From Candidatus Acidulidesulfobacter diazotrophicus (GTDB lineage Bacteria > SZUA-79 > Acidulodesulfobacterales > Acidulodesulfobacteraceae), in assembly GCA_004195025.1 (NCBI GenBank), contig SGBB01000017.1, forward strand, positions 1 through 47,036: DNA of 47,036 nt, in the 5' to 3' direction. Of the stretch, positions 1 through 47,036 are shown piece after piece. A program made the position numbers and the translations under genes. The first letter of the stretch is position 1. Every line of letters begins with the position of its first letter. Below the pieces are notes generated by a model. That model saw only the letters and a program-made list of their open reading frames with translations, did no database searches and was not told the origin of the DNA.

Positions 1-98
1 ATATTATTATAATGTTTCCTACTACACTTTTTAAAAAACAAAAAAAACATAAAAATGATATTCAGTGTTTACAGTAGTTTAAAGGAATTAACTTATGA

Positions 99-245
99 AA
101 ATATGGAATTTGGTGTCAAAGTCAGGAAAAGGTAGCCGATATACTTTTAGATGAAATGAATTTTGCTACTACTTACGATATTGATGAATTAACTAAAAGA
201 ATTCAAAAATTGGAAAACAAGATTGATGAATTGAGCAGAAAATAA
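99..245 (+). pseudogene. 3' remnant of a small coiled-coil (phasin-like) protein
   Basis: The frame ending in TAA at 243-245 is open only back to a TGA at 96-98 and has no usable start except an internal ATG near 155. Its translation ends in a heptad-like stretch (TKRIQKLENKIDELSRK) preceded by QEKVADILLDE, which resembles the C-terminal coiled coil of small polyhydroxyalkanoate-granule regulator (phasin-like) proteins. Nothing similar can be read upstream in the same frame, so this looks like a decayed or frameshifted gene tail. It could also be the end of a gene whose 5' part was lost by rearrangement. Bases 1-98 hold only AT-rich sequence with nothing I recognise. Confidence 0.35.
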
Positions 246-258
246 GAGCAAATAAAGT

Positions 259-377
259 ATCCGATTTATTTATTTCCTTACTCCTAACTGAGTTTTATGT
301 TTATTTTAAAATAAAATTTACAATCAATGAAAATAAATAAAATAAATAAATCGGATATCTTTTTTGATATCTTTTTT
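259..377. terminator. Long inverted repeat with T-run, possible terminator between gene remnant and der
   Basis: Bases 259-275 (ATCCGATTTATTTATTT) are a perfect 17-bp inverted complement of 340-356, separated by 64 nt and followed directly by a T-run at 360-365. The 12-mer GATATCTTTTTT is then repeated in tandem at 354-365 and 366-377. Placed after the coiled-coil remnant and before the 3' end of der on the opposite strand, it could end transcription from both sides. The long loop is unusual for an intrinsic terminator. Confidence 0.45.
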
Positions 378-424
378 CGCCACTTTTCAACCACGCAACA
401 AAAATATATTACAATTCAATAAAG

Positions 425-1774
425 TTATTTTTTGTAATTCTTGTATTCAATTAAAACTTCAACGTTTGATTTGATTTTAAAATAGGTTTTAATTGAATTT
501 CTTATAAATTTTATATCTTTCATACTAAATATTTTTCCTTTATTATCCGTAAAAAAAATAAAAGTGGGCATAAAAATTTCATCTGTATTTTTCTGTACTC
601 CATAAGCAATATGCTTAAATATATTACCTTTAAGCAGAGTGTTTTTTTGTATTGATACAAACTCATTTATTTCCGATGTTTTTATTTTGGTATTTTTAGA
701 CCCGTATATTTCAATACAAATATCTATTATTTTATATATATTTTTGTTTTCTTTAGATGAAATAAAAAGATAGTGCGAATCAGCAAATTCTTTTAGATTT
801 AATTCTATTTCATTTTTGATATCCTGAATTTTATCTGCCTCAGAACCAATTTTTATAACAACATCCCATTTTGTAAAGGCAATCAGAAACTGTTTTTTTT
901 CAACCGTAACCAATTTTAGCAGAGACAGATCATCATGGGTTAAGCCGTTTTGTATATCAATAAATACACAAACTATATCTGCCCTTTGTATTGAAGAAAT
1001 TGTTTGTTTTTGAAAATTAACAGAATTAAAATCAAGTTTTGATTTTTTTCTTATACCTGCGGTATCTATCAGAATTATTTTTTTGCCTTTATAATTAAAA
1101 ACCGAATCTATAGAATCTCTTGTCGTGCCCGGCTTATCGTCTGTTTGTATTAAATTATCTTTTAAAACCGTATTGACATAAGTGGATTTGCCGCTGTTAG
1201 GTTTACCCACGATTGCAATTTTAATCGTTTCTTCAGAATTTTTATTTTTTTTAAATTTGATATTTGAAGATTTAATCTCCTGTACAATTGATTCAAGTAT
1301 TTCGTCTATGCCGATGGAATTTTCGGCACTTAAAGTAAATTTATTTTCTATCCCGATTTTGCCAAACTCTGATAAAGCATTGCCAATATTTTTTATAGAA
1401 TCAACTTTATTGATTAATAAAAATATTTTAGCTCCATATTTAATAAAATTTCTGTATATATCAATATCTTCCGGCACAAGTCCTGTTTTATAGTCAACCG
1501 TCAATAGAAAAAGATCAATTTTTTCGGCATATTTAAATACCATATTTTTAATTTGCTTTTCTATTTCATTGGCAGGTTTAAGGTTGAAGCCTCCTGAATC
1601 GGCAAGTAAAAAACCTGTTTCCATATATAATATTTCTTTTGTATTAACATCAATAGTCGTTCCTGCAATATCTGAAGTATGAGCAGTTTTAGATCCTATT
1701 AATTTATTAAAAATGGAAGACTTGCCAACATTAGGTCTCCCTATAAGCATTGTCATAAATTTATTTTTATTCAT
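425..1774 (-). CDS. der: Ribosome-assembly GTPase Der (EngA)
   Basis: Der is a double-GTPase that acts in maturation of the 50S ribosomal subunit. The 449-residue product shows both G domains. Domain 1 has GRPNVGKS (residues 12-19), a G3 DSGG (59-62, Ser where Thr is common) and NKVD (123-126). Domain 2 has GKPNSGKS (191-198), DTAG followed by IRKK (238-245) and TKWD (302-305). The C-terminal KH-like domain that carries the RNA-binding surface fills the last ~80 residues and ends in a Lys/Tyr-rich tail. Length is normal for the family. It is the last gene of a minus-strand series mnmA-rnc-der; only 59 bases of TATTCA-type short repeats separate it from rnc, so co-transcription is likely. The identification is secure; operon membership is inferred from spacing. 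Confidence 0.97.
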   Translation of the reverse strand: MNKNKFMTMLIGRPNVGKSSIFNKLIGSKTAHTSDIAGTTIDVNTKEILYMETGFLLADSGGFNLKPANEIEKQIKNMVFKYAEKIDLFLLTVDYKTGLVPEDIDIYRNFIKYGAKIFLLINKVDSIKNIGNALSEFGKIGIENKFTLSAENSIGIDEILESIVQEIKSSNIKFKKNKNSEETIKIAIVGKPNSGKSTYVNTVLKDNLIQTDDKPGTTRDSIDSVFNYKGKKIILIDTAGIRKKSKLDFNSVNFQKQTISSIQRADIVCVFIDIQNGLTHDDLSLLKLVTVEKKQFLIAFTKWDVVIKIGSEADKIQDIKNEIELNLKEFADSHYLFISSKENKNIYKIIDICIEIYGSKNTKIKTSEINEFVSIQKNTLLKGNIFKHIAYGVQKNTDEIFMPTFIFFTDNKGKIFSMKDIKFIRNSIKTYFKIKSNVEVLIEYKNYKK

Positions 1775-1833
1775 ATTTTTTTATTCATATTCATATTCAT
1801 ATTTATATTTATATGTATTGTGTTATATTTATA

Positions 1834-2712
1834 TTATTTGATATTATCTTCTTTGAATAATTGGTTTAGTGTGTCTAACGCCGCAAATTGTTCAGCCTGC
1901 TTTTTTGATTCGCCTTTGCCGCAGCCGTAAATTTTATTGTTTATTTTTACACACACTGAAAATATGCTCTGGTGATCAGGTCCTTCTTTTTTTAAAATAA
2001 AATATTTAGGGACGATGTTATATTTTTTTTGGATTAATTCTTGTAATGTTGATTTGTAATCATTTGTTGTATTTTTATTGTCAAGATTTATAAGATTTAA
2101 AAAATAATTACTATACTTTAAATGATTTAAAAGCACTTTTTTTGTTCTGTTATATGAAGAATCTAAAAAAATAGCTCCTGCGATGGACTCATAGACATTG
2201 CCTATTATTCTTTTTTTATTCCTGCCGCCTGTAATAATTTCTCCTTTCTCCATTATAATATAATTATTTATTTTTAACTTTCTGCCTATTTCCGCAAGAT
2301 TATCTAAACTTATCAAAAACGATTTTATTTTTGATAAGTCGCCTTCACTATATAAAGGAAAATCTTTATATAGTATATCGGAATAAATTGTATTTATTAC
2401 AGAATCTCCTAGAAATTCCAGCCGCTCATAATTTATTTCATTGTCAAATGATTTATGTATTAATGCATGAATTAAATATATTTTGTTTTTAAATATATAG
2501 CCTATAAGTTTTTCAATATTATCAATCTCATCAGTGTTTAATAAAGAATTTATATATTGTATCTTTTTATCCTGAGAATTACCTGATAATAACAAATTTA
2601 TATTATTGGCTATTATTGAATTTGCATTGCTTTCATTGCTTAAATTATTAATTTTATCACCATCATTGTTGTTATTATTGCCATTCTTAATATCTTTATG
2701 AGATTTTATCAT
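1834..2712 (-). CDS. rnc: Ribonuclease III with Asn-rich N-terminal extension
   Basis: RNase III cleaves double-stranded RNA in rRNA and mRNA processing. The family signature YERLEFLGDSV lies at about residues 95-105, and the second acidic active-site cluster is carried by NVYESIAGAIFLD. A dsRNA-binding domain follows (about 215-288, with the KKQAEQFAALDTL helix). The product is 292 residues, about 60 longer than usual. The excess is an N-terminal tail rich in Asn (GNNNNNDGDK near residue 11), which belongs to no known domain and matches the low-complexity inserts of other genes here. No closer ATG start exists between residue 1 and the RNase III domain, so the extension is probably translated, though a rare alternative start is possible. 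It lies between mnmA and der on the same strand. Confidence 0.95.
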   Translation of the reverse strand: MIKSHKDIKNGNNNNNDGDKINNLSNESNANSIIANNINLLLSGNSQDKKIQYINSLLNTDEIDNIEKLIGYIFKNKIYLIHALIHKSFDNEINYERLEFLGDSVINTIYSDILYKDFPLYSEGDLSKIKSFLISLDNLAEIGRKLKINNYIIMEKGEIITGGRNKKRIIGNVYESIAGAIFLDSSYNRTKKVLLNHLKYSNYFLNLINLDNKNTTNDYKSTLQELIQKKYNIVPKYFILKKEGPDHQSIFSVCVKINNKIYGCGKGESKKQAEQFAALDTLNQLFKEDNIK

Positions 2713-2861
2713 ATTTTTGATAATTATATATAATTATATGCAAATATTACATTTTAAATAAATAATTAATAAAACAAATAGAAAATTTCATAAATTGGAT
2801 TATTCGTTTTTAAGAATTATATATTATAATATTAGCATTATTATGATGATTATTAAATTTA

Positions 2862-4226
2862 TTAAATTTCTATAATGCCGCCGCCTATAACTTTCAAGCC
2901 GCTGTATAAAACTGCGGATTGTCCTGGTGTTATAAATTTAACGGGTTCTTTAAATTTTACTTTTACTTTTATTATATGATTACTTTTTTTATCGCCGTTT
3001 ATAGTATCAGATATTTCATTATTTATAATTTCTGCCGAGCATTTATAATTTAAGGAAGAATATCTTATTTTTGCCGTTAGCTCCGGTTCTGAAAGTTTAT
3101 TTTTATATTTAATATCAATAAAATTAAAATCGTTTATATAAAGTTCATTACTATAGCAATCATTTATAGTGCCGACAAATATGTCTTTTGTCGACGGGTC
3201 TATTTTAACTACATATAAAGGTTGGGCGGAAGCTACTCCAAGTCTTTTTCGCTGACCTACGGTATATTGAAATATCCCGTTATGTTTTCCGATAATTTCG
3301 CCCGCCATATTTTTAATATGACCATTATAATGATTTTCCGTAATTAAAACTTTATTTTTGCTATTATTACTATTGTTGTTTTTGGGATTGTTATAGATAT
3401 TATTATTTCTAATATTATTATTGTTATAGGCGTCATTTATAATCTTGCTGCTGCTGTAATTATTGTCGGTATCTTTTTCTAAATTTAAAAATTTATCGGA
3501 ACAACTTTCATTATCGCATTTGTCGGTATTATTATTACCGCCTGCTTGCAATTGGTTTAATATAAATTTATGATAATTGCCGTCCGGTATAAAACAAATT
3601 TCAACGCTGTCTTTCTTTTTTGAAATTTCATTAAATCCATTTTCTAGCGCTATTTTTCTAATATCGGTTTTATATAAATTGCCTACCGGAAAAATTAATC
3701 TGCTTAATGATTCTTGATTTAGATTATATAAAACATACGACTGGTCTTTTGAAGGGTCTTTTGCTTTTATAAGATTAAATCCGCCTTTTAATTTTTTTGT
3801 TATTCTTGCATAGTGGCCTGTTGCTAAATAATCTGCTCCAAGCTGAGCGGCTCTTTTAAGCAGAATATCAAACTTTAAAATCTTATTACACAATATACAG
3901 GGATTTGGAGTTTTGCCCTCAAGATATTCCTGAGTGAATTTATCAATAACATTTTCTTGAAATTCGTCTTCAAGATTTATAACAAAATGCGGTATGCCTA
4001 ATCTTACGCAGACTCTTTTTGCATCAATTATATCTGATATTGAACAGCAGCTTTTTTCAATTAGTTCTTCATTTAGCCCTTTATTATGCAAATCTCCGAT
4101 AAGACGCATTGAAAGTCCTAATACGTTAAAACCTCTTTTTTTCAGTATAATAGCGCTTACGGAACTGTCTACGCCCCCCGACATAGCAACGGCGACAGTC
4201 TTTTTATTAATTTTTATAAAAGACAT
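2862..4226 (-). CDS. mnmA: tRNA-specific 2-thiouridylase MnmA with a 70-residue Asn-rich insert
   Basis: MnmA makes the 2-thio group of 2-thiouridine at the wobble position of Lys, Glu and Gln tRNAs, using ATP and sulfur relayed from a cysteine desulfurase. The PP-loop motif AMSGGVDSS is at residues 14-22, the conserved Cys of ILCNK is Cys113, and the second catalytic Cys of ICFIPDG is Cys211. TGHYA, DQSYVLY and YTVGQRKRLG are also present, and the C-terminal beta domain is complete. At 454 residues it is about 85 longer than usual, because residues ~229-298 hold an Asn/Ser/Lys-rich segment between the second Cys region and GEIIGKHNG. All catalytic residues survive, so the insert is probably a tolerated surface loop. 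The iscS-type desulfurase at 6638 is a plausible sulfur source. Confidence 0.96.
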   Translation of the reverse strand: MSFIKINKKTVAVAMSGGVDSSVSAIILKKRGFNVLGLSMRLIGDLHNKGLNEELIEKSCCSISDIIDAKRVCVRLGIPHFVINLEDEFQENVIDKFTQEYLEGKTPNPCILCNKILKFDILLKRAAQLGADYLATGHYARITKKLKGGFNLIKAKDPSKDQSYVLYNLNQESLSRLIFPVGNLYKTDIRKIALENGFNEISKKKDSVEICFIPDGNYHKFILNQLQAGGNNNTDKCDNESCSDKFLNLEKDTDNNYSSSKIINDAYNNNNIRNNNIYNNPKNNNSNNSKNKVLITENHYNGHIKNMAGEIIGKHNGIFQYTVGQRKRLGVASAQPLYVVKIDPSTKDIFVGTINDCYSNELYINDFNFIDIKYKNKLSEPELTAKIRYSSLNYKCSAEIINNEISDTINGDKKSNHIIKVKVKFKEPVKFITPGQSAVLYSGLKVIGGGIIEI

Positions 4227-4446
4227 TTTGGTTTATTTCCTATGTGCTCATTATGTTTAAACATAAAAGCCTTCCCTTTTATTTTTCTTTGACAAAGACA
4301 TTTCGGTATTCTAATAATCGGCTTCAATATATAATGCTGATTTCCTGTATAATATCATAATTAATCAGGTAGTTTAATTAAAAATATCTTCAATATACAA
4401 TAGTCATTTTCTGTTTTTTATTTTTTTTGTAAAAAACTTTTTAATA

Positions 4447-4767
4447 TCAGCTTAAACACTTTTCAATAATTTCATCAAATTTAGCAGCATCGGGCTTAAC
4501 TTCTTCATATGGTTCAGCACCTGCTTCATTCATAGCGTTTATTATATCTTCTCCTGAAACATAAATTGTGTTTGAAGGTTCGACGATTTTTCCGTTGACA
4601 ATAAAATTTGGGGCATCAGGATCGTCGCTATTTTTATAAATTTCGGGTATAATATTTATTGTGGTATTTTTATAATAATGTATTAAAAGCCAGACAATAG
4701 AAGTAAACATTTTACACCTTCCGTGAGGCGGGGTTTTAGTAATAATTTTAACATTAATTCTTTCCAT
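4447..4767 (-). CDS. Small conserved protein, possibly thioredoxin-like
   Basis: A 106-residue protein starting MERINVKIITKTPPHGRC, with a good purine-rich site (GGAGAAAA on the minus strand) just before the ATG. I do not recognise the family with certainty. The pattern of an N-terminal beta strand, a Cys at residue 18 (GRCKMF), a helix, and later PNFIVNGKIVEPSNT followed by a VSGEDIINAM helix is what a compact thioredoxin-fold protein would show. The second active-site Cys of a CXXC pair is missing, and the only other Cys is at the C-terminal end. It lies 220 bases upstream of mnmA on the same strand, which leaves separate expression possible. Real gene likely; fold assignment is inference. 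Confidence 0.6.
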   Translation of the reverse strand: MERINVKIITKTPPHGRCKMFTSIVWLLIHYYKNTTINIIPEIYKNSDDPDAPNFIVNGKIVEPSNTIYVSGEDIINAMNEAGAEPYEEVKPDAAKFDEIIEKCLS

Positions 4768-4802
4768 TTTTTCTCCTTTTGCAATTTATCTATAACTGTG
4801 AC

Positions 4803-4985
4803 CCTTCCGTAGAAATTTATTTTCTGGATGACCGCTTCGCTCTCGGCTTGCAGCCTCGTGAAGTTTCTTTCGGAACTTTCCCGCCTGCGCGGGAATGACT
4901 TTGAAAGGATTTATCGTTTCACCCATTGGGTGTCATTCCTGCGAAAGCAGGAATCCAGTGTTATTTAGCATTGAAATATCTAAAA
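4803..4985. repeat. Mosaic dispersed repeat, GC-richer than its surroundings
   Basis: Bases 4803-4843 match the reverse complement of 39672-39712 at 40 of 41 positions (core TTCTGGATGACCGCTTCGCT). The following ~140 bases contain CCCGCCTGCGCGGGAATGAC and CATTCCTGCGAAAGCAGGAAT, both self-complementary hairpins. The block ATTTATCGTTTCACC through GCGAAAGCAG recurs in degenerate form at about 10840-10892. Base composition is visibly richer in G+C than the flanks. The rest of the 4768-5170 gap is AT-only sequence that probably holds the cysE promoter; several TATAAT-like hexamers are present and I cannot choose one. Confidence 0.7.
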
Positions 4986-5170
4986 CATTTTCTAACGCAG
5001 AATTAAAGTATAATTATCATATTTAAAAAATGTATAAAATCTGTTATATTGTTATTATAATACAATCATATTATATATTATAGTTTATCAAATTAATTTT
5101 TCATTATATAATATATTATATAAATAATTCAAAAAAATATTAAAATTTTTTGGCGGCATATTATAATTTA

Positions 5171-5824
5171 ATGTTTAAAACTATAAAGGAAGATATTGAT
5201 TCCGTATTTGAAAGAGACCCCGCTGCAAGAAGCACTATTGAGGTTTTACTCTGCTATCCGGGTCTTCATGCTATATATTTCCATAAAATATCTCACTTTT
5301 TATGGATTCATAAATTAAAATTGCTTGCAAGGTTAGTGTCGCAATTTGCAAGATTTATTACTGGTATTGAAATTCATCCGGGAGCGAAAATAGGAAGAAG
5401 ATTTTTTATAGATCACGGTATGGGAGTGGTTATAGGAGAAACGGCTGAAATAGGCAACGGCGTAACGATTTATCATGGGGTTACGCTGGGAGGAACAAGC
5501 TGGAAGAAAGAAAAAAGACATCCTACGATTGAAGATAATGTTATGATAGGTGCAGGAGCTAGCATATTAGGTCCGTTTAAAGTAGGACACGACAGCAAAA
5601 TTGGGTCTAATTCCGTTGTTGTGAGTGAAGTACCCCCTCATTCGACGGTAGCAGGAGTTCCGGCTAAATCTATTACAAGAGACGAATCGGAAGTTCATGA
5701 CCGCGTAGATCTTGAACATCATAAACTTTTTGATCCTAACTATTATGAAATTGCAGCATTAAAACAAAGAATTAATGAATTAGAAAATAAAATGAAAAAT
5801 ATTGAAAACAATACGTTAAAATAA
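5171..5824 (+). CDS. cysE: Serine O-acetyltransferase CysE
   Basis: CysE transfers acetyl from acetyl-CoA to serine, the first step of cysteine synthesis. The product has the usual N-terminal helical region ([20 protein letters not shown]) and then a left-handed beta-helix of hexapeptide repeats. These include IHPGAKIG, the [15 protein letters not shown] block with the catalytic His, and [14 protein letters not shown]. The tail is a short coiled coil ([13 protein letters not shown]). An in-frame TTG at 5150 exists, but the family almost always begins at MFKTIKED, so I place the start at ATG 5171; 217 residues. It is followed after 12 bases by the Rrf2-type regulator gene, so the two are probably one transcript and cysteine supply may be under Fe-S or cysteine control. 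Confidence 0.95.
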
Positions 5825-5836
5825 TTAAAACAAAAT

Positions 5837-6313
5837 ATGAGATTATCTTCAAGAGGTCAATACGCAGTAAGGGCTATTATTGATATTGCCTACAATTCAA
5901 AAAATAATACTATGCCGATTAGTCTTAAAGATATTGCTAAACGGGAATATATATCTTTAACATATTTGGAACAGATTTTTTTTACATTAAAAAAGGCAGG
6001 AATAGTGAAAAGCATAAGAGGTCCGGGCGGCGGATATCTTCTTAATCAAAAATCGTCGGAAATTTTTATCGGAAATCTTATCGCTTCAGTTGAACCCATT
6101 GAAATTATCAGCTGTATAAGTAAAGAAAATAATAAAAAAGGATGCGAAAGGCAATCTACATGTTTAGCCTTTGACATGTGGAATTCTATATCTTCTAAAA
6201 TTATTGAGTTTCTTAATTCAATTTCTATTGCAGACGTAATAAGCGAATATAATATAAAAAACAATAATAGATTAAACGATGGCATTAAAAATTGCCGACA
6301 AGATAAAATTTAA
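5837..6313 (+). CDS. Rrf2/IscR-family transcriptional regulator
   Basis: A 158-residue winged-helix regulator. MRLSSRGQYAVRAIIDIA is the family N-terminus, YLEQIFFTLKKAGIVKSIRG is the recognition helix and GPGGGYLL the wing. Three Cys (93, 103, 109) fall in the usual cluster-binding loop, but with spacing C-x9-C-x5-C rather than the C-x5-C-x5-C of E. coli IscR, and the position of the IscR His ligand (three after the last Cys) is Phe here. It may therefore bind an Fe-S cluster in a different way, or sense cysteine metabolism as CymR-type members do. It sits between cysE and the cysteine desulfurase gene, and paired palindromic sites in the downstream gap (6341-6439) are likely operators. Confidence 0.9.
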   Translation: MRLSSRGQYAVRAIIDIAYNSKNNTMPISLKDIAKREYISLTYLEQIFFTLKKAGIVKSIRGPGGGYLLNQKSSEIFIGNLIASVEPIEIISCISKENNKKGCERQSTCLAFDMWNSISSKIIEFLNSISIADVISEYNIKNNNRLNDGIKNCRQDKI

Positions 6314-6340
6314 TATAATATTGCAATATACTATAACTTA

Positions 6341-6439
6341 TTTATTTAAATTAACGGCGTTTAAATATGATTTATTTTTAAATTATATAGCACCACAAAG
6401 AGTATATACTTCTTTATTTAAATTAACGGTATTTAAATA
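6341..6439. promoter_or_regulatory. Twin 27-bp palindromic sites upstream of the cysteine desulfurase gene
   Basis: TTTATTTAAATTAACGGCG followed by TTTAAATA at 6341-6367 is repeated at 6413-6439 with two changes (CG to TA in the middle). Each copy has inverted arms ATTTAAA and TTTAAAT around a nine-base centre. The two copies are 72 bases apart centre to centre, close to seven helical turns, so both would face the same side of the DNA. They stand in the 324-base gap between the Rrf2 gene and the desulfurase gene, the expected place for an autoregulatory operator. The rest of the gap (6440-6637) is AT-only with no further motif I can name. Confidence 0.55.
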
Positions 6440-6637
6440 GAATTGTAATTAATTATTAATTAAAAAAACTATTATCCGTATTTTATTTATTATTGAAATA
6501 CATGCAAGTCAAGTTTTGATTGCATCATCTATTTTAAATATTTTAAATTTTATTATTAAAAAAAATATAAAATTTTAATAAACAATAAAACATAAATTAA
6601 TAAAATATTAAAACCATAAATTAATAAATAATGCAAA

Positions 6638-7804
6638 ATGGCAAGAATTTATTTAGACTATAATGCTACAACCCCCTTAGACCCTGTTGTATTAGAAGAT
6701 GTTTACAATGTTTTAAAAAATATCGGAGGGAATCCTTCAAGCCTTTATGAAGAAGGGAGAGCGGCAAGGATTTTAATAGAAGACGCAAGGCAATTTATTA
6801 AATCATTTTTAGATGCCAATACCGAAGATGAATTAGTTTTTACTTCTTCAGGGACAGAATCTATAAATCTTGCTATAATCGGGTATATTAACCGTCTTAA
6901 GTCTCTTGACAAAAACAGACAGCTTCATATTATTACAACGGCGGTAGAACATCATGCCGTTTTAAATACTTTCAAATTTTTAGAAACTCAAGGAATTGAA
7001 ACTTCATATATCGGTGTAAATAATTTTGGCGAATTGCTGATTGATGATTTGTTGCCGTCAATTAAAGAGAACACCGTGCTGATTTCAATTATGGGCGCAA
7101 ATAATGAAACAGGCACAATATTTCCACTAAAAAATATTATAAGCGAAATAAAAAAGATAAATGCAAATATTATAATACATAGCGATATTGTGCAGATTAT
7201 CGGAAAAAACTTTTTTTCGCTCAAAGATATTCCTTTAGATATGTGCAGTTTTTCAGGACATAAATTTTATGCTATGAAAGGAAACGGAGTCTTATATGTA
7301 AAAAAAGGTATTAAAATAGACCCGATAATACACGGAGGACATCAAGAGCGAGGCTTCAGAGGGGGAACTGAAAATACTGCAGGAATAGTTTCTATCGCAA
7401 AAGCTTTAGAATTAGTTAAAAATAATGCGGAAGAAAACCTTAAAAGAATTAATTTTTTAGGTTCTTTATTTTTAGATAAACTTTTTTCTGCTATAGACAA
7501 CGTCCGTTTAAACGGTCATCCCGTAAATAGACTGAAAAATACTATCAATATTTCTATTGACGGCGTGAAAGCCGAGACGCTATTGTTTAATCTTGATCTT
7601 TACGGTATCAGCGCTTCGGCAGGCTCTGCCTGTAATGCAGGTTCATTGGTAAAATCGCATGTTCTTGAAGCGCATGGATATGAAAATTCAAGAGTACAGT
7701 CTGCGATAAGATTCAGCATAGGAAGATGGACAACCGAAGAAGATATAGAATATGCCGTAAATGCTATAAAACAATCCGTGTTGAAATTAAGGTCTCTGTC
7801 ATAA
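6638..7804 (+). CDS. iscS: Cysteine desulfurase (IscS/NifS class)
   Basis: A PLP enzyme that takes sulfur from cysteine for Fe-S clusters and thiolated tRNA. Recognisable features are YLDYNATTPLD at the start, TSSGTESINLA (about 69-79), AVEHHAVL (the His stacking on PLP), the cofactor Lys209 in SGHKFY, HGGHQERGFRGGTEN, and the catalytic Cys332 in SAGSACNAGS on the mobile loop. 388 residues, normal for the group. NifS and IscS cannot be separated by reading alone; no scaffold (IscU/NifU) gene is in the window. The stop is 11 bases before the mtaB start, so the two are probably co-transcribed. The neighbours cysE, Rrf2 regulator, mtaB and mnmA fit a role as sulfur donor. Confidence 0.95.
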   Translation: MARIYLDYNATTPLDPVVLEDVYNVLKNIGGNPSSLYEEGRAARILIEDARQFIKSFLDANTEDELVFTSSGTESINLAIIGYINRLKSLDKNRQLHIITTAVEHHAVLNTFKFLETQGIETSYIGVNNFGELLIDDLLPSIKENTVLISIMGANNETGTIFPLKNIISEIKKINANIIIHSDIVQIIGKNFFSLKDIPLDMCSFSGHKFYAMKGNGVLYVKKGIKIDPIIHGGHQERGFRGGTENTAGIVSIAKALELVKNNAEENLKRINFLGSLFLDKLFSAIDNVRLNGHPVNRLKNTINISIDGVKAETLLFNLDLYGISASAGSACNAGSLVKSHVLEAHGYENSRVQSAIRFSIGRWTTEEDIEYAVNAIKQSVLKLRSLS

Positions 7805-7815
7805 TAAACTATAAA

Positions 7816-9354
7816 ATGAATGATTTTTTAAGCTATTTAGATAAAGAAATATTAAAATATAAATCGGAAAATAATGCAGTTAACTGTGCAGTTATATCTT
7901 CAGGATGTAAGCTGAATCAATTTGAATCCTATCAATTTGAGTCGTTATTTAAAAATAGCGGCATTAATGTCATAGAATCTTTTAATATTAATAAAATTAA
8001 CGAAAATCAGGTTCATATTTTTCTTATAAATACATGCTCGGTTACCGAAAAAGCCGATAATGAAACAAAAAGAATAATTAACAGAATCAAGAAAAATTAC
8101 CCGTTAAGCACCATTATACTTACAGGCTGTTTTGCGCAATTAAATAAAGAAACATATGTTAAAGCAGAATATCAAAATGCCGGAATAAAATTAATTGATA
8201 ATATTCAAAAGCTTGATATTTTAACAAAATATACAAATAAAGATAAAAAAATATTTTCTCCTGCCCAAAAAAGAATAAGAGCTAATTTAAAAATACAGGA
8301 AGGATGCGATATAAAATGCGCATTTTGCATTATACCTCAGGCGAGACCTATACACTGGTCGTTAGATTTTAAAGAAGTTTTGTCTTCAATAGAAGAATTT
8401 TATAAAGCGGGATATAAAGAAATTATTCTATCGGGAATGAATATCGGCTCTTACCGTTCTTTTTACGAAGAATCGTATAGCAATAATTCGGATAGCAATA
8501 GTTATAATTACAACAATTACAATAGAGACAATTTCAAGCAGAATAGGCAAAAAAATCAAATCGGCAATGTTAACAATAATTATTATAATTACAATACTAA
8601 TATAAATGGCGATTATTACAGCAATAATAGCAGTTATTACTATAATAAAAAAATAGAGAAAAATTTTAATTCTTTATTAACGGCTATAGAAGAATTAAAT
8701 TTTCCTGTAAAAATAAGAATCAGCTCTATTGATCCGATACACATCAATGATGATTTAATAAATATTCTGGCGAACAGCAAAAAAATACAAAATCATTTTC
8801 ACATTCCGATTCAGAGCGGTTCAAATAAAATACTGAATTTAATGAAAAGAAATTATACTTTTGAAGAATATTTTTCTGTAATTGACAAAATAAATTCAAA
8901 AGTTAAAGATGCTGCGATAGGCACCGATATTATCTCGGGTTTTCCAGGGGAAACGGAAGAAGATTTTAACGAAACAGTTGATAACTTAAATAAATTAGAC
9001 ATATATTATATGCATGTTTTTTCTTACTCCGATAGAAAAGGAACGGAAGCATTTCTAATGAATCATAAAATAAATCAGCACACAATAAAACAAAGGACTT
9101 CAATTTTGAGAAATATTTCACTTCGCAAGAAAAATATTTTTCAAAGAAAATTTTACGGTAAAGTTTTAGATTTCTTAAGTCTTTCAGATAATAAAGCCAT
9201 TAGTTCTAATTATATAAAAGCAAATATACTTAAAGACAAAGACAAAGACAAAGACAAAACAGTTCTTCCAAATACTTTTTTTAAAGGGATATTAATTGAA
9301 CAGGAAGATGTCGCTAAATCTGAAAAAGAAGATGTTTTTTGCAAAATTTGCTAA
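7816..9354 (+). CDS. mtaB: tRNA t6A37 methylthiotransferase MtaB with Asn-rich insert
   Basis: MtaB is a radical-SAM enzyme that adds a methylthio group to N6-threonylcarbamoyladenosine 37. The N-terminal MTTase domain carries Cys31 (SSGCKLNQFES, the GCKxNxxE form typical of MtaB rather than MiaB), Cys74 and Cys105. The radical-SAM cluster is Cys164-x3-Cys168-x2-Cys171 (EGCDIKCAFC). PIQSGSNKILNLMKRNYT and DIISGFPGETEEDF are conserved landmarks. Residues ~221-282 form a Tyr/Asn-rich low-complexity insert, and a KDKDKDKDK microsatellite lies near the C-terminus. The C-terminal TRAM region looks short. An in-frame start exists at 7726 inside iscS, but ATG 7816 begins a normal protein of 512 residues. 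Confidence 0.9.
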   Translation: MNDFLSYLDKEILKYKSENNAVNCAVISSGCKLNQFESYQFESLFKNSGINVIESFNINKINENQVHIFLINTCSVTEKADNETKRIINRIKKNYPLSTIILTGCFAQLNKETYVKAEYQNAGIKLIDNIQKLDILTKYTNKDKKIFSPAQKRIRANLKIQEGCDIKCAFCIIPQARPIHWSLDFKEVLSSIEEFYKAGYKEIILSGMNIGSYRSFYEESYSNNSDSNSYNYNNYNRDNFKQNRQKNQIGNVNNNYYNYNTNINGDYYSNNSSYYYNKKIEKNFNSLLTAIEELNFPVKIRISSIDPIHINDDLINILANSKKIQNHFHIPIQSGSNKILNLMKRNYTFEEYFSVIDKINSKVKDAAIGTDIISGFPGETEEDFNETVDNLNKLDIYYMHVFSYSDRKGTEAFLMNHKINQHTIKQRTSILRNISLRKKNIFQRKFYGKVLDFLSLSDNKAISSNYIKANILKDKDKDKDKTVLPNTFFKGILIEQEDVAKSEKEDVFCKIC

Positions 9355-9401
9355 AAATAAATTCAATAAATATTTAATTATTCTATTACAGGAAAGTCTT
9401 A

Positions 9402-9521
9402 AAACCCCATTTCTTTAGCAGGAGTGGAGGAGTCAGCCCAATTTAATTCTGAATCAGACCAAACCCCATCCTTTTAAATTATTAGTATTAGCTCTCCTCT
9501 TTAGCAGGAGTGGAGACAGCC
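9402..9521. repeat. Imperfect direct repeat between mtaB and the efflux operon
   Basis: AAACCCCAT with CTTTAGCAGGAGTGGAG at 9402-9429 recurs at 9461-9469 and 9499-9515. The second copy contains a small hairpin (CTCCT, 7-nt loop, AGGAG). The block lies between the convergent 3' ends of mtaB and the permease gene, so a termination role is possible, but no T-run follows. Function unknown. Confidence 0.45.
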
Positions 9522-9539
9522 GAAGTTAATAAGAGGCAT

Positions 9540-10760
9540 TTATTCATATCTTAACGCTTCAACAGGATTTAAGTTTGATGCCTTATAGGCAGGATAAAAA
9601 CCAAAAAATACGCCTACCCCTACCGAAAATATAATTGATATAATAATAGGTTCAATAGTTAGAATAGTTTTAAGCGGCGTAATAATAGAAATTAAATCAG
9701 ATATGCCGATGCCAAGCCCTATTCCTAATATTCCTCCGAATAAACTTAAAACTGACGACTCAATTAAAAATTGTTTTAAAATATCGTTTTTTTTTGCTCC
9801 TACTGCCATTCTTATGCCTATTTCTTTTGTTCTTTCGGTAACGGATACAAGCATTATATTCATAATTCCTATGCCCCCTACCAGCAGAGAAACCGCAGCA
9901 ACCGCAGCTAAAAGTATAGTAAATATTTGAGCGCTTGAGCCGGCTGTTTGGGCAATTTGAGTTAAATTTCTTACATAAAAATCGCTTGGTTTATGCGGAG
10001 GTATATGGTGTCTTTGTCTTAAAAGAGCCGTAATTTCATTTTGAGCCGATAAAGTGTCTTGCTTGGATTTTGCCGATACCATAATTATATTAATCCATGA
10101 AATACCTGCTACTTTTTCCATCATTGTAGTTATAGGTATAATAACTATATCATCCTGGTCTTGACCGAATGCGTTAAATCCAATAGTTTTTAATTCGCCT
10201 ATAATTTTAAACGGTACATTATGTATTAAAACTATATGTCCAACTGGATTCATAAGACCAAAAAGTTGAGTAGCGACGGTACTTCCGATTATTGCAACAT
10301 TAGCCGCAGTGTTTACTTGCTGAGAATTAAAAAATGCGCCATTAGTTACAGGCCAATTTTTTATAACAGGAAATGTTGAACTTGATCCCATAATTGATGT
10401 TGCCCAATTATTACCTCTCCATATAACCTGTTCGTTCATTCTAATATTTGCCGAATCTGTTTTTACGGCAGGAAGTTTCCGTATTGCTTTTGCGTCTTTT
10501 AAAGTTAAGGTAGACAGCTCTCCAAATCCTGTTTTTACGCCGCCGATATTGGATGAGCCGGGAAGAATTATTAGAAGATTTGAGCCGAGGGCATTAATAG
10601 CATTCTGAACTGACGCTGACGCCCCCTGACCTATACTGACGGTTGCAATTACGGATGCAACCCCTATAATTATCCCGAGAGTCGTAAGAAAAGACCTTGC
10701 TTTATTTCGGGTAAATGTTTTAAATGCCGATTGTATGTCAAGTAAAATAGGAAATTTCAT
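9540..10760 (-). CDS. MacB-type ABC transporter permease
   Basis: A 406-residue inner-membrane permease of the MacB/FtsX class. It begins with a short cytoplasmic helix (QSAFKTFTRNKARSFLTTLG) and a first membrane segment (GIIIGVASVIATVSIG). A large periplasmic MacB-PCD domain follows, then three C-terminal membrane segments around residues 275-300, 335-355 and 365-390. MLVSVTERTKEIGIRMAVGA and the NPVEALRYE end are family hallmarks. In E. coli MacB the ATPase is fused to this part; here it is a separate gene (10951-11661). It is the last of four minus-strand genes that together form a tripartite exporter. The substrate (macrolide, peptide or other) cannot be read from the sequence. Confidence 0.92.
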   Translation of the reverse strand: MKFPILLDIQSAFKTFTRNKARSFLTTLGIIIGVASVIATVSIGQGASASVQNAINALGSNLLIILPGSSNIGGVKTGFGELSTLTLKDAKAIRKLPAVKTDSANIRMNEQVIWRGNNWATSIMGSSSTFPVIKNWPVTNGAFFNSQQVNTAANVAIIGSTVATQLFGLMNPVGHIVLIHNVPFKIIGELKTIGFNAFGQDQDDIVIIPITTMMEKVAGISWINIIMVSAKSKQDTLSAQNEITALLRQRHHIPPHKPSDFYVRNLTQIAQTAGSSAQIFTILLAAVAAVSLLVGGIGIMNIMLVSVTERTKEIGIRMAVGAKKNDILKQFLIESSVLSLFGGILGIGLGIGISDLISIITPLKTILTIEPIIISIIFSVGVGVFFGFYPAYKASNLNPVEALRYE

Positions 10761-10835
10761 AATTTATACCACATTTATTATGCTATTATATATGTTGCTA
10801 TGATAATTCTATGATAATTATTAATAACTTTGCCA

Positions 10836-10938
10836 AGATTTATCGTTTCACCAGTTGTGCATCATTCCTGCGAAAGCAGAAATATACAGGAATCTAATGT
10901 CCCTTAATGCATTGCTGTATATCTAATAATCTCTGCCG
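10836..10938. repeat. Degenerate copy of the dispersed repeat inside the efflux operon
   Basis: GATTTATCGTTTCACC and CATTCCTGCGAAAGCAG match the block at 4912-4951, and the following GGAATCTAATG...TTAATGCATTGCTGTATATCTAA resembles 4950-4985 and, more distantly, 28706-28765. It occupies the 190-base gap between the ATPase and permease genes, which is otherwise unusually long for an operon. Confidence 0.55.
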
Positions 10939-10950
10939 GCAATTTTAGAA

Positions 10951-11661
10951 TCAATCATTTACGATATGTCCGTCTTTAACTATTATATGTTTTTTGGCAA
11001 AAGCTGCTACAACAGGTTCATGAGTTACAAGTATTATCGTAACATTCCTTTCTTCATTTATTTTCTTAAAAAAAGACATAAGCTCGCTGCTTCTTACTGA
11101 ATCAAGATTCCCTGTCGGTTCATCAGCCATAATTATAGACGCATTATGCACTATTGCTCTTGCAATAGCAACTCTTTGCTGTTCCCCGCCGGATATTTGA
11201 TTCGGAAAATTATTTTCTTTATTTTCGTCAATATCCACTAACCTTAGAGCATCTTTTGCTTCTATAACCGCTTCTTTGTGCGGTATTCCGGCATAAAATA
11301 AAGGAAGTTCCACATTTTCAATAACGGAAAGTCTTTGAATAAGATTGAAACCCTGAAAAACGAAACCTATTTTTTTATTTCTTATTTCGGCTAACTGGTC
11401 TTTGTCTAACTTAGATACATCCATACCCTCAAGAAAGTATTTTCCTGAAGTAGGTTTGTCTAAACAGCCGAGAATATTCATCATTGTAGATTTTCCGGAA
11501 CCTGAAGCACCCATAATTGAAAAGAATTCGCCTTTATATATGGTTAAATTAATGTCTTTTAAAGCCTCGTAATTAATGCTGCCTGTTTTATAAATCATTC
11601 CGATATGTTCAAGATTTATTACAATATCGCCGCCGCCGTTATTTTTTTTTAAATCATTCAT
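10951..11661 (-). CDS. ABC transporter ATPase, MacB/LolD type
   Basis: A 236-residue ATP-binding subunit. Walker A is GASGSGKST (about residues 53-61), the Q-loop is FVFQGFNLI, the ABC signature is ISGGEQQR, Walker B is IIMADEPTGNLD and the switch His is in LVTHEP. Sequence and length fit the LolD/MacB group, which works in extrusion from the inner membrane or periplasm rather than uptake. It precedes the permease gene and follows the adaptor gene, so it should power this exporter. Confidence 0.94.
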   Translation of the reverse strand: MNDLKKNNGGGDIVINLEHIGMIYKTGSINYEALKDINLTIYKGEFFSIMGASGSGKSTMMNILGCLDKPTSGKYFLEGMDVSKLDKDQLAEIRNKKIGFVFQGFNLIQRLSVIENVELPLFYAGIPHKEAVIEAKDALRLVDIDENKENNFPNQISGGEQQRVAIARAIVHNASIIMADEPTGNLDSVRSSELMSFFKKINEERNVTIILVTHEPVVAAFAKKHIIVKDGHIVND

Positions 11662-11856
11662 AGCGTTGCTTTTATTTTTAGTTTAGTTATGTATATTAAA
11701 AATTAAATATTAAAAATATTGTTAATATAATTTATTTATTTCTTTTTTAAAATTTAGCAGCTTATCAATTAAATTTAATTAATTTTTTTATTTATTAAAA
11801 TTTAATTTAGTTATATATATTTATTTAATATTATTTAGTTTATTTAAATTATTCAA

Positions 11857-13059
11857 TTAAAAAAACATTTTTCTTTTTGGTCCTTGAGGCTGCTTATTTT
11901 GCGCATTATTTGAAGAATTTAATCCTGTTATTACTTCAGAGCCTATTTTGATTTTATTAGATATTACCTCAGTGTAGCTGTTATTGTTAATACCTAATTT
12001 TACGATAACAGGAACAGGCTTGTTTTTTTGCTCAATCCATACTACGCCTTCGCCTGTTTTTAATTCGTCGGTAATTTTACTAATTATATGTTTACTTTCA
12101 TTTGCCGGAATAAACCTTAGAGCGATGTTTGGGACAGCCATTACATTCGCTTTTTTCTCAATATAAATTTTAGGTATAGCAGTCATACCGGGCAAAAGCA
12201 AATGATCATTATTATTAAAAAAAATAGTGACATTGTAGCTTACAACCCCTGAAACAACGGTTGGATTAATTCTTACATTATGCACGTTCCCGTAAAATGT
12301 TTTACCGGGATATGCGTAAACCGTGAATGCCACCTTATTGCCTTTTTTTATTCCTCCGAGGTCGGCTTCGTTTGTAGTCGTGTCAATTTCCATTTTACTT
12401 ATATTTTCCCCGATAGTAAAAAGGGTCGGTGTCTGAAAGCTTGATGCTACAGTTTGCCCCACCATTACACTAACATTTATTACGATACCGTTAACCGGAG
12501 AATATATTTTGCAATAAGATAAATTTGTTTCGTCTATGCTGAGCTGAGCTTTATCGGCTTTTACGATGCCGTCTAAAAATTTTAACTGAGCTGCGTCTTG
12601 AAGATAAACGCTTTCAGCATTTTGTTCGGTTGAATGCGATATTAGATTTTCTGCCCATAATTTTTTATTTCTGGTATAGGTTAGTTTGTCAAAATTTAAT
12701 AGCGCAACCTGTTTCGAGACATTTGCTTCCGCTGATAGTAAATTTGCCTTGTCCATATTAACTCTTGCAATGAATGTCGTAGGATCTATTTCGGCTAAAA
12801 GCTGACCTTTTTTTACGTTAGTATTATACCAGACATCAAGTTTACTGATTTGGCCGGAAACCTGAGCGCCGACATTAATAGTATGAACAGGGTTAATCGT
12901 GCCTGTAGTAAGTACTGATTTTTGTATGGTCATAGGTTTGATTTTATATAATTTATAAGAATATGATTTCGCGCCCGTGTTTTTTATAAAATATATTGCT
13001 AAGCCGATTATTATTATAAATACAATAATAATAATGTATAATTTTTTCTTATTTTTCAT
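11857..13059 (-). CDS. MacA-like periplasmic adaptor (membrane fusion) protein
   Basis: A 400-residue RND/HlyD-family adaptor. An N-terminal membrane anchor (residues 7-25, Ile-rich) is followed by a lipoyl half-motif (VGAQVSGQISKLDVWYNTNVKKGQ is split here around VSGQI). A helical hairpin with alternating charged and Ala residues follows (about 95-165), then the second lipoyl half (YSPVNGIVINVSVMVGQTV), a beta-barrel and a membrane-proximal domain. It links the inner-membrane transporter to the outer-membrane channel. Gene order TolC-like, adaptor, ATPase, permease on one strand supports a complete export machine. No regulatory gene is adjacent. Confidence 0.92.
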   Translation of the reverse strand: MKNKKKLYIIIIVFIIIIGLAIYFIKNTGAKSYSYKLYKIKPMTIQKSVLTTGTINPVHTINVGAQVSGQISKLDVWYNTNVKKGQLLAEIDPTTFIARVNMDKANLLSAEANVSKQVALLNFDKLTYTRNKKLWAENLISHSTEQNAESVYLQDAAQLKFLDGIVKADKAQLSIDETNLSYCKIYSPVNGIVINVSVMVGQTVASSFQTPTLFTIGENISKMEIDTTTNEADLGGIKKGNKVAFTVYAYPGKTFYGNVHNVRINPTVVSGVVSYNVTIFFNNNDHLLLPGMTAIPKIYIEKKANVMAVPNIALRFIPANESKHIISKITDELKTGEGVVWIEQKNKPVPVIVKLGINNNSYTEVISNKIKIGSEVITGLNSSNNAQNKQPQGPKRKMFF

Positions 13060-13272
13060 TATAGACTAAATCTCCATAAATTATTTATAATGATAATTAA
13101 TTATATTAGTAACATAAATCAAGTGTAACATTTAAATAAATTTAATAGGTTTTACAGACTTTGACTTTATAGATTTAATTATATTTAAAAATATCCATAA
13201 ACATAAATTATTTTAAATAATGATACAATCAAAATATCCTCTATATTTATTTTTATTAATTCTAAAATTCAA

Positions 13273-14829
13273 TTATTTTAAATAATGATGTATTAACAGA
13301 CCAAGGTCTGAATATAATTTAGCTTTTTGATAAAAATATGTAAATTCTGCATTTATATAATTTGTTTTGCTTGTTATATATTGAGAGTTTGCAGTTACAA
13401 GCTGTACCATTGAACCTACCCCCACTTTATAGCTTTTAAGAGCCAGCTCATAAGCTAAGCCTGAAGATTTTAACGATTGCTGTAAAGCTTTTGCGGTAAG
13501 ATATTGATTTATTAAATTATAATAATCTTGCGAAACGCTATAAACTAAATTATTTTTAATTAATTGTTTATTCTCGATATTGCTGTTTAATTGCGCTTTG
13601 GCGGCTCCTACGCGATTTTCGGTTAAAAATCCGTTAAATATAGGGATACTGACAGTTATACCGACAGCATAATTTCTATTCAGAGGAAAAGAAGAATTTT
13701 CCCCGGTATAAGAGAAATTTGAATTAAGTGAAGGATAATAGCCTGTATTTGCTTGATTTACAGATGCTTTAGACGATTCAACCGTAAAAGATGCCTGTTT
13801 CAATTGAGGATTATGTTTAAGACCGTTTGCTATAAGTTTATCTAATTTTGTTTTAAAAGATTTAAATTGAACAGAATTAACAAAATAATAATGTATTCCT
13901 GATTTAGGAGATATACCTATAGAATTAAAAATTGCAAGTTTAGCTATTTTTACATTAAAAGTAGAATTAATATAAGATGCTTTAGCTGTTTCCATAGTAG
14001 CTTTGGCTGTTTCTGCGTCAAGTAAATCGCCTGTGCCGACTTTATAGAAAGCGTATGCTTCTTTATAAAGAATTTCATCATTTTTTAAGTTTTCTTTATC
14101 TGCCAGTTCTAATTGTTTATCTTCAAAATAAGATTCAAAATTAAATATAACATTATATAAATCGTTGTTAATAGTAAGATTGTAAGAGTATTTTTGGCTA
14201 AGCATATTATATTTTGACTGAAGATAATTATAATATCTTGAACCAAAAGAATATAGCATTAAAGTGGCATTAATACCTACATGGTAATCATTTATAAAAT
14301 AATTTTGGTTAATATTATTAATTATTACCTGATTTCCAATAGTTTGAGCAGCCCCTCTATTGTTTACATTCATAACGGTTTCTTTGGTGAAACCTGCATC
14401 AGCAGAAATTTGAGGATAATATTGATAAGTTGATTCATTATTTAAATATACGTAATTTAAATAATTGTATTTGCTTGATAATATCCCGGGGTAATGTTCC
14501 AATGCCAATTTCAGCGCTTGCTTGAGGTTAATATATTTATTATTTTTGTTTATAATTTTAAATGCCGCGGCAGAAGAGACAGAAGCAGGCATAGTGTGAT
14601 TTTTGATATTATTTTTAGGATGCATTAAAGTTTGAGCATATGAATTTGAAGAATAATAAGATGCGGAAAAAACCAATGCAATAATTAAAAAAATAAAAAA
14701 TAATATAAAAGGTTTTATATATTTAGTATAAAAAAAAAGTGTCGGGCGCCTTTTTTTTAAATTAGAATCATTTACGTAAACAAACGAATCTTTAGACAAA
14801 GCAATATAGGAATAATTAATTAATTTCAT
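13273..14829 (-). CDS. TolC-like outer-membrane efflux channel
   Basis: A 518-residue outer-membrane factor. A signal sequence with hydrophobic core at about residues 40-57 ends at a likely cleavage point SYA-Q near 64; the 35-residue polar part in front is unusually long, so the real start may lie downstream at a non-ATG codon. LKQALKLALEHYPGILSSK opens the first repeat. Two long-helix repeats follow, with the classic GVGSMVQLVTANSQYITSK and GTGDLLDAETAKATM segments. It is the first gene of the exporter set and probably has its promoter in the 247-base gap shared with rimO. Confidence 0.9.
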   Translation of the reverse strand: MKLINYSYIALSKDSFVYVNDSNLKKRRPTLFFYTKYIKPFILFFIFLIIALVFSASYYSSNSYAQTLMHPKNNIKNHTMPASVSSAAAFKIINKNNKYINLKQALKLALEHYPGILSSKYNYLNYVYLNNESTYQYYPQISADAGFTKETVMNVNNRGAAQTIGNQVIINNINQNYFINDYHVGINATLMLYSFGSRYYNYLQSKYNMLSQKYSYNLTINNDLYNVIFNFESYFEDKQLELADKENLKNDEILYKEAYAFYKVGTGDLLDAETAKATMETAKASYINSTFNVKIAKLAIFNSIGISPKSGIHYYFVNSVQFKSFKTKLDKLIANGLKHNPQLKQASFTVESSKASVNQANTGYYPSLNSNFSYTGENSSFPLNRNYAVGITVSIPIFNGFLTENRVGAAKAQLNSNIENKQLIKNNLVYSVSQDYYNLINQYLTAKALQQSLKSSGLAYELALKSYKVGVGSMVQLVTANSQYITSKTNYINAEFTYFYQKAKLYSDLGLLIHHYLK

Positions 14830-15032
14830 AATTTTTTTTTATTAATTCTATTAAATTTTTATAATATAATATATTATATTATACCGTATGAATTAAAACT
14901 ATATGAATGAATTAAATTTAATTATAAAACTATATTGTAAACGCAATATAAACAATTCTTAAATGAAAGCAAATAAATTTATAAAAATTATTAACAATGC
15001 TATTTTAATTATATCTTTAATTATGTCTATTG

Positions 15033-15079
15033 AATTATCTATGTCTATTTAATTATCTATGTCTATTTAATTATCTATG
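15033..15079 (+). repeat. 18-bp tandem repeat running into the rimO start codon
   Basis: AATTATCTATGTCTATTT is present at 15033-15050 and 15051-15068, and a third, partial copy at 15069 supplies the ATG at 15077 used as the first rimO start. No Shine-Dalgarno sequence can be seen before it; further ATGs in frame stand at 15086 and 15095. Confidence 0.7.
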
Positions 15080-16504
15080 CCTACTATGTCTACCATGAAT
15101 AATTTAAAATTTCATCTTATAAGTTTAGGATGTCCCAAGAATCAGGTTGACTCCGAAGATATGTTTACAATTTTAAAAAAAGAAGGGCTGATTTTTAATC
15201 CTGAAATTTCAGGAAGTGATATATGTATAGTGAACACATGCGGTTTTCTTGAGAAAGCTAGAAAAGAATCCATTGATGTTATCGTGGAGACTATTAATTA
15301 TAAACTTAACGGCGACATTAAACATATAATAGTTACAGGATGTATGGTAAATAATTATAAAGATAGTCTTATAAAAGAATTGCCGGAAGTTGATTATTTC
15401 CTGTCTACTTTTGATGAATCGGCTATTGCGGATATTGCAAAAAATAAATTAGATGTATTTGCGCATACGAATAAAGAATATATAAATAAAGTCGATTTAG
15501 ATGTAATTGAGAGGGAGCATTTTAATCTAAAAAGAACAGCTTATTTAAAGATTTCTGAAGGATGCGGCAGGCAATGCTCATTTTGCATTATACCTTCCAT
15601 AAGAGGTCAATATAAATCTAAGAGCGTTGAGGATTTAAAAAAAGAGGTGTTATATTTGTCTGAAAACGGAGTTAAAGAATTAATACTGATATCGCAGGAT
15701 ACTTCATATTACGGGGTTGATAATAATATTAAAGACGGGCTTTATATTTTATTAAAAGAATTAATAAAAGTTAAAAAAATAAAATGGATTAGACTTATGT
15801 ATCTTTACCCTGCTTTAATAACCGATAATTTAATATCGCTTATTAAAGGAGAAGAAAAAATTCTTAAATATATAGATATGCCTGTTCAGCATATAAGCGA
15901 CAATGTATTAAAACTTATGAAAAGATCTACGGATAAGAGAACGGTTTTGAGATTGATAGAAAAATTTAAAGCCGAAATTCCGAATATTGCTTTAAGAACA
16001 TCTCTAATCGCCGGTTTTCCAGGAGAAACAGAAGATGATTTTAGCGAACTGCTGTCTTTTATAAAAGAAACAAAATTTGACAATCTTGGAGTGTTTAAAT
16101 ATTCCGATGAGCGTGAAGCCGCTTCTTTTAAATTAGATAATAAAATAAATGTAAAATTAAAAAACGAAAGATATAAAGCGCTAATGCAGCTGCAGAACTC
16201 ACTGCTGCCTGAAATATTTTCAAAATATATCGGAAAAAATTATGATGCCGTAATAGATAATGAAAATAGCGGCTCGAATATTATTAAAGCAAGAACTTAT
16301 TTTCAGGCGCCCGATATAGACGGATGTACTTATATATACTTAGAAAATAATGGCGGCAAAGGTATCGGCAATAATAACGATAATAATAGGAGTGATGTTA
16401 TTGATAGAATCGGTAAAATAGATTTTTTGCAGGTGAAAATTACCAAACAAAAAGATTATGATTTATATGGCGTTATTAAAAATAACGAGTTGCAATTAAT
16501 TTAA
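15077..16504 (+). CDS. rimO: Ribosomal protein S12 methylthiotransferase RimO
   Basis: RimO is a radical-SAM enzyme that methylthiolates the conserved aspartate of ribosomal protein S12. SLGCPKNQVDSE with Cys19 is the RimO-specific N-terminal motif; Cys55 and Cys89 complete the auxiliary cluster and Cys163-x3-Cys167-x2-Cys170 (EGCGRQCSFC) the radical-SAM cluster. QDTSYYGVD, YLYPALIT, DMPVQHISDNVLKLMKR and IAGFPGETEDDF are also typical. The C-terminal TRAM domain carries a short Asn-rich insert (GIGNNNDNNRSD). The start is uncertain among ATG 15077, 15086 and 15095, because the region is a tandem repeat. 475 residues from the first start. The stop is 28 bases before the addA-like gene. Confidence 0.95.
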   Translation: MPTMSTMNNLKFHLISLGCPKNQVDSEDMFTILKKEGLIFNPEISGSDICIVNTCGFLEKARKESIDVIVETINYKLNGDIKHIIVTGCMVNNYKDSLIKELPEVDYFLSTFDESAIADIAKNKLDVFAHTNKEYINKVDLDVIEREHFNLKRTAYLKISEGCGRQCSFCIIPSIRGQYKSKSVEDLKKEVLYLSENGVKELILISQDTSYYGVDNNIKDGLYILLKELIKVKKIKWIRLMYLYPALITDNLISLIKGEEKILKYIDMPVQHISDNVLKLMKRSTDKRTVLRLIEKFKAEIPNIALRTSLIAGFPGETEDDFSELLSFIKETKFDNLGVFKYSDEREAASFKLDNKINVKLKNERYKALMQLQNSLLPEIFSKYIGKNYDAVIDNENSGSNIIKARTYFQAPDIDGCTYIYLENNGGKGIGNNNDNNRSDVIDRIGKIDFLQVKITKQKDYDLYGVIKNNELQLI

Positions 16505-16532
16505 ATGTGACAAGAAATAATTAAACTTAAAT

Positions 16533-19500
16533 ATGGGCAATAATGTTTTAAAAACCGATAAAGAACTTGAGTTCCCTCATATTTTTCAATTATCGGCATC
16601 GGCCGGAAGCGGCAAAACCCACAATCTTTCCTTAAGATATGTCCAATTTCTTCTATCTTCCGATATAAAATCAAATAATATAAAAACAAACAATTTAAAT
16701 AATATTATAGCTATTACATTTACAAACAAAGCCGCCAATGAAATGAAAGAACGTATCTTAAATCTGCTAAAATCTATTGCTATCGGAGATAAACAGGCGT
16801 TAGAACAGGTAAAACATGTAGTATGTTTTGACGAAGACAGCAATGGGGCGAAATACGCGTTTGAAAAAAAAGCTTCCGGTCTTGTAGATAATATAATTAA
16901 AAATTACTCGGATTTTAATGTTAAAACAATAGATAGTTTTTTAACAGATATAATTAAAGCATCTTTATTAGAAACGGATATAAGACCCGGGTTTAATATA
17001 GTTATGGATTCAACGGCTTATATAGAATCTGCTTTAGATAAATTGCTTTTAAATGCAAATGCAAATGCAAATGCAAATGAAGATAAAGAAATTACAAATA
17101 TATTCATTGAATTTGTTAAAAATTATACCGCGATAGAAGGCAAAAACAATTTTAATCCGCGTTCGGCAATTATAGAAACCATAAAAGAATTAAGAAATAT
17201 TGAAAACACCAAAGGAAAAAATTTTAAAGTTCCTGATGGTCAAGATTATTTAATTAAATCGCATAATTATATAGAAAAAAACATTAAAAATATATACGAA
17301 AAATCTTTTGCGGCAGACACTATAGATACTTTATATAATTGCGGAGGCAAATTACAGGAATTAGCAAATTTAATAAACGATTATAATAATAAACTTGTCA
17401 ATTATAGCGGCAGTGATAATAATAGTCAAAACTCTTATAATAATCATAATTTTAATTCTGCCAAATCGTCAAAAAAAATCGCGTCTAAATCAAAAGAAAT
17501 AAAATTGCACAATAATGCCGTAAAGGGGTTGGCAAAAATTGCAGGGATGAATTTCAGTTCTGCATATTTGCTTAAAAATAACGTAAAAGAAATCATTGCT
17601 AACGCCAAAAATTTAGAAAATTTTGAAATTTTAAATAAACTTCAGCAAACATGGGACGACATAAGAGCAAGTATTAAAAATATTATATTAACGGTTAACG
17701 GCGTAAAATTTTATTCTTATATAAAAATATTAAAAAAAATTAAAAAAATAATAGCCGTACAATCAAAAAACGACGGAAATATATTTATAGATGAATTAAA
17801 AATAAAAGTAAATGAGCTGATTAGAGATAATAGGGTTCCCGATATTTATTTTAATATAGGAGAAAAAATTTATCATTATCTCATAGATGAATTTCAGGAT
17901 ACGGACAGGCTTCAATGGGAAAACATAAAAGCATTAGTCGGAAACAGTATTGCAAACGGCGGCACATTTTTTTATGTCGGAGACAAAAAACAGTCCATAT
18001 ATAGGTTTAAAGGCGGAGATGCCGATTTATTCGATGAGGTTATGGACGATTTCCGCAGCGAAAATATTATTGATGAAAATAACTTCTATGAAGAAAAACT
18101 TTCTTATAATTTTAGGTCGGAAAAAGAACTTATATATTTTTTTAATAATACGTTTAATCCTGAAAATTTAATTTTAAATTTATTAAACGAAAATATTTTC
18201 AACAAACAACAGAACGCATTAAATTTAATCAGTTTAACCGATTCAATTGACGGCTTAGTGAATAAAAATATTATATATCTTATAAACAAAGTATATAAAG
18301 ACCATATTCAGGAACCGCCGAACGACAATTATAAAAATAAAAACAGCGGCTTACATGAAAAAAATGAGAGAGAAATTTTAAATAGCGGCGGAAAAAATTT
18401 TGAAGGATATGTTTATATTGAACGAATTTTAGAAAACAAAGATGAATATAAAAAAAATAACAAAGAAGAAACAGATGAAACTAAAAATAATAAAGATATT
18501 AACAATATTAAGAATAATAATGACGTTAATGATGATAATAATGCTGCTGATAGTATTTATATTCATAGCAATAACGAAGATAATGTATCCGGTGTTATGA
18601 ATTTACAGGAGATTAAGGGAATATGCTTAGATAAAACTATAGATATAATAAAAGACATTAAAAGCCGCAATTACAACTATAAAGATATTGCAATTTTAAC
18701 CCGTACAAATCAAGAATCAAGCGATATAGTCCTCAGGCTGAAACGTGAAAAAATCCCTGCCGAATCAGAACAAAATGCCGATATAAGAAATAATACTCTG
18801 ATTAAAGAAGTTATCAGTTTTATTAAGTTTATTAATAAACCGGCAGATAATCTTTCTTTTTTGAATTTTATAAGCGGCGCAATATTTTCTTCTATATTCA
18901 ATAAATCAACTAATTTTTCTATTATTTTAAAAAATGAGATAAATAATTTTGTTGCACAAAATAGAAAAAAAGAATTTATTTATTTATATTTTAAAAAATG
19001 GATTCAAGAAATATTAGAAAATAATGATAATGATAATGATAATGATAATGATAATGATAATGATAATGATAATGATAATGATACAAATACAGACAATATA
19101 TGGAATTATTATTTTGAACCTTTAATAAATAGCGTGGGCTATTATCCGCCTTACGATATCGTATGTATGTTTTATCAAAGATTTAATATTTATGAAAATT
19201 TTATAAATGATTCGGGATTTTTTATGCATTTGCTTGAACTTTTAAAAAATAGGGAGCAGGAGGGGGAAAATAGTTTGGAATCATTCATATATTTTTTTGA
19301 AAACAGCAAATATGAAGAAAAACTATTTTTAGTTAAGCTTAATTCTGCCAAAGATGCCGTAAATGTTTTAACTATGCATAAATCTAAAGGTTTACAGTTT
19401 CCCGCCGTTATTATTCCTTATGCGGGTATAAAAATAGATAGTCCAAATGAGATAATCGTTGAGTGTTCAAAATCAATTTGTGCAGGCAATGAATGTGAAG

Positions 19501-20888
19501 AATATAATCAACATTATTATAATAAAAATATTAATGATGATTCTTATTACAATAATAATGATAGTAATAGTAATATTGATAATAATAGGAATAGCGATTG
19601 TATTGAACTTGATTATGCCGATAAAATAAGTCAGTATTTTTTATTCAGTATCATTAAAGATATTATTAAAGATGAAGAATCAAATTTAAATTTAAATTTA
19701 AATGTTGATGATATTAATTTAGATATAGAATCAGATTTAAAATCAATATCTGAAGAAAATAAAACGGTTATTGAAACTGTTATGTCATACATACGGCAAA
19801 AATCATTAAATTTTATAGATGAATTAAATCTTTTTTATGTAACCTTGACAAGAGCGGAGAAAGAACTTTATGTATTAATACCGCCTAAAATAGGTAATCA
19901 TAAAAATAAATTAATGAGTTTATTTTTTAATGATAATGATAACAATGATGATGATACATATAAAAATAAAAACAATATTTCCGATATAATACATTTGACT
20001 TCTGAACATAAATTTAATTCAGAAGATAATAAAGATTATAAATATAATAATAAAAATAATATCCCAGAAAATACCGATATGGTCAACACGCTGGAATTTG
20101 GTATAAAAAAAAATTTTTCAAATATAAATCAAACCATAAGTAATCCTTCTAATATAATTAGCGAAACTGCAGATATAAAGACAGATACAACCAAAGATAC
20201 AACCTCAATTATAAATACAGATATAAATTCTGAAACTGTTTCCTGTAACATGTCAAATTTAACAAACGGTTTAATGTTTTTTAATAATCATTTCAATAAT
20301 CATCATAACAATAATAATTGGAATGAACATTTATACGGAATAATCCCTAAAGAAGAAATATTTACTATGCTGAACGAAGATATAAGAAAACGCATAGCAA
20401 GAGGAAATATTTTGCATTTTATATTATCTAAAATCAATACTTTGAACAAAGATAATTTTGAAGCCTTATTAGATGAGACGATTCATAGCTATATTTCTGA
20501 ATTTGTTAATTCGCAAAATTATTTTATAGATATTGATGAATTTGAACAGAAAACTATCGCAAATGAGCTTAATAATATATTTAAAATTAAAGAAGCAAAC
20601 GAATGGTTTTTTGTAAACGATTTAAATATAAAAATATTTACCGAAAAAGAAATAGTCAATTACTATGGGGAGTTAAAAAGAATAGACAGACTTATGATAT
20701 TTTCCGATAATATAAAAGTTATAGATTATAAAACAGGTATGCCCGATGAACTCCAATTAATAAAAGACAAAAATCAGATTAACGGCTATATCGGCATAAT
20801 ATCCGAAATGTATCCTGAGATGGCGGTTAATATGATGATTAAAGGATATATTTTATATATTGATAAAAAAGAGGTAAAAGAATTTTAA
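16533..20888 (+). CDS. addA: AddA-like UvrD-type helicase-nuclease
   Basis: Large subunit of a RecBCD-like end-processing enzyme: a superfamily I helicase with a C-terminal nuclease, used in double-strand-break repair. Motif I is SASAGSGKT (21-29), motif Ia ITFTNKAANEMKERI, motif II IDEFQDTD (~451-458), motif III VGDKKQSIYRFKGGD, motif IV YNFRSEKEL, motif V LTMHKSKGLQFPAVI and motif VI LFYVTLTRAEKELYV. The PD-(D/E)XK nuclease is seen as RIDRLMIF and VIDYKTG (~1395). At 1451 residues it is 200-250 longer than typical AddA. The excess is Asn/Asp-rich inserts, including an (ND)n tract at 19021-19080 from a six-base microsatellite and (NA)n at 17055-17078. Its stop overlaps the addB start (TAATG). 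Confidence 0.9.
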   Translation: MGNNVLKTDKELEFPHIFQLSASAGSGKTHNLSLRYVQFLLSSDIKSNNIKTNNLNNIIAITFTNKAANEMKERILNLLKSIAIGDKQALEQVKHVVCFDEDSNGAKYAFEKKASGLVDNIIKNYSDFNVKTIDSFLTDIIKASLLETDIRPGFNIVMDSTAYIESALDKLLLNANANANANEDKEITNIFIEFVKNYTAIEGKNNFNPRSAIIETIKELRNIENTKGKNFKVPDGQDYLIKSHNYIEKNIKNIYEKSFAADTIDTLYNCGGKLQELANLINDYNNKLVNYSGSDNNSQNSYNNHNFNSAKSSKKIASKSKEIKLHNNAVKGLAKIAGMNFSSAYLLKNNVKEIIANAKNLENFEILNKLQQTWDDIRASIKNIILTVNGVKFYSYIKILKKIKKIIAVQSKNDGNIFIDELKIKVNELIRDNRVPDIYFNIGEKIYHYLIDEFQDTDRLQWENIKALVGNSIANGGTFFYVGDKKQSIYRFKGGDADLFDEVMDDFRSENIIDENNFYEEKLSYNFRSEKELIYFFNNTFNPENLILNLLNENIFNKQQNALNLISLTDSIDGLVNKNIIYLINKVYKDHIQEPPNDNYKNKNSGLHEKNEREILNSGGKNFEGYVYIERILENKDEYKKNNKEETDETKNNKDINNIKNNNDVNDDNNAADSIYIHSNNEDNVSGVMNLQEIKGICLDKTIDIIKDIKSRNYNYKDIAILTRTNQESSDIVLRLKREKIPAESEQNADIRNNTLIKEVISFIKFINKPADNLSFLNFISGAIFSSIFNKSTNFSIILKNEINNFVAQNRKKEFIYLYFKKWIQEILENNDNDNDNDNDNDNDNDNDNDTNTDNIWNYYFEPLINSVGYYPPYDIVCMFYQRFNIYENFINDSGFFMHLLELLKNREQEGENSLESFIYFFENSKYEEKLFLVKLNSAKDAVNVLTMHKSKGLQFPAVIIPYAGIKIDSPNEIIVECSKSICAGNECEEYNQHYYNKNINDDSYYNNNDSNSNIDNNRNSDCIELDYADKISQYFLFSIIKDIIKDEESNLNLNLNVDDINLDIESDLKSISEENKTVIETVMSYIRQKSLNFIDELNLFYVTLTRAEKELYVLIPPKIGNHKNKLMSLFFNDNDNNDDDTYKNKNNISDIIHLTSEHKFNSEDNKDYKYNNKNNIPENTDMVNTLEFGIKKNFSNINQTISNPSNIISETADIKTDTTKDTTSIINTDINSETVSCNMSNLTNGLMFFNNHFNNHHNNNNWNEHLYGIIPKEEIFTMLNEDIRKRIARGNILHFILSKINTLNKDNFEALLDETIHSYISEFVNSQNYFIDIDEFEQKTIANELNNIFKIKEANEWFFVNDLNIKIFTEKEIVNYYGELKRIDRLMIFSDNIKVIDYKTGMPDELQLIKDKNQINGYIGIISEMYPEMAVNMMIKGYILYIDKKEVKEF

Positions 20889-23800
20889 TGAAAATTTACG
20901 CGCTTACATTTAAAGATTCTATTATTAAATACATAGCCGAAAAACTGATTGATGAAGCGAAAGGCAATTATAAAGATTATAATGGCAATGATAATAATTT
21001 TAATAACAATAAAAACAGCGGCAATAATAGATTAAATAAAGATTTTTCAAAATATGCCGTAGTTTTCCCCGGTAAAAGGCCTGCTTTATATCTTAGAAAA
21101 ATCATATCCGATAAAATAAACTCGCCTTATTATCCGCCGCTTATGTTTTCAATAAATGAGTTCATTAAATTTATTGCCGAAAAAACCAGAGGTATTAGAA
21201 AAGAGGTAAGCAGTATAGATGCCGTATGGTTTTTATATAATATCACAAAAGATATTTTTAAAATTGATAGCAATTCAATTAATGCTAATACAATTAATAC
21301 TAAGAAAATTAATGCCGATACAATTAATATCAATGCAATTAATAATGATGACGCCATAAGTTCAGGTTTTAAAAATATAAATAAATTTGAGGATTTTTTC
21401 CCCTGGGGACTGCAGCTGTTTAATGTAATTAATGAATTAGACGCCGAGGCGATAGGAAATGATAAGCTTAAGTCTGTAAAATCTTATATGGAAAATATAC
21501 CTTTAAATATAAGTCAATTCTATAACAATTTATCGGTAATACGCGAAAATTTTCATAATAAATTATATGAAAATAATCTAACATCACCGGGTTTAGACTG
21601 TATTAATGCGTTAAAATATCTCAATAGCAATACAAATAATAGCAATACAAATAATAGCAATACAAATAATAGCAATACAAATAATAGCAATACAAATAAT
21701 AACTATATAAATAATAACAATGCAGATATATTATTGGAAAATATAATTAATTTTAATAATGAATTCGAAAAAATATTTTTTACGGGTTTTATTTCGCTTA
21801 ATAAAACCGAATCCGATATTATTACAACTTTAATAAAAAGCGACGCTGCAGAATTTTACACCCAATTTGAATCTTTAAAAGAAGAAGAATACTTAAAAGA
21901 CCATATTGTTTCAAAATTAATAAAATCATTAGATAACCCTGAAATAGAACATGTTTTTAATAATAAATTTAATAATAATGAAAATTACACGGAAACGGTT
22001 TTAAATTTTTATGAAGGGTTTGATTCACATTCTGAACTAACTTCAAGCGTAAATATTTTCAACGAAAATAATTTTGACCCGGAAAATAGCGCAGTTGTTT
22101 TGCCTGACCCGAATACTCTAATGCCGTTTTTATACCATGTAATAAATAATATTGATTCCGATTACAATATAACTATGGGATATTCATTAAAAAGAACCCC
22201 GTTTTATTCATTATTTGAACTTATATCTGCGGCTCAAGAATCAATGACGGCGGGAAAAGACATTAAAGAGAAAAATAAAAAAAGGTATAAATATTTTGCA
22301 AAAGATTATATAAATTTATTAAAACATCCATATGTTAAGACATTATACGGCAAAGAAACCATTTTTGCCGTAAACTATATAGAAAAATATATAGCAGAAA
22401 ACGGCTATAGCTACATTACGCTTAATAGTATTGAAGATATAACATTAGACCATAGTTATAATAATTATAACGTCAAAGTAAATTATAATACGGCAGAATT
22501 AAACAATACTGAATTAAAGAATATAATTCAGAAAATCCATAAATATTTTTTTATAAATTTTGAAATTAATAAAATTACGCCGAAAAACTTTTCAAATAAT
22601 GTATTTCAAATAATTAATTTAGTAATAGGCAAAAATAGCAACGCTCTTAATTATAAACTTGCGCCGGAATTTGCCAAGAAAATCATAGAAATAATTAATA
22701 TATTCAATAATTCTTATTTCAATAATGAAATAATGAATAAAAAATCAATATTCAGATTATTTCAATATTATATAGATAATGAATTTGCAGCTTTCAACGG
22801 TATACCGCTGAAAGGTTTGCAAATTATGGGAATTCTTGAAACAAGAGCTTTAAGGTTTAACAGGGTTATAATATTTGACTCCAATGAAGACATTTTGCCT
22901 CCGATAAAAAAATATGATCCGCTGCTGCCATATACTTTAAGGAAAAAATTAGAGTTATTATATTATACTGATTATGAGGCTTTATACAGATATTATTTCA
23001 GAAGGTTAATTTTTGGCGCAGAGGAGGCTGATGTAGTTTATATTAAAAATGACAAAAAAACTAGAAGCAGATTTATTGAAGAAATTATTTGGGATGAAGA
23101 GAAAAAGGCAAAAAATCTTAACATAGAAAATAAAATAAAAATTTTAGGTTTTAAAACAGATATTTCTCAAAATAGCAATCTTAATTTTGAAATTAAAAAA
23201 AATAGTTTAATATTAGAAATAATTGACAATATATTTAAAAAAATCTCTATCACTGCAATAGACGCTTACGTTAATTGCCCCGTGCAATTTTATTATAAAT
23301 ATATAGCCTGCCTGTCTGAATCAGATACAGTTAATGAAGGTTTAGAATCCGGCGAAATCGGGACATTTGTTCATGGCATTCTAAAGGAATTTTATGAAAA
23401 TTTTAAAAAAGACAGTTGTAATATTAAAAACATTAAAGAGTTTGACAGTTTTGACAGAAATCATATAAACGGTAAAGATGGTAAAGATAATGAAATTGAA
23501 AATAATGAAAATAACTTAGATAAGTATATAAAAGAAAAAATAAACAAAATTATAGAAGAGTTTAAGATAAACGATTATACAAACAATAAAAAAAATAAAT
23601 CTGCAGATAATAGCAGCAATATCAATAGCAATAATATAAATAATACAGGTATTAGTGAAATATATAACGGTGGCGGCGGTATCAATTCAAACCTCTCAAA
23701 CAGGTCAAAAGAAAATACCGTTAATTTTGATATAGACATAAATGAAACTGATGGCGGAGATTATTTTTTATTTAAAGAAATGTCTAAAGATTTATTATTT

Positions 23801-24595
23801 AATTTTATAAAATATGATTTGAAAAACAATTGTCTAAATGAAAAAGAGTGGGAAATTTTAGAATTAGAAAGAGAAATTGAAGCTGATTTTGATATTGGAC
23901 AAGATGAAAAAGGTCAAAATAAAACAATTAAACTTTTTGGAAGAATAGATAGAATAGATAGAATAGATAAATTTATATATAAAAATAATCTGAAAAAAGG
24001 TGAAGATTATAATAATTATAATGAAAATAATGAAAAAGAAAATAATTGCAGTTTAACCGAGTCTGTCAATACAAGAGATGAGGGCTTTAATGAAGGTGTT
24101 GCCGAAGATATAATAATTATTGATTATAAAACAGGAAAAAAAGCGGTAAAACCTGATATTGACAAGCTATTAGAATATTGCGGCGGCAAACCTCTTTCAG
24201 ACAGAAGCAAAATAAAAGAACTTATAAAATCGTTCCAGCTCCCGGTCTATATTTATTTATTTAAACAATCAACATTAAGTGTCGGCAATAATAAAACAAG
24301 CATAAAAGATTACAATAATATTAACGCTTGCCTTAGTTTTATATCATTAGATACGAAAACCGATAAAGAAAAATATAGGCAGTATATGTTTAGCGCGAAC
24401 AATAAAAAAATTAATAATTGCAATAATAATGACGACGCGGATATAACGGATATAATGGAAAATATTATTCTGCCGTCTTTAAGAAATATAATAAATGAAA
24501 TACTAGATCCAAAGAAATCTTTTATTCCGGATATTTCTGATGATAAAATTTGCGGATACTGTTCTTATTCGCTGTTATGCGGGAAAAATTATTAA
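20888..24595 (+). CDS. addB: AddB-like nuclease/inactivated-helicase subunit
   Basis: Partner of AddA, 1235 residues. The N-terminal helicase-like half lacks a clear Walker A. The C-terminal half is a RecB-type nuclease: ITAIDAYVNCPVQFYYKY supplies the first Cys of the Fe-S staple, IGTFVHGILKEF the His motif, GRIDRIDRIDK and IIDYKTGKK the metal-binding Asp residues, and ICGYCSYSLLCG the last three Cys. These four Cys fit the AddB 4Fe-4S cluster that holds the nuclease together. Several low-complexity inserts occur: a 15-base unit coding SNTNN repeated about five times at 21624-21700, and Asn-rich loops near 21265-21355, 23580-23660 and 24000-24060. It overlaps addA by one base, so translation is probably coupled. 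Confidence 0.86.
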   Translation: MKIYALTFKDSIIKYIAEKLIDEAKGNYKDYNGNDNNFNNNKNSGNNRLNKDFSKYAVVFPGKRPALYLRKIISDKINSPYYPPLMFSINEFIKFIAEKTRGIRKEVSSIDAVWFLYNITKDIFKIDSNSINANTINTKKINADTININAINNDDAISSGFKNINKFEDFFPWGLQLFNVINELDAEAIGNDKLKSVKSYMENIPLNISQFYNNLSVIRENFHNKLYENNLTSPGLDCINALKYLNSNTNNSNTNNSNTNNSNTNNSNTNNNYINNNNADILLENIINFNNEFEKIFFTGFISLNKTESDIITTLIKSDAAEFYTQFESLKEEEYLKDHIVSKLIKSLDNPEIEHVFNNKFNNNENYTETVLNFYEGFDSHSELTSSVNIFNENNFDPENSAVVLPDPNTLMPFLYHVINNIDSDYNITMGYSLKRTPFYSLFELISAAQESMTAGKDIKEKNKKRYKYFAKDYINLLKHPYVKTLYGKETIFAVNYIEKYIAENGYSYITLNSIEDITLDHSYNNYNVKVNYNTAELNNTELKNIIQKIHKYFFINFEINKITPKNFSNNVFQIINLVIGKNSNALNYKLAPEFAKKIIEIINIFNNSYFNNEIMNKKSIFRLFQYYIDNEFAAFNGIPLKGLQIMGILETRALRFNRVIIFDSNEDILPPIKKYDPLLPYTLRKKLELLYYTDYEALYRYYFRRLIFGAEEADVVYIKNDKKTRSRFIEEIIWDEEKKAKNLNIENKIKILGFKTDISQNSNLNFEIKKNSLILEIIDNIFKKISITAIDAYVNCPVQFYYKYIACLSESDTVNEGLESGEIGTFVHGILKEFYENFKKDSCNIKNIKEFDSFDRNHINGKDGKDNEIENNENNLDKYIKEKINKIIEEFKINDYTNNKKNKSADNSSNINSNNINNTGISEIYNGGGGINSNLSNRSKENTVNFDIDINETDGGDYFLFKEMSKDLLFNFIKYDLKNNCLNEKEWEILELEREIEADFDIGQDEKGQNKTIKLFGRIDRIDRIDKFIYKNNLKKGEDYNNYNENNEKENNCSLTESVNTRDEGFNEGVAEDIIIIDYKTGKKAVKPDIDKLLEYCGGKPLSDRSKIKELIKSFQLPVYIYLFKQSTLSVGNNKTSIKDYNNINACLSFISLDTKTDKEKYRQYMFSANNKKINNCNNNDDADITDIMENIILPSLRNIINEILDPKKSFIPDISDDKICGYCSYSLLCGKNY

Positions 24596-24701
24596 ATATT
24601 GTTAAAATAAATATTACTCAATCAATTGCAGTTAAAAAAATAATTTAAAAAACTTAAAAAATAATTAATGCTATTTTGCCTTGTTAAGTCTAAAAATTAC
24701 C

Positions 24702-24730
24702 TTGACAATTTTTTTAAAATTTAATAGAAT
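24702..24730 (+). promoter_or_regulatory. Sigma70-type promoter of the hdr-flx operon
   Basis: TTGACA at 24702-24707 and TAGAAT at 24725-24730 are separated by exactly 17 bases, a near-consensus promoter in the right orientation. Transcription would start near 24737, giving a leader of about 330 bases before hdrC. That leader is AT-rich and contains a repeated AATAATTATTATA block at about 24930-24970; I see no known riboswitch in it. The remaining part of the 24596-25067 gap shows nothing else I can name. Confidence 0.6.
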
Positions 24731-25067
24731 ATAAAAGCTTTGTTTTTTTAAAATTTTTTTTAAAACAGTATATCAAATTTTTACCTGTATTTTTTTAATA
24801 TAAAATACTCTAAAACAACACATTCATTTATAAATTAGTTATATTAAAAAATCAATCAATAAATAAATTTATTTATTGATAATGTATTTATTTGCTTGGT
24901 GTTTGGTTTATTTACAAAAATTATCAAAATAATTATTATAAATAATTATTATAAATAATTATTTTTTTTGTTTCTTACGATAGGCAATTGATTATCTAAA
25001 CTTTAAAAAAAATATAAATAAGATATAAAAATAATAAAAACAAAAACGAAAAAATGGAAACTACATT

Positions 25068-25616
25068 ATGAAAACAGTTATAAATGAACAGCAAAGAAGA
25101 AATTTTGTCGGAGAAGTAGAATCCAAACTGCATGATAAACTTGCAAAATGTTATCAATGCGGAAAATGCTCTGCAGGATGTCCCGTAAATTTTGAGATGG
25201 ATTACACTCCCAATCAAATAATTAAAATGACCGAACTCGGTATGATTGATAATGTCTTAAATTCTAAAACAATATGGCTCTGCGTTTCTTGCAACACATG
25301 CTCCACGCGATGCCCTAAAGGTTTTGAGGTAGCAGGCATAATGGATGTTTTAAGAGAGGTAGCTGCGCGCAAGGGAATTAAATCAAAAACAGAAAAAGAA
25401 ATTCAAACTTTTCATGAAGTGTTTTTAGATAATGTTAAATCTAACGGCAGAATTTTCGAACTTGAATTAGTGGGAAAATATAAGTTAAAAACAAAACACC
25501 TTTTTAGAGATATGTTTCTTGCTCCAAAAATGATTGAAAAGGGAAAATTAAAAATGCATAGCGATAAAGTTTCTAATATTAGTCAGATTGCTAAAATATT
25601 TAAAGATTTTGAATAA
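25068..25616 (+). CDS. hdrC: Heterodisulfide reductase subunit C-like ferredoxin
   Basis: HdrC passes electrons between HdrA and the catalytic HdrB. The 182-residue protein carries two 4Fe-4S motifs: Cys28-x2-Cys31-x2-Cys34-x3-Cys38 followed by Pro, and Cys72-x2-Cys75-x2-Cys78-x3-Cys82 followed by Pro. GIMDVLREVAARKGI after the second motif is typical of HdrC. It is the first gene of a seven-gene run hdrC-hdrB-hdrA-flxD and three flavin/Fe-S oxidoreductase genes. In sulfate reducers such as Desulfovibrio vulgaris this set is called flxABCD-hdrABC. No strong Shine-Dalgarno sequence precedes the ATG. Confidence 0.92.
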   Translation: MKTVINEQQRRNFVGEVESKLHDKLAKCYQCGKCSAGCPVNFEMDYTPNQIIKMTELGMIDNVLNSKTIWLCVSCNTCSTRCPKGFEVAGIMDVLREVAARKGIKSKTEKEIQTFHEVFLDNVKSNGRIFELELVGKYKLKTKHLFRDMFLAPKMIEKGKLKMHSDKVSNISQIAKIFKDFE

Positions 25617-25728
25617 TAATTTAAAATAAATGAATGTTATATTTATATTTATAGTTATAGTAAGTAAAATTTGTAATAATTAATATTTATGATACTAAAT
25701 AAGCATTAATAATTTTTAGAAAATAAAC

Positions 25729-25770
25729 GGAGGACAGTTCGGTTAATAACCCGACTGTAAAATACATTAT
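25729..25770 (+). promoter_or_regulatory. Shine-Dalgarno separated from hdrB start by a hairpin
   Basis: GGAGGA at 25729-25734 is a strong ribosome site, but the next start codon in any useful place is the hdrB ATG at 25771, 36 bases on. In between, ACAGT (25734-25738) pairs with ACTGT (25754-25758), and CGG with CCG inside it, leaving 12 bases to the ATG. Folding would bring the site to nearly normal distance. No ATG, GTG or TTG lies 5-10 bases after the GGAGGA. Confidence 0.5.
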
Positions 25771-26637
25771 ATGAAATTGGCATATTATCCGGGGTGCAGT
25801 CTTAAAGGGACATCGTTTGAATATGAAGTGTCTTTATTAAAAGTATTGGAAGCCTTGAATATTGAAATACAGGAAATTCCCGATTGGAATTGCTGCGGAG
25901 CTTCTGCCGCCCATAATCTAAACCACAATTTATCCGTGGCTCTTCCCGCAAGAAATCTTGCAATTGCAGAAAATAGCGGTTTTGAAGAAGTGCTTGCTCC
26001 ATGCGCTGCTTGTTCAAGCAGATTAAAAACTGCAAAGTATGAAATGGCTGCGGACAATATTTTAAAAAAGAGAATAACCGATTCTTTAGAAATGCCTTAC
26101 AATAATTCCCTTAATATCTCAAATATGCTTGAATTTTTATTAAATATAGCAGGCAAAGAAAAGATAAAATCATTAGTAAAAAAACCTCTTTCGGGTCTTA
26201 AAGTTGCTTCATATTACGGATGTCTTTTAGTTAGACCACCTAAAGTTATGCAGTTTGACGATGCGGAAAAACCGGTTTCAATGGACGAATTAGTTGCATT
26301 AACAGATGCCGTGCCTGTGGATTATTCTTATAAAACAGAATGCTGCGGAGCAATTAACTCATTGTCAAAACCCGATGTCGTTATGGCTTTGACGGGAAAG
26401 ATTCTATATGATATGAAAGAACACGGCGCCGATCTTGTAGTCGTAGCTTGTCCGCTATGCCATTCTAATCTTGATGTAAGACAGAGAGAAATAGAAAGAA
26501 AATATGCCGAAAAAATAGGTCTGCCGGTACTGTTTATAACAGAACTTTTAGGTCTTTCATTCGGTTTTTCTCCAAAAGAGCTTGCTATTGACGGACATAT
26601 GGTAAATGCAGATAAAGTATTAGAAAAGATTTTGTAA
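25771..26637 (+). CDS. hdrB: Heterodisulfide reductase subunit B-like (two CCG domains)
   Basis: HdrB carries the two noncubane 4Fe-4S clusters that reduce a disulfide substrate (CoM-S-S-CoB in methanogens, probably DsrC trisulfide or another disulfide in sulfate reducers). The two cysteine-rich CCG motifs are complete: Cys9, Cys41-Cys42, Cys78 and Cys81; then Cys151, Cys191-Cys192, Cys227 and Cys230. 288 residues, normal length. It follows hdrC after 154 bases, a gap that contains a hairpin and a distant ribosome site, and precedes hdrA by 51 bases. Confidence 0.93.
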   Translation: MKLAYYPGCSLKGTSFEYEVSLLKVLEALNIEIQEIPDWNCCGASAAHNLNHNLSVALPARNLAIAENSGFEEVLAPCAACSSRLKTAKYEMAADNILKKRITDSLEMPYNNSLNISNMLEFLLNIAGKEKIKSLVKKPLSGLKVASYYGCLLVRPPKVMQFDDAEKPVSMDELVALTDAVPVDYSYKTECCGAINSLSKPDVVMALTGKILYDMKEHGADLVVVACPLCHSNLDVRQREIERKYAEKIGLPVLFITELLGLSFGFSPKELAIDGHMVNADKVLEKIL

Positions 26638-26688
26638 AATAATAAATTAAATCCGATCGTTATTTATTTATATTGAGGTAAATATATT

Positions 26689-28671
26689 ATGGCACGAATA
26701 GGTGTATTTGTTTGCTGGTGCGGTTCTAATATCGCAGGAACCGTAGATGTTAAAAGAGTTGCTGAAGAAGCGGCTAAAATTCCGGGTGTTGTTGAGGCTA
26801 TTGATTACAAATATATGTGTTCAGACCCGGGGCAAAACGCTTTCAGAAATATGATTAAAGATAAAAATCTTACAGGAGTCGTGTTGGCTGCCTGCTCTCC
26901 GCATATGCATGAAAATACATTCAGAAAAGCGGCAATAAAAGAAGGTCTTAATCCTTATTTTGTTGAAATAGCAAATATTAGAGAACAAGTCTCGTGGGTT
27001 CATGAAGATAAAGGAAAAGCAACTGAAAAAGCCATAGATTTATTAAAAATGATGGTGGAAAAAGTAAAGAGAAATAAACCTATTGAGGATGTAAGGGTAC
27101 CTCTCACAAAAAAAGCTCTTGTTATAGGCGGCGGCATTTCAGGTATACAGGCTGCTTTAGATATAGCAAACGGCGGAGTTGAAGTTATTCTGGTTGAAAA
27201 AGAGCCTTCTATCGGCGGGAAAATGATACAGCTTGATGAAACATTTCCTACTCTTGACTGTTCAAGTTGCATAATGACGCCTAAGATGGTTGAAGCGTAT
27301 CAGCATCCTAATATAAAACTTTACACTTATTCAGAATTAGAAGATGTATCCGGCTATATAGGAAATTTCAATGTAAAAATAAGAAAAAAAGCAAGAAGCA
27401 TCGTTGAGAAAGACTGTACAGGATGCGGAGATTGCTGGAATGTCTGCCCTATGCATAAAAATGTAAAAAGTGAATTTAACGTAAATTTATCGGAAAGAAC
27501 AGCTATTTATGTTCCTTTTCCTCAGGCCGTTCCATTAATTCCGGTTATAGATAGAAGCGTGTGTTTGCATTATAAAAAGGGCGGTAAATGTCAAAAATGT
27601 TATGATGCTTGCGGACCAAAATGTATAAATTTTGATTTGCAGGATGAAATAATAGAAGAAAAAGTAGGCGCTATCGTTGCGGCTACAGGCTATGATCTGA
27701 TGGAAAATTCTTTATACGGTGAATATGGTTACGGTCAATTTAAAGATGTAGTTTCAGGTTTGCAGTTTGAAAGGCTTTTATCTGCTTCAGGGCCTACAGA
27801 AGGCGTTATCAAAAGACCATCTGACGGTAAAACTCCTGAAACCATTGTTTTTATTCAATGCGTAGGCTCAAGAGATCCTGAAAAGGGCGTTCCTTATTGT
27901 TCCAAAGTTTGTTGTATGTATACTGCTAAGCATGCGAAATTATTTGCGCATAAAGTTCATGGATCTCAAAGTTATGTTTTTTATATAGATATTAGAGCTA
28001 CAAGCAAAGGATATGAAGAATTTGTAAGAAGTACAATGGAAAATGACGGAGCTATATATTTAAGAGGCAGAGTTTCTAAAATATATGAGAACGACGGTAA
28101 GCTAATTGTCAAAGGCGCAGATACATTGTCGGGAAATCAGGTTGAAATTGCTGCCGATATGGTCGTTCTTGCAACAGGCGTTATTCCCAAAAAAGGTTCT
28201 GATAAAATGGCGCAAATGCTTGGTATCTCTTATGATAAATATGGTTTTTATACCGAGTCTCATCCTAAGCTTCGTCCTGCCGAATCTTCAACTGCAGGCA
28301 TATATCTTGCAGGAATGGCTCAGGGACCGCGCGATATTCCTGAATCTGTTGTTTCAGGTTCTGCCGCTGCATCAAAAATACTCGGATTGTTTTCAAAGAG
28401 CGAGTATGAAGTTGAAGGAACGATTGCTTCTGTTAATAAGACGACTTGTGTCGGATGCTTTTATTGTCAGAGAGTTTGTGCTTATAGCGCAATAAGCAAA
28501 GAAGAAGTTAAAGATAGAAGCGGCAATGTTTTAAAGATTGTTGCAAATGTTAATTCAGGATTATGCACAGGATGCGGCGCATGCGTAAATGCATGTTTTT
28601 CTAAATCTATTGATGTAAGAGGATTTATGGACGAGCAGATTTTTGCAGAAATAAAATCTCTTGCCGTATAA
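26689..28671 (+). CDS. hdrA: Heterodisulfide reductase subunit A-like flavoprotein
   Basis: HdrA is the flavin subunit at which electron bifurcation takes place. The 660-residue product begins with VFVCWCGSNIAGTVDV and has an FAD-binding GGGISGIQAALDIA near residue 147, with EKEPSIGGKM after it. It has a Cys-rich insert CTGCGDCWNVCP and two C-terminal ferredoxin motifs, CVGCFYCQRVC and CTGCGACVNAC. LDCSSCIMTPKM and FIQCVGSRDPEKG are typical HdrA stretches. The size fits the classic single HdrA rather than the fused or duplicated forms. An ATG with GAGG upstream sets the start. The next gene, flxD, begins 165 bases later. Confidence 0.94.
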   Translation: MARIGVFVCWCGSNIAGTVDVKRVAEEAAKIPGVVEAIDYKYMCSDPGQNAFRNMIKDKNLTGVVLAACSPHMHENTFRKAAIKEGLNPYFVEIANIREQVSWVHEDKGKATEKAIDLLKMMVEKVKRNKPIEDVRVPLTKKALVIGGGISGIQAALDIANGGVEVILVEKEPSIGGKMIQLDETFPTLDCSSCIMTPKMVEAYQHPNIKLYTYSELEDVSGYIGNFNVKIRKKARSIVEKDCTGCGDCWNVCPMHKNVKSEFNVNLSERTAIYVPFPQAVPLIPVIDRSVCLHYKKGGKCQKCYDACGPKCINFDLQDEIIEEKVGAIVAATGYDLMENSLYGEYGYGQFKDVVSGLQFERLLSASGPTEGVIKRPSDGKTPETIVFIQCVGSRDPEKGVPYCSKVCCMYTAKHAKLFAHKVHGSQSYVFYIDIRATSKGYEEFVRSTMENDGAIYLRGRVSKIYENDGKLIVKGADTLSGNQVEIAADMVVLATGVIPKKGSDKMAQMLGISYDKYGFYTESHPKLRPAESSTAGIYLAGMAQGPRDIPESVVSGSAAASKILGLFSKSEYEVEGTIASVNKTTCVGCFYCQRVCAYSAISKEEVKDRSGNVLKIVANVNSGLCTGCGACVNACFSKSIDVRGFMDEQIFAEIKSLAV

Positions 28672-28836
28672 TATATATAAAATATATAAAAAATTGAAAG
28701 CGGAAATCTGCTGCAATCTAATATTTCTTAAAGCATTGCGGTAAATTTAAAAATATTTATAGGCAATTTTTAGCAATGTATTAATAAACATATATAATTG
28801 ATTTAAATTATTAAATACACTTTGGAGCTAATTTAG

Positions 28837-29319
28837 ATGGAAAATAACAATACCGAAAAAAATCAAAATTTTTCCGATAATTCAAACAATGGAATTACTG
28901 CACAAAATAAAGAACCCCGTATTATTGCTTTTGTCTGCAATTGGTGCACATACAACGGAGCTGATCTAGCAGGCACAAGCAGAATGAAATACGCCGATAA
29001 TGTTAGAGTAATTAAACTTCCATGCACAGGCAGGATTGACCCGCTGTTTGTTATAGAGGCATTTAAAAAAGGCGCAAAAGGAGTATTGGTTTCGGGATGT
29101 CATCCCGGTGATTGCCATTATACCAGCGGTAATTACCATTCAAGAAGAAAATATACTGCATTCAGAGATTTATTAAATTATCTCGGAGTTGACATAAGTA
29201 GAGTAGAATTTTCATGGATAAGTGCTTCTGAAGGTAATAAATGGGTTTCGGTTATAAATGATTTTACAAATAAAATCAAATCATTGCCGAATAATAGCGA
29301 TATATTTAGCAAAAAATAA
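28837..29319 (+). CDS. flxD: MvhD/FlxD-type iron-sulfur protein
   Basis: A 160-residue member of the MvhD (delta subunit of methyl-viologen-reducing hydrogenase) family, which binds a 2Fe-2S cluster and hands electrons to HdrA. After a 25-residue Asn-rich head it shows FVCNWCTYNGADLAGTSR, KLPCTGRID and SGCHPGDCHYTSGN, which contain the conserved Cys residues. GAGC before the ATG is a modest ribosome site. It stands between hdrA and the oxidoreductase genes, as expected if it bridges the Flx and Hdr parts. The upstream gap (28672-28836) contains a faint relative of the dispersed repeat. Confidence 0.9.
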   Translation: MENNNTEKNQNFSDNSNNGITAQNKEPRIIAFVCNWCTYNGADLAGTSRMKYADNVRVIKLPCTGRIDPLFVIEAFKKGAKGVLVSGCHPGDCHYTSGNYHSRRKYTAFRDLLNYLGVDISRVEFSWISASEGNKWVSVINDFTNKIKSLPNNSDIFSKK

Positions 29320-29348
29320 AATTTATACTTTATAAGGATATATATTTT

Positions 29349-30251
29349 ATGGAAAAAATGAATGAAAAGATTCAAAATATTGCAAAAGAGCTTTTAGAAA
29401 ACAAAGAGGTAAATTTAATTATCGGTTTTACTAAAGGTTCTAATCCATTAAGGATGCGGTCAGTGTTTATTACTGACCCGAAAGATGTGTCTAAACTTTC
29501 TTTCAATTCTCACTGTGTTCAAGATTTAGCAGTATTCTTAAAAAAACCTGAAGTAAAAAAATTTGGAAAAATTGGAATTGTCGTAAAAGGCTGCGATGAA
29601 AAAGCTGTTAACACCTTAATTCAAGAATATCAACTTTCAAGAGACAATATAAAAATTATAGGTCTTGAATGTCACGGAGTTATCAAGCAAAATTTGGCTG
29701 ATAAAGGAGAAAATTCTCTTAATCAATCTACTGTTTACGATAAATGTTTATCTTGCGAAGTTCATACGCCAGCATTGTATGATTATCTTGTTGAATCGGA
29801 TGAGCAGGCTTTTGAAATTAACGATAATAGTATTAAACCTTATGCAAAAATAGAAGAGCTTGATTTAATGACCGCAGAAGAAAGAAACGGTTTTTGGCAG
29901 AACGAATTTGAAAAATGCATTAAATGTTATGCATGCAGGCAGGTATGTCCGTTATGCTATTGCACGAGATGTATCGTTGAAAAAAATACGCCTCAATGGA
30001 TTGAAACTAATATTGAAGAAACAGGTAATGCGCAGTGGAATATGATAAGAGCCTACCATCTTTCAGGAAGATGTATTGGCTGCGGAGAATGTGAAAGAGC
30101 ATGCCCAGTCAATATTCCTCTTATGCTTATAAATGAAAAAATGGCGAGAGATACTTTTGAGAAATTTGGCTATAAATCAGGTATTGATATAAATGCAAAA
30201 CCTGTTTTCGGCACATTTGATATTAACGATTTCAACGACTTTATAAAATAA
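29349..30251 (+). CDS. FlxB/FlxC-like 4Fe-4S protein
   Basis: A 300-residue iron-sulfur protein. The N-terminal half (VNLIIGFTKGSNPLRMRSVF, KFGKIGIVVKGCDEKAVN, IKIIGLECHGVI) resembles the N-terminal region of F420-hydrogenase/formate dehydrogenase beta subunits. The C-terminal half carries two 4Fe-4S motifs, CIKCYACRQVC and CIGCGECERACP, with extra Cys in PLCYCTRC. It should carry electrons inside the Flx module. AAGGA ten bases before the ATG supports the start. In the flxABCD-hdrABC operons of sulfate reducers two such Fe-S proteins (FlxB and FlxC) accompany FlxA; I cannot say by reading which one this is. Confidence 0.82.
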   Translation: MEKMNEKIQNIAKELLENKEVNLIIGFTKGSNPLRMRSVFITDPKDVSKLSFNSHCVQDLAVFLKKPEVKKFGKIGIVVKGCDEKAVNTLIQEYQLSRDNIKIIGLECHGVIKQNLADKGENSLNQSTVYDKCLSCEVHTPALYDYLVESDEQAFEINDNSIKPYAKIEELDLMTAEERNGFWQNEFEKCIKCYACRQVCPLCYCTRCIVEKNTPQWIETNIEETGNAQWNMIRAYHLSGRCIGCGECERACPVNIPLMLINEKMARDTFEKFGYKSGIDINAKPVFGTFDINDFNDFIK

Positions 30252-30301
30252 TTAATAAAATAAATAATAGATAAAATAGATTTTACTTGATGGAGAAGAT
30301 A

Positions 30302-31402
30302 ATGGAAGAAAAATATTATGAAATTTCTTCGGAAAATATAAAAAAATTTGTAAATAACTTGATAGAGCAGCACAATGAAGTCATTGCGCCAAAAGATAAA
30401 GACGGCGACACATTTTACGATAAAATTAATAATTTTGACGATGCTGATTTAAATATTTTACTTCCTAAACTGTCTTTTAAAGAATATTTGCTTCCAAAAA
30501 CGGAAACATTATTTGAATATTCTATTTCAGGCAGTAATATCAATATTTGTGATCCTTTAGAAAATATAGACGTTAATACGAATGCAAATAATAGCGGTAA
30601 AGCAGCTGACTGCGGCGACAATATCAGTCAAAAAAGAATAATATTCGGGTCTAGACCGTGCGATGCAGGTGCAGGTCCTATTATGGAAAAAGTTTTTAAC
30701 TGGGATTACAAAGATGAATTTTTTAACGAAAGATTTAAAAATTTATATATAATATCTATTGCATGCGATAAACCCGATAATTATTGTTTTTGCACGGAAG
30801 TTCAATTATCTCCCGAAAGCTCTTTCGGCTCGGATATTTTGCTTAAAAAAGGCGGTAGCGGATATTACGCAAAGGTAATTACCGAAAAAGGAATGGAACT
30901 TATTAATTCAAATTCTGAAAATAGCAGTTTATTTAAAGAAATTTCAAAAGATAAATTTCCTGCAGATAAAGATTGGAAAGCTACGTTTGACATAAAAAAA
31001 ACACAGAGTTTCCTTGATAAAAATTTCACAAGCAATTATTTTCAGGAAAAGTTTTTATCATGTATAGGTTGCGGTGTATGTACATATACTTGTCCTACTT
31101 GTCATTGTTTTGATATTCAGGATGAAGGAACGAATGAGAAAGGTAAAAGAATTAGAAATTGGGACTCCTGTCAGTTTGGAATATTTACATTGCATACATC
31201 AGGTCATAATCCTAGGGTAACGCAGGGTGACAGATACAGGCAAAGGCTGATGCATAAATTTAAAATATATAACGAAAAATTTAATAAATATTTATGTGTA
31301 GGATGCGGCAGATGTTCGAGGAATTGCCCTGAGGATATTGATTTAAAAGAAATAACCGCAGAATTGTCATTAATGGAAAGTTCTAATAAACCGGCTGAAT
31401 AA
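30302..31402 (+). CDS. FlxB/FlxC-like 4Fe-4S protein (AsrA/HydB relative)
   Basis: A second dicluster protein related to anaerobic sulfite reductase subunit A and sulfhydrogenase beta subunits. FGSRPCDAGAGPIMEKVF and YCFCTEVQLSPESSFGSD are typical of that group, followed by two 4Fe-4S motifs CIGCGVCTYTCP and CVGCGRCSRNCP. Residues ~85-115 include a short Asn-rich segment. Earlier starts TTG 30287 and ATG 30290/30302 exist in this region. GGAG at 30292-30295, six bases before ATG 30302, makes that the best choice (366 residues). The Flx gene for the flavin subunit follows after 197 bases of AT-only, TTAAT-repetitive sequence. Confidence 0.84.
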   Translation: MEEKYYEISSENIKKFVNNLIEQHNEVIAPKDKDGDTFYDKINNFDDADLNILLPKLSFKEYLLPKTETLFEYSISGSNINICDPLENIDVNTNANNSGKAADCGDNISQKRIIFGSRPCDAGAGPIMEKVFNWDYKDEFFNERFKNLYIISIACDKPDNYCFCTEVQLSPESSFGSDILLKKGGSGYYAKVITEKGMELINSNSENSSLFKEISKDKFPADKDWKATFDIKKTQSFLDKNFTSNYFQEKFLSCIGCGVCTYTCPTCHCFDIQDEGTNEKGKRIRNWDSCQFGIFTLHTSGHNPRVTQGDRYRQRLMHKFKIYNEKFNKYLCVGCGRCSRNCPEDIDLKEITAELSLMESSNKPAE

Positions 31403-31599
31403 TAAACTGATTAAATAAACTGAATTAATTAATTAAATAAATAATAAAATATATTAAATAAACAATTAATTAATTCAAATTAACAAAAAATAGATAAATT
31501 AATAAAATAATTAATTAACTAAATAATAAAATATATAAATAATTAATTAATTAAATAATACTAAATATATAATATATATAATCATAATAAGGACTTGAA

Positions 31600-32421
31600 A
31601 TGGAAAACATTTATTTGCCTAAATTAGCAGTTATTAAAGAAATAATTCAAGAAACGCCGGATACAAAAACAGTTCGGCTTACCGTTGACGGCGGCATTAT
31701 TGATTATTTGCCGGGACAATTCGGAGAATTTTCTTGTATAGGAGAGGGAGAATCTACATTCGGTTTTGCTTCATCGCCCTTAAGAAAAGACTCTTTTGAG
31801 TTTAGCTTCAGGACAGCCGGACGAGCAACTACAGGCATTAACGGTTTAAATGTCGGCGATAATATTGGATTTAGAGGACCTTACGGAAATTTTTTTAATA
31901 CCGATAAAATGAAAGGCAAGGATATAATATTTATAGGGGGCGGTATAGGAATGGCTCCTGTTAAATCAATTCTTGAATACTGCATAGATGAAAGAAATAA
32001 CTACGGCAAAATAACAGTATTATACGGCGCGAAAACCGTTATGGATTTAATGTATAAAAAAGGAATTGAGGAATGGAAAGCTTCGCCTAATACCGATGTA
32101 GTAATTACGGTAGATCCGGGTGGAGAAACACCTGACTGGAAAGGCAGAGTGGGTTTTGTCCCAACTATACTTGAAGAGTTGCCTGTTAAAGGAAATAACG
32201 CAATAGCGGTAGTCTGCGGTCCTCCGATTATGATAAAATTTGTTTTAAAATCTTTAGAAAAAATGGGGTTTAACAAAGAAGATATTATAACGACTCTTGA
32301 AAACAGAATGAAATGCGGACTTGGAAAATGCGGCAGATGCAATATAGGCAGCGTTTATGTTTGTAAAGAAGGTCCTGTTTTTACCGCAAAAGACCTCGAA
32401 TCTTTGCCTAACGATTTCTAA
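31600..32421 (+). CDS. flxA: FlxA-like FAD/NAD(P)-binding oxidoreductase
   Basis: A 273-residue flavoprotein of the ferredoxin-NADP reductase type, close to AsrB, HydG and dihydroorotate dehydrogenase electron-transfer subunits. FAD binding: YLPGQFGEFS, FASSPL and GRATTGINGL. NAD(P) binding: FIGGGIGMAPVKSILEY and VCGPPIMI. The C-terminal CGLGKCGRC followed by a Cys eight residues after it is a 2Fe-2S site. AAGGAC precedes the ATG. As last gene of the operon it is expected to take electrons from NAD(P)H and feed the HdrABC complex, with ferredoxin and a disulfide as acceptors, as proposed for flxABCD-hdrABC in Desulfovibrio. Confidence 0.9.
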   Translation: MENIYLPKLAVIKEIIQETPDTKTVRLTVDGGIIDYLPGQFGEFSCIGEGESTFGFASSPLRKDSFEFSFRTAGRATTGINGLNVGDNIGFRGPYGNFFNTDKMKGKDIIFIGGGIGMAPVKSILEYCIDERNNYGKITVLYGAKTVMDLMYKKGIEEWKASPNTDVVITVDPGGETPDWKGRVGFVPTILEELPVKGNNAIAVVCGPPIMIKFVLKSLEKMGFNKEDIITTLENRMKCGLGKCGRCNIGSVYVCKEGPVFTAKDLESLPNDF

Positions 32422-32451
32422 AAGTTTAAATAATATTTTAATATATTTTGA

Positions 32452-32491
32452 TTCCCGTCTGTTTTTTATAAAAAGACGGGAATTTTTTTTT
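32452..32491 (+). terminator. Intrinsic terminator of the hdr-flx operon
   Basis: TTCCCGTCT (32452-32460) pairs perfectly with AGACGGGAA (32474-32482) around a 13-base loop, followed by nine T. It begins 31 bases after the flxA stop. Confidence 0.9.
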
Positions 32492-32747
32492 ATTTAAAGG
32501 CGTTATATTAACCTTGATACTGTGTTAGAAAATATAGATATTTTATATATAATATATTCCCGCAATTATTTATCGTTAGAACTTATAACTTATAAATAAT
32601 TTATATTGAAAATTAAGGATTTAATTTATTTGCAAATTATTTTTTATATAAGTATAATATTTATAAAATATTCTAATGATTTATACAAAGCAAACTATCT
32701 AACCCAAAACAAATTAGATTAAATTAAACTAATAAATTAAATTAAAT

Positions 32748-32830
32748 TAATAAACTAAATCAAACTAATAAATTAAACTAAATTGAATTAATAAACTAAA
32801 TCAAACTAATAAATTAAACTAAACTAAATT
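32748..32830. repeat. 41-bp tandem repeat upstream of thrS
   Basis: TAATAAACTAAATCAAACTA and its continuation form a 41-base unit present about twice (32748-32829), preceded by more diverged copies from ~32715. It occupies most of the thrS leader; no Shine-Dalgarno sequence is visible. The stretch 32492-32714 is AT-rich with a short match (TGTGTTAGAAAATA) to the reverse of 4980-4995, and nothing else I can name. Confidence 0.65.
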
Positions 32831-32851
32831 AAAATTTAATAGAATAAAAAT

Positions 32852-34804
32852 ATGAGACTACTTCTTATTCATGCCGATAATTTCAGCTATGGTCTGACAG
32901 GAAAAACCCCGATGGCTGAAAAAATTAATACAGATGTTCATGAAAGTAATTCTTTTAACGAAGCGTTAGTAGTTTTCTCTACTATTGAAAGTTTAGATGC
33001 TGAAAAACCTGATGAAATTATATACTCAGCTTTTCTTGAAATTAAGAAACTATATGATGAGTTAAAACCTCAGGTTATCATAATATATCCGTATGCACAT
33101 TTATCTAATGATTTAGGAAGACCGTCGGATGCCGTTAAAATTTTAGATGAGCTTAAAAATAAACTTGAAAATGAATTGCCTGATGTGCGCATAGAAAGGG
33201 CTCCTTTCGGATGGTATAAAAGTTTTTCAATTGCATGCAAAGGTCATCCGTTAAGCGAATCTTCAAGGCATATAATATCTTCATCGGAAAATAAAATAGA
33301 TAATAAAGATATTAAACAAGCAAAATCTAAAAACAGAGAAGATATTGCAAAGGAAGTTGAAAGTAATTTTTTTATTTTAAATCCTGACGGCAGCGAAATA
33401 TTAATTGATATTAACGATAAAAAAATTTTAGACAGCGAAGTGTTACATAATTACTCTTCTTTAAAAAAATTTATAGCATTTGAAGAATTTAAAGTAAAAG
33501 AAGGCGTTGAACCTCCTTCTGTCGAGGCAATGCGACGTCTTGAAATAGCGGACCATGAAGAAAATTCAGATTCAGGACATTTAAGACTTTATCCAAAAGG
33601 AACATTGCTGTATAAACTTATTTCAGATTGGGCTGAAGAGGTTGCATTAGTTAAGCTTAAGTGTATGGAGATAGAAACGCCATTGATATATAACTGGAAT
33701 AAGCCGGATATAAAAGGACAGGGAGAGTCTTTTCATGAAAGACATTACACTGTAATGGTGCCCGATGAAAAGATGAAAGACGATTCATCTGTTCCGGACG
33801 GTTTTGACAGGACAAAAGAGTTTGTGCTTAGATTTGCGGGTGATTTCGGTTTATTTTCTATGCTGAAAGATGCAAAGATAAGTTATAAGCAGCTGCCTTT
33901 AAGATTTTACGAATATTCAAAAAGTTTTAGATATGAAAGAAGCGGCGAATTATCAGGATTAAGAAGACTGAGAGCCTTTACAATGCCAGACATTCACAGT
34001 TTTTGTATTAACATTGAAGAGGGATTCAATGAATATCAGGAGCTTTACAGACAATATTCGGACTTAGCCGACGCTATTAATATTGAATATGCTGTAGTGT
34101 TCAGAATAGTTCAGGAATACTACGATAAATATAAAGACAAATTAGTCAGTCTTTTAAAATATTCAAAAAAACCTGCTTTAATTGAAACTTTATCTAAAAT
34201 GAAGCATTATTGGGCATTAAAACATGAATTTCAAGGCATAGATTCTATAGGCAGCTCATGCCAGTTATCTACGGTTCAGCTTGATGTCGCAGATGCGGAA
34301 AGATATGGCATTAATTTTGTAAATGAAAAAGGCGAAAAAGAAGGCTGTATAATTTGCCATTCTTCCGTTGGGACCATTGAACGCTGGATGTATTTGCTAT
34401 TAGAAGAAGCTCTTAAAAAAGATATCCCAGTTTTACCCCTATGGTTAAGCGTTACTCAGGTTAGAATTATTCCTGTTTCGGAAAAATATATAGAGTATAG
34501 CATAGAGTTAATGAAAAATATTTCTTCTTTTAAAATAAGAGCAGATATTGACGACAGAACTTTTAGCATGGGTAAGAAAATTATGTATGCTGAAGAGGAA
34601 TGGGTTCCGTATATTTTAGTCGTAGGCGAGAAAGAAAAAACCTCAAATTTATTATCCGTAAGAAACAGATATCAAGATAGAAAAACTATAAATATGACTA
34701 AAGATTCGCTTATTAAAGAAATCTTAGATAAGACAAAAGATTTGCCTTTCAGAAATCTTAATGTTGCAGATACGCTGTCAAAAAGACCGATATTTGTCGG
34801 ATAG
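32852..34804 (+). CDS. thrS: Threonyl-tRNA synthetase, archaeal type
   Basis: Charges tRNA-Thr. The N-terminus MRLLLIHADNFSYG with IIIYPYAHLS opens the D-aminoacyl-tRNA-deacylase-like editing domain that is characteristic of archaeal ThrRS; the bacterial TGS/N2 editing domains are absent. The class II core follows: MRRLEIADHEENSDSGHLRL, motif 2 SFRYERSGELSG with LRRLRAFTMPDIHSF, and the C-terminal anticodon-binding domain. The zinc-ligand positions show His in MPDIHSF and His in IICHSSVG. The site where bacterial enzymes have Cys (NCPGH) reads RFAGDFG, so Asp331 replaces it. 650 residues, normal for the archaeal form. It is the only thrS in this window. Transfer from archaea is an inference. 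Confidence 0.92.
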   Translation: MRLLLIHADNFSYGLTGKTPMAEKINTDVHESNSFNEALVVFSTIESLDAEKPDEIIYSAFLEIKKLYDELKPQVIIIYPYAHLSNDLGRPSDAVKILDELKNKLENELPDVRIERAPFGWYKSFSIACKGHPLSESSRHIISSSENKIDNKDIKQAKSKNREDIAKEVESNFFILNPDGSEILIDINDKKILDSEVLHNYSSLKKFIAFEEFKVKEGVEPPSVEAMRRLEIADHEENSDSGHLRLYPKGTLLYKLISDWAEEVALVKLKCMEIETPLIYNWNKPDIKGQGESFHERHYTVMVPDEKMKDDSSVPDGFDRTKEFVLRFAGDFGLFSMLKDAKISYKQLPLRFYEYSKSFRYERSGELSGLRRLRAFTMPDIHSFCINIEEGFNEYQELYRQYSDLADAINIEYAVVFRIVQEYYDKYKDKLVSLLKYSKKPALIETLSKMKHYWALKHEFQGIDSIGSSCQLSTVQLDVADAERYGINFVNEKGEKEGCIICHSSVGTIERWMYLLLEEALKKDIPVLPLWLSVTQVRIIPVSEKYIEYSIELMKNISSFKIRADIDDRTFSMGKKIMYAEEEWVPYILVVGEKEKTSNLLSVRNRYQDRKTINMTKDSLIKEILDKTKDLPFRNLNVADTLSKRPIFVG

Positions 34805-34940
34805 TAATTTATGAAAATTATTATCTAAGGTTTTCTAATGTATTTGAGATATATAGATATAGATAACCCTTGATTTCATATTTCATATTTTATAGATGTT
34901 CAATTTTACTATTCGCAAAAAAGCATTATAATTATTTTAA

Positions 34941-35030
34941 ATTATTATAAATTAATATAAAATTTTATCAATTATTATAAATTAATATAAAATTTTATCA
35001 ATTATTATAAATTAATATAAAATTTTATCA
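34941..35030. repeat. 30-bp perfect tandem repeat (three copies) upstream of tig
   Basis: The 30-base unit (ATTATTATAAATTAATATAA plus AATTTTATCA) occurs three times without change at 34941-34970, 34971-35000 and 35001-35030, with a partial fourth. It lies 64 bases before the tig start. There are no spacers, so this is not CRISPR. Confidence 0.9.
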
Positions 35031-35093
35031 ATTATTTTATTATTTATTAATAAATAATAAAATAATAACGATAACAATCCGGAGGTTATAATA

Positions 35094-36389
35094 GTGGAAG
35101 AGAATGCAGGAAATACAGAGAATACAGAAAATGCTAATTTAGCGCAAGTTCAAGATTTGTTGTTAATTGAAGAAATTTCTTCAATTAAAAGAAAAGTAAA
35201 AATAAAAATAGATGCAGAAAAAGTTAACAGTCTTCTTGAAAAAAAATTAAAAGAAACCGCAAAAAAGGCTACTATAAAAGGTTTTAGACCAGGGAAAGCC
35301 CCAATTTTAGTCATTAAAAAATTTTATGAAGCCGAGCTTTTAGAAGAAGTTAAAATGGATATTTTAAATGATGATTTTAAGAAATTAATAAGCGATAAAA
35401 ATATTATGCTTGCAGGAAATCCTTCAGTTAACAAAGAATTATCGGACGATACTTATGAAATAGGATTTGAAGTTTTGCCAAATATTTCAAGCGTTAATTT
35501 AGATTTAAAAATTAAAGAAATTAAAAAAAGAGAAATTACCGACAAAGTTTTAGAAGATGAAATTAATTTTTTGCTTGAAAGAATGGCAGAACCTGTCAAA
35601 TTAAATCCTGATGAAACTATTAACGATAAAGACCGGTATTTTGTAAATATTGATTATGTTACGGTAGATTCCGAAAATAATACGGTAGACAGCGCCAAAG
35701 ATTATTCTTTAAGCATTAATTCCGGCGCTGCGGATAAAGATTTAGAGTCTTCATTTACAGGGAAAAAGATAGATGACGGTTTTGAATTTATAGATACAGA
35801 AAAAGGCGTTACGATAAAAGGAATAATTAAGAATATTGAAAAGAAAGTTCTGCCTGCTTTAGATGATAACATACTTAAGAATTTTGGGGATTTTGAAAAT
35901 ATAGACGATTTTAAGAAAAAATTAAAGGAAGAGATTGAAAATTATGAAGAAAAAAAACAAAAGCAGGCGCTCAAAGAAGCAATAACCCAAGAGTTAATTA
36001 AAAATAACCCTATAGAGATACCTGAAAGCATGATAGAAGAGGATGCGAAGGCGAGATTTGATAATTTAATGAAAGACGAAAAATATAAAAATGCCAATGA
36101 TAACGATAAGCAAAAAAAAGACATATTTAATATACTTAAAGTTATGGCAAAAAAAGATATTATTTCTTTTCTTTTAATAGAAAATATAGCAAAACTTGAA
36201 AAAATTAAGGTTGACGATAAAGATATAGAAAACTTTTACCTTCAGACATCTAAAGAATCAGGGTTAGAATTTGAGGAAGTCAAAAAATTATATGCAAATG
36301 ACAAAGATAATTATGAAAATCTAAAAAATCATATGCTTGAAGAAAAGATATTTGATTTTATTATTGCAAATAAATTATCTTATGTATAA
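35094..36389 (+). CDS. tig: Trigger factor
   Basis: Ribosome-bound chaperone and peptidyl-prolyl isomerase. The ribosome-binding region includes KGFRPGKAP, close to the GFRxGK signature, near residue 62; an FKBP-like domain follows (about 175-260), then a helical C-terminal chaperone domain (EEKKQKQALKEAI onwards). 431 residues, normal. The GTG start is supported by GGAGG eight bases upstream. The gene is followed by clpP and clpX, the usual tig-clpP-clpX order. The first 25 residues are rich in Asn, Glu and Thr. Confidence 0.95.
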   Translation: MEENAGNTENTENANLAQVQDLLLIEEISSIKRKVKIKIDAEKVNSLLEKKLKETAKKATIKGFRPGKAPILVIKKFYEAELLEEVKMDILNDDFKKLISDKNIMLAGNPSVNKELSDDTYEIGFEVLPNISSVNLDLKIKEIKKREITDKVLEDEINFLLERMAEPVKLNPDETINDKDRYFVNIDYVTVDSENNTVDSAKDYSLSINSGAADKDLESSFTGKKIDDGFEFIDTEKGVTIKGIIKNIEKKVLPALDDNILKNFGDFENIDDFKKKLKEEIENYEEKKQKQALKEAITQELIKNNPIEIPESMIEEDAKARFDNLMKDEKYKNANDNDKQKKDIFNILKVMAKKDIISFLLIENIAKLEKIKVDDKDIENFYLQTSKESGLEFEEVKKLYANDKDNYENLKNHMLEEKIFDFIIANKLSYV

Positions 36390-36561
36390 GATATAGATAT
36401 ATTAATATATTATATACAGTATAAATATAATATGTTTGTTTGGTATAAAATTCTTTTTTTATTAAAGTAAAAGTATAGGATTATATAGATATATTATATA
36501 TAATATATCTATATAATATAATTTGTATAATTTAAAAAAAATTAATCAGGAGATAAAAGGC

Positions 36562-37191
36562 ATGTCATTGATTCCAATGGTTGTTGAACAGACACACAGG
36601 GGCGAAAGGGCTTATGATATATATTCACGATTATTAAAAGACAGGATTATTTTTATAGGCGAAGCAATTGACGATACATTTGCAAATCTTATAATAGCCC
36701 AGCTTTTATTTTTAGAATCCGAAGATCCTGAAAAAGATATAAGTATTTATATTAATTCACCGGGCGGCGTTATAACTTCAGGACTTGCTATATACGATAC
36801 TATGCAATATATCAGACCTGATGTTTCAACTCTTTGCATGGGACAAGCCGCAAGTATGGGGGCAGTATTGCTTGCTGCGGGAACAAAAGGGAAAAGATTT
36901 GCTTTACCTCATGCAAGAATAATGATACATCAGCCTTCAGGAGGATTTCAGGGGCAGGCTACCGATATTGATATACAGGCGCGTGAAATTTTAAGAATGA
37001 GAGAAGAATTAAACTCTATTCTGTCTTTTCATACTTCGCAGTCTATTGAAAAAATTAAGGAAGATGCCGAAAGAGATTTCTATATGAGCGGTACGCAGAG
37101 CGTGGAATACGGCATTATAGATAAAGTTGTCGAAAAAAAGGATATAAATAAGGATAAAATTAAAGAAATAAATAGCAAAGATAAAAAATAA
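36562..37191 (+). CDS. clpP: ATP-dependent Clp protease proteolytic subunit
   Basis: ClpP forms the two-ring serine protease that works with ClpX. The catalytic triad is complete: Ser98 in GQAASMG, His123 in MIHQPSGG and Asp172 in ERDFYMSG, numbered from [14 protein letters not shown] at 36523 is in frame, but AGGAG at 36548-36552, nine bases before ATG 36562, and the usual family start both favour 36562 (209 residues). The C-terminal 20 residues are Lys/Asp/Ile-rich. clpX follows after 13 bases. Confidence 0.97.
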
Positions 37192-37204
37192 AGAGGTAAT
37201 TAAA

Positions 37205-38542
37205 ATGGCTAAAAAAAATAGTAACGATGATAGCAGCGGGAGAGAATTATACTGTTCTTTTTGCGGAAAATCGCAGGACGAGGTTAAAAAACTTATAGCG
37301 GGTCCATCGGTTTATATATGCGATGAATGCATTGAATTATGCAATGATATTATTTCTGAAGAAATTCATGAACCTGCTGAAGTTAAATCAAAAGATAAAG
37401 AACGGATTTATAAGCCAGTTGAAATTAAAGATTTTTTAGACCAGTATGTGATAGGGCAGGAAAGAGCCAAGAAGATACTTTCGGTCGCCGTATATAATCA
37501 TTATAAAAGAATTGAATATAATGATGCATTGAAAAAAAATAAAGGCTTAAAAGAGCCAAAAGATAAAAATCCGCTTCAAGATGTTGAAATGCAAAAAAGC
37601 AATATTTTGTTAATAGGTCCCACCGGAAGCGGTAAAACATTATTAGCCGAAACTCTCGCAAGAATGTTTGAACTCCCCTTTGCGATTGCCGATGCAACAA
37701 GTTTAACTGAAGCAGGTTATGTAGGCGAAGATGTAGAAAGCATTATTTTATCGCTTCTTCAGAATGCCGATTATGATGTTGAAAGAGCTCAAAAAGGCAT
37801 AATATATATAGATGAAATTGATAAAATAGCAAAAAAATCCGATAATGTTTCTATTACAAGAGACGTCTCAGGAGAAGGTGTTCAGCAGGCTCTTTTAAAA
37901 ATTATAGAAGGCACAATTGCCAATGTGCCGCCAAAAGGCGGAAGAAAACATCCGCATCAGGAATTTTTAAGAATAGACACAAGTAATATTCTTTTTATAT
38001 GCGGAGGAGCTTTTACGGGTCTTGATAAGATAATTGAAAAAAGAATGAATTCACAGCCTATAGGATTTACAGTAAGCGCAAAAAGAGAAAAACAAACATA
38101 TTCTTATGATATTATTAAGAAAGTTGAAGCAAGAGATTTACTAAGATTCGGTCTTATACCTGAATTTATCGGCAGACTTCCGGTTATAGCCGCATTAGAA
38201 GAACTTGACGAAAAAGCGCTTGTAGAAATTTTAACAAAACCTAAGAATGCTTTAATAAAACAGTATCAAAAACTCTTTGATATGGAAAGTGTTAAGCTTA
38301 AATTTACGGATTCAGCTATTAAAGAAATTACTAAACAGGCGATCACTCACGGCTCAGGAGCAAGAGGTTTAAGGTCTATTCTTGAGTCTATTATGCTTGA
38401 TGTCATGTATGAAATACCGACCGATTCTTCTATTAAAGAATGTGTCATTAATGACGATGTAATATTAAATAATTCAATGCCGATTATTCTTTATGAAAAA
38501 GATATGGATTCAGATAGTAAAGCAGGGAGTGGCTCTAAATAA
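37205..38542 (+). CDS. clpX: Clp protease ATP-binding subunit ClpX
   Basis: AAA+ unfoldase that feeds ClpP. The N-terminal zinc domain has Cys17, Cys20, Cys39 and Cys42. Walker A is GPTGSGKT (138-145), Walker [20 protein letters not shown] and [12 protein letters not shown] (sensor/IGF region) and [11 protein letters not shown] are family marks. AGAGG precedes the start and the clpP stop is 13 bases upstream, so one transcript is likely. The end of the protein is slightly extended with Asp/Ser/Gly residues. 445 residues. Confidence 0.97.
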
Positions 38543-38556
38543 AGGTAATTCTAACT

Positions 38557-38588
38557 AATATTATTATTATTTAAATAATAATAATATT
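38557..38588. repeat. 32-bp perfect AT-only palindrome after clpX
   Basis: The sequence around AATATTATTATTATTT is a perfect palindrome of 32 bases centred between 38572 and 38573, 14 bases after the clpX stop. With no GC pairs it is a weak terminator but could form a cruciform. Confidence 0.6.
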
Positions 38589-38662
38589 TAAATAATAATA
38601 ATAAGTTAAACGAATAATATTTATATAGTATAAAAAAAAATTTTATAAAATAAAGATTTTTA

Positions 38663-38691
38663 TTGACATATTTAGAATAAACATATATATA
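38663..38691 (+). promoter_or_regulatory. Sigma70-type promoter of the HU gene
   Basis: TTGACA at 38663-38668 and TATATA at 38686-38691, spaced by 17 bases, about 130 bases before the HU start. Confidence 0.55.
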
Positions 38692-38821
38692 TTAAATATA
38701 TTTATTAAAGTGCCGATGTTAAAGTATCTAAAAGAAAAACTATTTTACTTTAATAATTCAGTAATTTTAATAATGCAGTAAAATTAAATAAATCATTTTT
38801 TTATTACGAAGGAGGAATTTT

Positions 38822-39103
38822 ATGACAAAAGCTGAGTTGGTAGACGCAATTGCAAAGTCATCTAAACTTACAAAAGCTGACAGCGAAAAGGCATTAAATG
38901 CAACAGTTGAATCGGTTGTAGCCGCACTTAAAAAAGGCGACAGCGTTAGATTAGTCGGATTTGGAACTTTTGAAGTTGTTAAACGCGCAGCAAGAAAGGG
39001 CAGAAATCCTCAGACAGGCAAAGAAATTCAGATTAAAGCATCTAAATCGCCTAAGTTTAAGCCCGGCAAGACTTTTAAAGAAGCCGTCAATACGGGAAAA
39101 TAA
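38822..39103 (+). CDS. hup: HU-family DNA-binding protein
   Basis: A 93-residue histone-like protein of the HU/IHF family that bends DNA. MTKAELVDAIAKSSKLTKAD and VRLVGFGTFEVVKRAARKGR, with NPQTGKEI at the tip of the DNA-clasping arm, are diagnostic; the end FKPGKTFKEAVN is also conserved. GGAGG lies seven to eleven bases before the ATG. A near-consensus promoter is at 38663 and a likely terminator downstream, so the gene is probably a single unit. Its codon use, richer in GC than its neighbours, fits high expression. Confidence 0.96.
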   Translation: MTKAELVDAIAKSSKLTKADSEKALNATVESVVAALKKGDSVRLVGFGTFEVVKRAARKGRNPQTGKEIQIKASKSPKFKPGKTFKEAVNTGK

Positions 39104-39231
39104 ACTGAATTATAATTTTATGTGCAGATAATTTCTGATATTAATTTTATTTTTTAGTTTTTTTGGTGTAGATTCTTTAATAAACTTTAATAAAATAGTT
39201 TAAATTTATGATTAATAAGTTATAATTAAGC

Positions 39232-39290
39232 CCCCCTAATTCTTTTTTAAAAAGGTTTTTTTCAAAAAGAAAGGGGGTTTGTTTTATTGT
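39232..39290 (+). terminator. Probable intrinsic terminator after hup
   Basis: CCCCC with a following TTCTTTTT-rich strand (about 39233-39248) pairs with AAAAAGAAAGGGGG (about 39265-39278), followed by TTTGTTTTATTG. The loop is about 20 bases. Confidence 0.55.
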
Positions 39291-39441
39291 TTTATAATAT
39301 TTTATTTTATATTGCAACGAATTAAATAAGGGGTTTGTTTTACTGTTTTATAATATTTCATTTTATATTGCAACGAATTAAATAAGGGGTTTGTTTTACT
39401 GTTTTATAATATTTCATTTTATATTGCAACGAATTAAATAA
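39274..39441. repeat. 56-bp tandem repeat, three copies
   Basis: A 56-base unit beginning GGGGTTTGTTTT and ending GAATTAAATAA occurs at 39274-39329, 39330-39385 and 39386-39441; the last two copies are identical and the first differs at two places. It contains TATTGCAACGAATTAAATAA. It lies between hup and tRNA-Val and has no spacers. A variable-number repeat is the simplest reading. Confidence 0.9.
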
Positions 39442-39486
39442 AATGTTAAACTAATTAAGCTAAAAAATTTATGTATATTCCTTAAC

Positions 39487-39563
39487 GGGCGGATAGCTCA
39501 GCCGGTTAGAGCATCGGCTTTACAAGCCGAGGGTCGCAGGTTCGAACCCTGCTCCGCCTACCA
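39487..39563 (+). tRNA. tRNA-Val (anticodon UAC)
   Basis: Cloverleaf with acceptor GGGCGGA/TCCGCCT (first pair G-U), D arm GCTC...GAGC, anticodon stem TCGGC/GCCGA with loop TTTACAA giving UAC, variable loop, T arm GCAGG TTCGAAC CCTGC, and an encoded CCA end (39561-39563). It marks the left edge of the accessory region. Confidence 0.96.
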
Positions 39564-39589
39564 CACAAAGACGCAGTAAATAAGCACTT

Positions 39590-39720
39590 TCCTTAATTCT
39601 TCCATAGAAACTGTCAATAGTATTTCAATGCCAAGTAATTCTGGATGACCGCTTCGCTCTCGTTATACACTAGAGCGAAGCGGTCATCCAGAAAATAAAT
39701 TTCTATGGAAGGATTAAGGA
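39590..39720. mobile_element. 131-bp MITE-like element with terminal inverted repeats
   Basis: Left end TCCTTAATTCTTCCATAGAAA (39590-39610) is the complement of the right end (39700-39720) with one mismatch. Inside, TTCTGGATGACCGCTTCGCT continuing to 39660 forms a perfect 22-bp inverted repeat with 39672-39693 around 11 bases. Part of it (39672-39712) recurs inverted at 4803-4843, so it is mobile or was copied. No transposase is encoded. It starts 27 bases after tRNA-Val. Confidence 0.7.
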
Positions 39721-39730
39721 ATAAATTTTA

Positions 39731-39756
39731 TTATTATAACTTTTATGTTATAATAA
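39731..39756. promoter_or_regulatory. Palindromic operator-like site before the HigB remnant
   Basis: TTATTATAAC (39731-39740) and GTTATAATAA (39747-39756) are perfect inverted arms around six bases, ending three bases before the ATG at 39760. Toxin-antitoxin operons are commonly autoregulated from such a palindrome; the arms also contain TATAAC and TATAAT -10-like hexamers. Confidence 0.5.
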
Positions 39757-39759
39757 TTT

Positions 39760-40121
39760 ATGGAATGGTTAGTCGAATTATATCGCGATAAAAACGGCAG
39801 GGAACCTGTAGCCGAGTTTTTAGATTCCCTGCCCGAAAAGGCAAGGCCAAAACCGTTAGGCTATTAAGTCTCTTAACTCAATACGGTGTGCTCTTAAAGG
39901 AACCATATACGAAACAGATAAAAGGTAAAATAAGGGAATTAAGAATTTCCGAACATACCGCCGAAGTAAGAGTGCTATATTTCACATTTACGAATAAAAA
40001 ATTCATACTGCTTCACGGCTTTATCAAGAAGAACGGGAAAACTCCGGTAAGGGAAATCGATGTCGCGGTAAAAAGGATGAACGATTTTATTGAATGCTCT
40101 GGAGGAAAAGATGAAAAATAG
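39760..40121 (+). pseudogene. HigB/RelE-like (Gp49 family) toxin, frameshifted
   Basis: ATG 39760 opens MEWLVELYRDKNGREPVAEF and LDSLPEKAR, then runs out at a TAA near 39866. From about 39852 another frame continues exactly where the family should: RLLSLLTQYGVLLKEPYTKQ, IKGKIRELRISEHTAEVRVL, YFTFTNKKFILLHGFIKKNG. One missing base near 39841-39855 (AGG-CC where AGGGCC would restore the frame) explains the break. Restored length would be about 120 residues, normal for phage-derived HigB-type mRNA interferases. A sequencing error is possible, but the partner antitoxin is also broken, which speaks for real decay. Confidence 0.75.
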
Positions 40122-40275
40122 AACCTTAAAAAACTACATAGACGAACAGATGAAAGACCCTGGCTTTAAAACGGCTTGGCATGAACTCGATACCGAATTT
40201 GAGCTTATGGAAAGCATGATTAAAGCAAGAAAAAAAGCTGAACTTACCCCGCTTATAACTGTTGTGAATCAGTGA
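40111..40275 (+). pseudogene. HigA-like antitoxin, truncated before its HTH domain
   Basis: GGAGG five bases before ATG 40111 starts MKNRTLKNYIDEQMKDPGFK, then AWHELDTEFELMESMIKARK, the usual N-terminal arm of HigA-type antitoxins. At KKAELT the family should continue into a Cro/CI helix-turn-helix (QEELA...), but here the frame reads PLITVVNQ and stops at residue 54. The rest of the HTH is not visible in any frame downstream, so this is a recombination or deletion breakpoint rather than a simple frameshift. It overlaps the end of the HigB remnant. Confidence 0.7.
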
Positions 40276-40425
40276 ATTATTTATATTTATATATTATATA
40301 TATAGTATATATCTATATTTAAAGTATATTAAATAGTTCACAAATGTATGTGAATTATTGTGAATTATTTAAAAAATGACATTAAATCCCTTATAGATAC
40401 TATATTTTGTGTTGTGAAAGATTTA
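40262..40425. repeat. TTCACA/TGTGAA repeat cluster, left copy
   Basis: Contains GTGAATCAGTGAATTATTT, AATAGTTCACAAATG, TGTGAATTATTGTGAATTAT and AAATCCCTTATAGATACTAT. The order of a TTCACAAA motif and an AAAxCCCTTATA-ATA-CTATAT block is shared with 45497-45668. The first element is immediately after the truncated HigA-like gene. Confidence 0.55.
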
Positions 40426-40444
40426 ATTTTAATTAAAAAAAGCG

Positions 40445-40496
40445 GACAGCCAAAAAGAAAAATCCAAACCTTTTCTTTTGGCCGTCTAATTGGGTT
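40445..40496 (+). terminator. Terminator-like hairpin
   Basis: GACAGCCAAAAAGAAAA pairs with TTTTCTTTTGGCCGTC (about 40445-40461 and 40481-40496) with one bulge and one mismatch; TTGGGTTTTTT follows. A similar GCCAAAAAGAAAAG stem is found after the PemK/MazF gene at 44466. Confidence 0.5.
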
Positions 40497-40524
40497 TTTT
40501 CGGAAGTTGCAGGGCTATACCTAA

Positions 40525-40926
40525 AATGGAATTAGTTCCAAATTTGGTAATCCAATTTTATATTGTGCATCAATCTTTAATTCAGGCGTTTTAAAATCAT
40601 TAGGCTTTCTCTTGGCTATCTTGCTAATTTCTAATTTGCCGTTATTAATCCTTCTTGAGTCTATCGGCACAGGTCTTGGAATATTTATCGTTATGGATAT
40701 TACAAGGCTCGGTTCGTATGCTATGGGCGATATTTTAACCGCAGGAGCGATAGGCGCTTATGTCGGTATAGAAAATATTGTTATTATTTCAATACTTGCT
40801 ATAATATTAGGTAAGATAATAACTTATTTTGCCGCACGGTTGGACGGTATTTGCGATAAAAGTAAGGTAAAAGAATTTAATATGGCTTTTGTGCCTGTAT
40901 TGTTTTTGGCAACGGTGGGCGGGTGA
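40525..40926 (+). pseudogene. Membrane protein remnant resembling a prepilin peptidase
   Basis: An open frame runs from after a TAA at 40522-40524 to 40926, without a convincing start (possible TTG at 40612). It encodes hydrophobic segments and AMGDILTAGAIGAYVG followed by IIISILAIILGK-like helices and MAFVPVLFLATVGG. This pattern resembles the C-terminal half of type IV prepilin (A24) peptidases, in which a GxGD aspartate and a PFGPFL-like end are conserved. The N-terminal Asp half is missing. It then ends abruptly in sequence coding for an unrelated TPR fragment. I call it a remnant; the family match is tentative. Confidence 0.4.
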
Positions 40927-41203
40927 TTATTTAAATCTCGGACGCAGTTATATATTCGTAAAAAAATATTCTACTGCCAAAAAATACATTCTTAAAAGCA
41001 TTTCAATGGAGAAAAAAATCGGCAATAAAAAGTGGATTGGTGACGGATTTGATTATCTCGGCAGACTTTATAGGAACGAAAAAGACAATAAAAAAGCTCT
41101 TTTATATTACGGCAGAGCCTACGATATGTTTAAAATCAGCGGAGATACTTCCGGTATGCGGGATTGTCTTTTTATGATAAATAAAATTAAAAATAAAAAC
41201 TAA
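40919..41203 (+). pseudogene. TPR-repeat protein fragment
   Basis: Frame coding YLNLGRSYIFVKKYSTAKKY, ILKSISMEKKIGNKKWIGDG, FDYLGRLYRNEKDNKKALLY and YGRAYDMFKISGDTSGM: two to three tetratricopeptide repeats with the usual G-Y-A-P spacing. There is no start codon of its own except an upstream ATG (40889) inside the preceding membrane-protein remnant, so the 5' part has been lost. The two remnants are joined within a few bases, which marks a deletion junction. Parent protein unknown. Confidence 0.5.
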
Positions 41204-41214
41204 AATGAGGTGAT

Positions 41215-41280
41215 ATGACTATGATTAAAGATAAACTTAAGGAAAACAAAAAATTATTATGGATATTCAAAAAACATTAG
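41215..41280 (+). CDS. Possible 21-residue peptide
   Basis: GAGGTG just before ATG 41215 is the best ribosome site in this stretch. It encodes MTMIKDKLKENKKLLWIFKK plus His. Its 3' end overlaps the next small ORF (ATG 41259) in another frame, so it may act as a leader peptide or be the 5' part of a frameshifted gene. Low certainty. Confidence 0.3.
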   Translation: MTMIKDKLKENKKLLWIFKKH

Positions 41281-41408
41281 AAAAATACGATAAAAAAGAT
41301 TTAAGCGAAAAAGAAGCTAAATCTTTCAAAAAAGATTTAATGCTGATCCCTCACTTTAATATTTCAAAGAAAAAATTAAATAAATCTGTTAAAATAATTA
41401 AAAAATAA
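41259..41408 (+). CDS. Possible 49-residue Lys-rich protein
   Basis: ATG 41259 to TAA 41408 encodes a basic, probably helical small protein (MDIQKTLEKYDKKDLSEKEA then KSFKKDLMLIPHFNISKKKL). It starts inside the 21-residue ORF and ends 12 bases before the 263-residue gene, which suggests a linked unit. No family recognised. Confidence 0.4.
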   Translation: MDIQKTLEKYDKKDLSEKEAKSFKKDLMLIPHFNISKKKLNKSVKIIKK

Positions 41409-41420
41409 ATTATAATAAAA

Positions 41421-42212
41421 ATGAGTAAAGAATATATAGCTAATAGAATAATAACTGTAATTAAAGAGGATCTTAATAATGGAGATATATTAGACGGCAT
41501 ATATCATTCTTTGGCTTATGATTTTTATTATAATTTTAAATATGACACTTATTTGATAGACGCAGGTTATGATATATCGGAATATCCTAAGGATACTAAA
41601 CAACATTTTAAATTAGAAGACTACAAAACAGTCGGTGATTTTCTTAAAGAATATACAGGCAATACCGTCGCAACATATATAAGCGGAAACGGAATATCAG
41701 CAGAAACATACGAAGATGATATAGAAGAACAGTTAGATAATGCTATATCTCATATTATTAATGATATTTTTGCCGAGTATAAAATTAATAAAGAAGAAGA
41801 AGATAGTGTTAGAGATGATATTTATGATAAATTAATTGAGAATAATCTATCTGGCATTGCAATTTTAGAAACAATAGTAAAGACGTCTTCTTTTAAAGAT
41901 ATGATATTAAAACACAAAGATATAGCCGATAATATTTATAAAACAAGATTAGATGAGGAATCTGAAAAAGAAGAAATAATAATAAATAACAATAAAATAT
42001 CTCAATCTATTTGTAATGATTTTTTATTATTTAAAGATAAGACAGAAAAGTTTACAAGCGAAGATATTGCTGATTTAAAAATGATAATAAAAAGTCTTAA
42101 ACTAAAATTCGGAGAAAAAAATATAAAAATATTTATAGAATCAGATTATTTTAAAAAAAATGTAAGCAATTCTTTGTTTGATAGATTTCAATTAATAGTT
42201 AGGACATTATAA
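41421..42212 (+). CDS. Hypothetical protein, 263 residues
   Basis: I do not recognise this protein. It is acidic, soluble and mostly helical by composition, without signal peptide or membrane segment. The first part (MSKEYIANRIITVIKEDLNN to TYISGNGISAE) is followed by a Glu/Asp-rich helical region and a Lys/Ile-rich end. No Cys cluster or nucleotide-binding motif is visible. It is preceded by two overlapping tiny ORFs and stands alone between remnants, in a region of toxin-antitoxin genes, so a defence or accessory role is possible but not shown. The start has no clear ribosome site. Confidence 0.65.
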   Translation: MSKEYIANRIITVIKEDLNNGDILDGIYHSLAYDFYYNFKYDTYLIDAGYDISEYPKDTKQHFKLEDYKTVGDFLKEYTGNTVATYISGNGISAETYEDDIEEQLDNAISHIINDIFAEYKINKEEEDSVRDDIYDKLIENNLSGIAILETIVKTSSFKDMILKHKDIADNIYKTRLDEESEKEEIIINNNKISQSICNDFLLFKDKTEKFTSEDIADLKMIIKSLKLKFGEKNIKIFIESDYFKKNVSNSLFDRFQLIVRTL

Positions 42213-42409
42213 AAAACAATAAAATTAACACCCTGCAAAGTCTTATATAATAAGGCTTTACAGACAACACGCCTTAAAACGCATTACAGAGCGTTTAAAC
42301 GGCTTATTTAAAAAGGTAATAGAAAAACCATTAACAGTATAATTAAAGGCTTCTGTTTTTAACGGGATAAAGGGGAAATAACAAAATAAAACATAAGTGA
42401 GATTAATTA
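42213..42409. other. Structured non-coding stretch after the 263-residue gene
   Basis: AAAGTCTTAT (42238-42247) pairs with ATAAGGCTTT around three bases, and GCC-TTAAAACGC (about 42279-42290) with GCGTTTAAACGGC around eight bases. They form two strong hairpins in series but lack T-runs. No gene is seen. Confidence 0.35.
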
Positions 42410-42487
42410 TGAAAAATATATTAAAAATATCCATAATTGCTTTTATCGTCTTTTCTGCAAATATAGTTTATCAATTGAAAAAGTGAA
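42410..42487 (+). pseudogene. Signal-peptide-only ORF, truncated gene start
   Basis: ATG 42410 encodes MKNILKISIIAFIVFSANIV and a few more residues before TGA. It is a perfect secretory signal sequence with nothing after it. The sequence changes to GC-richer DNA at the stop, so the mature part of the gene has probably been replaced. Confidence 0.4.
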
Positions 42488-42500
42488 ATCCTTTCCCGGG

Positions 42501-42690
42501 TTATGTTCTTGTCCCCCCCGCTCCTGCCGTTTTGATAATCTGCTCGCCTGCAGCATTCTGCCCCGCCTGAAGTTGAGTAAACTTTGGAGACAATAAATCC
42601 CATTGACGTTGAAGAGAAGGAAAATTAATCCCATTAGGAATTATCCTCTTTTTTTTTGTTCTTGTGGCACTATCAGGATGAGGAAGATGT
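42501..42690 (-). pseudogene. Fragment of an unknown gene, GC-richer
   Basis: On the minus strand the frame ending at 42501 reads INFPSLQRQWDLLSPKFTQL followed by QAGQNAAGEQIIKTAGAGG, protein-like and less AT-rich than anything nearby. It has no start before it meets the 3' end of the HEPN gene. It may be the tail of a foreign gene. Other overlapping frames are open here as well, so the assignment is weak. Confidence 0.3.
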
Positions 42691-42694
42691 GAAA

Positions 42695-43186
42695 TTATCT
42701 TTTAATATCTTTACTTTTATTTAGCCGGTTGTTTAAGTCTTTAGTAAAAGCGTCTTCCTCGTCTGGAGTCTGTTTTTGCTCAAGCAGATTTATCTTTGCT
42801 ATTACAAATGATTTAACTTTTTTTGCGATTAATATTGCTTCTTTTGTTTCTGTAACGGAAGGCATTTGAAAATCGTTATATTCGTCATAATCATTAGGAT
42901 ATCTGCTCCCTACGGCATATTCCGTCAATTTGCCAACGCCCAAATTTGATAATTCTTCAAATTCCGGATTTATTTTAGAACATTCTTTAATAATTTTATC
43001 AATATCATGAATCTGGAACTTTTGAATTTCTTGGTCATTGTAGATTAAAAAGGCTTTCAGCATTTTTTCAACGGCTTGCTGAGCATGAAAACAAATTATG
43101 TCTTTTGGCAGGTCATTATGTTTTAATACTTCCATATCATGATTAGCTTTATTTAACCACCCTTTAACTGTATTTATATTAACCAA
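42695..43186 (-). CDS. HEPN-domain protein of an MNT-HEPN pair
   Basis: A 163-residue helical protein of the PF05168-type HEPN group. The N-terminal WLNKANHDMEVLKHNDLPKD and the helix ICFHAQQAVEKMLKAFLIYN are diagnostic, followed by HDIDKIIKEC and the SRYPNDYDEYN segment. The RX4-6H RNase motif of toxic HEPN proteins is not visible (R is followed by YPNDYDEY), so RNase activity is doubtful. It overlaps the nucleotidyltransferase gene by 8 bases, the usual arrangement with MNT first. In this family the MNT protein modifies or silences its HEPN partner. The C-terminal 25 residues are charged. Confidence 0.85.
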   Translation of the reverse strand: MVNINTVKGWLNKANHDMEVLKHNDLPKDIICFHAQQAVEKMLKAFLIYNDQEIQKFQIHDIDKIIKECSKINPEFEELSNLGVGKLTEYAVGSRYPNDYDEYNDFQMPSVTETKEAILIAKKVKSFVIAKINLLEQKQTPDEEDAFTKDLNNRLNKSKDIKR

Positions 43187-43517
43187 GTTTTACTCCGTCC
43201 TTTAATACATAATAGCTTATAAGACCTTTGTCGCCTTTTTCTTGTAATAATTTTTTATGCGATTTAACAATAATATCGCTTGCTATAAAATCTGAAAGCC
43301 TTTTTCTAATATTTGACGTTAATGCTATTTTTTCGCTGCGGGAAAATTCTTTATCTATTACGACAAAAAAATCCCAATCACTATATTCTTTATAGTCCCC
43401 TCTCGCTCTGGAGCCGAAAAGATAAATAGCTTCTGCTTTATAGCCGGCGTTTTCGGCTTCAGAGCTAATTATATTTTTTGCTGTATTTAGTATGTTTATA
43501 TCTTGAACTCTAAACAT
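43179..43517 (-). CDS. Minimal nucleotidyltransferase (MNT) of an MNT-HEPN pair
   Basis: A 112-residue DNA polymerase beta-like nucleotidyltransferase. The signature YLFGSRARGDYKEYSDWDF has the GSx10DxD pattern (GS, then D-W-D) that binds nucleotide and metal; FIASDIIVKSHK probably supplies the third acidic residue. Length is typical for the minimal family. It is translated ahead of, and overlaps, the HEPN gene. Known pairs work as toxin-antitoxin systems in which MNT adenylylates HEPN, but such pairs without the HEPN RNase motif remain unclear. Confidence 0.87.
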   Translation of the reverse strand: MFRVQDINILNTAKNIISSEAENAGYKAEAIYLFGSRARGDYKEYSDWDFFVVIDKEFSRSEKIALTSNIRKRLSDFIASDIIVKSHKKLLQEKGDKGLISYYVLKDGVKLG

Positions 43518-43915
43518 AAACTTAGACCTTATTTAATATAATATCTTTCATTTTAATTTTTATATTATTTATTATAGCATATAATTTAATATAAAAAAAT
43601 TATAGGAAAAGTGATAATGGTGGTAAGAATGAGGGAGATGTGAGGAATTATATATTATCTTTTTCTGTGGATGTGAATCAAGTAATTTTTACTCCGCATG
43701 TGCTGCAAAATTTGCTATTTTTCGGTAAAACGGCACTTCCATTAATTTATGGGCGGGACTACTGCCGTCCCCCGAAGTTCTTGCGCAATATAATTAAGTC
43801 GACCTTAGCTTTTATGGATATAATATAATATAAGTCTAATTATTTTATTATTTCCAATATAAAAATATGGTATAATAACTTTTATAATAAATTCAATCTT
43901 TAGGTATGATTAATT
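43518..43915. other. 398-base gap between MNT and PemK-antitoxin genes
   Basis: AT-rich promoter-like sequence for the MNT gene lies next to it. At 43618-43665 a segment (AGAATGAGGGAGATGTGAGG then AATTATATATTATC) resembles 42675-42703 on the other side of the MNT-HEPN pair in the same orientation. 43745-43780 is GC-richer (GGCGGGACTACTGCCGTCCC) and may be a gene remnant. The 62-codon frame at 43640 does not look like a gene. A TATAAT at 43871 may serve the next operon, but no good -35 is seen. Confidence 0.4.
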
Positions 43916-44110
43916 ATGAACAAAGATTACGTATTACGCGAAATTGATAAATTACCGGAGGATCTCCTTCCAGAAGTTTTTGATTTTATAAAGTTTTTAG
44001 AAAATAGGCAAAATCGAGAAAATATTTCTTTAGCTTCGCAGATTCTTTCCGAAAAAGCGTTTAAAAAAATATGGGATAACGAAGAAGACGCTTGTTATGA
44101 TAACTTATAA
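43916..44110 (+). CDS. DUF2281-like antitoxin
   Basis: A 64-residue acidic protein, MNKDYVLREIDKLPEDLLPE then VFDFIKFLENRQ, with the typical LP-x-E-x2-x-E-V-x-D-F-I pattern of DUF2281/VapB-like antitoxins. The C-terminal part (EKAFKKIWDNEEDACYDNL) would wrap the toxin. It overlaps the PemK/MazF-type toxin gene by 14 bases, which supports translational coupling. Confidence 0.82.
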   Translation: MNKDYVLREIDKLPEDLLPEVFDFIKFLENRQNRENISLASQILSEKAFKKIWDNEEDACYDNL

Positions 44111-44438
44111 TAAAAGAGATATTGTTCTTGTCCCCTTCCCGTTTAGTGATCAGACCTTTATTAAAAAACGTCCTGCCGTAGTTATAAGCTCTAATGATTA
44201 TAATAATTATTCTTTTGATATTATAATCATGGCTGTTACAAGTAATATTGAAGCATATTCTAAAATTGGAGAATGTCTTATAAATAATTATAAGGAAGCA
44301 GGTCTATTAAAACCCTCATCTATAAAACCTGCAATATCGACTATAAATAAGTCGTTAATATTGAGAAAATTAGGCACTTTATCCTTAAAAGATATTAACT
44401 TGATGGAAAAAATATTAAGGGAACTATTAGGCTTATAA
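44097..44438 (+). CDS. PemK/MazF-type mRNA interferase toxin
   Basis: A 113-residue ribosome-independent endoribonuclease of the MazF/PemK fold. RDIVLVPFPFSDQTFIKKRP then AVVISSNDYNN is the family N-terminus, with the catalytic Arg in KKRPAVVIS. PSSIKPAISTINKSLILRKLG contains the conserved Thr/Ser of the active site region, and the end is a helix (NLMEKILRELLG). Intact and full length. Its partner is the upstream overlapping DUF2281-like gene. Confidence 0.88.
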   Translation: MITYNKRDIVLVPFPFSDQTFIKKRPAVVISSNDYNNYSFDIIIMAVTSNIEAYSKIGECLINNYKEAGLLKPSSIKPAISTINKSLILRKLGTLSLKDINLMEKILRELLGL

Positions 44439-44702
44439 ATAAAAAAGGTAGATTTATTCTCAGGCGGCCAAAAAGAAAAGGTTCTCTCTTTTTAGCTTAA
44501 ATCACGGATTATAAAACGCTCAAATTTGTGTTTTAAGGCTCGGAAAGAATAGGGTAAATATAAAACTATTAGAAGTTTGTTATCTACATATATAATCTAT
44601 ATGTTATTTTATGTTATTTTTGGAATTTGACTTTATTAAAATAATATATTATTATTTTAATATAACTCGGTTTTAATTTTTAAATAACATTTTTGATTTT
44701 TT
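44439..44702. other. Gap after the PemK/MazF gene with a terminator-like hairpin
   Basis: GGCCAAAAAGAAAAG (44467-44481) can pair with CTCTTTTTAGC (about 44487-44497), a terminator-like stem related to the one at 40445. The remaining ~200 bases are AT-rich with no gene visible. Confidence 0.4.
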
Positions 44703-44731
44703 TTGACAAAATTTAAAATTAATATTATAAA
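44703..44731 (+). promoter_or_regulatory. Consensus-like sigma70 promoter of the protease pair
   Basis: TTGACA at 44703-44708 and TATAAA at 44726-44731, exactly 17 bases apart, 55 bases before the ATG at 44786. One of the best promoters in the window. Confidence 0.7.
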
Positions 44732-44785
44732 TAAATTAAGAAAAATCAGAGATATTATAATGATATTAAAAAAGGGGTTTTAAAA

Positions 44786-45037
44786 ATGAGTGATAATTTT
44801 TTAGAGCGTGAATTGAATAGATATAAAGAAAATCTACAAATCCTTCTTGCTAATGAGGGGCGTTTTGTCTTAATCAAAGGCGATGAAAATTTTGAATATT
44901 TTGACACTTACGATGATGCCTTGAAAGCAGGATATGAGAAATATGGCATTAATCCATTTCTTGTTCATAAGATTAGCCGTGTTGAATCAATTGTTAATTT
45001 TACAAGAAGCTTAAGAATTCCGTCATGCCAAGTGTAA
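44786..45037 (+). CDS. DUF5678-like small protein upstream of a retropepsin-like protease
   Basis: An 83-residue protein with LERELNRYKENLQILLANEG (a helix) and GRFVLIKGDENFEYFDTYDD, then ALKAGYEKYGINPFLVHKI. The pattern GxFVLI-G-E...F-T-DDAL-xGYEKYG-PFLV-I resembles the small DUF5678 family, whose function is not known. AAGGGG is a good ribosome site 11 bases upstream, and a near-consensus promoter precedes it. The stop overlaps the start of the aspartic protease gene by 13 bases, so the two products are probably made together. Confidence 0.75.
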   Translation: MSDNFLERELNRYKENLQILLANEGRFVLIKGDENFEYFDTYDDALKAGYEKYGINPFLVHKISRVESIVNFTRSLRIPSCQV

Positions 45038-45495
45038 ATCTTGGAATAGATAGAACATTAGGGCCAATTTTACAGGCTTATATATTGCCGACTAAGTACC
45101 GCATAGATGCATTAATAAAAGCAAAACTTCCGGTTCCGGCAGCGGAACTAGGAACTTTTTTGCTGGATACGGGTGCCAGTCAGACTTGCGTTGACCCTTT
45201 AATTATTAGTAAACTTGGGCTTACGCCGACTGATTTTATTTCAATTCAAACTCCGTCAACAAACGGGGTTCCGGCTCAATGCGGAACATACGACATAGGA
45301 ATAATTATAGGACCGACTATCGCACCGTCGGAGGTTTTAAATCCAATATTGAATATGTCTTATTATTGCACATTAAATGTAGTAGAGGCCAGCTTATCTC
45401 ATCAAGGAATATCCGGATTAATAGGCAGGGATATACTCGAGCAATGCATATTGTTTTATAATGGTAGAGTAGGAGGGTTCACACTTTCTTGGTAA
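45025..45495 (+). CDS. Retropepsin-like aspartic protease
   Basis: A 156-residue single-lobe aspartic protease. The catalytic motif FLLDTGASQTCVD (near residues 48-60) is followed about 80 residues later by SGLIGRDILEQC, the second hallmark of retropepsin-like enzymes (hydrophobic pair-G-x-D). It has no membrane anchor or signal peptide, so it should act in the cytoplasm, as a dimer like other single-lobe pepsins. The start is inside the end of the upstream DUF5678-like gene. Substrate unknown; the upstream small protein is a candidate partner or substrate. Confidence 0.8.
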   Translation: MPSVNLGIDRTLGPILQAYILPTKYRIDALIKAKLPVPAAELGTFLLDTGASQTCVDPLIISKLGLTPTDFISIQTPSTNGVPAQCGTYDIGIIIGPTIAPSEVLNPILNMSYYCTLNVVEASLSHQGISGLIGRDILEQCILFYNGRVGGFTLSW

Positions 45496-45496
45496 T

Positions 45497-45668
45497 GTGT
45501 GAATAATTCACAAGATAGTTCACAAATCCTTACCCCCATCAAACCCTTATAATATCTATATCTAAAAGAACGTAAAAAAATAATTCACGAATAGTTCGCA
45601 AGCATTTTTAGCCTTTAACCACATATAAATAAAGGCATTGCGGCGAATAGTTCACAAATTCACAAAAA
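45497..45668. repeat. TTCACA/TGTGAA repeat cluster, right copy
   Basis: Begins with the perfect palindrome TGTGAATAATTCACA (45497-45511) and continues with GATAGTTCACAAA, AATTCACGAATAGTTCGCAA and GAATAGTTCACAAATTCACA. Between them AAACCCTTATAATATCTATA matches the block at 40387-40405. The cluster is the counterpart of 40262-40425, 5.2 kb away, in the same orientation. Iteron or recombination site is possible; no replication gene is in the window. Confidence 0.6.
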
Positions 45669-45753
45669 TTTTACATATATATCTTGATAAATTTTAAATT
45701 AGTAATCAGTTTACTATTCGGTTTTTTGCAGTATAATTAAATTATTTAAAAAA

Positions 45754-45894
45754 ATGTGGGCGGAATGTATGTCTTATAAAAAAATAGCTGCAGAATTATC
45801 TCTTCGTCATCGTCGGCATTTTTCCGTCAGTTTAGTTTTTCAATGTTATAAGCATAATATAGATTGTTTGTTTGAAAATAAAAAAAATAATTGA
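45754..45894 (+). CDS. Possible 46-residue HTH-like fragment
   Basis: ATG 45754 to TGA 45894 encodes MWAECMSYKKIAAELSLRHR and RHFSVSLVFQCYKHNIDCLF. SYKKIAAELS followed by a second helix resembles the first half of a resolvase or transposase-type helix-turn-helix. Too short for a full domain; probably a remnant. The vapBC promoter overlaps its last codons. Confidence 0.35.
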   Translation: MWAECMSYKKIAAELSLRHRRHFSVSLVFQCYKHNIDCLFENKKNN

Positions 45895-45919
45895 CTAACT
45901 GTCAAATATAATATATACT
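45891..45919 (+). promoter_or_regulatory. vapBC promoter with palindromic operator
   Basis: TTGACT at 45891-45896 and TATACT at 45914-45919 are 17 bases apart. The -35 is part of the inverted repeat TTGAC-TAACT-GTCAA (45891-45905), a likely binding site for the VapB-VapC complex. The ATG of vapB is 44 bases after the -10, with GGGGG just before it. Confidence 0.6.
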
Positions 45920-45962
45920 AAAAAATATATATTTATTAAGTATATTGTAAGAACGGGGGAGA

Positions 45963-46190
45963 ATGAAAACCGCAAAACTATTCCAAAACGGCAAAAGTCA
46001 GGCTGTAAGACTATTAAAAGAATTTAGATTCGAAACCAGCGAAGTGTATATAAAAAAGGTTGGCAGAAGCGTTATTTTGACGCCAAAGGATGATTACTGG
46101 GATTCTCTTTTTGAAAGTGTCGATAAATTCAGCAAAGATTTTATGGTGGAAAGAAACCAGCCTGAAATGCAGAAAAGAGTGGCTTTATAA
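45963..46190 (+). CDS. vapB: VapB antitoxin (AbrB/SpoVT fold)
   Basis: A 75-residue antitoxin. MKTAKLFQNGKSQAVRLLKE and FRFETSEVYIKKVGRSVILT match the VapB swapped-hairpin DNA-binding domain; the tail (YWDSLFESVDKFSKDF) would bind the VapC groove. It overlaps vapC by one base (TAATG), and AACGGGGGAGA precedes the ATG. A palindromic promoter region upstream fits autoregulation. Confidence 0.92.
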   Translation: MKTAKLFQNGKSQAVRLLKEFRFETSEVYIKKVGRSVILTPKDDYWDSLFESVDKFSKDFMVERNQPEMQKRVAL

Positions 46191-46600
46191 TGAAGGCGAA
46201 GTATATGCTTGATACAAATATTTGTATCTATATCATTAAAAACAAGCCATTAGGGGTTAAAGAAAAACTTTCTTTAATAGTGCCGGAAGATATATGCCTT
46301 TCTTCGATAACGGTTTCAGAGTTATTCTACGGCGTGGAGAAAAGCCAATATCCTCAAAAAAACAGAGAGGCGTTGGAGGATTTTTTAATTAATTTCAATA
46401 TAATGGATTACGGCTATGAAGCTTCGGAATCGTACGGGAAAATAAGGGCTCATCTGGAAAAAACAGGAGATATCATCGGCGCCATGGATTTGATGATAGC
46501 TGCACATGCCTTAAGCCTGAAGACTATTTTAGTAACAAACAATATGAAAGAATTTAAAAAAATCGAAGGCCTAAAAATCGAAAATTGGTATTTATACTAA
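46190..46600 (+). CDS. vapC: VapC toxin, PIN-domain endoribonuclease
   Basis: A 136-residue PIN nuclease. The acidic residues are visible in YMLDTNICIYI, SSITVSELFYGVEKS and GDIIGAMDLMIAAHA, and the end TNNMKEFKKIEGLKIENW is typical of VapC that cleaves tRNA or rRNA. Complete length and paired with the VapB in front, so probably active. A one-base overlap gives coupled translation. Confidence 0.93.
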   Translation: MKAKYMLDTNICIYIIKNKPLGVKEKLSLIVPEDICLSSITVSELFYGVEKSQYPQKNREALEDFLINFNIMDYGYEASESYGKIRAHLEKTGDIIGAMDLMIAAHALSLKTILVTNNMKEFKKIEGLKIENWYLY

Positions 46601-46711
46601 GTACTATAAATAGAGATAATAATTGCCGAAGAAACAGAAAAAGATTGATTTAGGATTTATTCAATTATAAAATAATAAAGTGGATAGATTGGATTATTTA
46701 GGGAGGTTGTT

Positions 46712-46951
46712 ATGAATAAAAAATGGCAATTGCAAGAAGCAAAAAATAGATTCAGCAATCTGGTTGAGATTGCAAAAAACGAGGGTCCTCAGCTTATTAC
46801 TAAAAACGGGAAGGATGCTGTCGTAATTTTATCCGCAGATGAGTACAAAAAATTAATAAAACCAAAAATCAATCTGGTAGAATTTATTCAGCAATCTCCG
46901 CTTAAAGGCCTGAACCTCCCCATGTCTAAAGACAGGGGGTTCTGTCCGTGA
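46712..46951 (+). CDS. Phd/YefM-family antitoxin
   Basis: A 79-residue antitoxin. MNKKWQLQEAKNRFSNLVEI, then GPQLITKNGKDAVVILSADE and YKKL, is the Phd DNA-binding and dimerisation region. The C-terminal tail (VEFIQQSPLKGLNL) is of the type that pairs with VapC- or Doc-type toxins. GGGAGG lies a few bases before the ATG. The stop overlaps a GTG that should begin the toxin, but the toxin frame breaks off (46948-47010). Confidence 0.88.
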   Translation: MNKKWQLQEAKNRFSNLVEIAKNEGPQLITKNGKDAVVILSADEYKKLIKPKINLVEFIQQSPLKGLNLPMSKDRGFCP

Positions 46952-47010
46952 TTAATACAAATCTTTCAGGCTCTCGCAATAAAAGAATCTTTATTGTTAC
47001 AACATCCTAA
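46948..47010 (+). pseudogene. Toxin remnant after the Phd-type gene
   Basis: GTG 46948 overlaps the antitoxin stop (GTGA), the usual junction to a PIN-type toxin. The frame reads VINTNLSGSRNKRIFIVTTS and stops. VINTN resembles the first strand of a PIN domain, (V/L)IDTN, with the catalytic Asp changed to Asn; the rest of a PIN domain does not follow. The last 26 bases of the window show no clear gene. Confidence 0.45.
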
Positions 47011-47036
47011 ACCTCTTTGCATTACAACCGAACTTT

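Follow-up and report, generated by a model that had tools for sequence, protein, structure and literature searches.

The region analysed here (the window) is a whole contig of 47,036 nucleotides from Candidatus Acidulidesulfobacter diazotrophicus, and it carries two short genes in overlapping frames on the forward strand. The first (44786–45037, ATG to TAA) encodes a small DUF5678-like protein of 83 aa, and the second (45025–45495, ATG to TAA) encodes a retropepsin-like aspartic protease of 156 aa. The 3' end of the small gene and the start of the protease gene share 13 nt (45025–45037, forward strand), as the original prediction had stated for a small gene followed by a single-lobe aspartic protease. 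A likely ribosome-binding site, AAGGGG, precedes the small gene (44772–44777, forward strand), and a similar AAAGGGGG is found in the nearest homologue (G016), which shares 76% identity with the small protein and 68% with the protease. The start of the protease gene has no clear ribosome site immediately ahead of it, and translational coupling of the protease to the small gene is therefore likely. Pairwise comparison with the same homologue gave dN/dS values of about 0.13 for the small gene and 0.21 for the protease gene (rough estimates, with dS >1), which points to purifying selection on both. The pair had also been credited with its own promoter. A putative sigma-70-like element, TTGACA-17-TATAAA, does exist upstream (44703–44731, forward strand) and matches 11 of the 12 consensus positions, but 46 of 2000 dinucleotide shuffles of the same AT-rich 186 nt also reach 11/12 and the element is not conserved in the nearest homologue, so that we regard it as a plausible rather than an established promoter of the pair.

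In all six congeners compared by blastn, the order clpX-hup-tRNA-Val is kept as far as about position 39591 of the window; beyond about position 39731, none of the six has a matching stretch at that site. Since the synteny stops after the tRNA-Val gene (39487–39563; located with ARAGORN), the pair belongs to an accessory island immediately 3' of this tRNA, which we delimit from blastn synteny, ARAGORN and Pfam to 39592–47036 and which reaches the contig end. The toxin–antitoxin surroundings described earlier were confirmed by Pfam, which identified HEPN/MNT genes (42695–43517), DUF2281/PemK genes (43916–44438), VapB-like/PIN genes (45963–46600), and Phd/YefM coding sequence (46712–46951) within the island. 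An apparent broken RelE/HigB-type pair was also seen inside it, at 39762–40275. The tRNA gene itself is preceded by a 56-nt unit in three tandem copies (39300–39467) and immediately followed by a small MITE- or REP-like element (39589–39721) with 22-nt inverted arms around a 25-nt hairpin arm pair.

Both motifs on which the protease assignment had relied, FLLDTGASQTCVD and GLIGRDIL (LIGRDIL), are present in the second gene product. The catalytic Asp is residue 48, within a DTGA motif (Asp48 to Ala51; 45166–45177, forward strand), and the second retropepsin motif, GRD, occupies residues 134–136 (45424–45432, forward strand). The window protein thus shows the D[TS]G motif on a single lobe of ~100–150 aa that defines retropepsin-like clan AA (family A2-like) enzymes, with LIGRDIL supplying the hydrophobic-hydrophobic-Gly second motif and the AF2 model supplying the fold. 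Matches to Pfam were borderline (22.9 bits for PF13650, Asp_protease_2, just below the cut-off of 24.3; E = 0.0097 for RVP, in an alignment running from DTG to GRD), and a sequence search of the PDB gave no match. The AF2 model, built from 23 natural homologues, reached a pLDDT of 91.2, and its top Foldseek matches were all aspartic proteases, the best being Rickettsia APRc (5c9f, E = 3.8e-4); a retropepsin fold is predicted with confidence. In the alignment of 23 relatives (A5), D48, G50, A51, and G134 are invariant and T49 and D136 nearly so. Invariance of the catalytic Asp had been proposed as a check on the original prediction, and the D[TSC]G motif is likewise kept in 63 of 64 distinct viral pairs; from these residues, the enzyme looks active. 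In agreement with the predicted cytoplasmic location, the hydropathy profile contained no signal-peptide-like or membrane segment. A subfamily with GMD in place of GRD (L086, L090, L091, and L170) carries a C-terminal SEC-C zinc motif.

The small protein of the window matched no Pfam family at E<1, and PF18929 (DUF5678) was absent from its genome. However, DUF5678 matched 11 of the 26 homologues in the family alignment (A4), with a best E of 2.2e-7 and two shown above the cut-off. The label "DUF5678-like" is therefore right by family, whereas the window protein is not a member by score. Its AF2 model (pLDDT 76.9) has a helix-helix-strand-strand-helix-strand core followed by a flexible C-terminal tail, and comparison with PDB folds returned no meaningful match (all E ≥ 2). 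The tail, in the VESIVNFTRSLRIPSCQV region (44975–45034, forward strand), is modelled with low confidence (pLDDT about 51–57 for residues 71–83) and contains motifs that are kept in relatives. These motifs differ between subfamilies, YTQTFHSRVxFA being found in one and F[TSI]xR or PAxxLGxL in others. Among 64 viral small proteins, 32 have [ST]R[VASI] in their tails, versus 4 expected from shuffled tails.

The search for the first six protease homologues took no account of the small gene, yet each of them has it directly upstream. Profiles of the two proteins were also run separately over 386 genomes. At every one of the 24 protease places scoring E ≤ 1.1e-7, the small gene lay directly upstream (23 of these partners were recovered by the separate small-protein profile at the genome level and one by an ORF-level search), and 23 of the 25 small-protein places adjoined a protease; of the other two, one is next to a truncated protease (G266) and the second stands alone (G315). 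Six of the loci had seeded the profiles, which leaves about 18 as independent cases. The pair is patchily distributed, being present in only about 6% of the sampled genomes. Spacing in the 35 measurable pairs ranged from −29 to +35 nt (median −13), with 26 overlapping; as start sites were set by rule, individual spacings carry some error. Many homologous pairs share an overlap of 13 or 14 nt. Over the same 35 pairs, the distance matrices of the small protein and the protease were strongly correlated (Mantel r = 0.80, a value reached in 0 of 5000 permutations). We found no fusion of the two genes among about 100 pairs, and no third gene was recurrent, with no Pfam family matching more than 2 of 146 neighbours. 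Homologues of the two genes are thus almost always found together, in a constant order and with frequent overlap, which was the second check proposed for the original prediction. Taken with the invariant catalytic Asp, this co-occurrence gives good support to the functional module that had been claimed, and on these genome comparisons we conclude that the small gene and the retropepsin gene form a genuine, widespread, and conserved two-gene module whose products probably work together.

Exceptions to the pairing were few. In four cases (G266, G377, L120, and G315), the small gene persists although the protease is truncated, interrupted by a stop, frameshifted, or absent, as expected if the protease were the costly part; the broken-protease cases are in draft assemblies, however, and sequencing errors may account for some of them. 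Protease genes that are interrupted or truncated were seen at L074 (G377:C73), L077 (G266:C32), L120, and L111, the first three of these loci retaining an intact small gene. An orphan small protein at L088 (6225–6458) has no protease and is followed by an apparent VapB-type antitoxin gene. Within the family, at least one protease has no small partner (L107); this speaks against a strictly toxic enzyme, since with an obligate antitoxin a toxic protease should not occur alone.

Beyond the window, we found the pair on the Methylobacterium radiotolerans plasmid pNYY1_5, in genomes and MAGs labelled Nitrospirae, Duganella, Verrucomicrobia, Planctomycetota, and Tectomicrobia, as well as on some 60 different viral contigs. 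A search of genome contigs with a single protein gave no matches, and one with an alignment of three sequences did. No pair was found in phage GenBank records, and many were found in IMG/VR, where 70 of 87 retropepsin loci have the small partner (64 distinct small proteins). Of the 17 loci without it, two (L167 and L207) begin at a contig end and the rest are more distant phage retropepsins. Three lone phage retropepsins without a partner (L197, L198, and L199, around 5281–6486) lie at the ends of apparent tail-tip protein reading frames that terminate at "...AANVCDEQ", as though the protease had been placed there by insertion. The genomic settings of its copies show the pair to be a mobile module. 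Known defence genes were not enriched near it, and a PADLOC scan of the neighbours returned one-off matches. These were mostly housekeeping-paralogue-like (DprA-like ShosA, helicases), so a defence-island setting was rejected as a candidate and we make no claim of enrichment.

How might the two proteins work together? The account that we favour, tentatively and at somewhat less than even confidence, is that of a mobile two-gene module in which the partner would bind and restrain the protease until triggered; binding, inhibition, toxicity, and defence are all steps that we infer. The small DUF5678-like protein would be made first, followed, through translational coupling, by a cytoplasmic homodimeric retropepsin. 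The small protein would then bind the protease dimer with its compact core and restrain the enzyme with its C-terminal tail, flexible and conserved, which would lie in the substrate cleft or close to it. Infection by a phage or loss of the element, the most likely triggers, would free the protease to cut host or phage proteins, and the pair would thereby work like a proteolytic toxin–antitoxin or abortive-infection module. A function of the toxin–antitoxin or effector kind is consistent with the mobility, the scattered presence, the lack of a fixed third gene, and the homology to PDC-M08, a candidate defence system described below. This more specific part of the original prediction, a toxin–antitoxin or protease-activated effector module, is thus plausible but unproven, in contrast to the module itself. 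Against the favoured account stand the neighbouring genes, which are mostly housekeeping genes with known defence genes not enriched, the lone protease of L107, the more distant viral retropepsins that lack a small partner, and the differences in tail motif between subfamilies. A bolder version, in which an undescribed and widespread class of phage–host conflict system in bacteria, plasmids, and phages would be built on an HIV-protease-like retropepsin restrained by the tail of its DUF5678-like partner inserted in the active site, appears doubtful to us.

We hold the restraint mechanism at this strength because the observations are also compatible with the small protein being a substrate or an adaptor. 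In the first case, the protease would cut the conserved C-terminal tail, thereby activating or destroying the small protein, which would itself be the effector. Retropepsins cut exposed hydrophobic stretches, and the flexible tail with its conserved motifs would suit such a role; on the other hand, the core is very small and has no known effector fold. The persistence of small proteins after loss of the protease suggests that they are neither useless nor harmful alone, an argument that weighs against a substrate without excluding it, and we consider this reading unlikely.

To a similar, low degree we credit a role for the small protein as a substrate adaptor or activator that would deliver targets to the protease or stabilise its dimer. 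The obligate pairing, the coupling of translation, and the covariation of distances would be expected of an adaptor no less than of an inhibitor. However, adaptors commonly serve several enzymes, whereas the pairing is strict here and the tail is the part that varies between subfamilies.

A further reading derives the pair from phages, where it would serve virion maturation or other phage biology, the chromosomal copies being prophage remains. Viral-contig copies are indeed many, and in two of them the neighbours would suit such a role, the pair adjoining a portal gene in one (L115) and directly following a head maturation protease in the other (L121). Elsewhere, however, the nearby gene encodes an integrase (L116) or a CI-like repressor (L114), and since the neighbours differ among these four contigs, the position of the pair within phages is not fixed. 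Most cellular copies, moreover, are flanked by housekeeping genes and have no phage genes around them. Together, these observations make a phage-specific role improbable. That the two genes are merely unrelated neighbours that overlap by chance can be dismissed with near certainty, as no support for it was found and order, spacing, and co-inheritance are conserved in about 100 pairs.

Very few roles are known for bacterial retropepsins, and our literature search returned none with a dedicated small partner and nothing on retropepsins in defence; judged by that search, the two-gene module has not been described before. A compact unit whose conservation extends from Nitrospirae to Duganella and to viral contigs, and which combines an intact active site with a conserved tail motif in the partner, offers a direct way to ask what bacterial retropepsins do. 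If the partner does restrain the protease, the pair would join a small group of protease-based immune or toxin–antitoxin modules.

Among the bacterial proteases with which the window enzyme can be compared, Rickettsia APRc (5c9f, 5c9b) shares the retropepsin fold at about 16% identity and a TM-score near 0.5, and has been reported as a modulator of surface proteins and an immune-evasion factor (PMC4140852). RimB and RloA are also bacterial and retropepsin-like, and RloA has DTGA as the window protease does; yet RimB acts in ribosome modification, RloA proteins are secreted, and neither has been described as part of a mobile pair with a small partner (PMC11957791, PMC12239564). In its architecture, the pair resembles type II toxin–antitoxin modules such as PemK/MazF and VapBC, which flank it in the window and likewise consist of two short, co-directional, usually overlapping genes with the small one first, carried on mobile or accessory DNA, and all of these features were found in the window. 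However, the second gene of the type II modules encodes an RNase and that of the window pair an aspartic protease, and the Pfam and NCBIfam matches of the pair included no described toxin or antitoxin family. No function has been described for DUF5678 (PF18929), whose definition does not involve a protease partner, and the literature search returned this family only in an unrelated plant study.

The closest likeness is to PDC-M08, a candidate defence system of PADLOC that our literature search did not find mentioned. Here too, a small protein (PDC-M08A, a model of 86 positions) comes first and a clan AA protease (PDC-M08B) directly after, and at 7 of 8 PDC-M08A places in the 386 genomes we found a retropepsin gene immediately downstream. 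None of the 26 small proteins, the one in the window included, was matched by the PDC-M08A models; the window protease matched PDC-M08B weakly (E = 0.006), and PDLC04402 matched 14 of the 23 protease relatives (best E = 4.3e-5). Profile–profile comparison with hhalign scored 36.8 for the small protein against PDC-M08A (maximum of 13.8 in 100 column shuffles) and 76.2 for the protease against PDC-M08B (versus 20.4 in column shuffles). The two groups also differ in sequence, as PDC-M08-type proteases have GMN, GLD, or similar as the second motif where the window protease has GRD, and PDC-M08-type small proteins, unlike that of the window, start with a W..V...YP-type motif. Given the profile–profile homology and the failure of the PDC-M08A models to detect it, the window pair is best described as a divergent sister of PDC-M08 rather than a member by the models. 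The window pair, DUF5678, and PDC-M08 are thereby linked into one superfamily, so that testing any one member would be informative for the rest.
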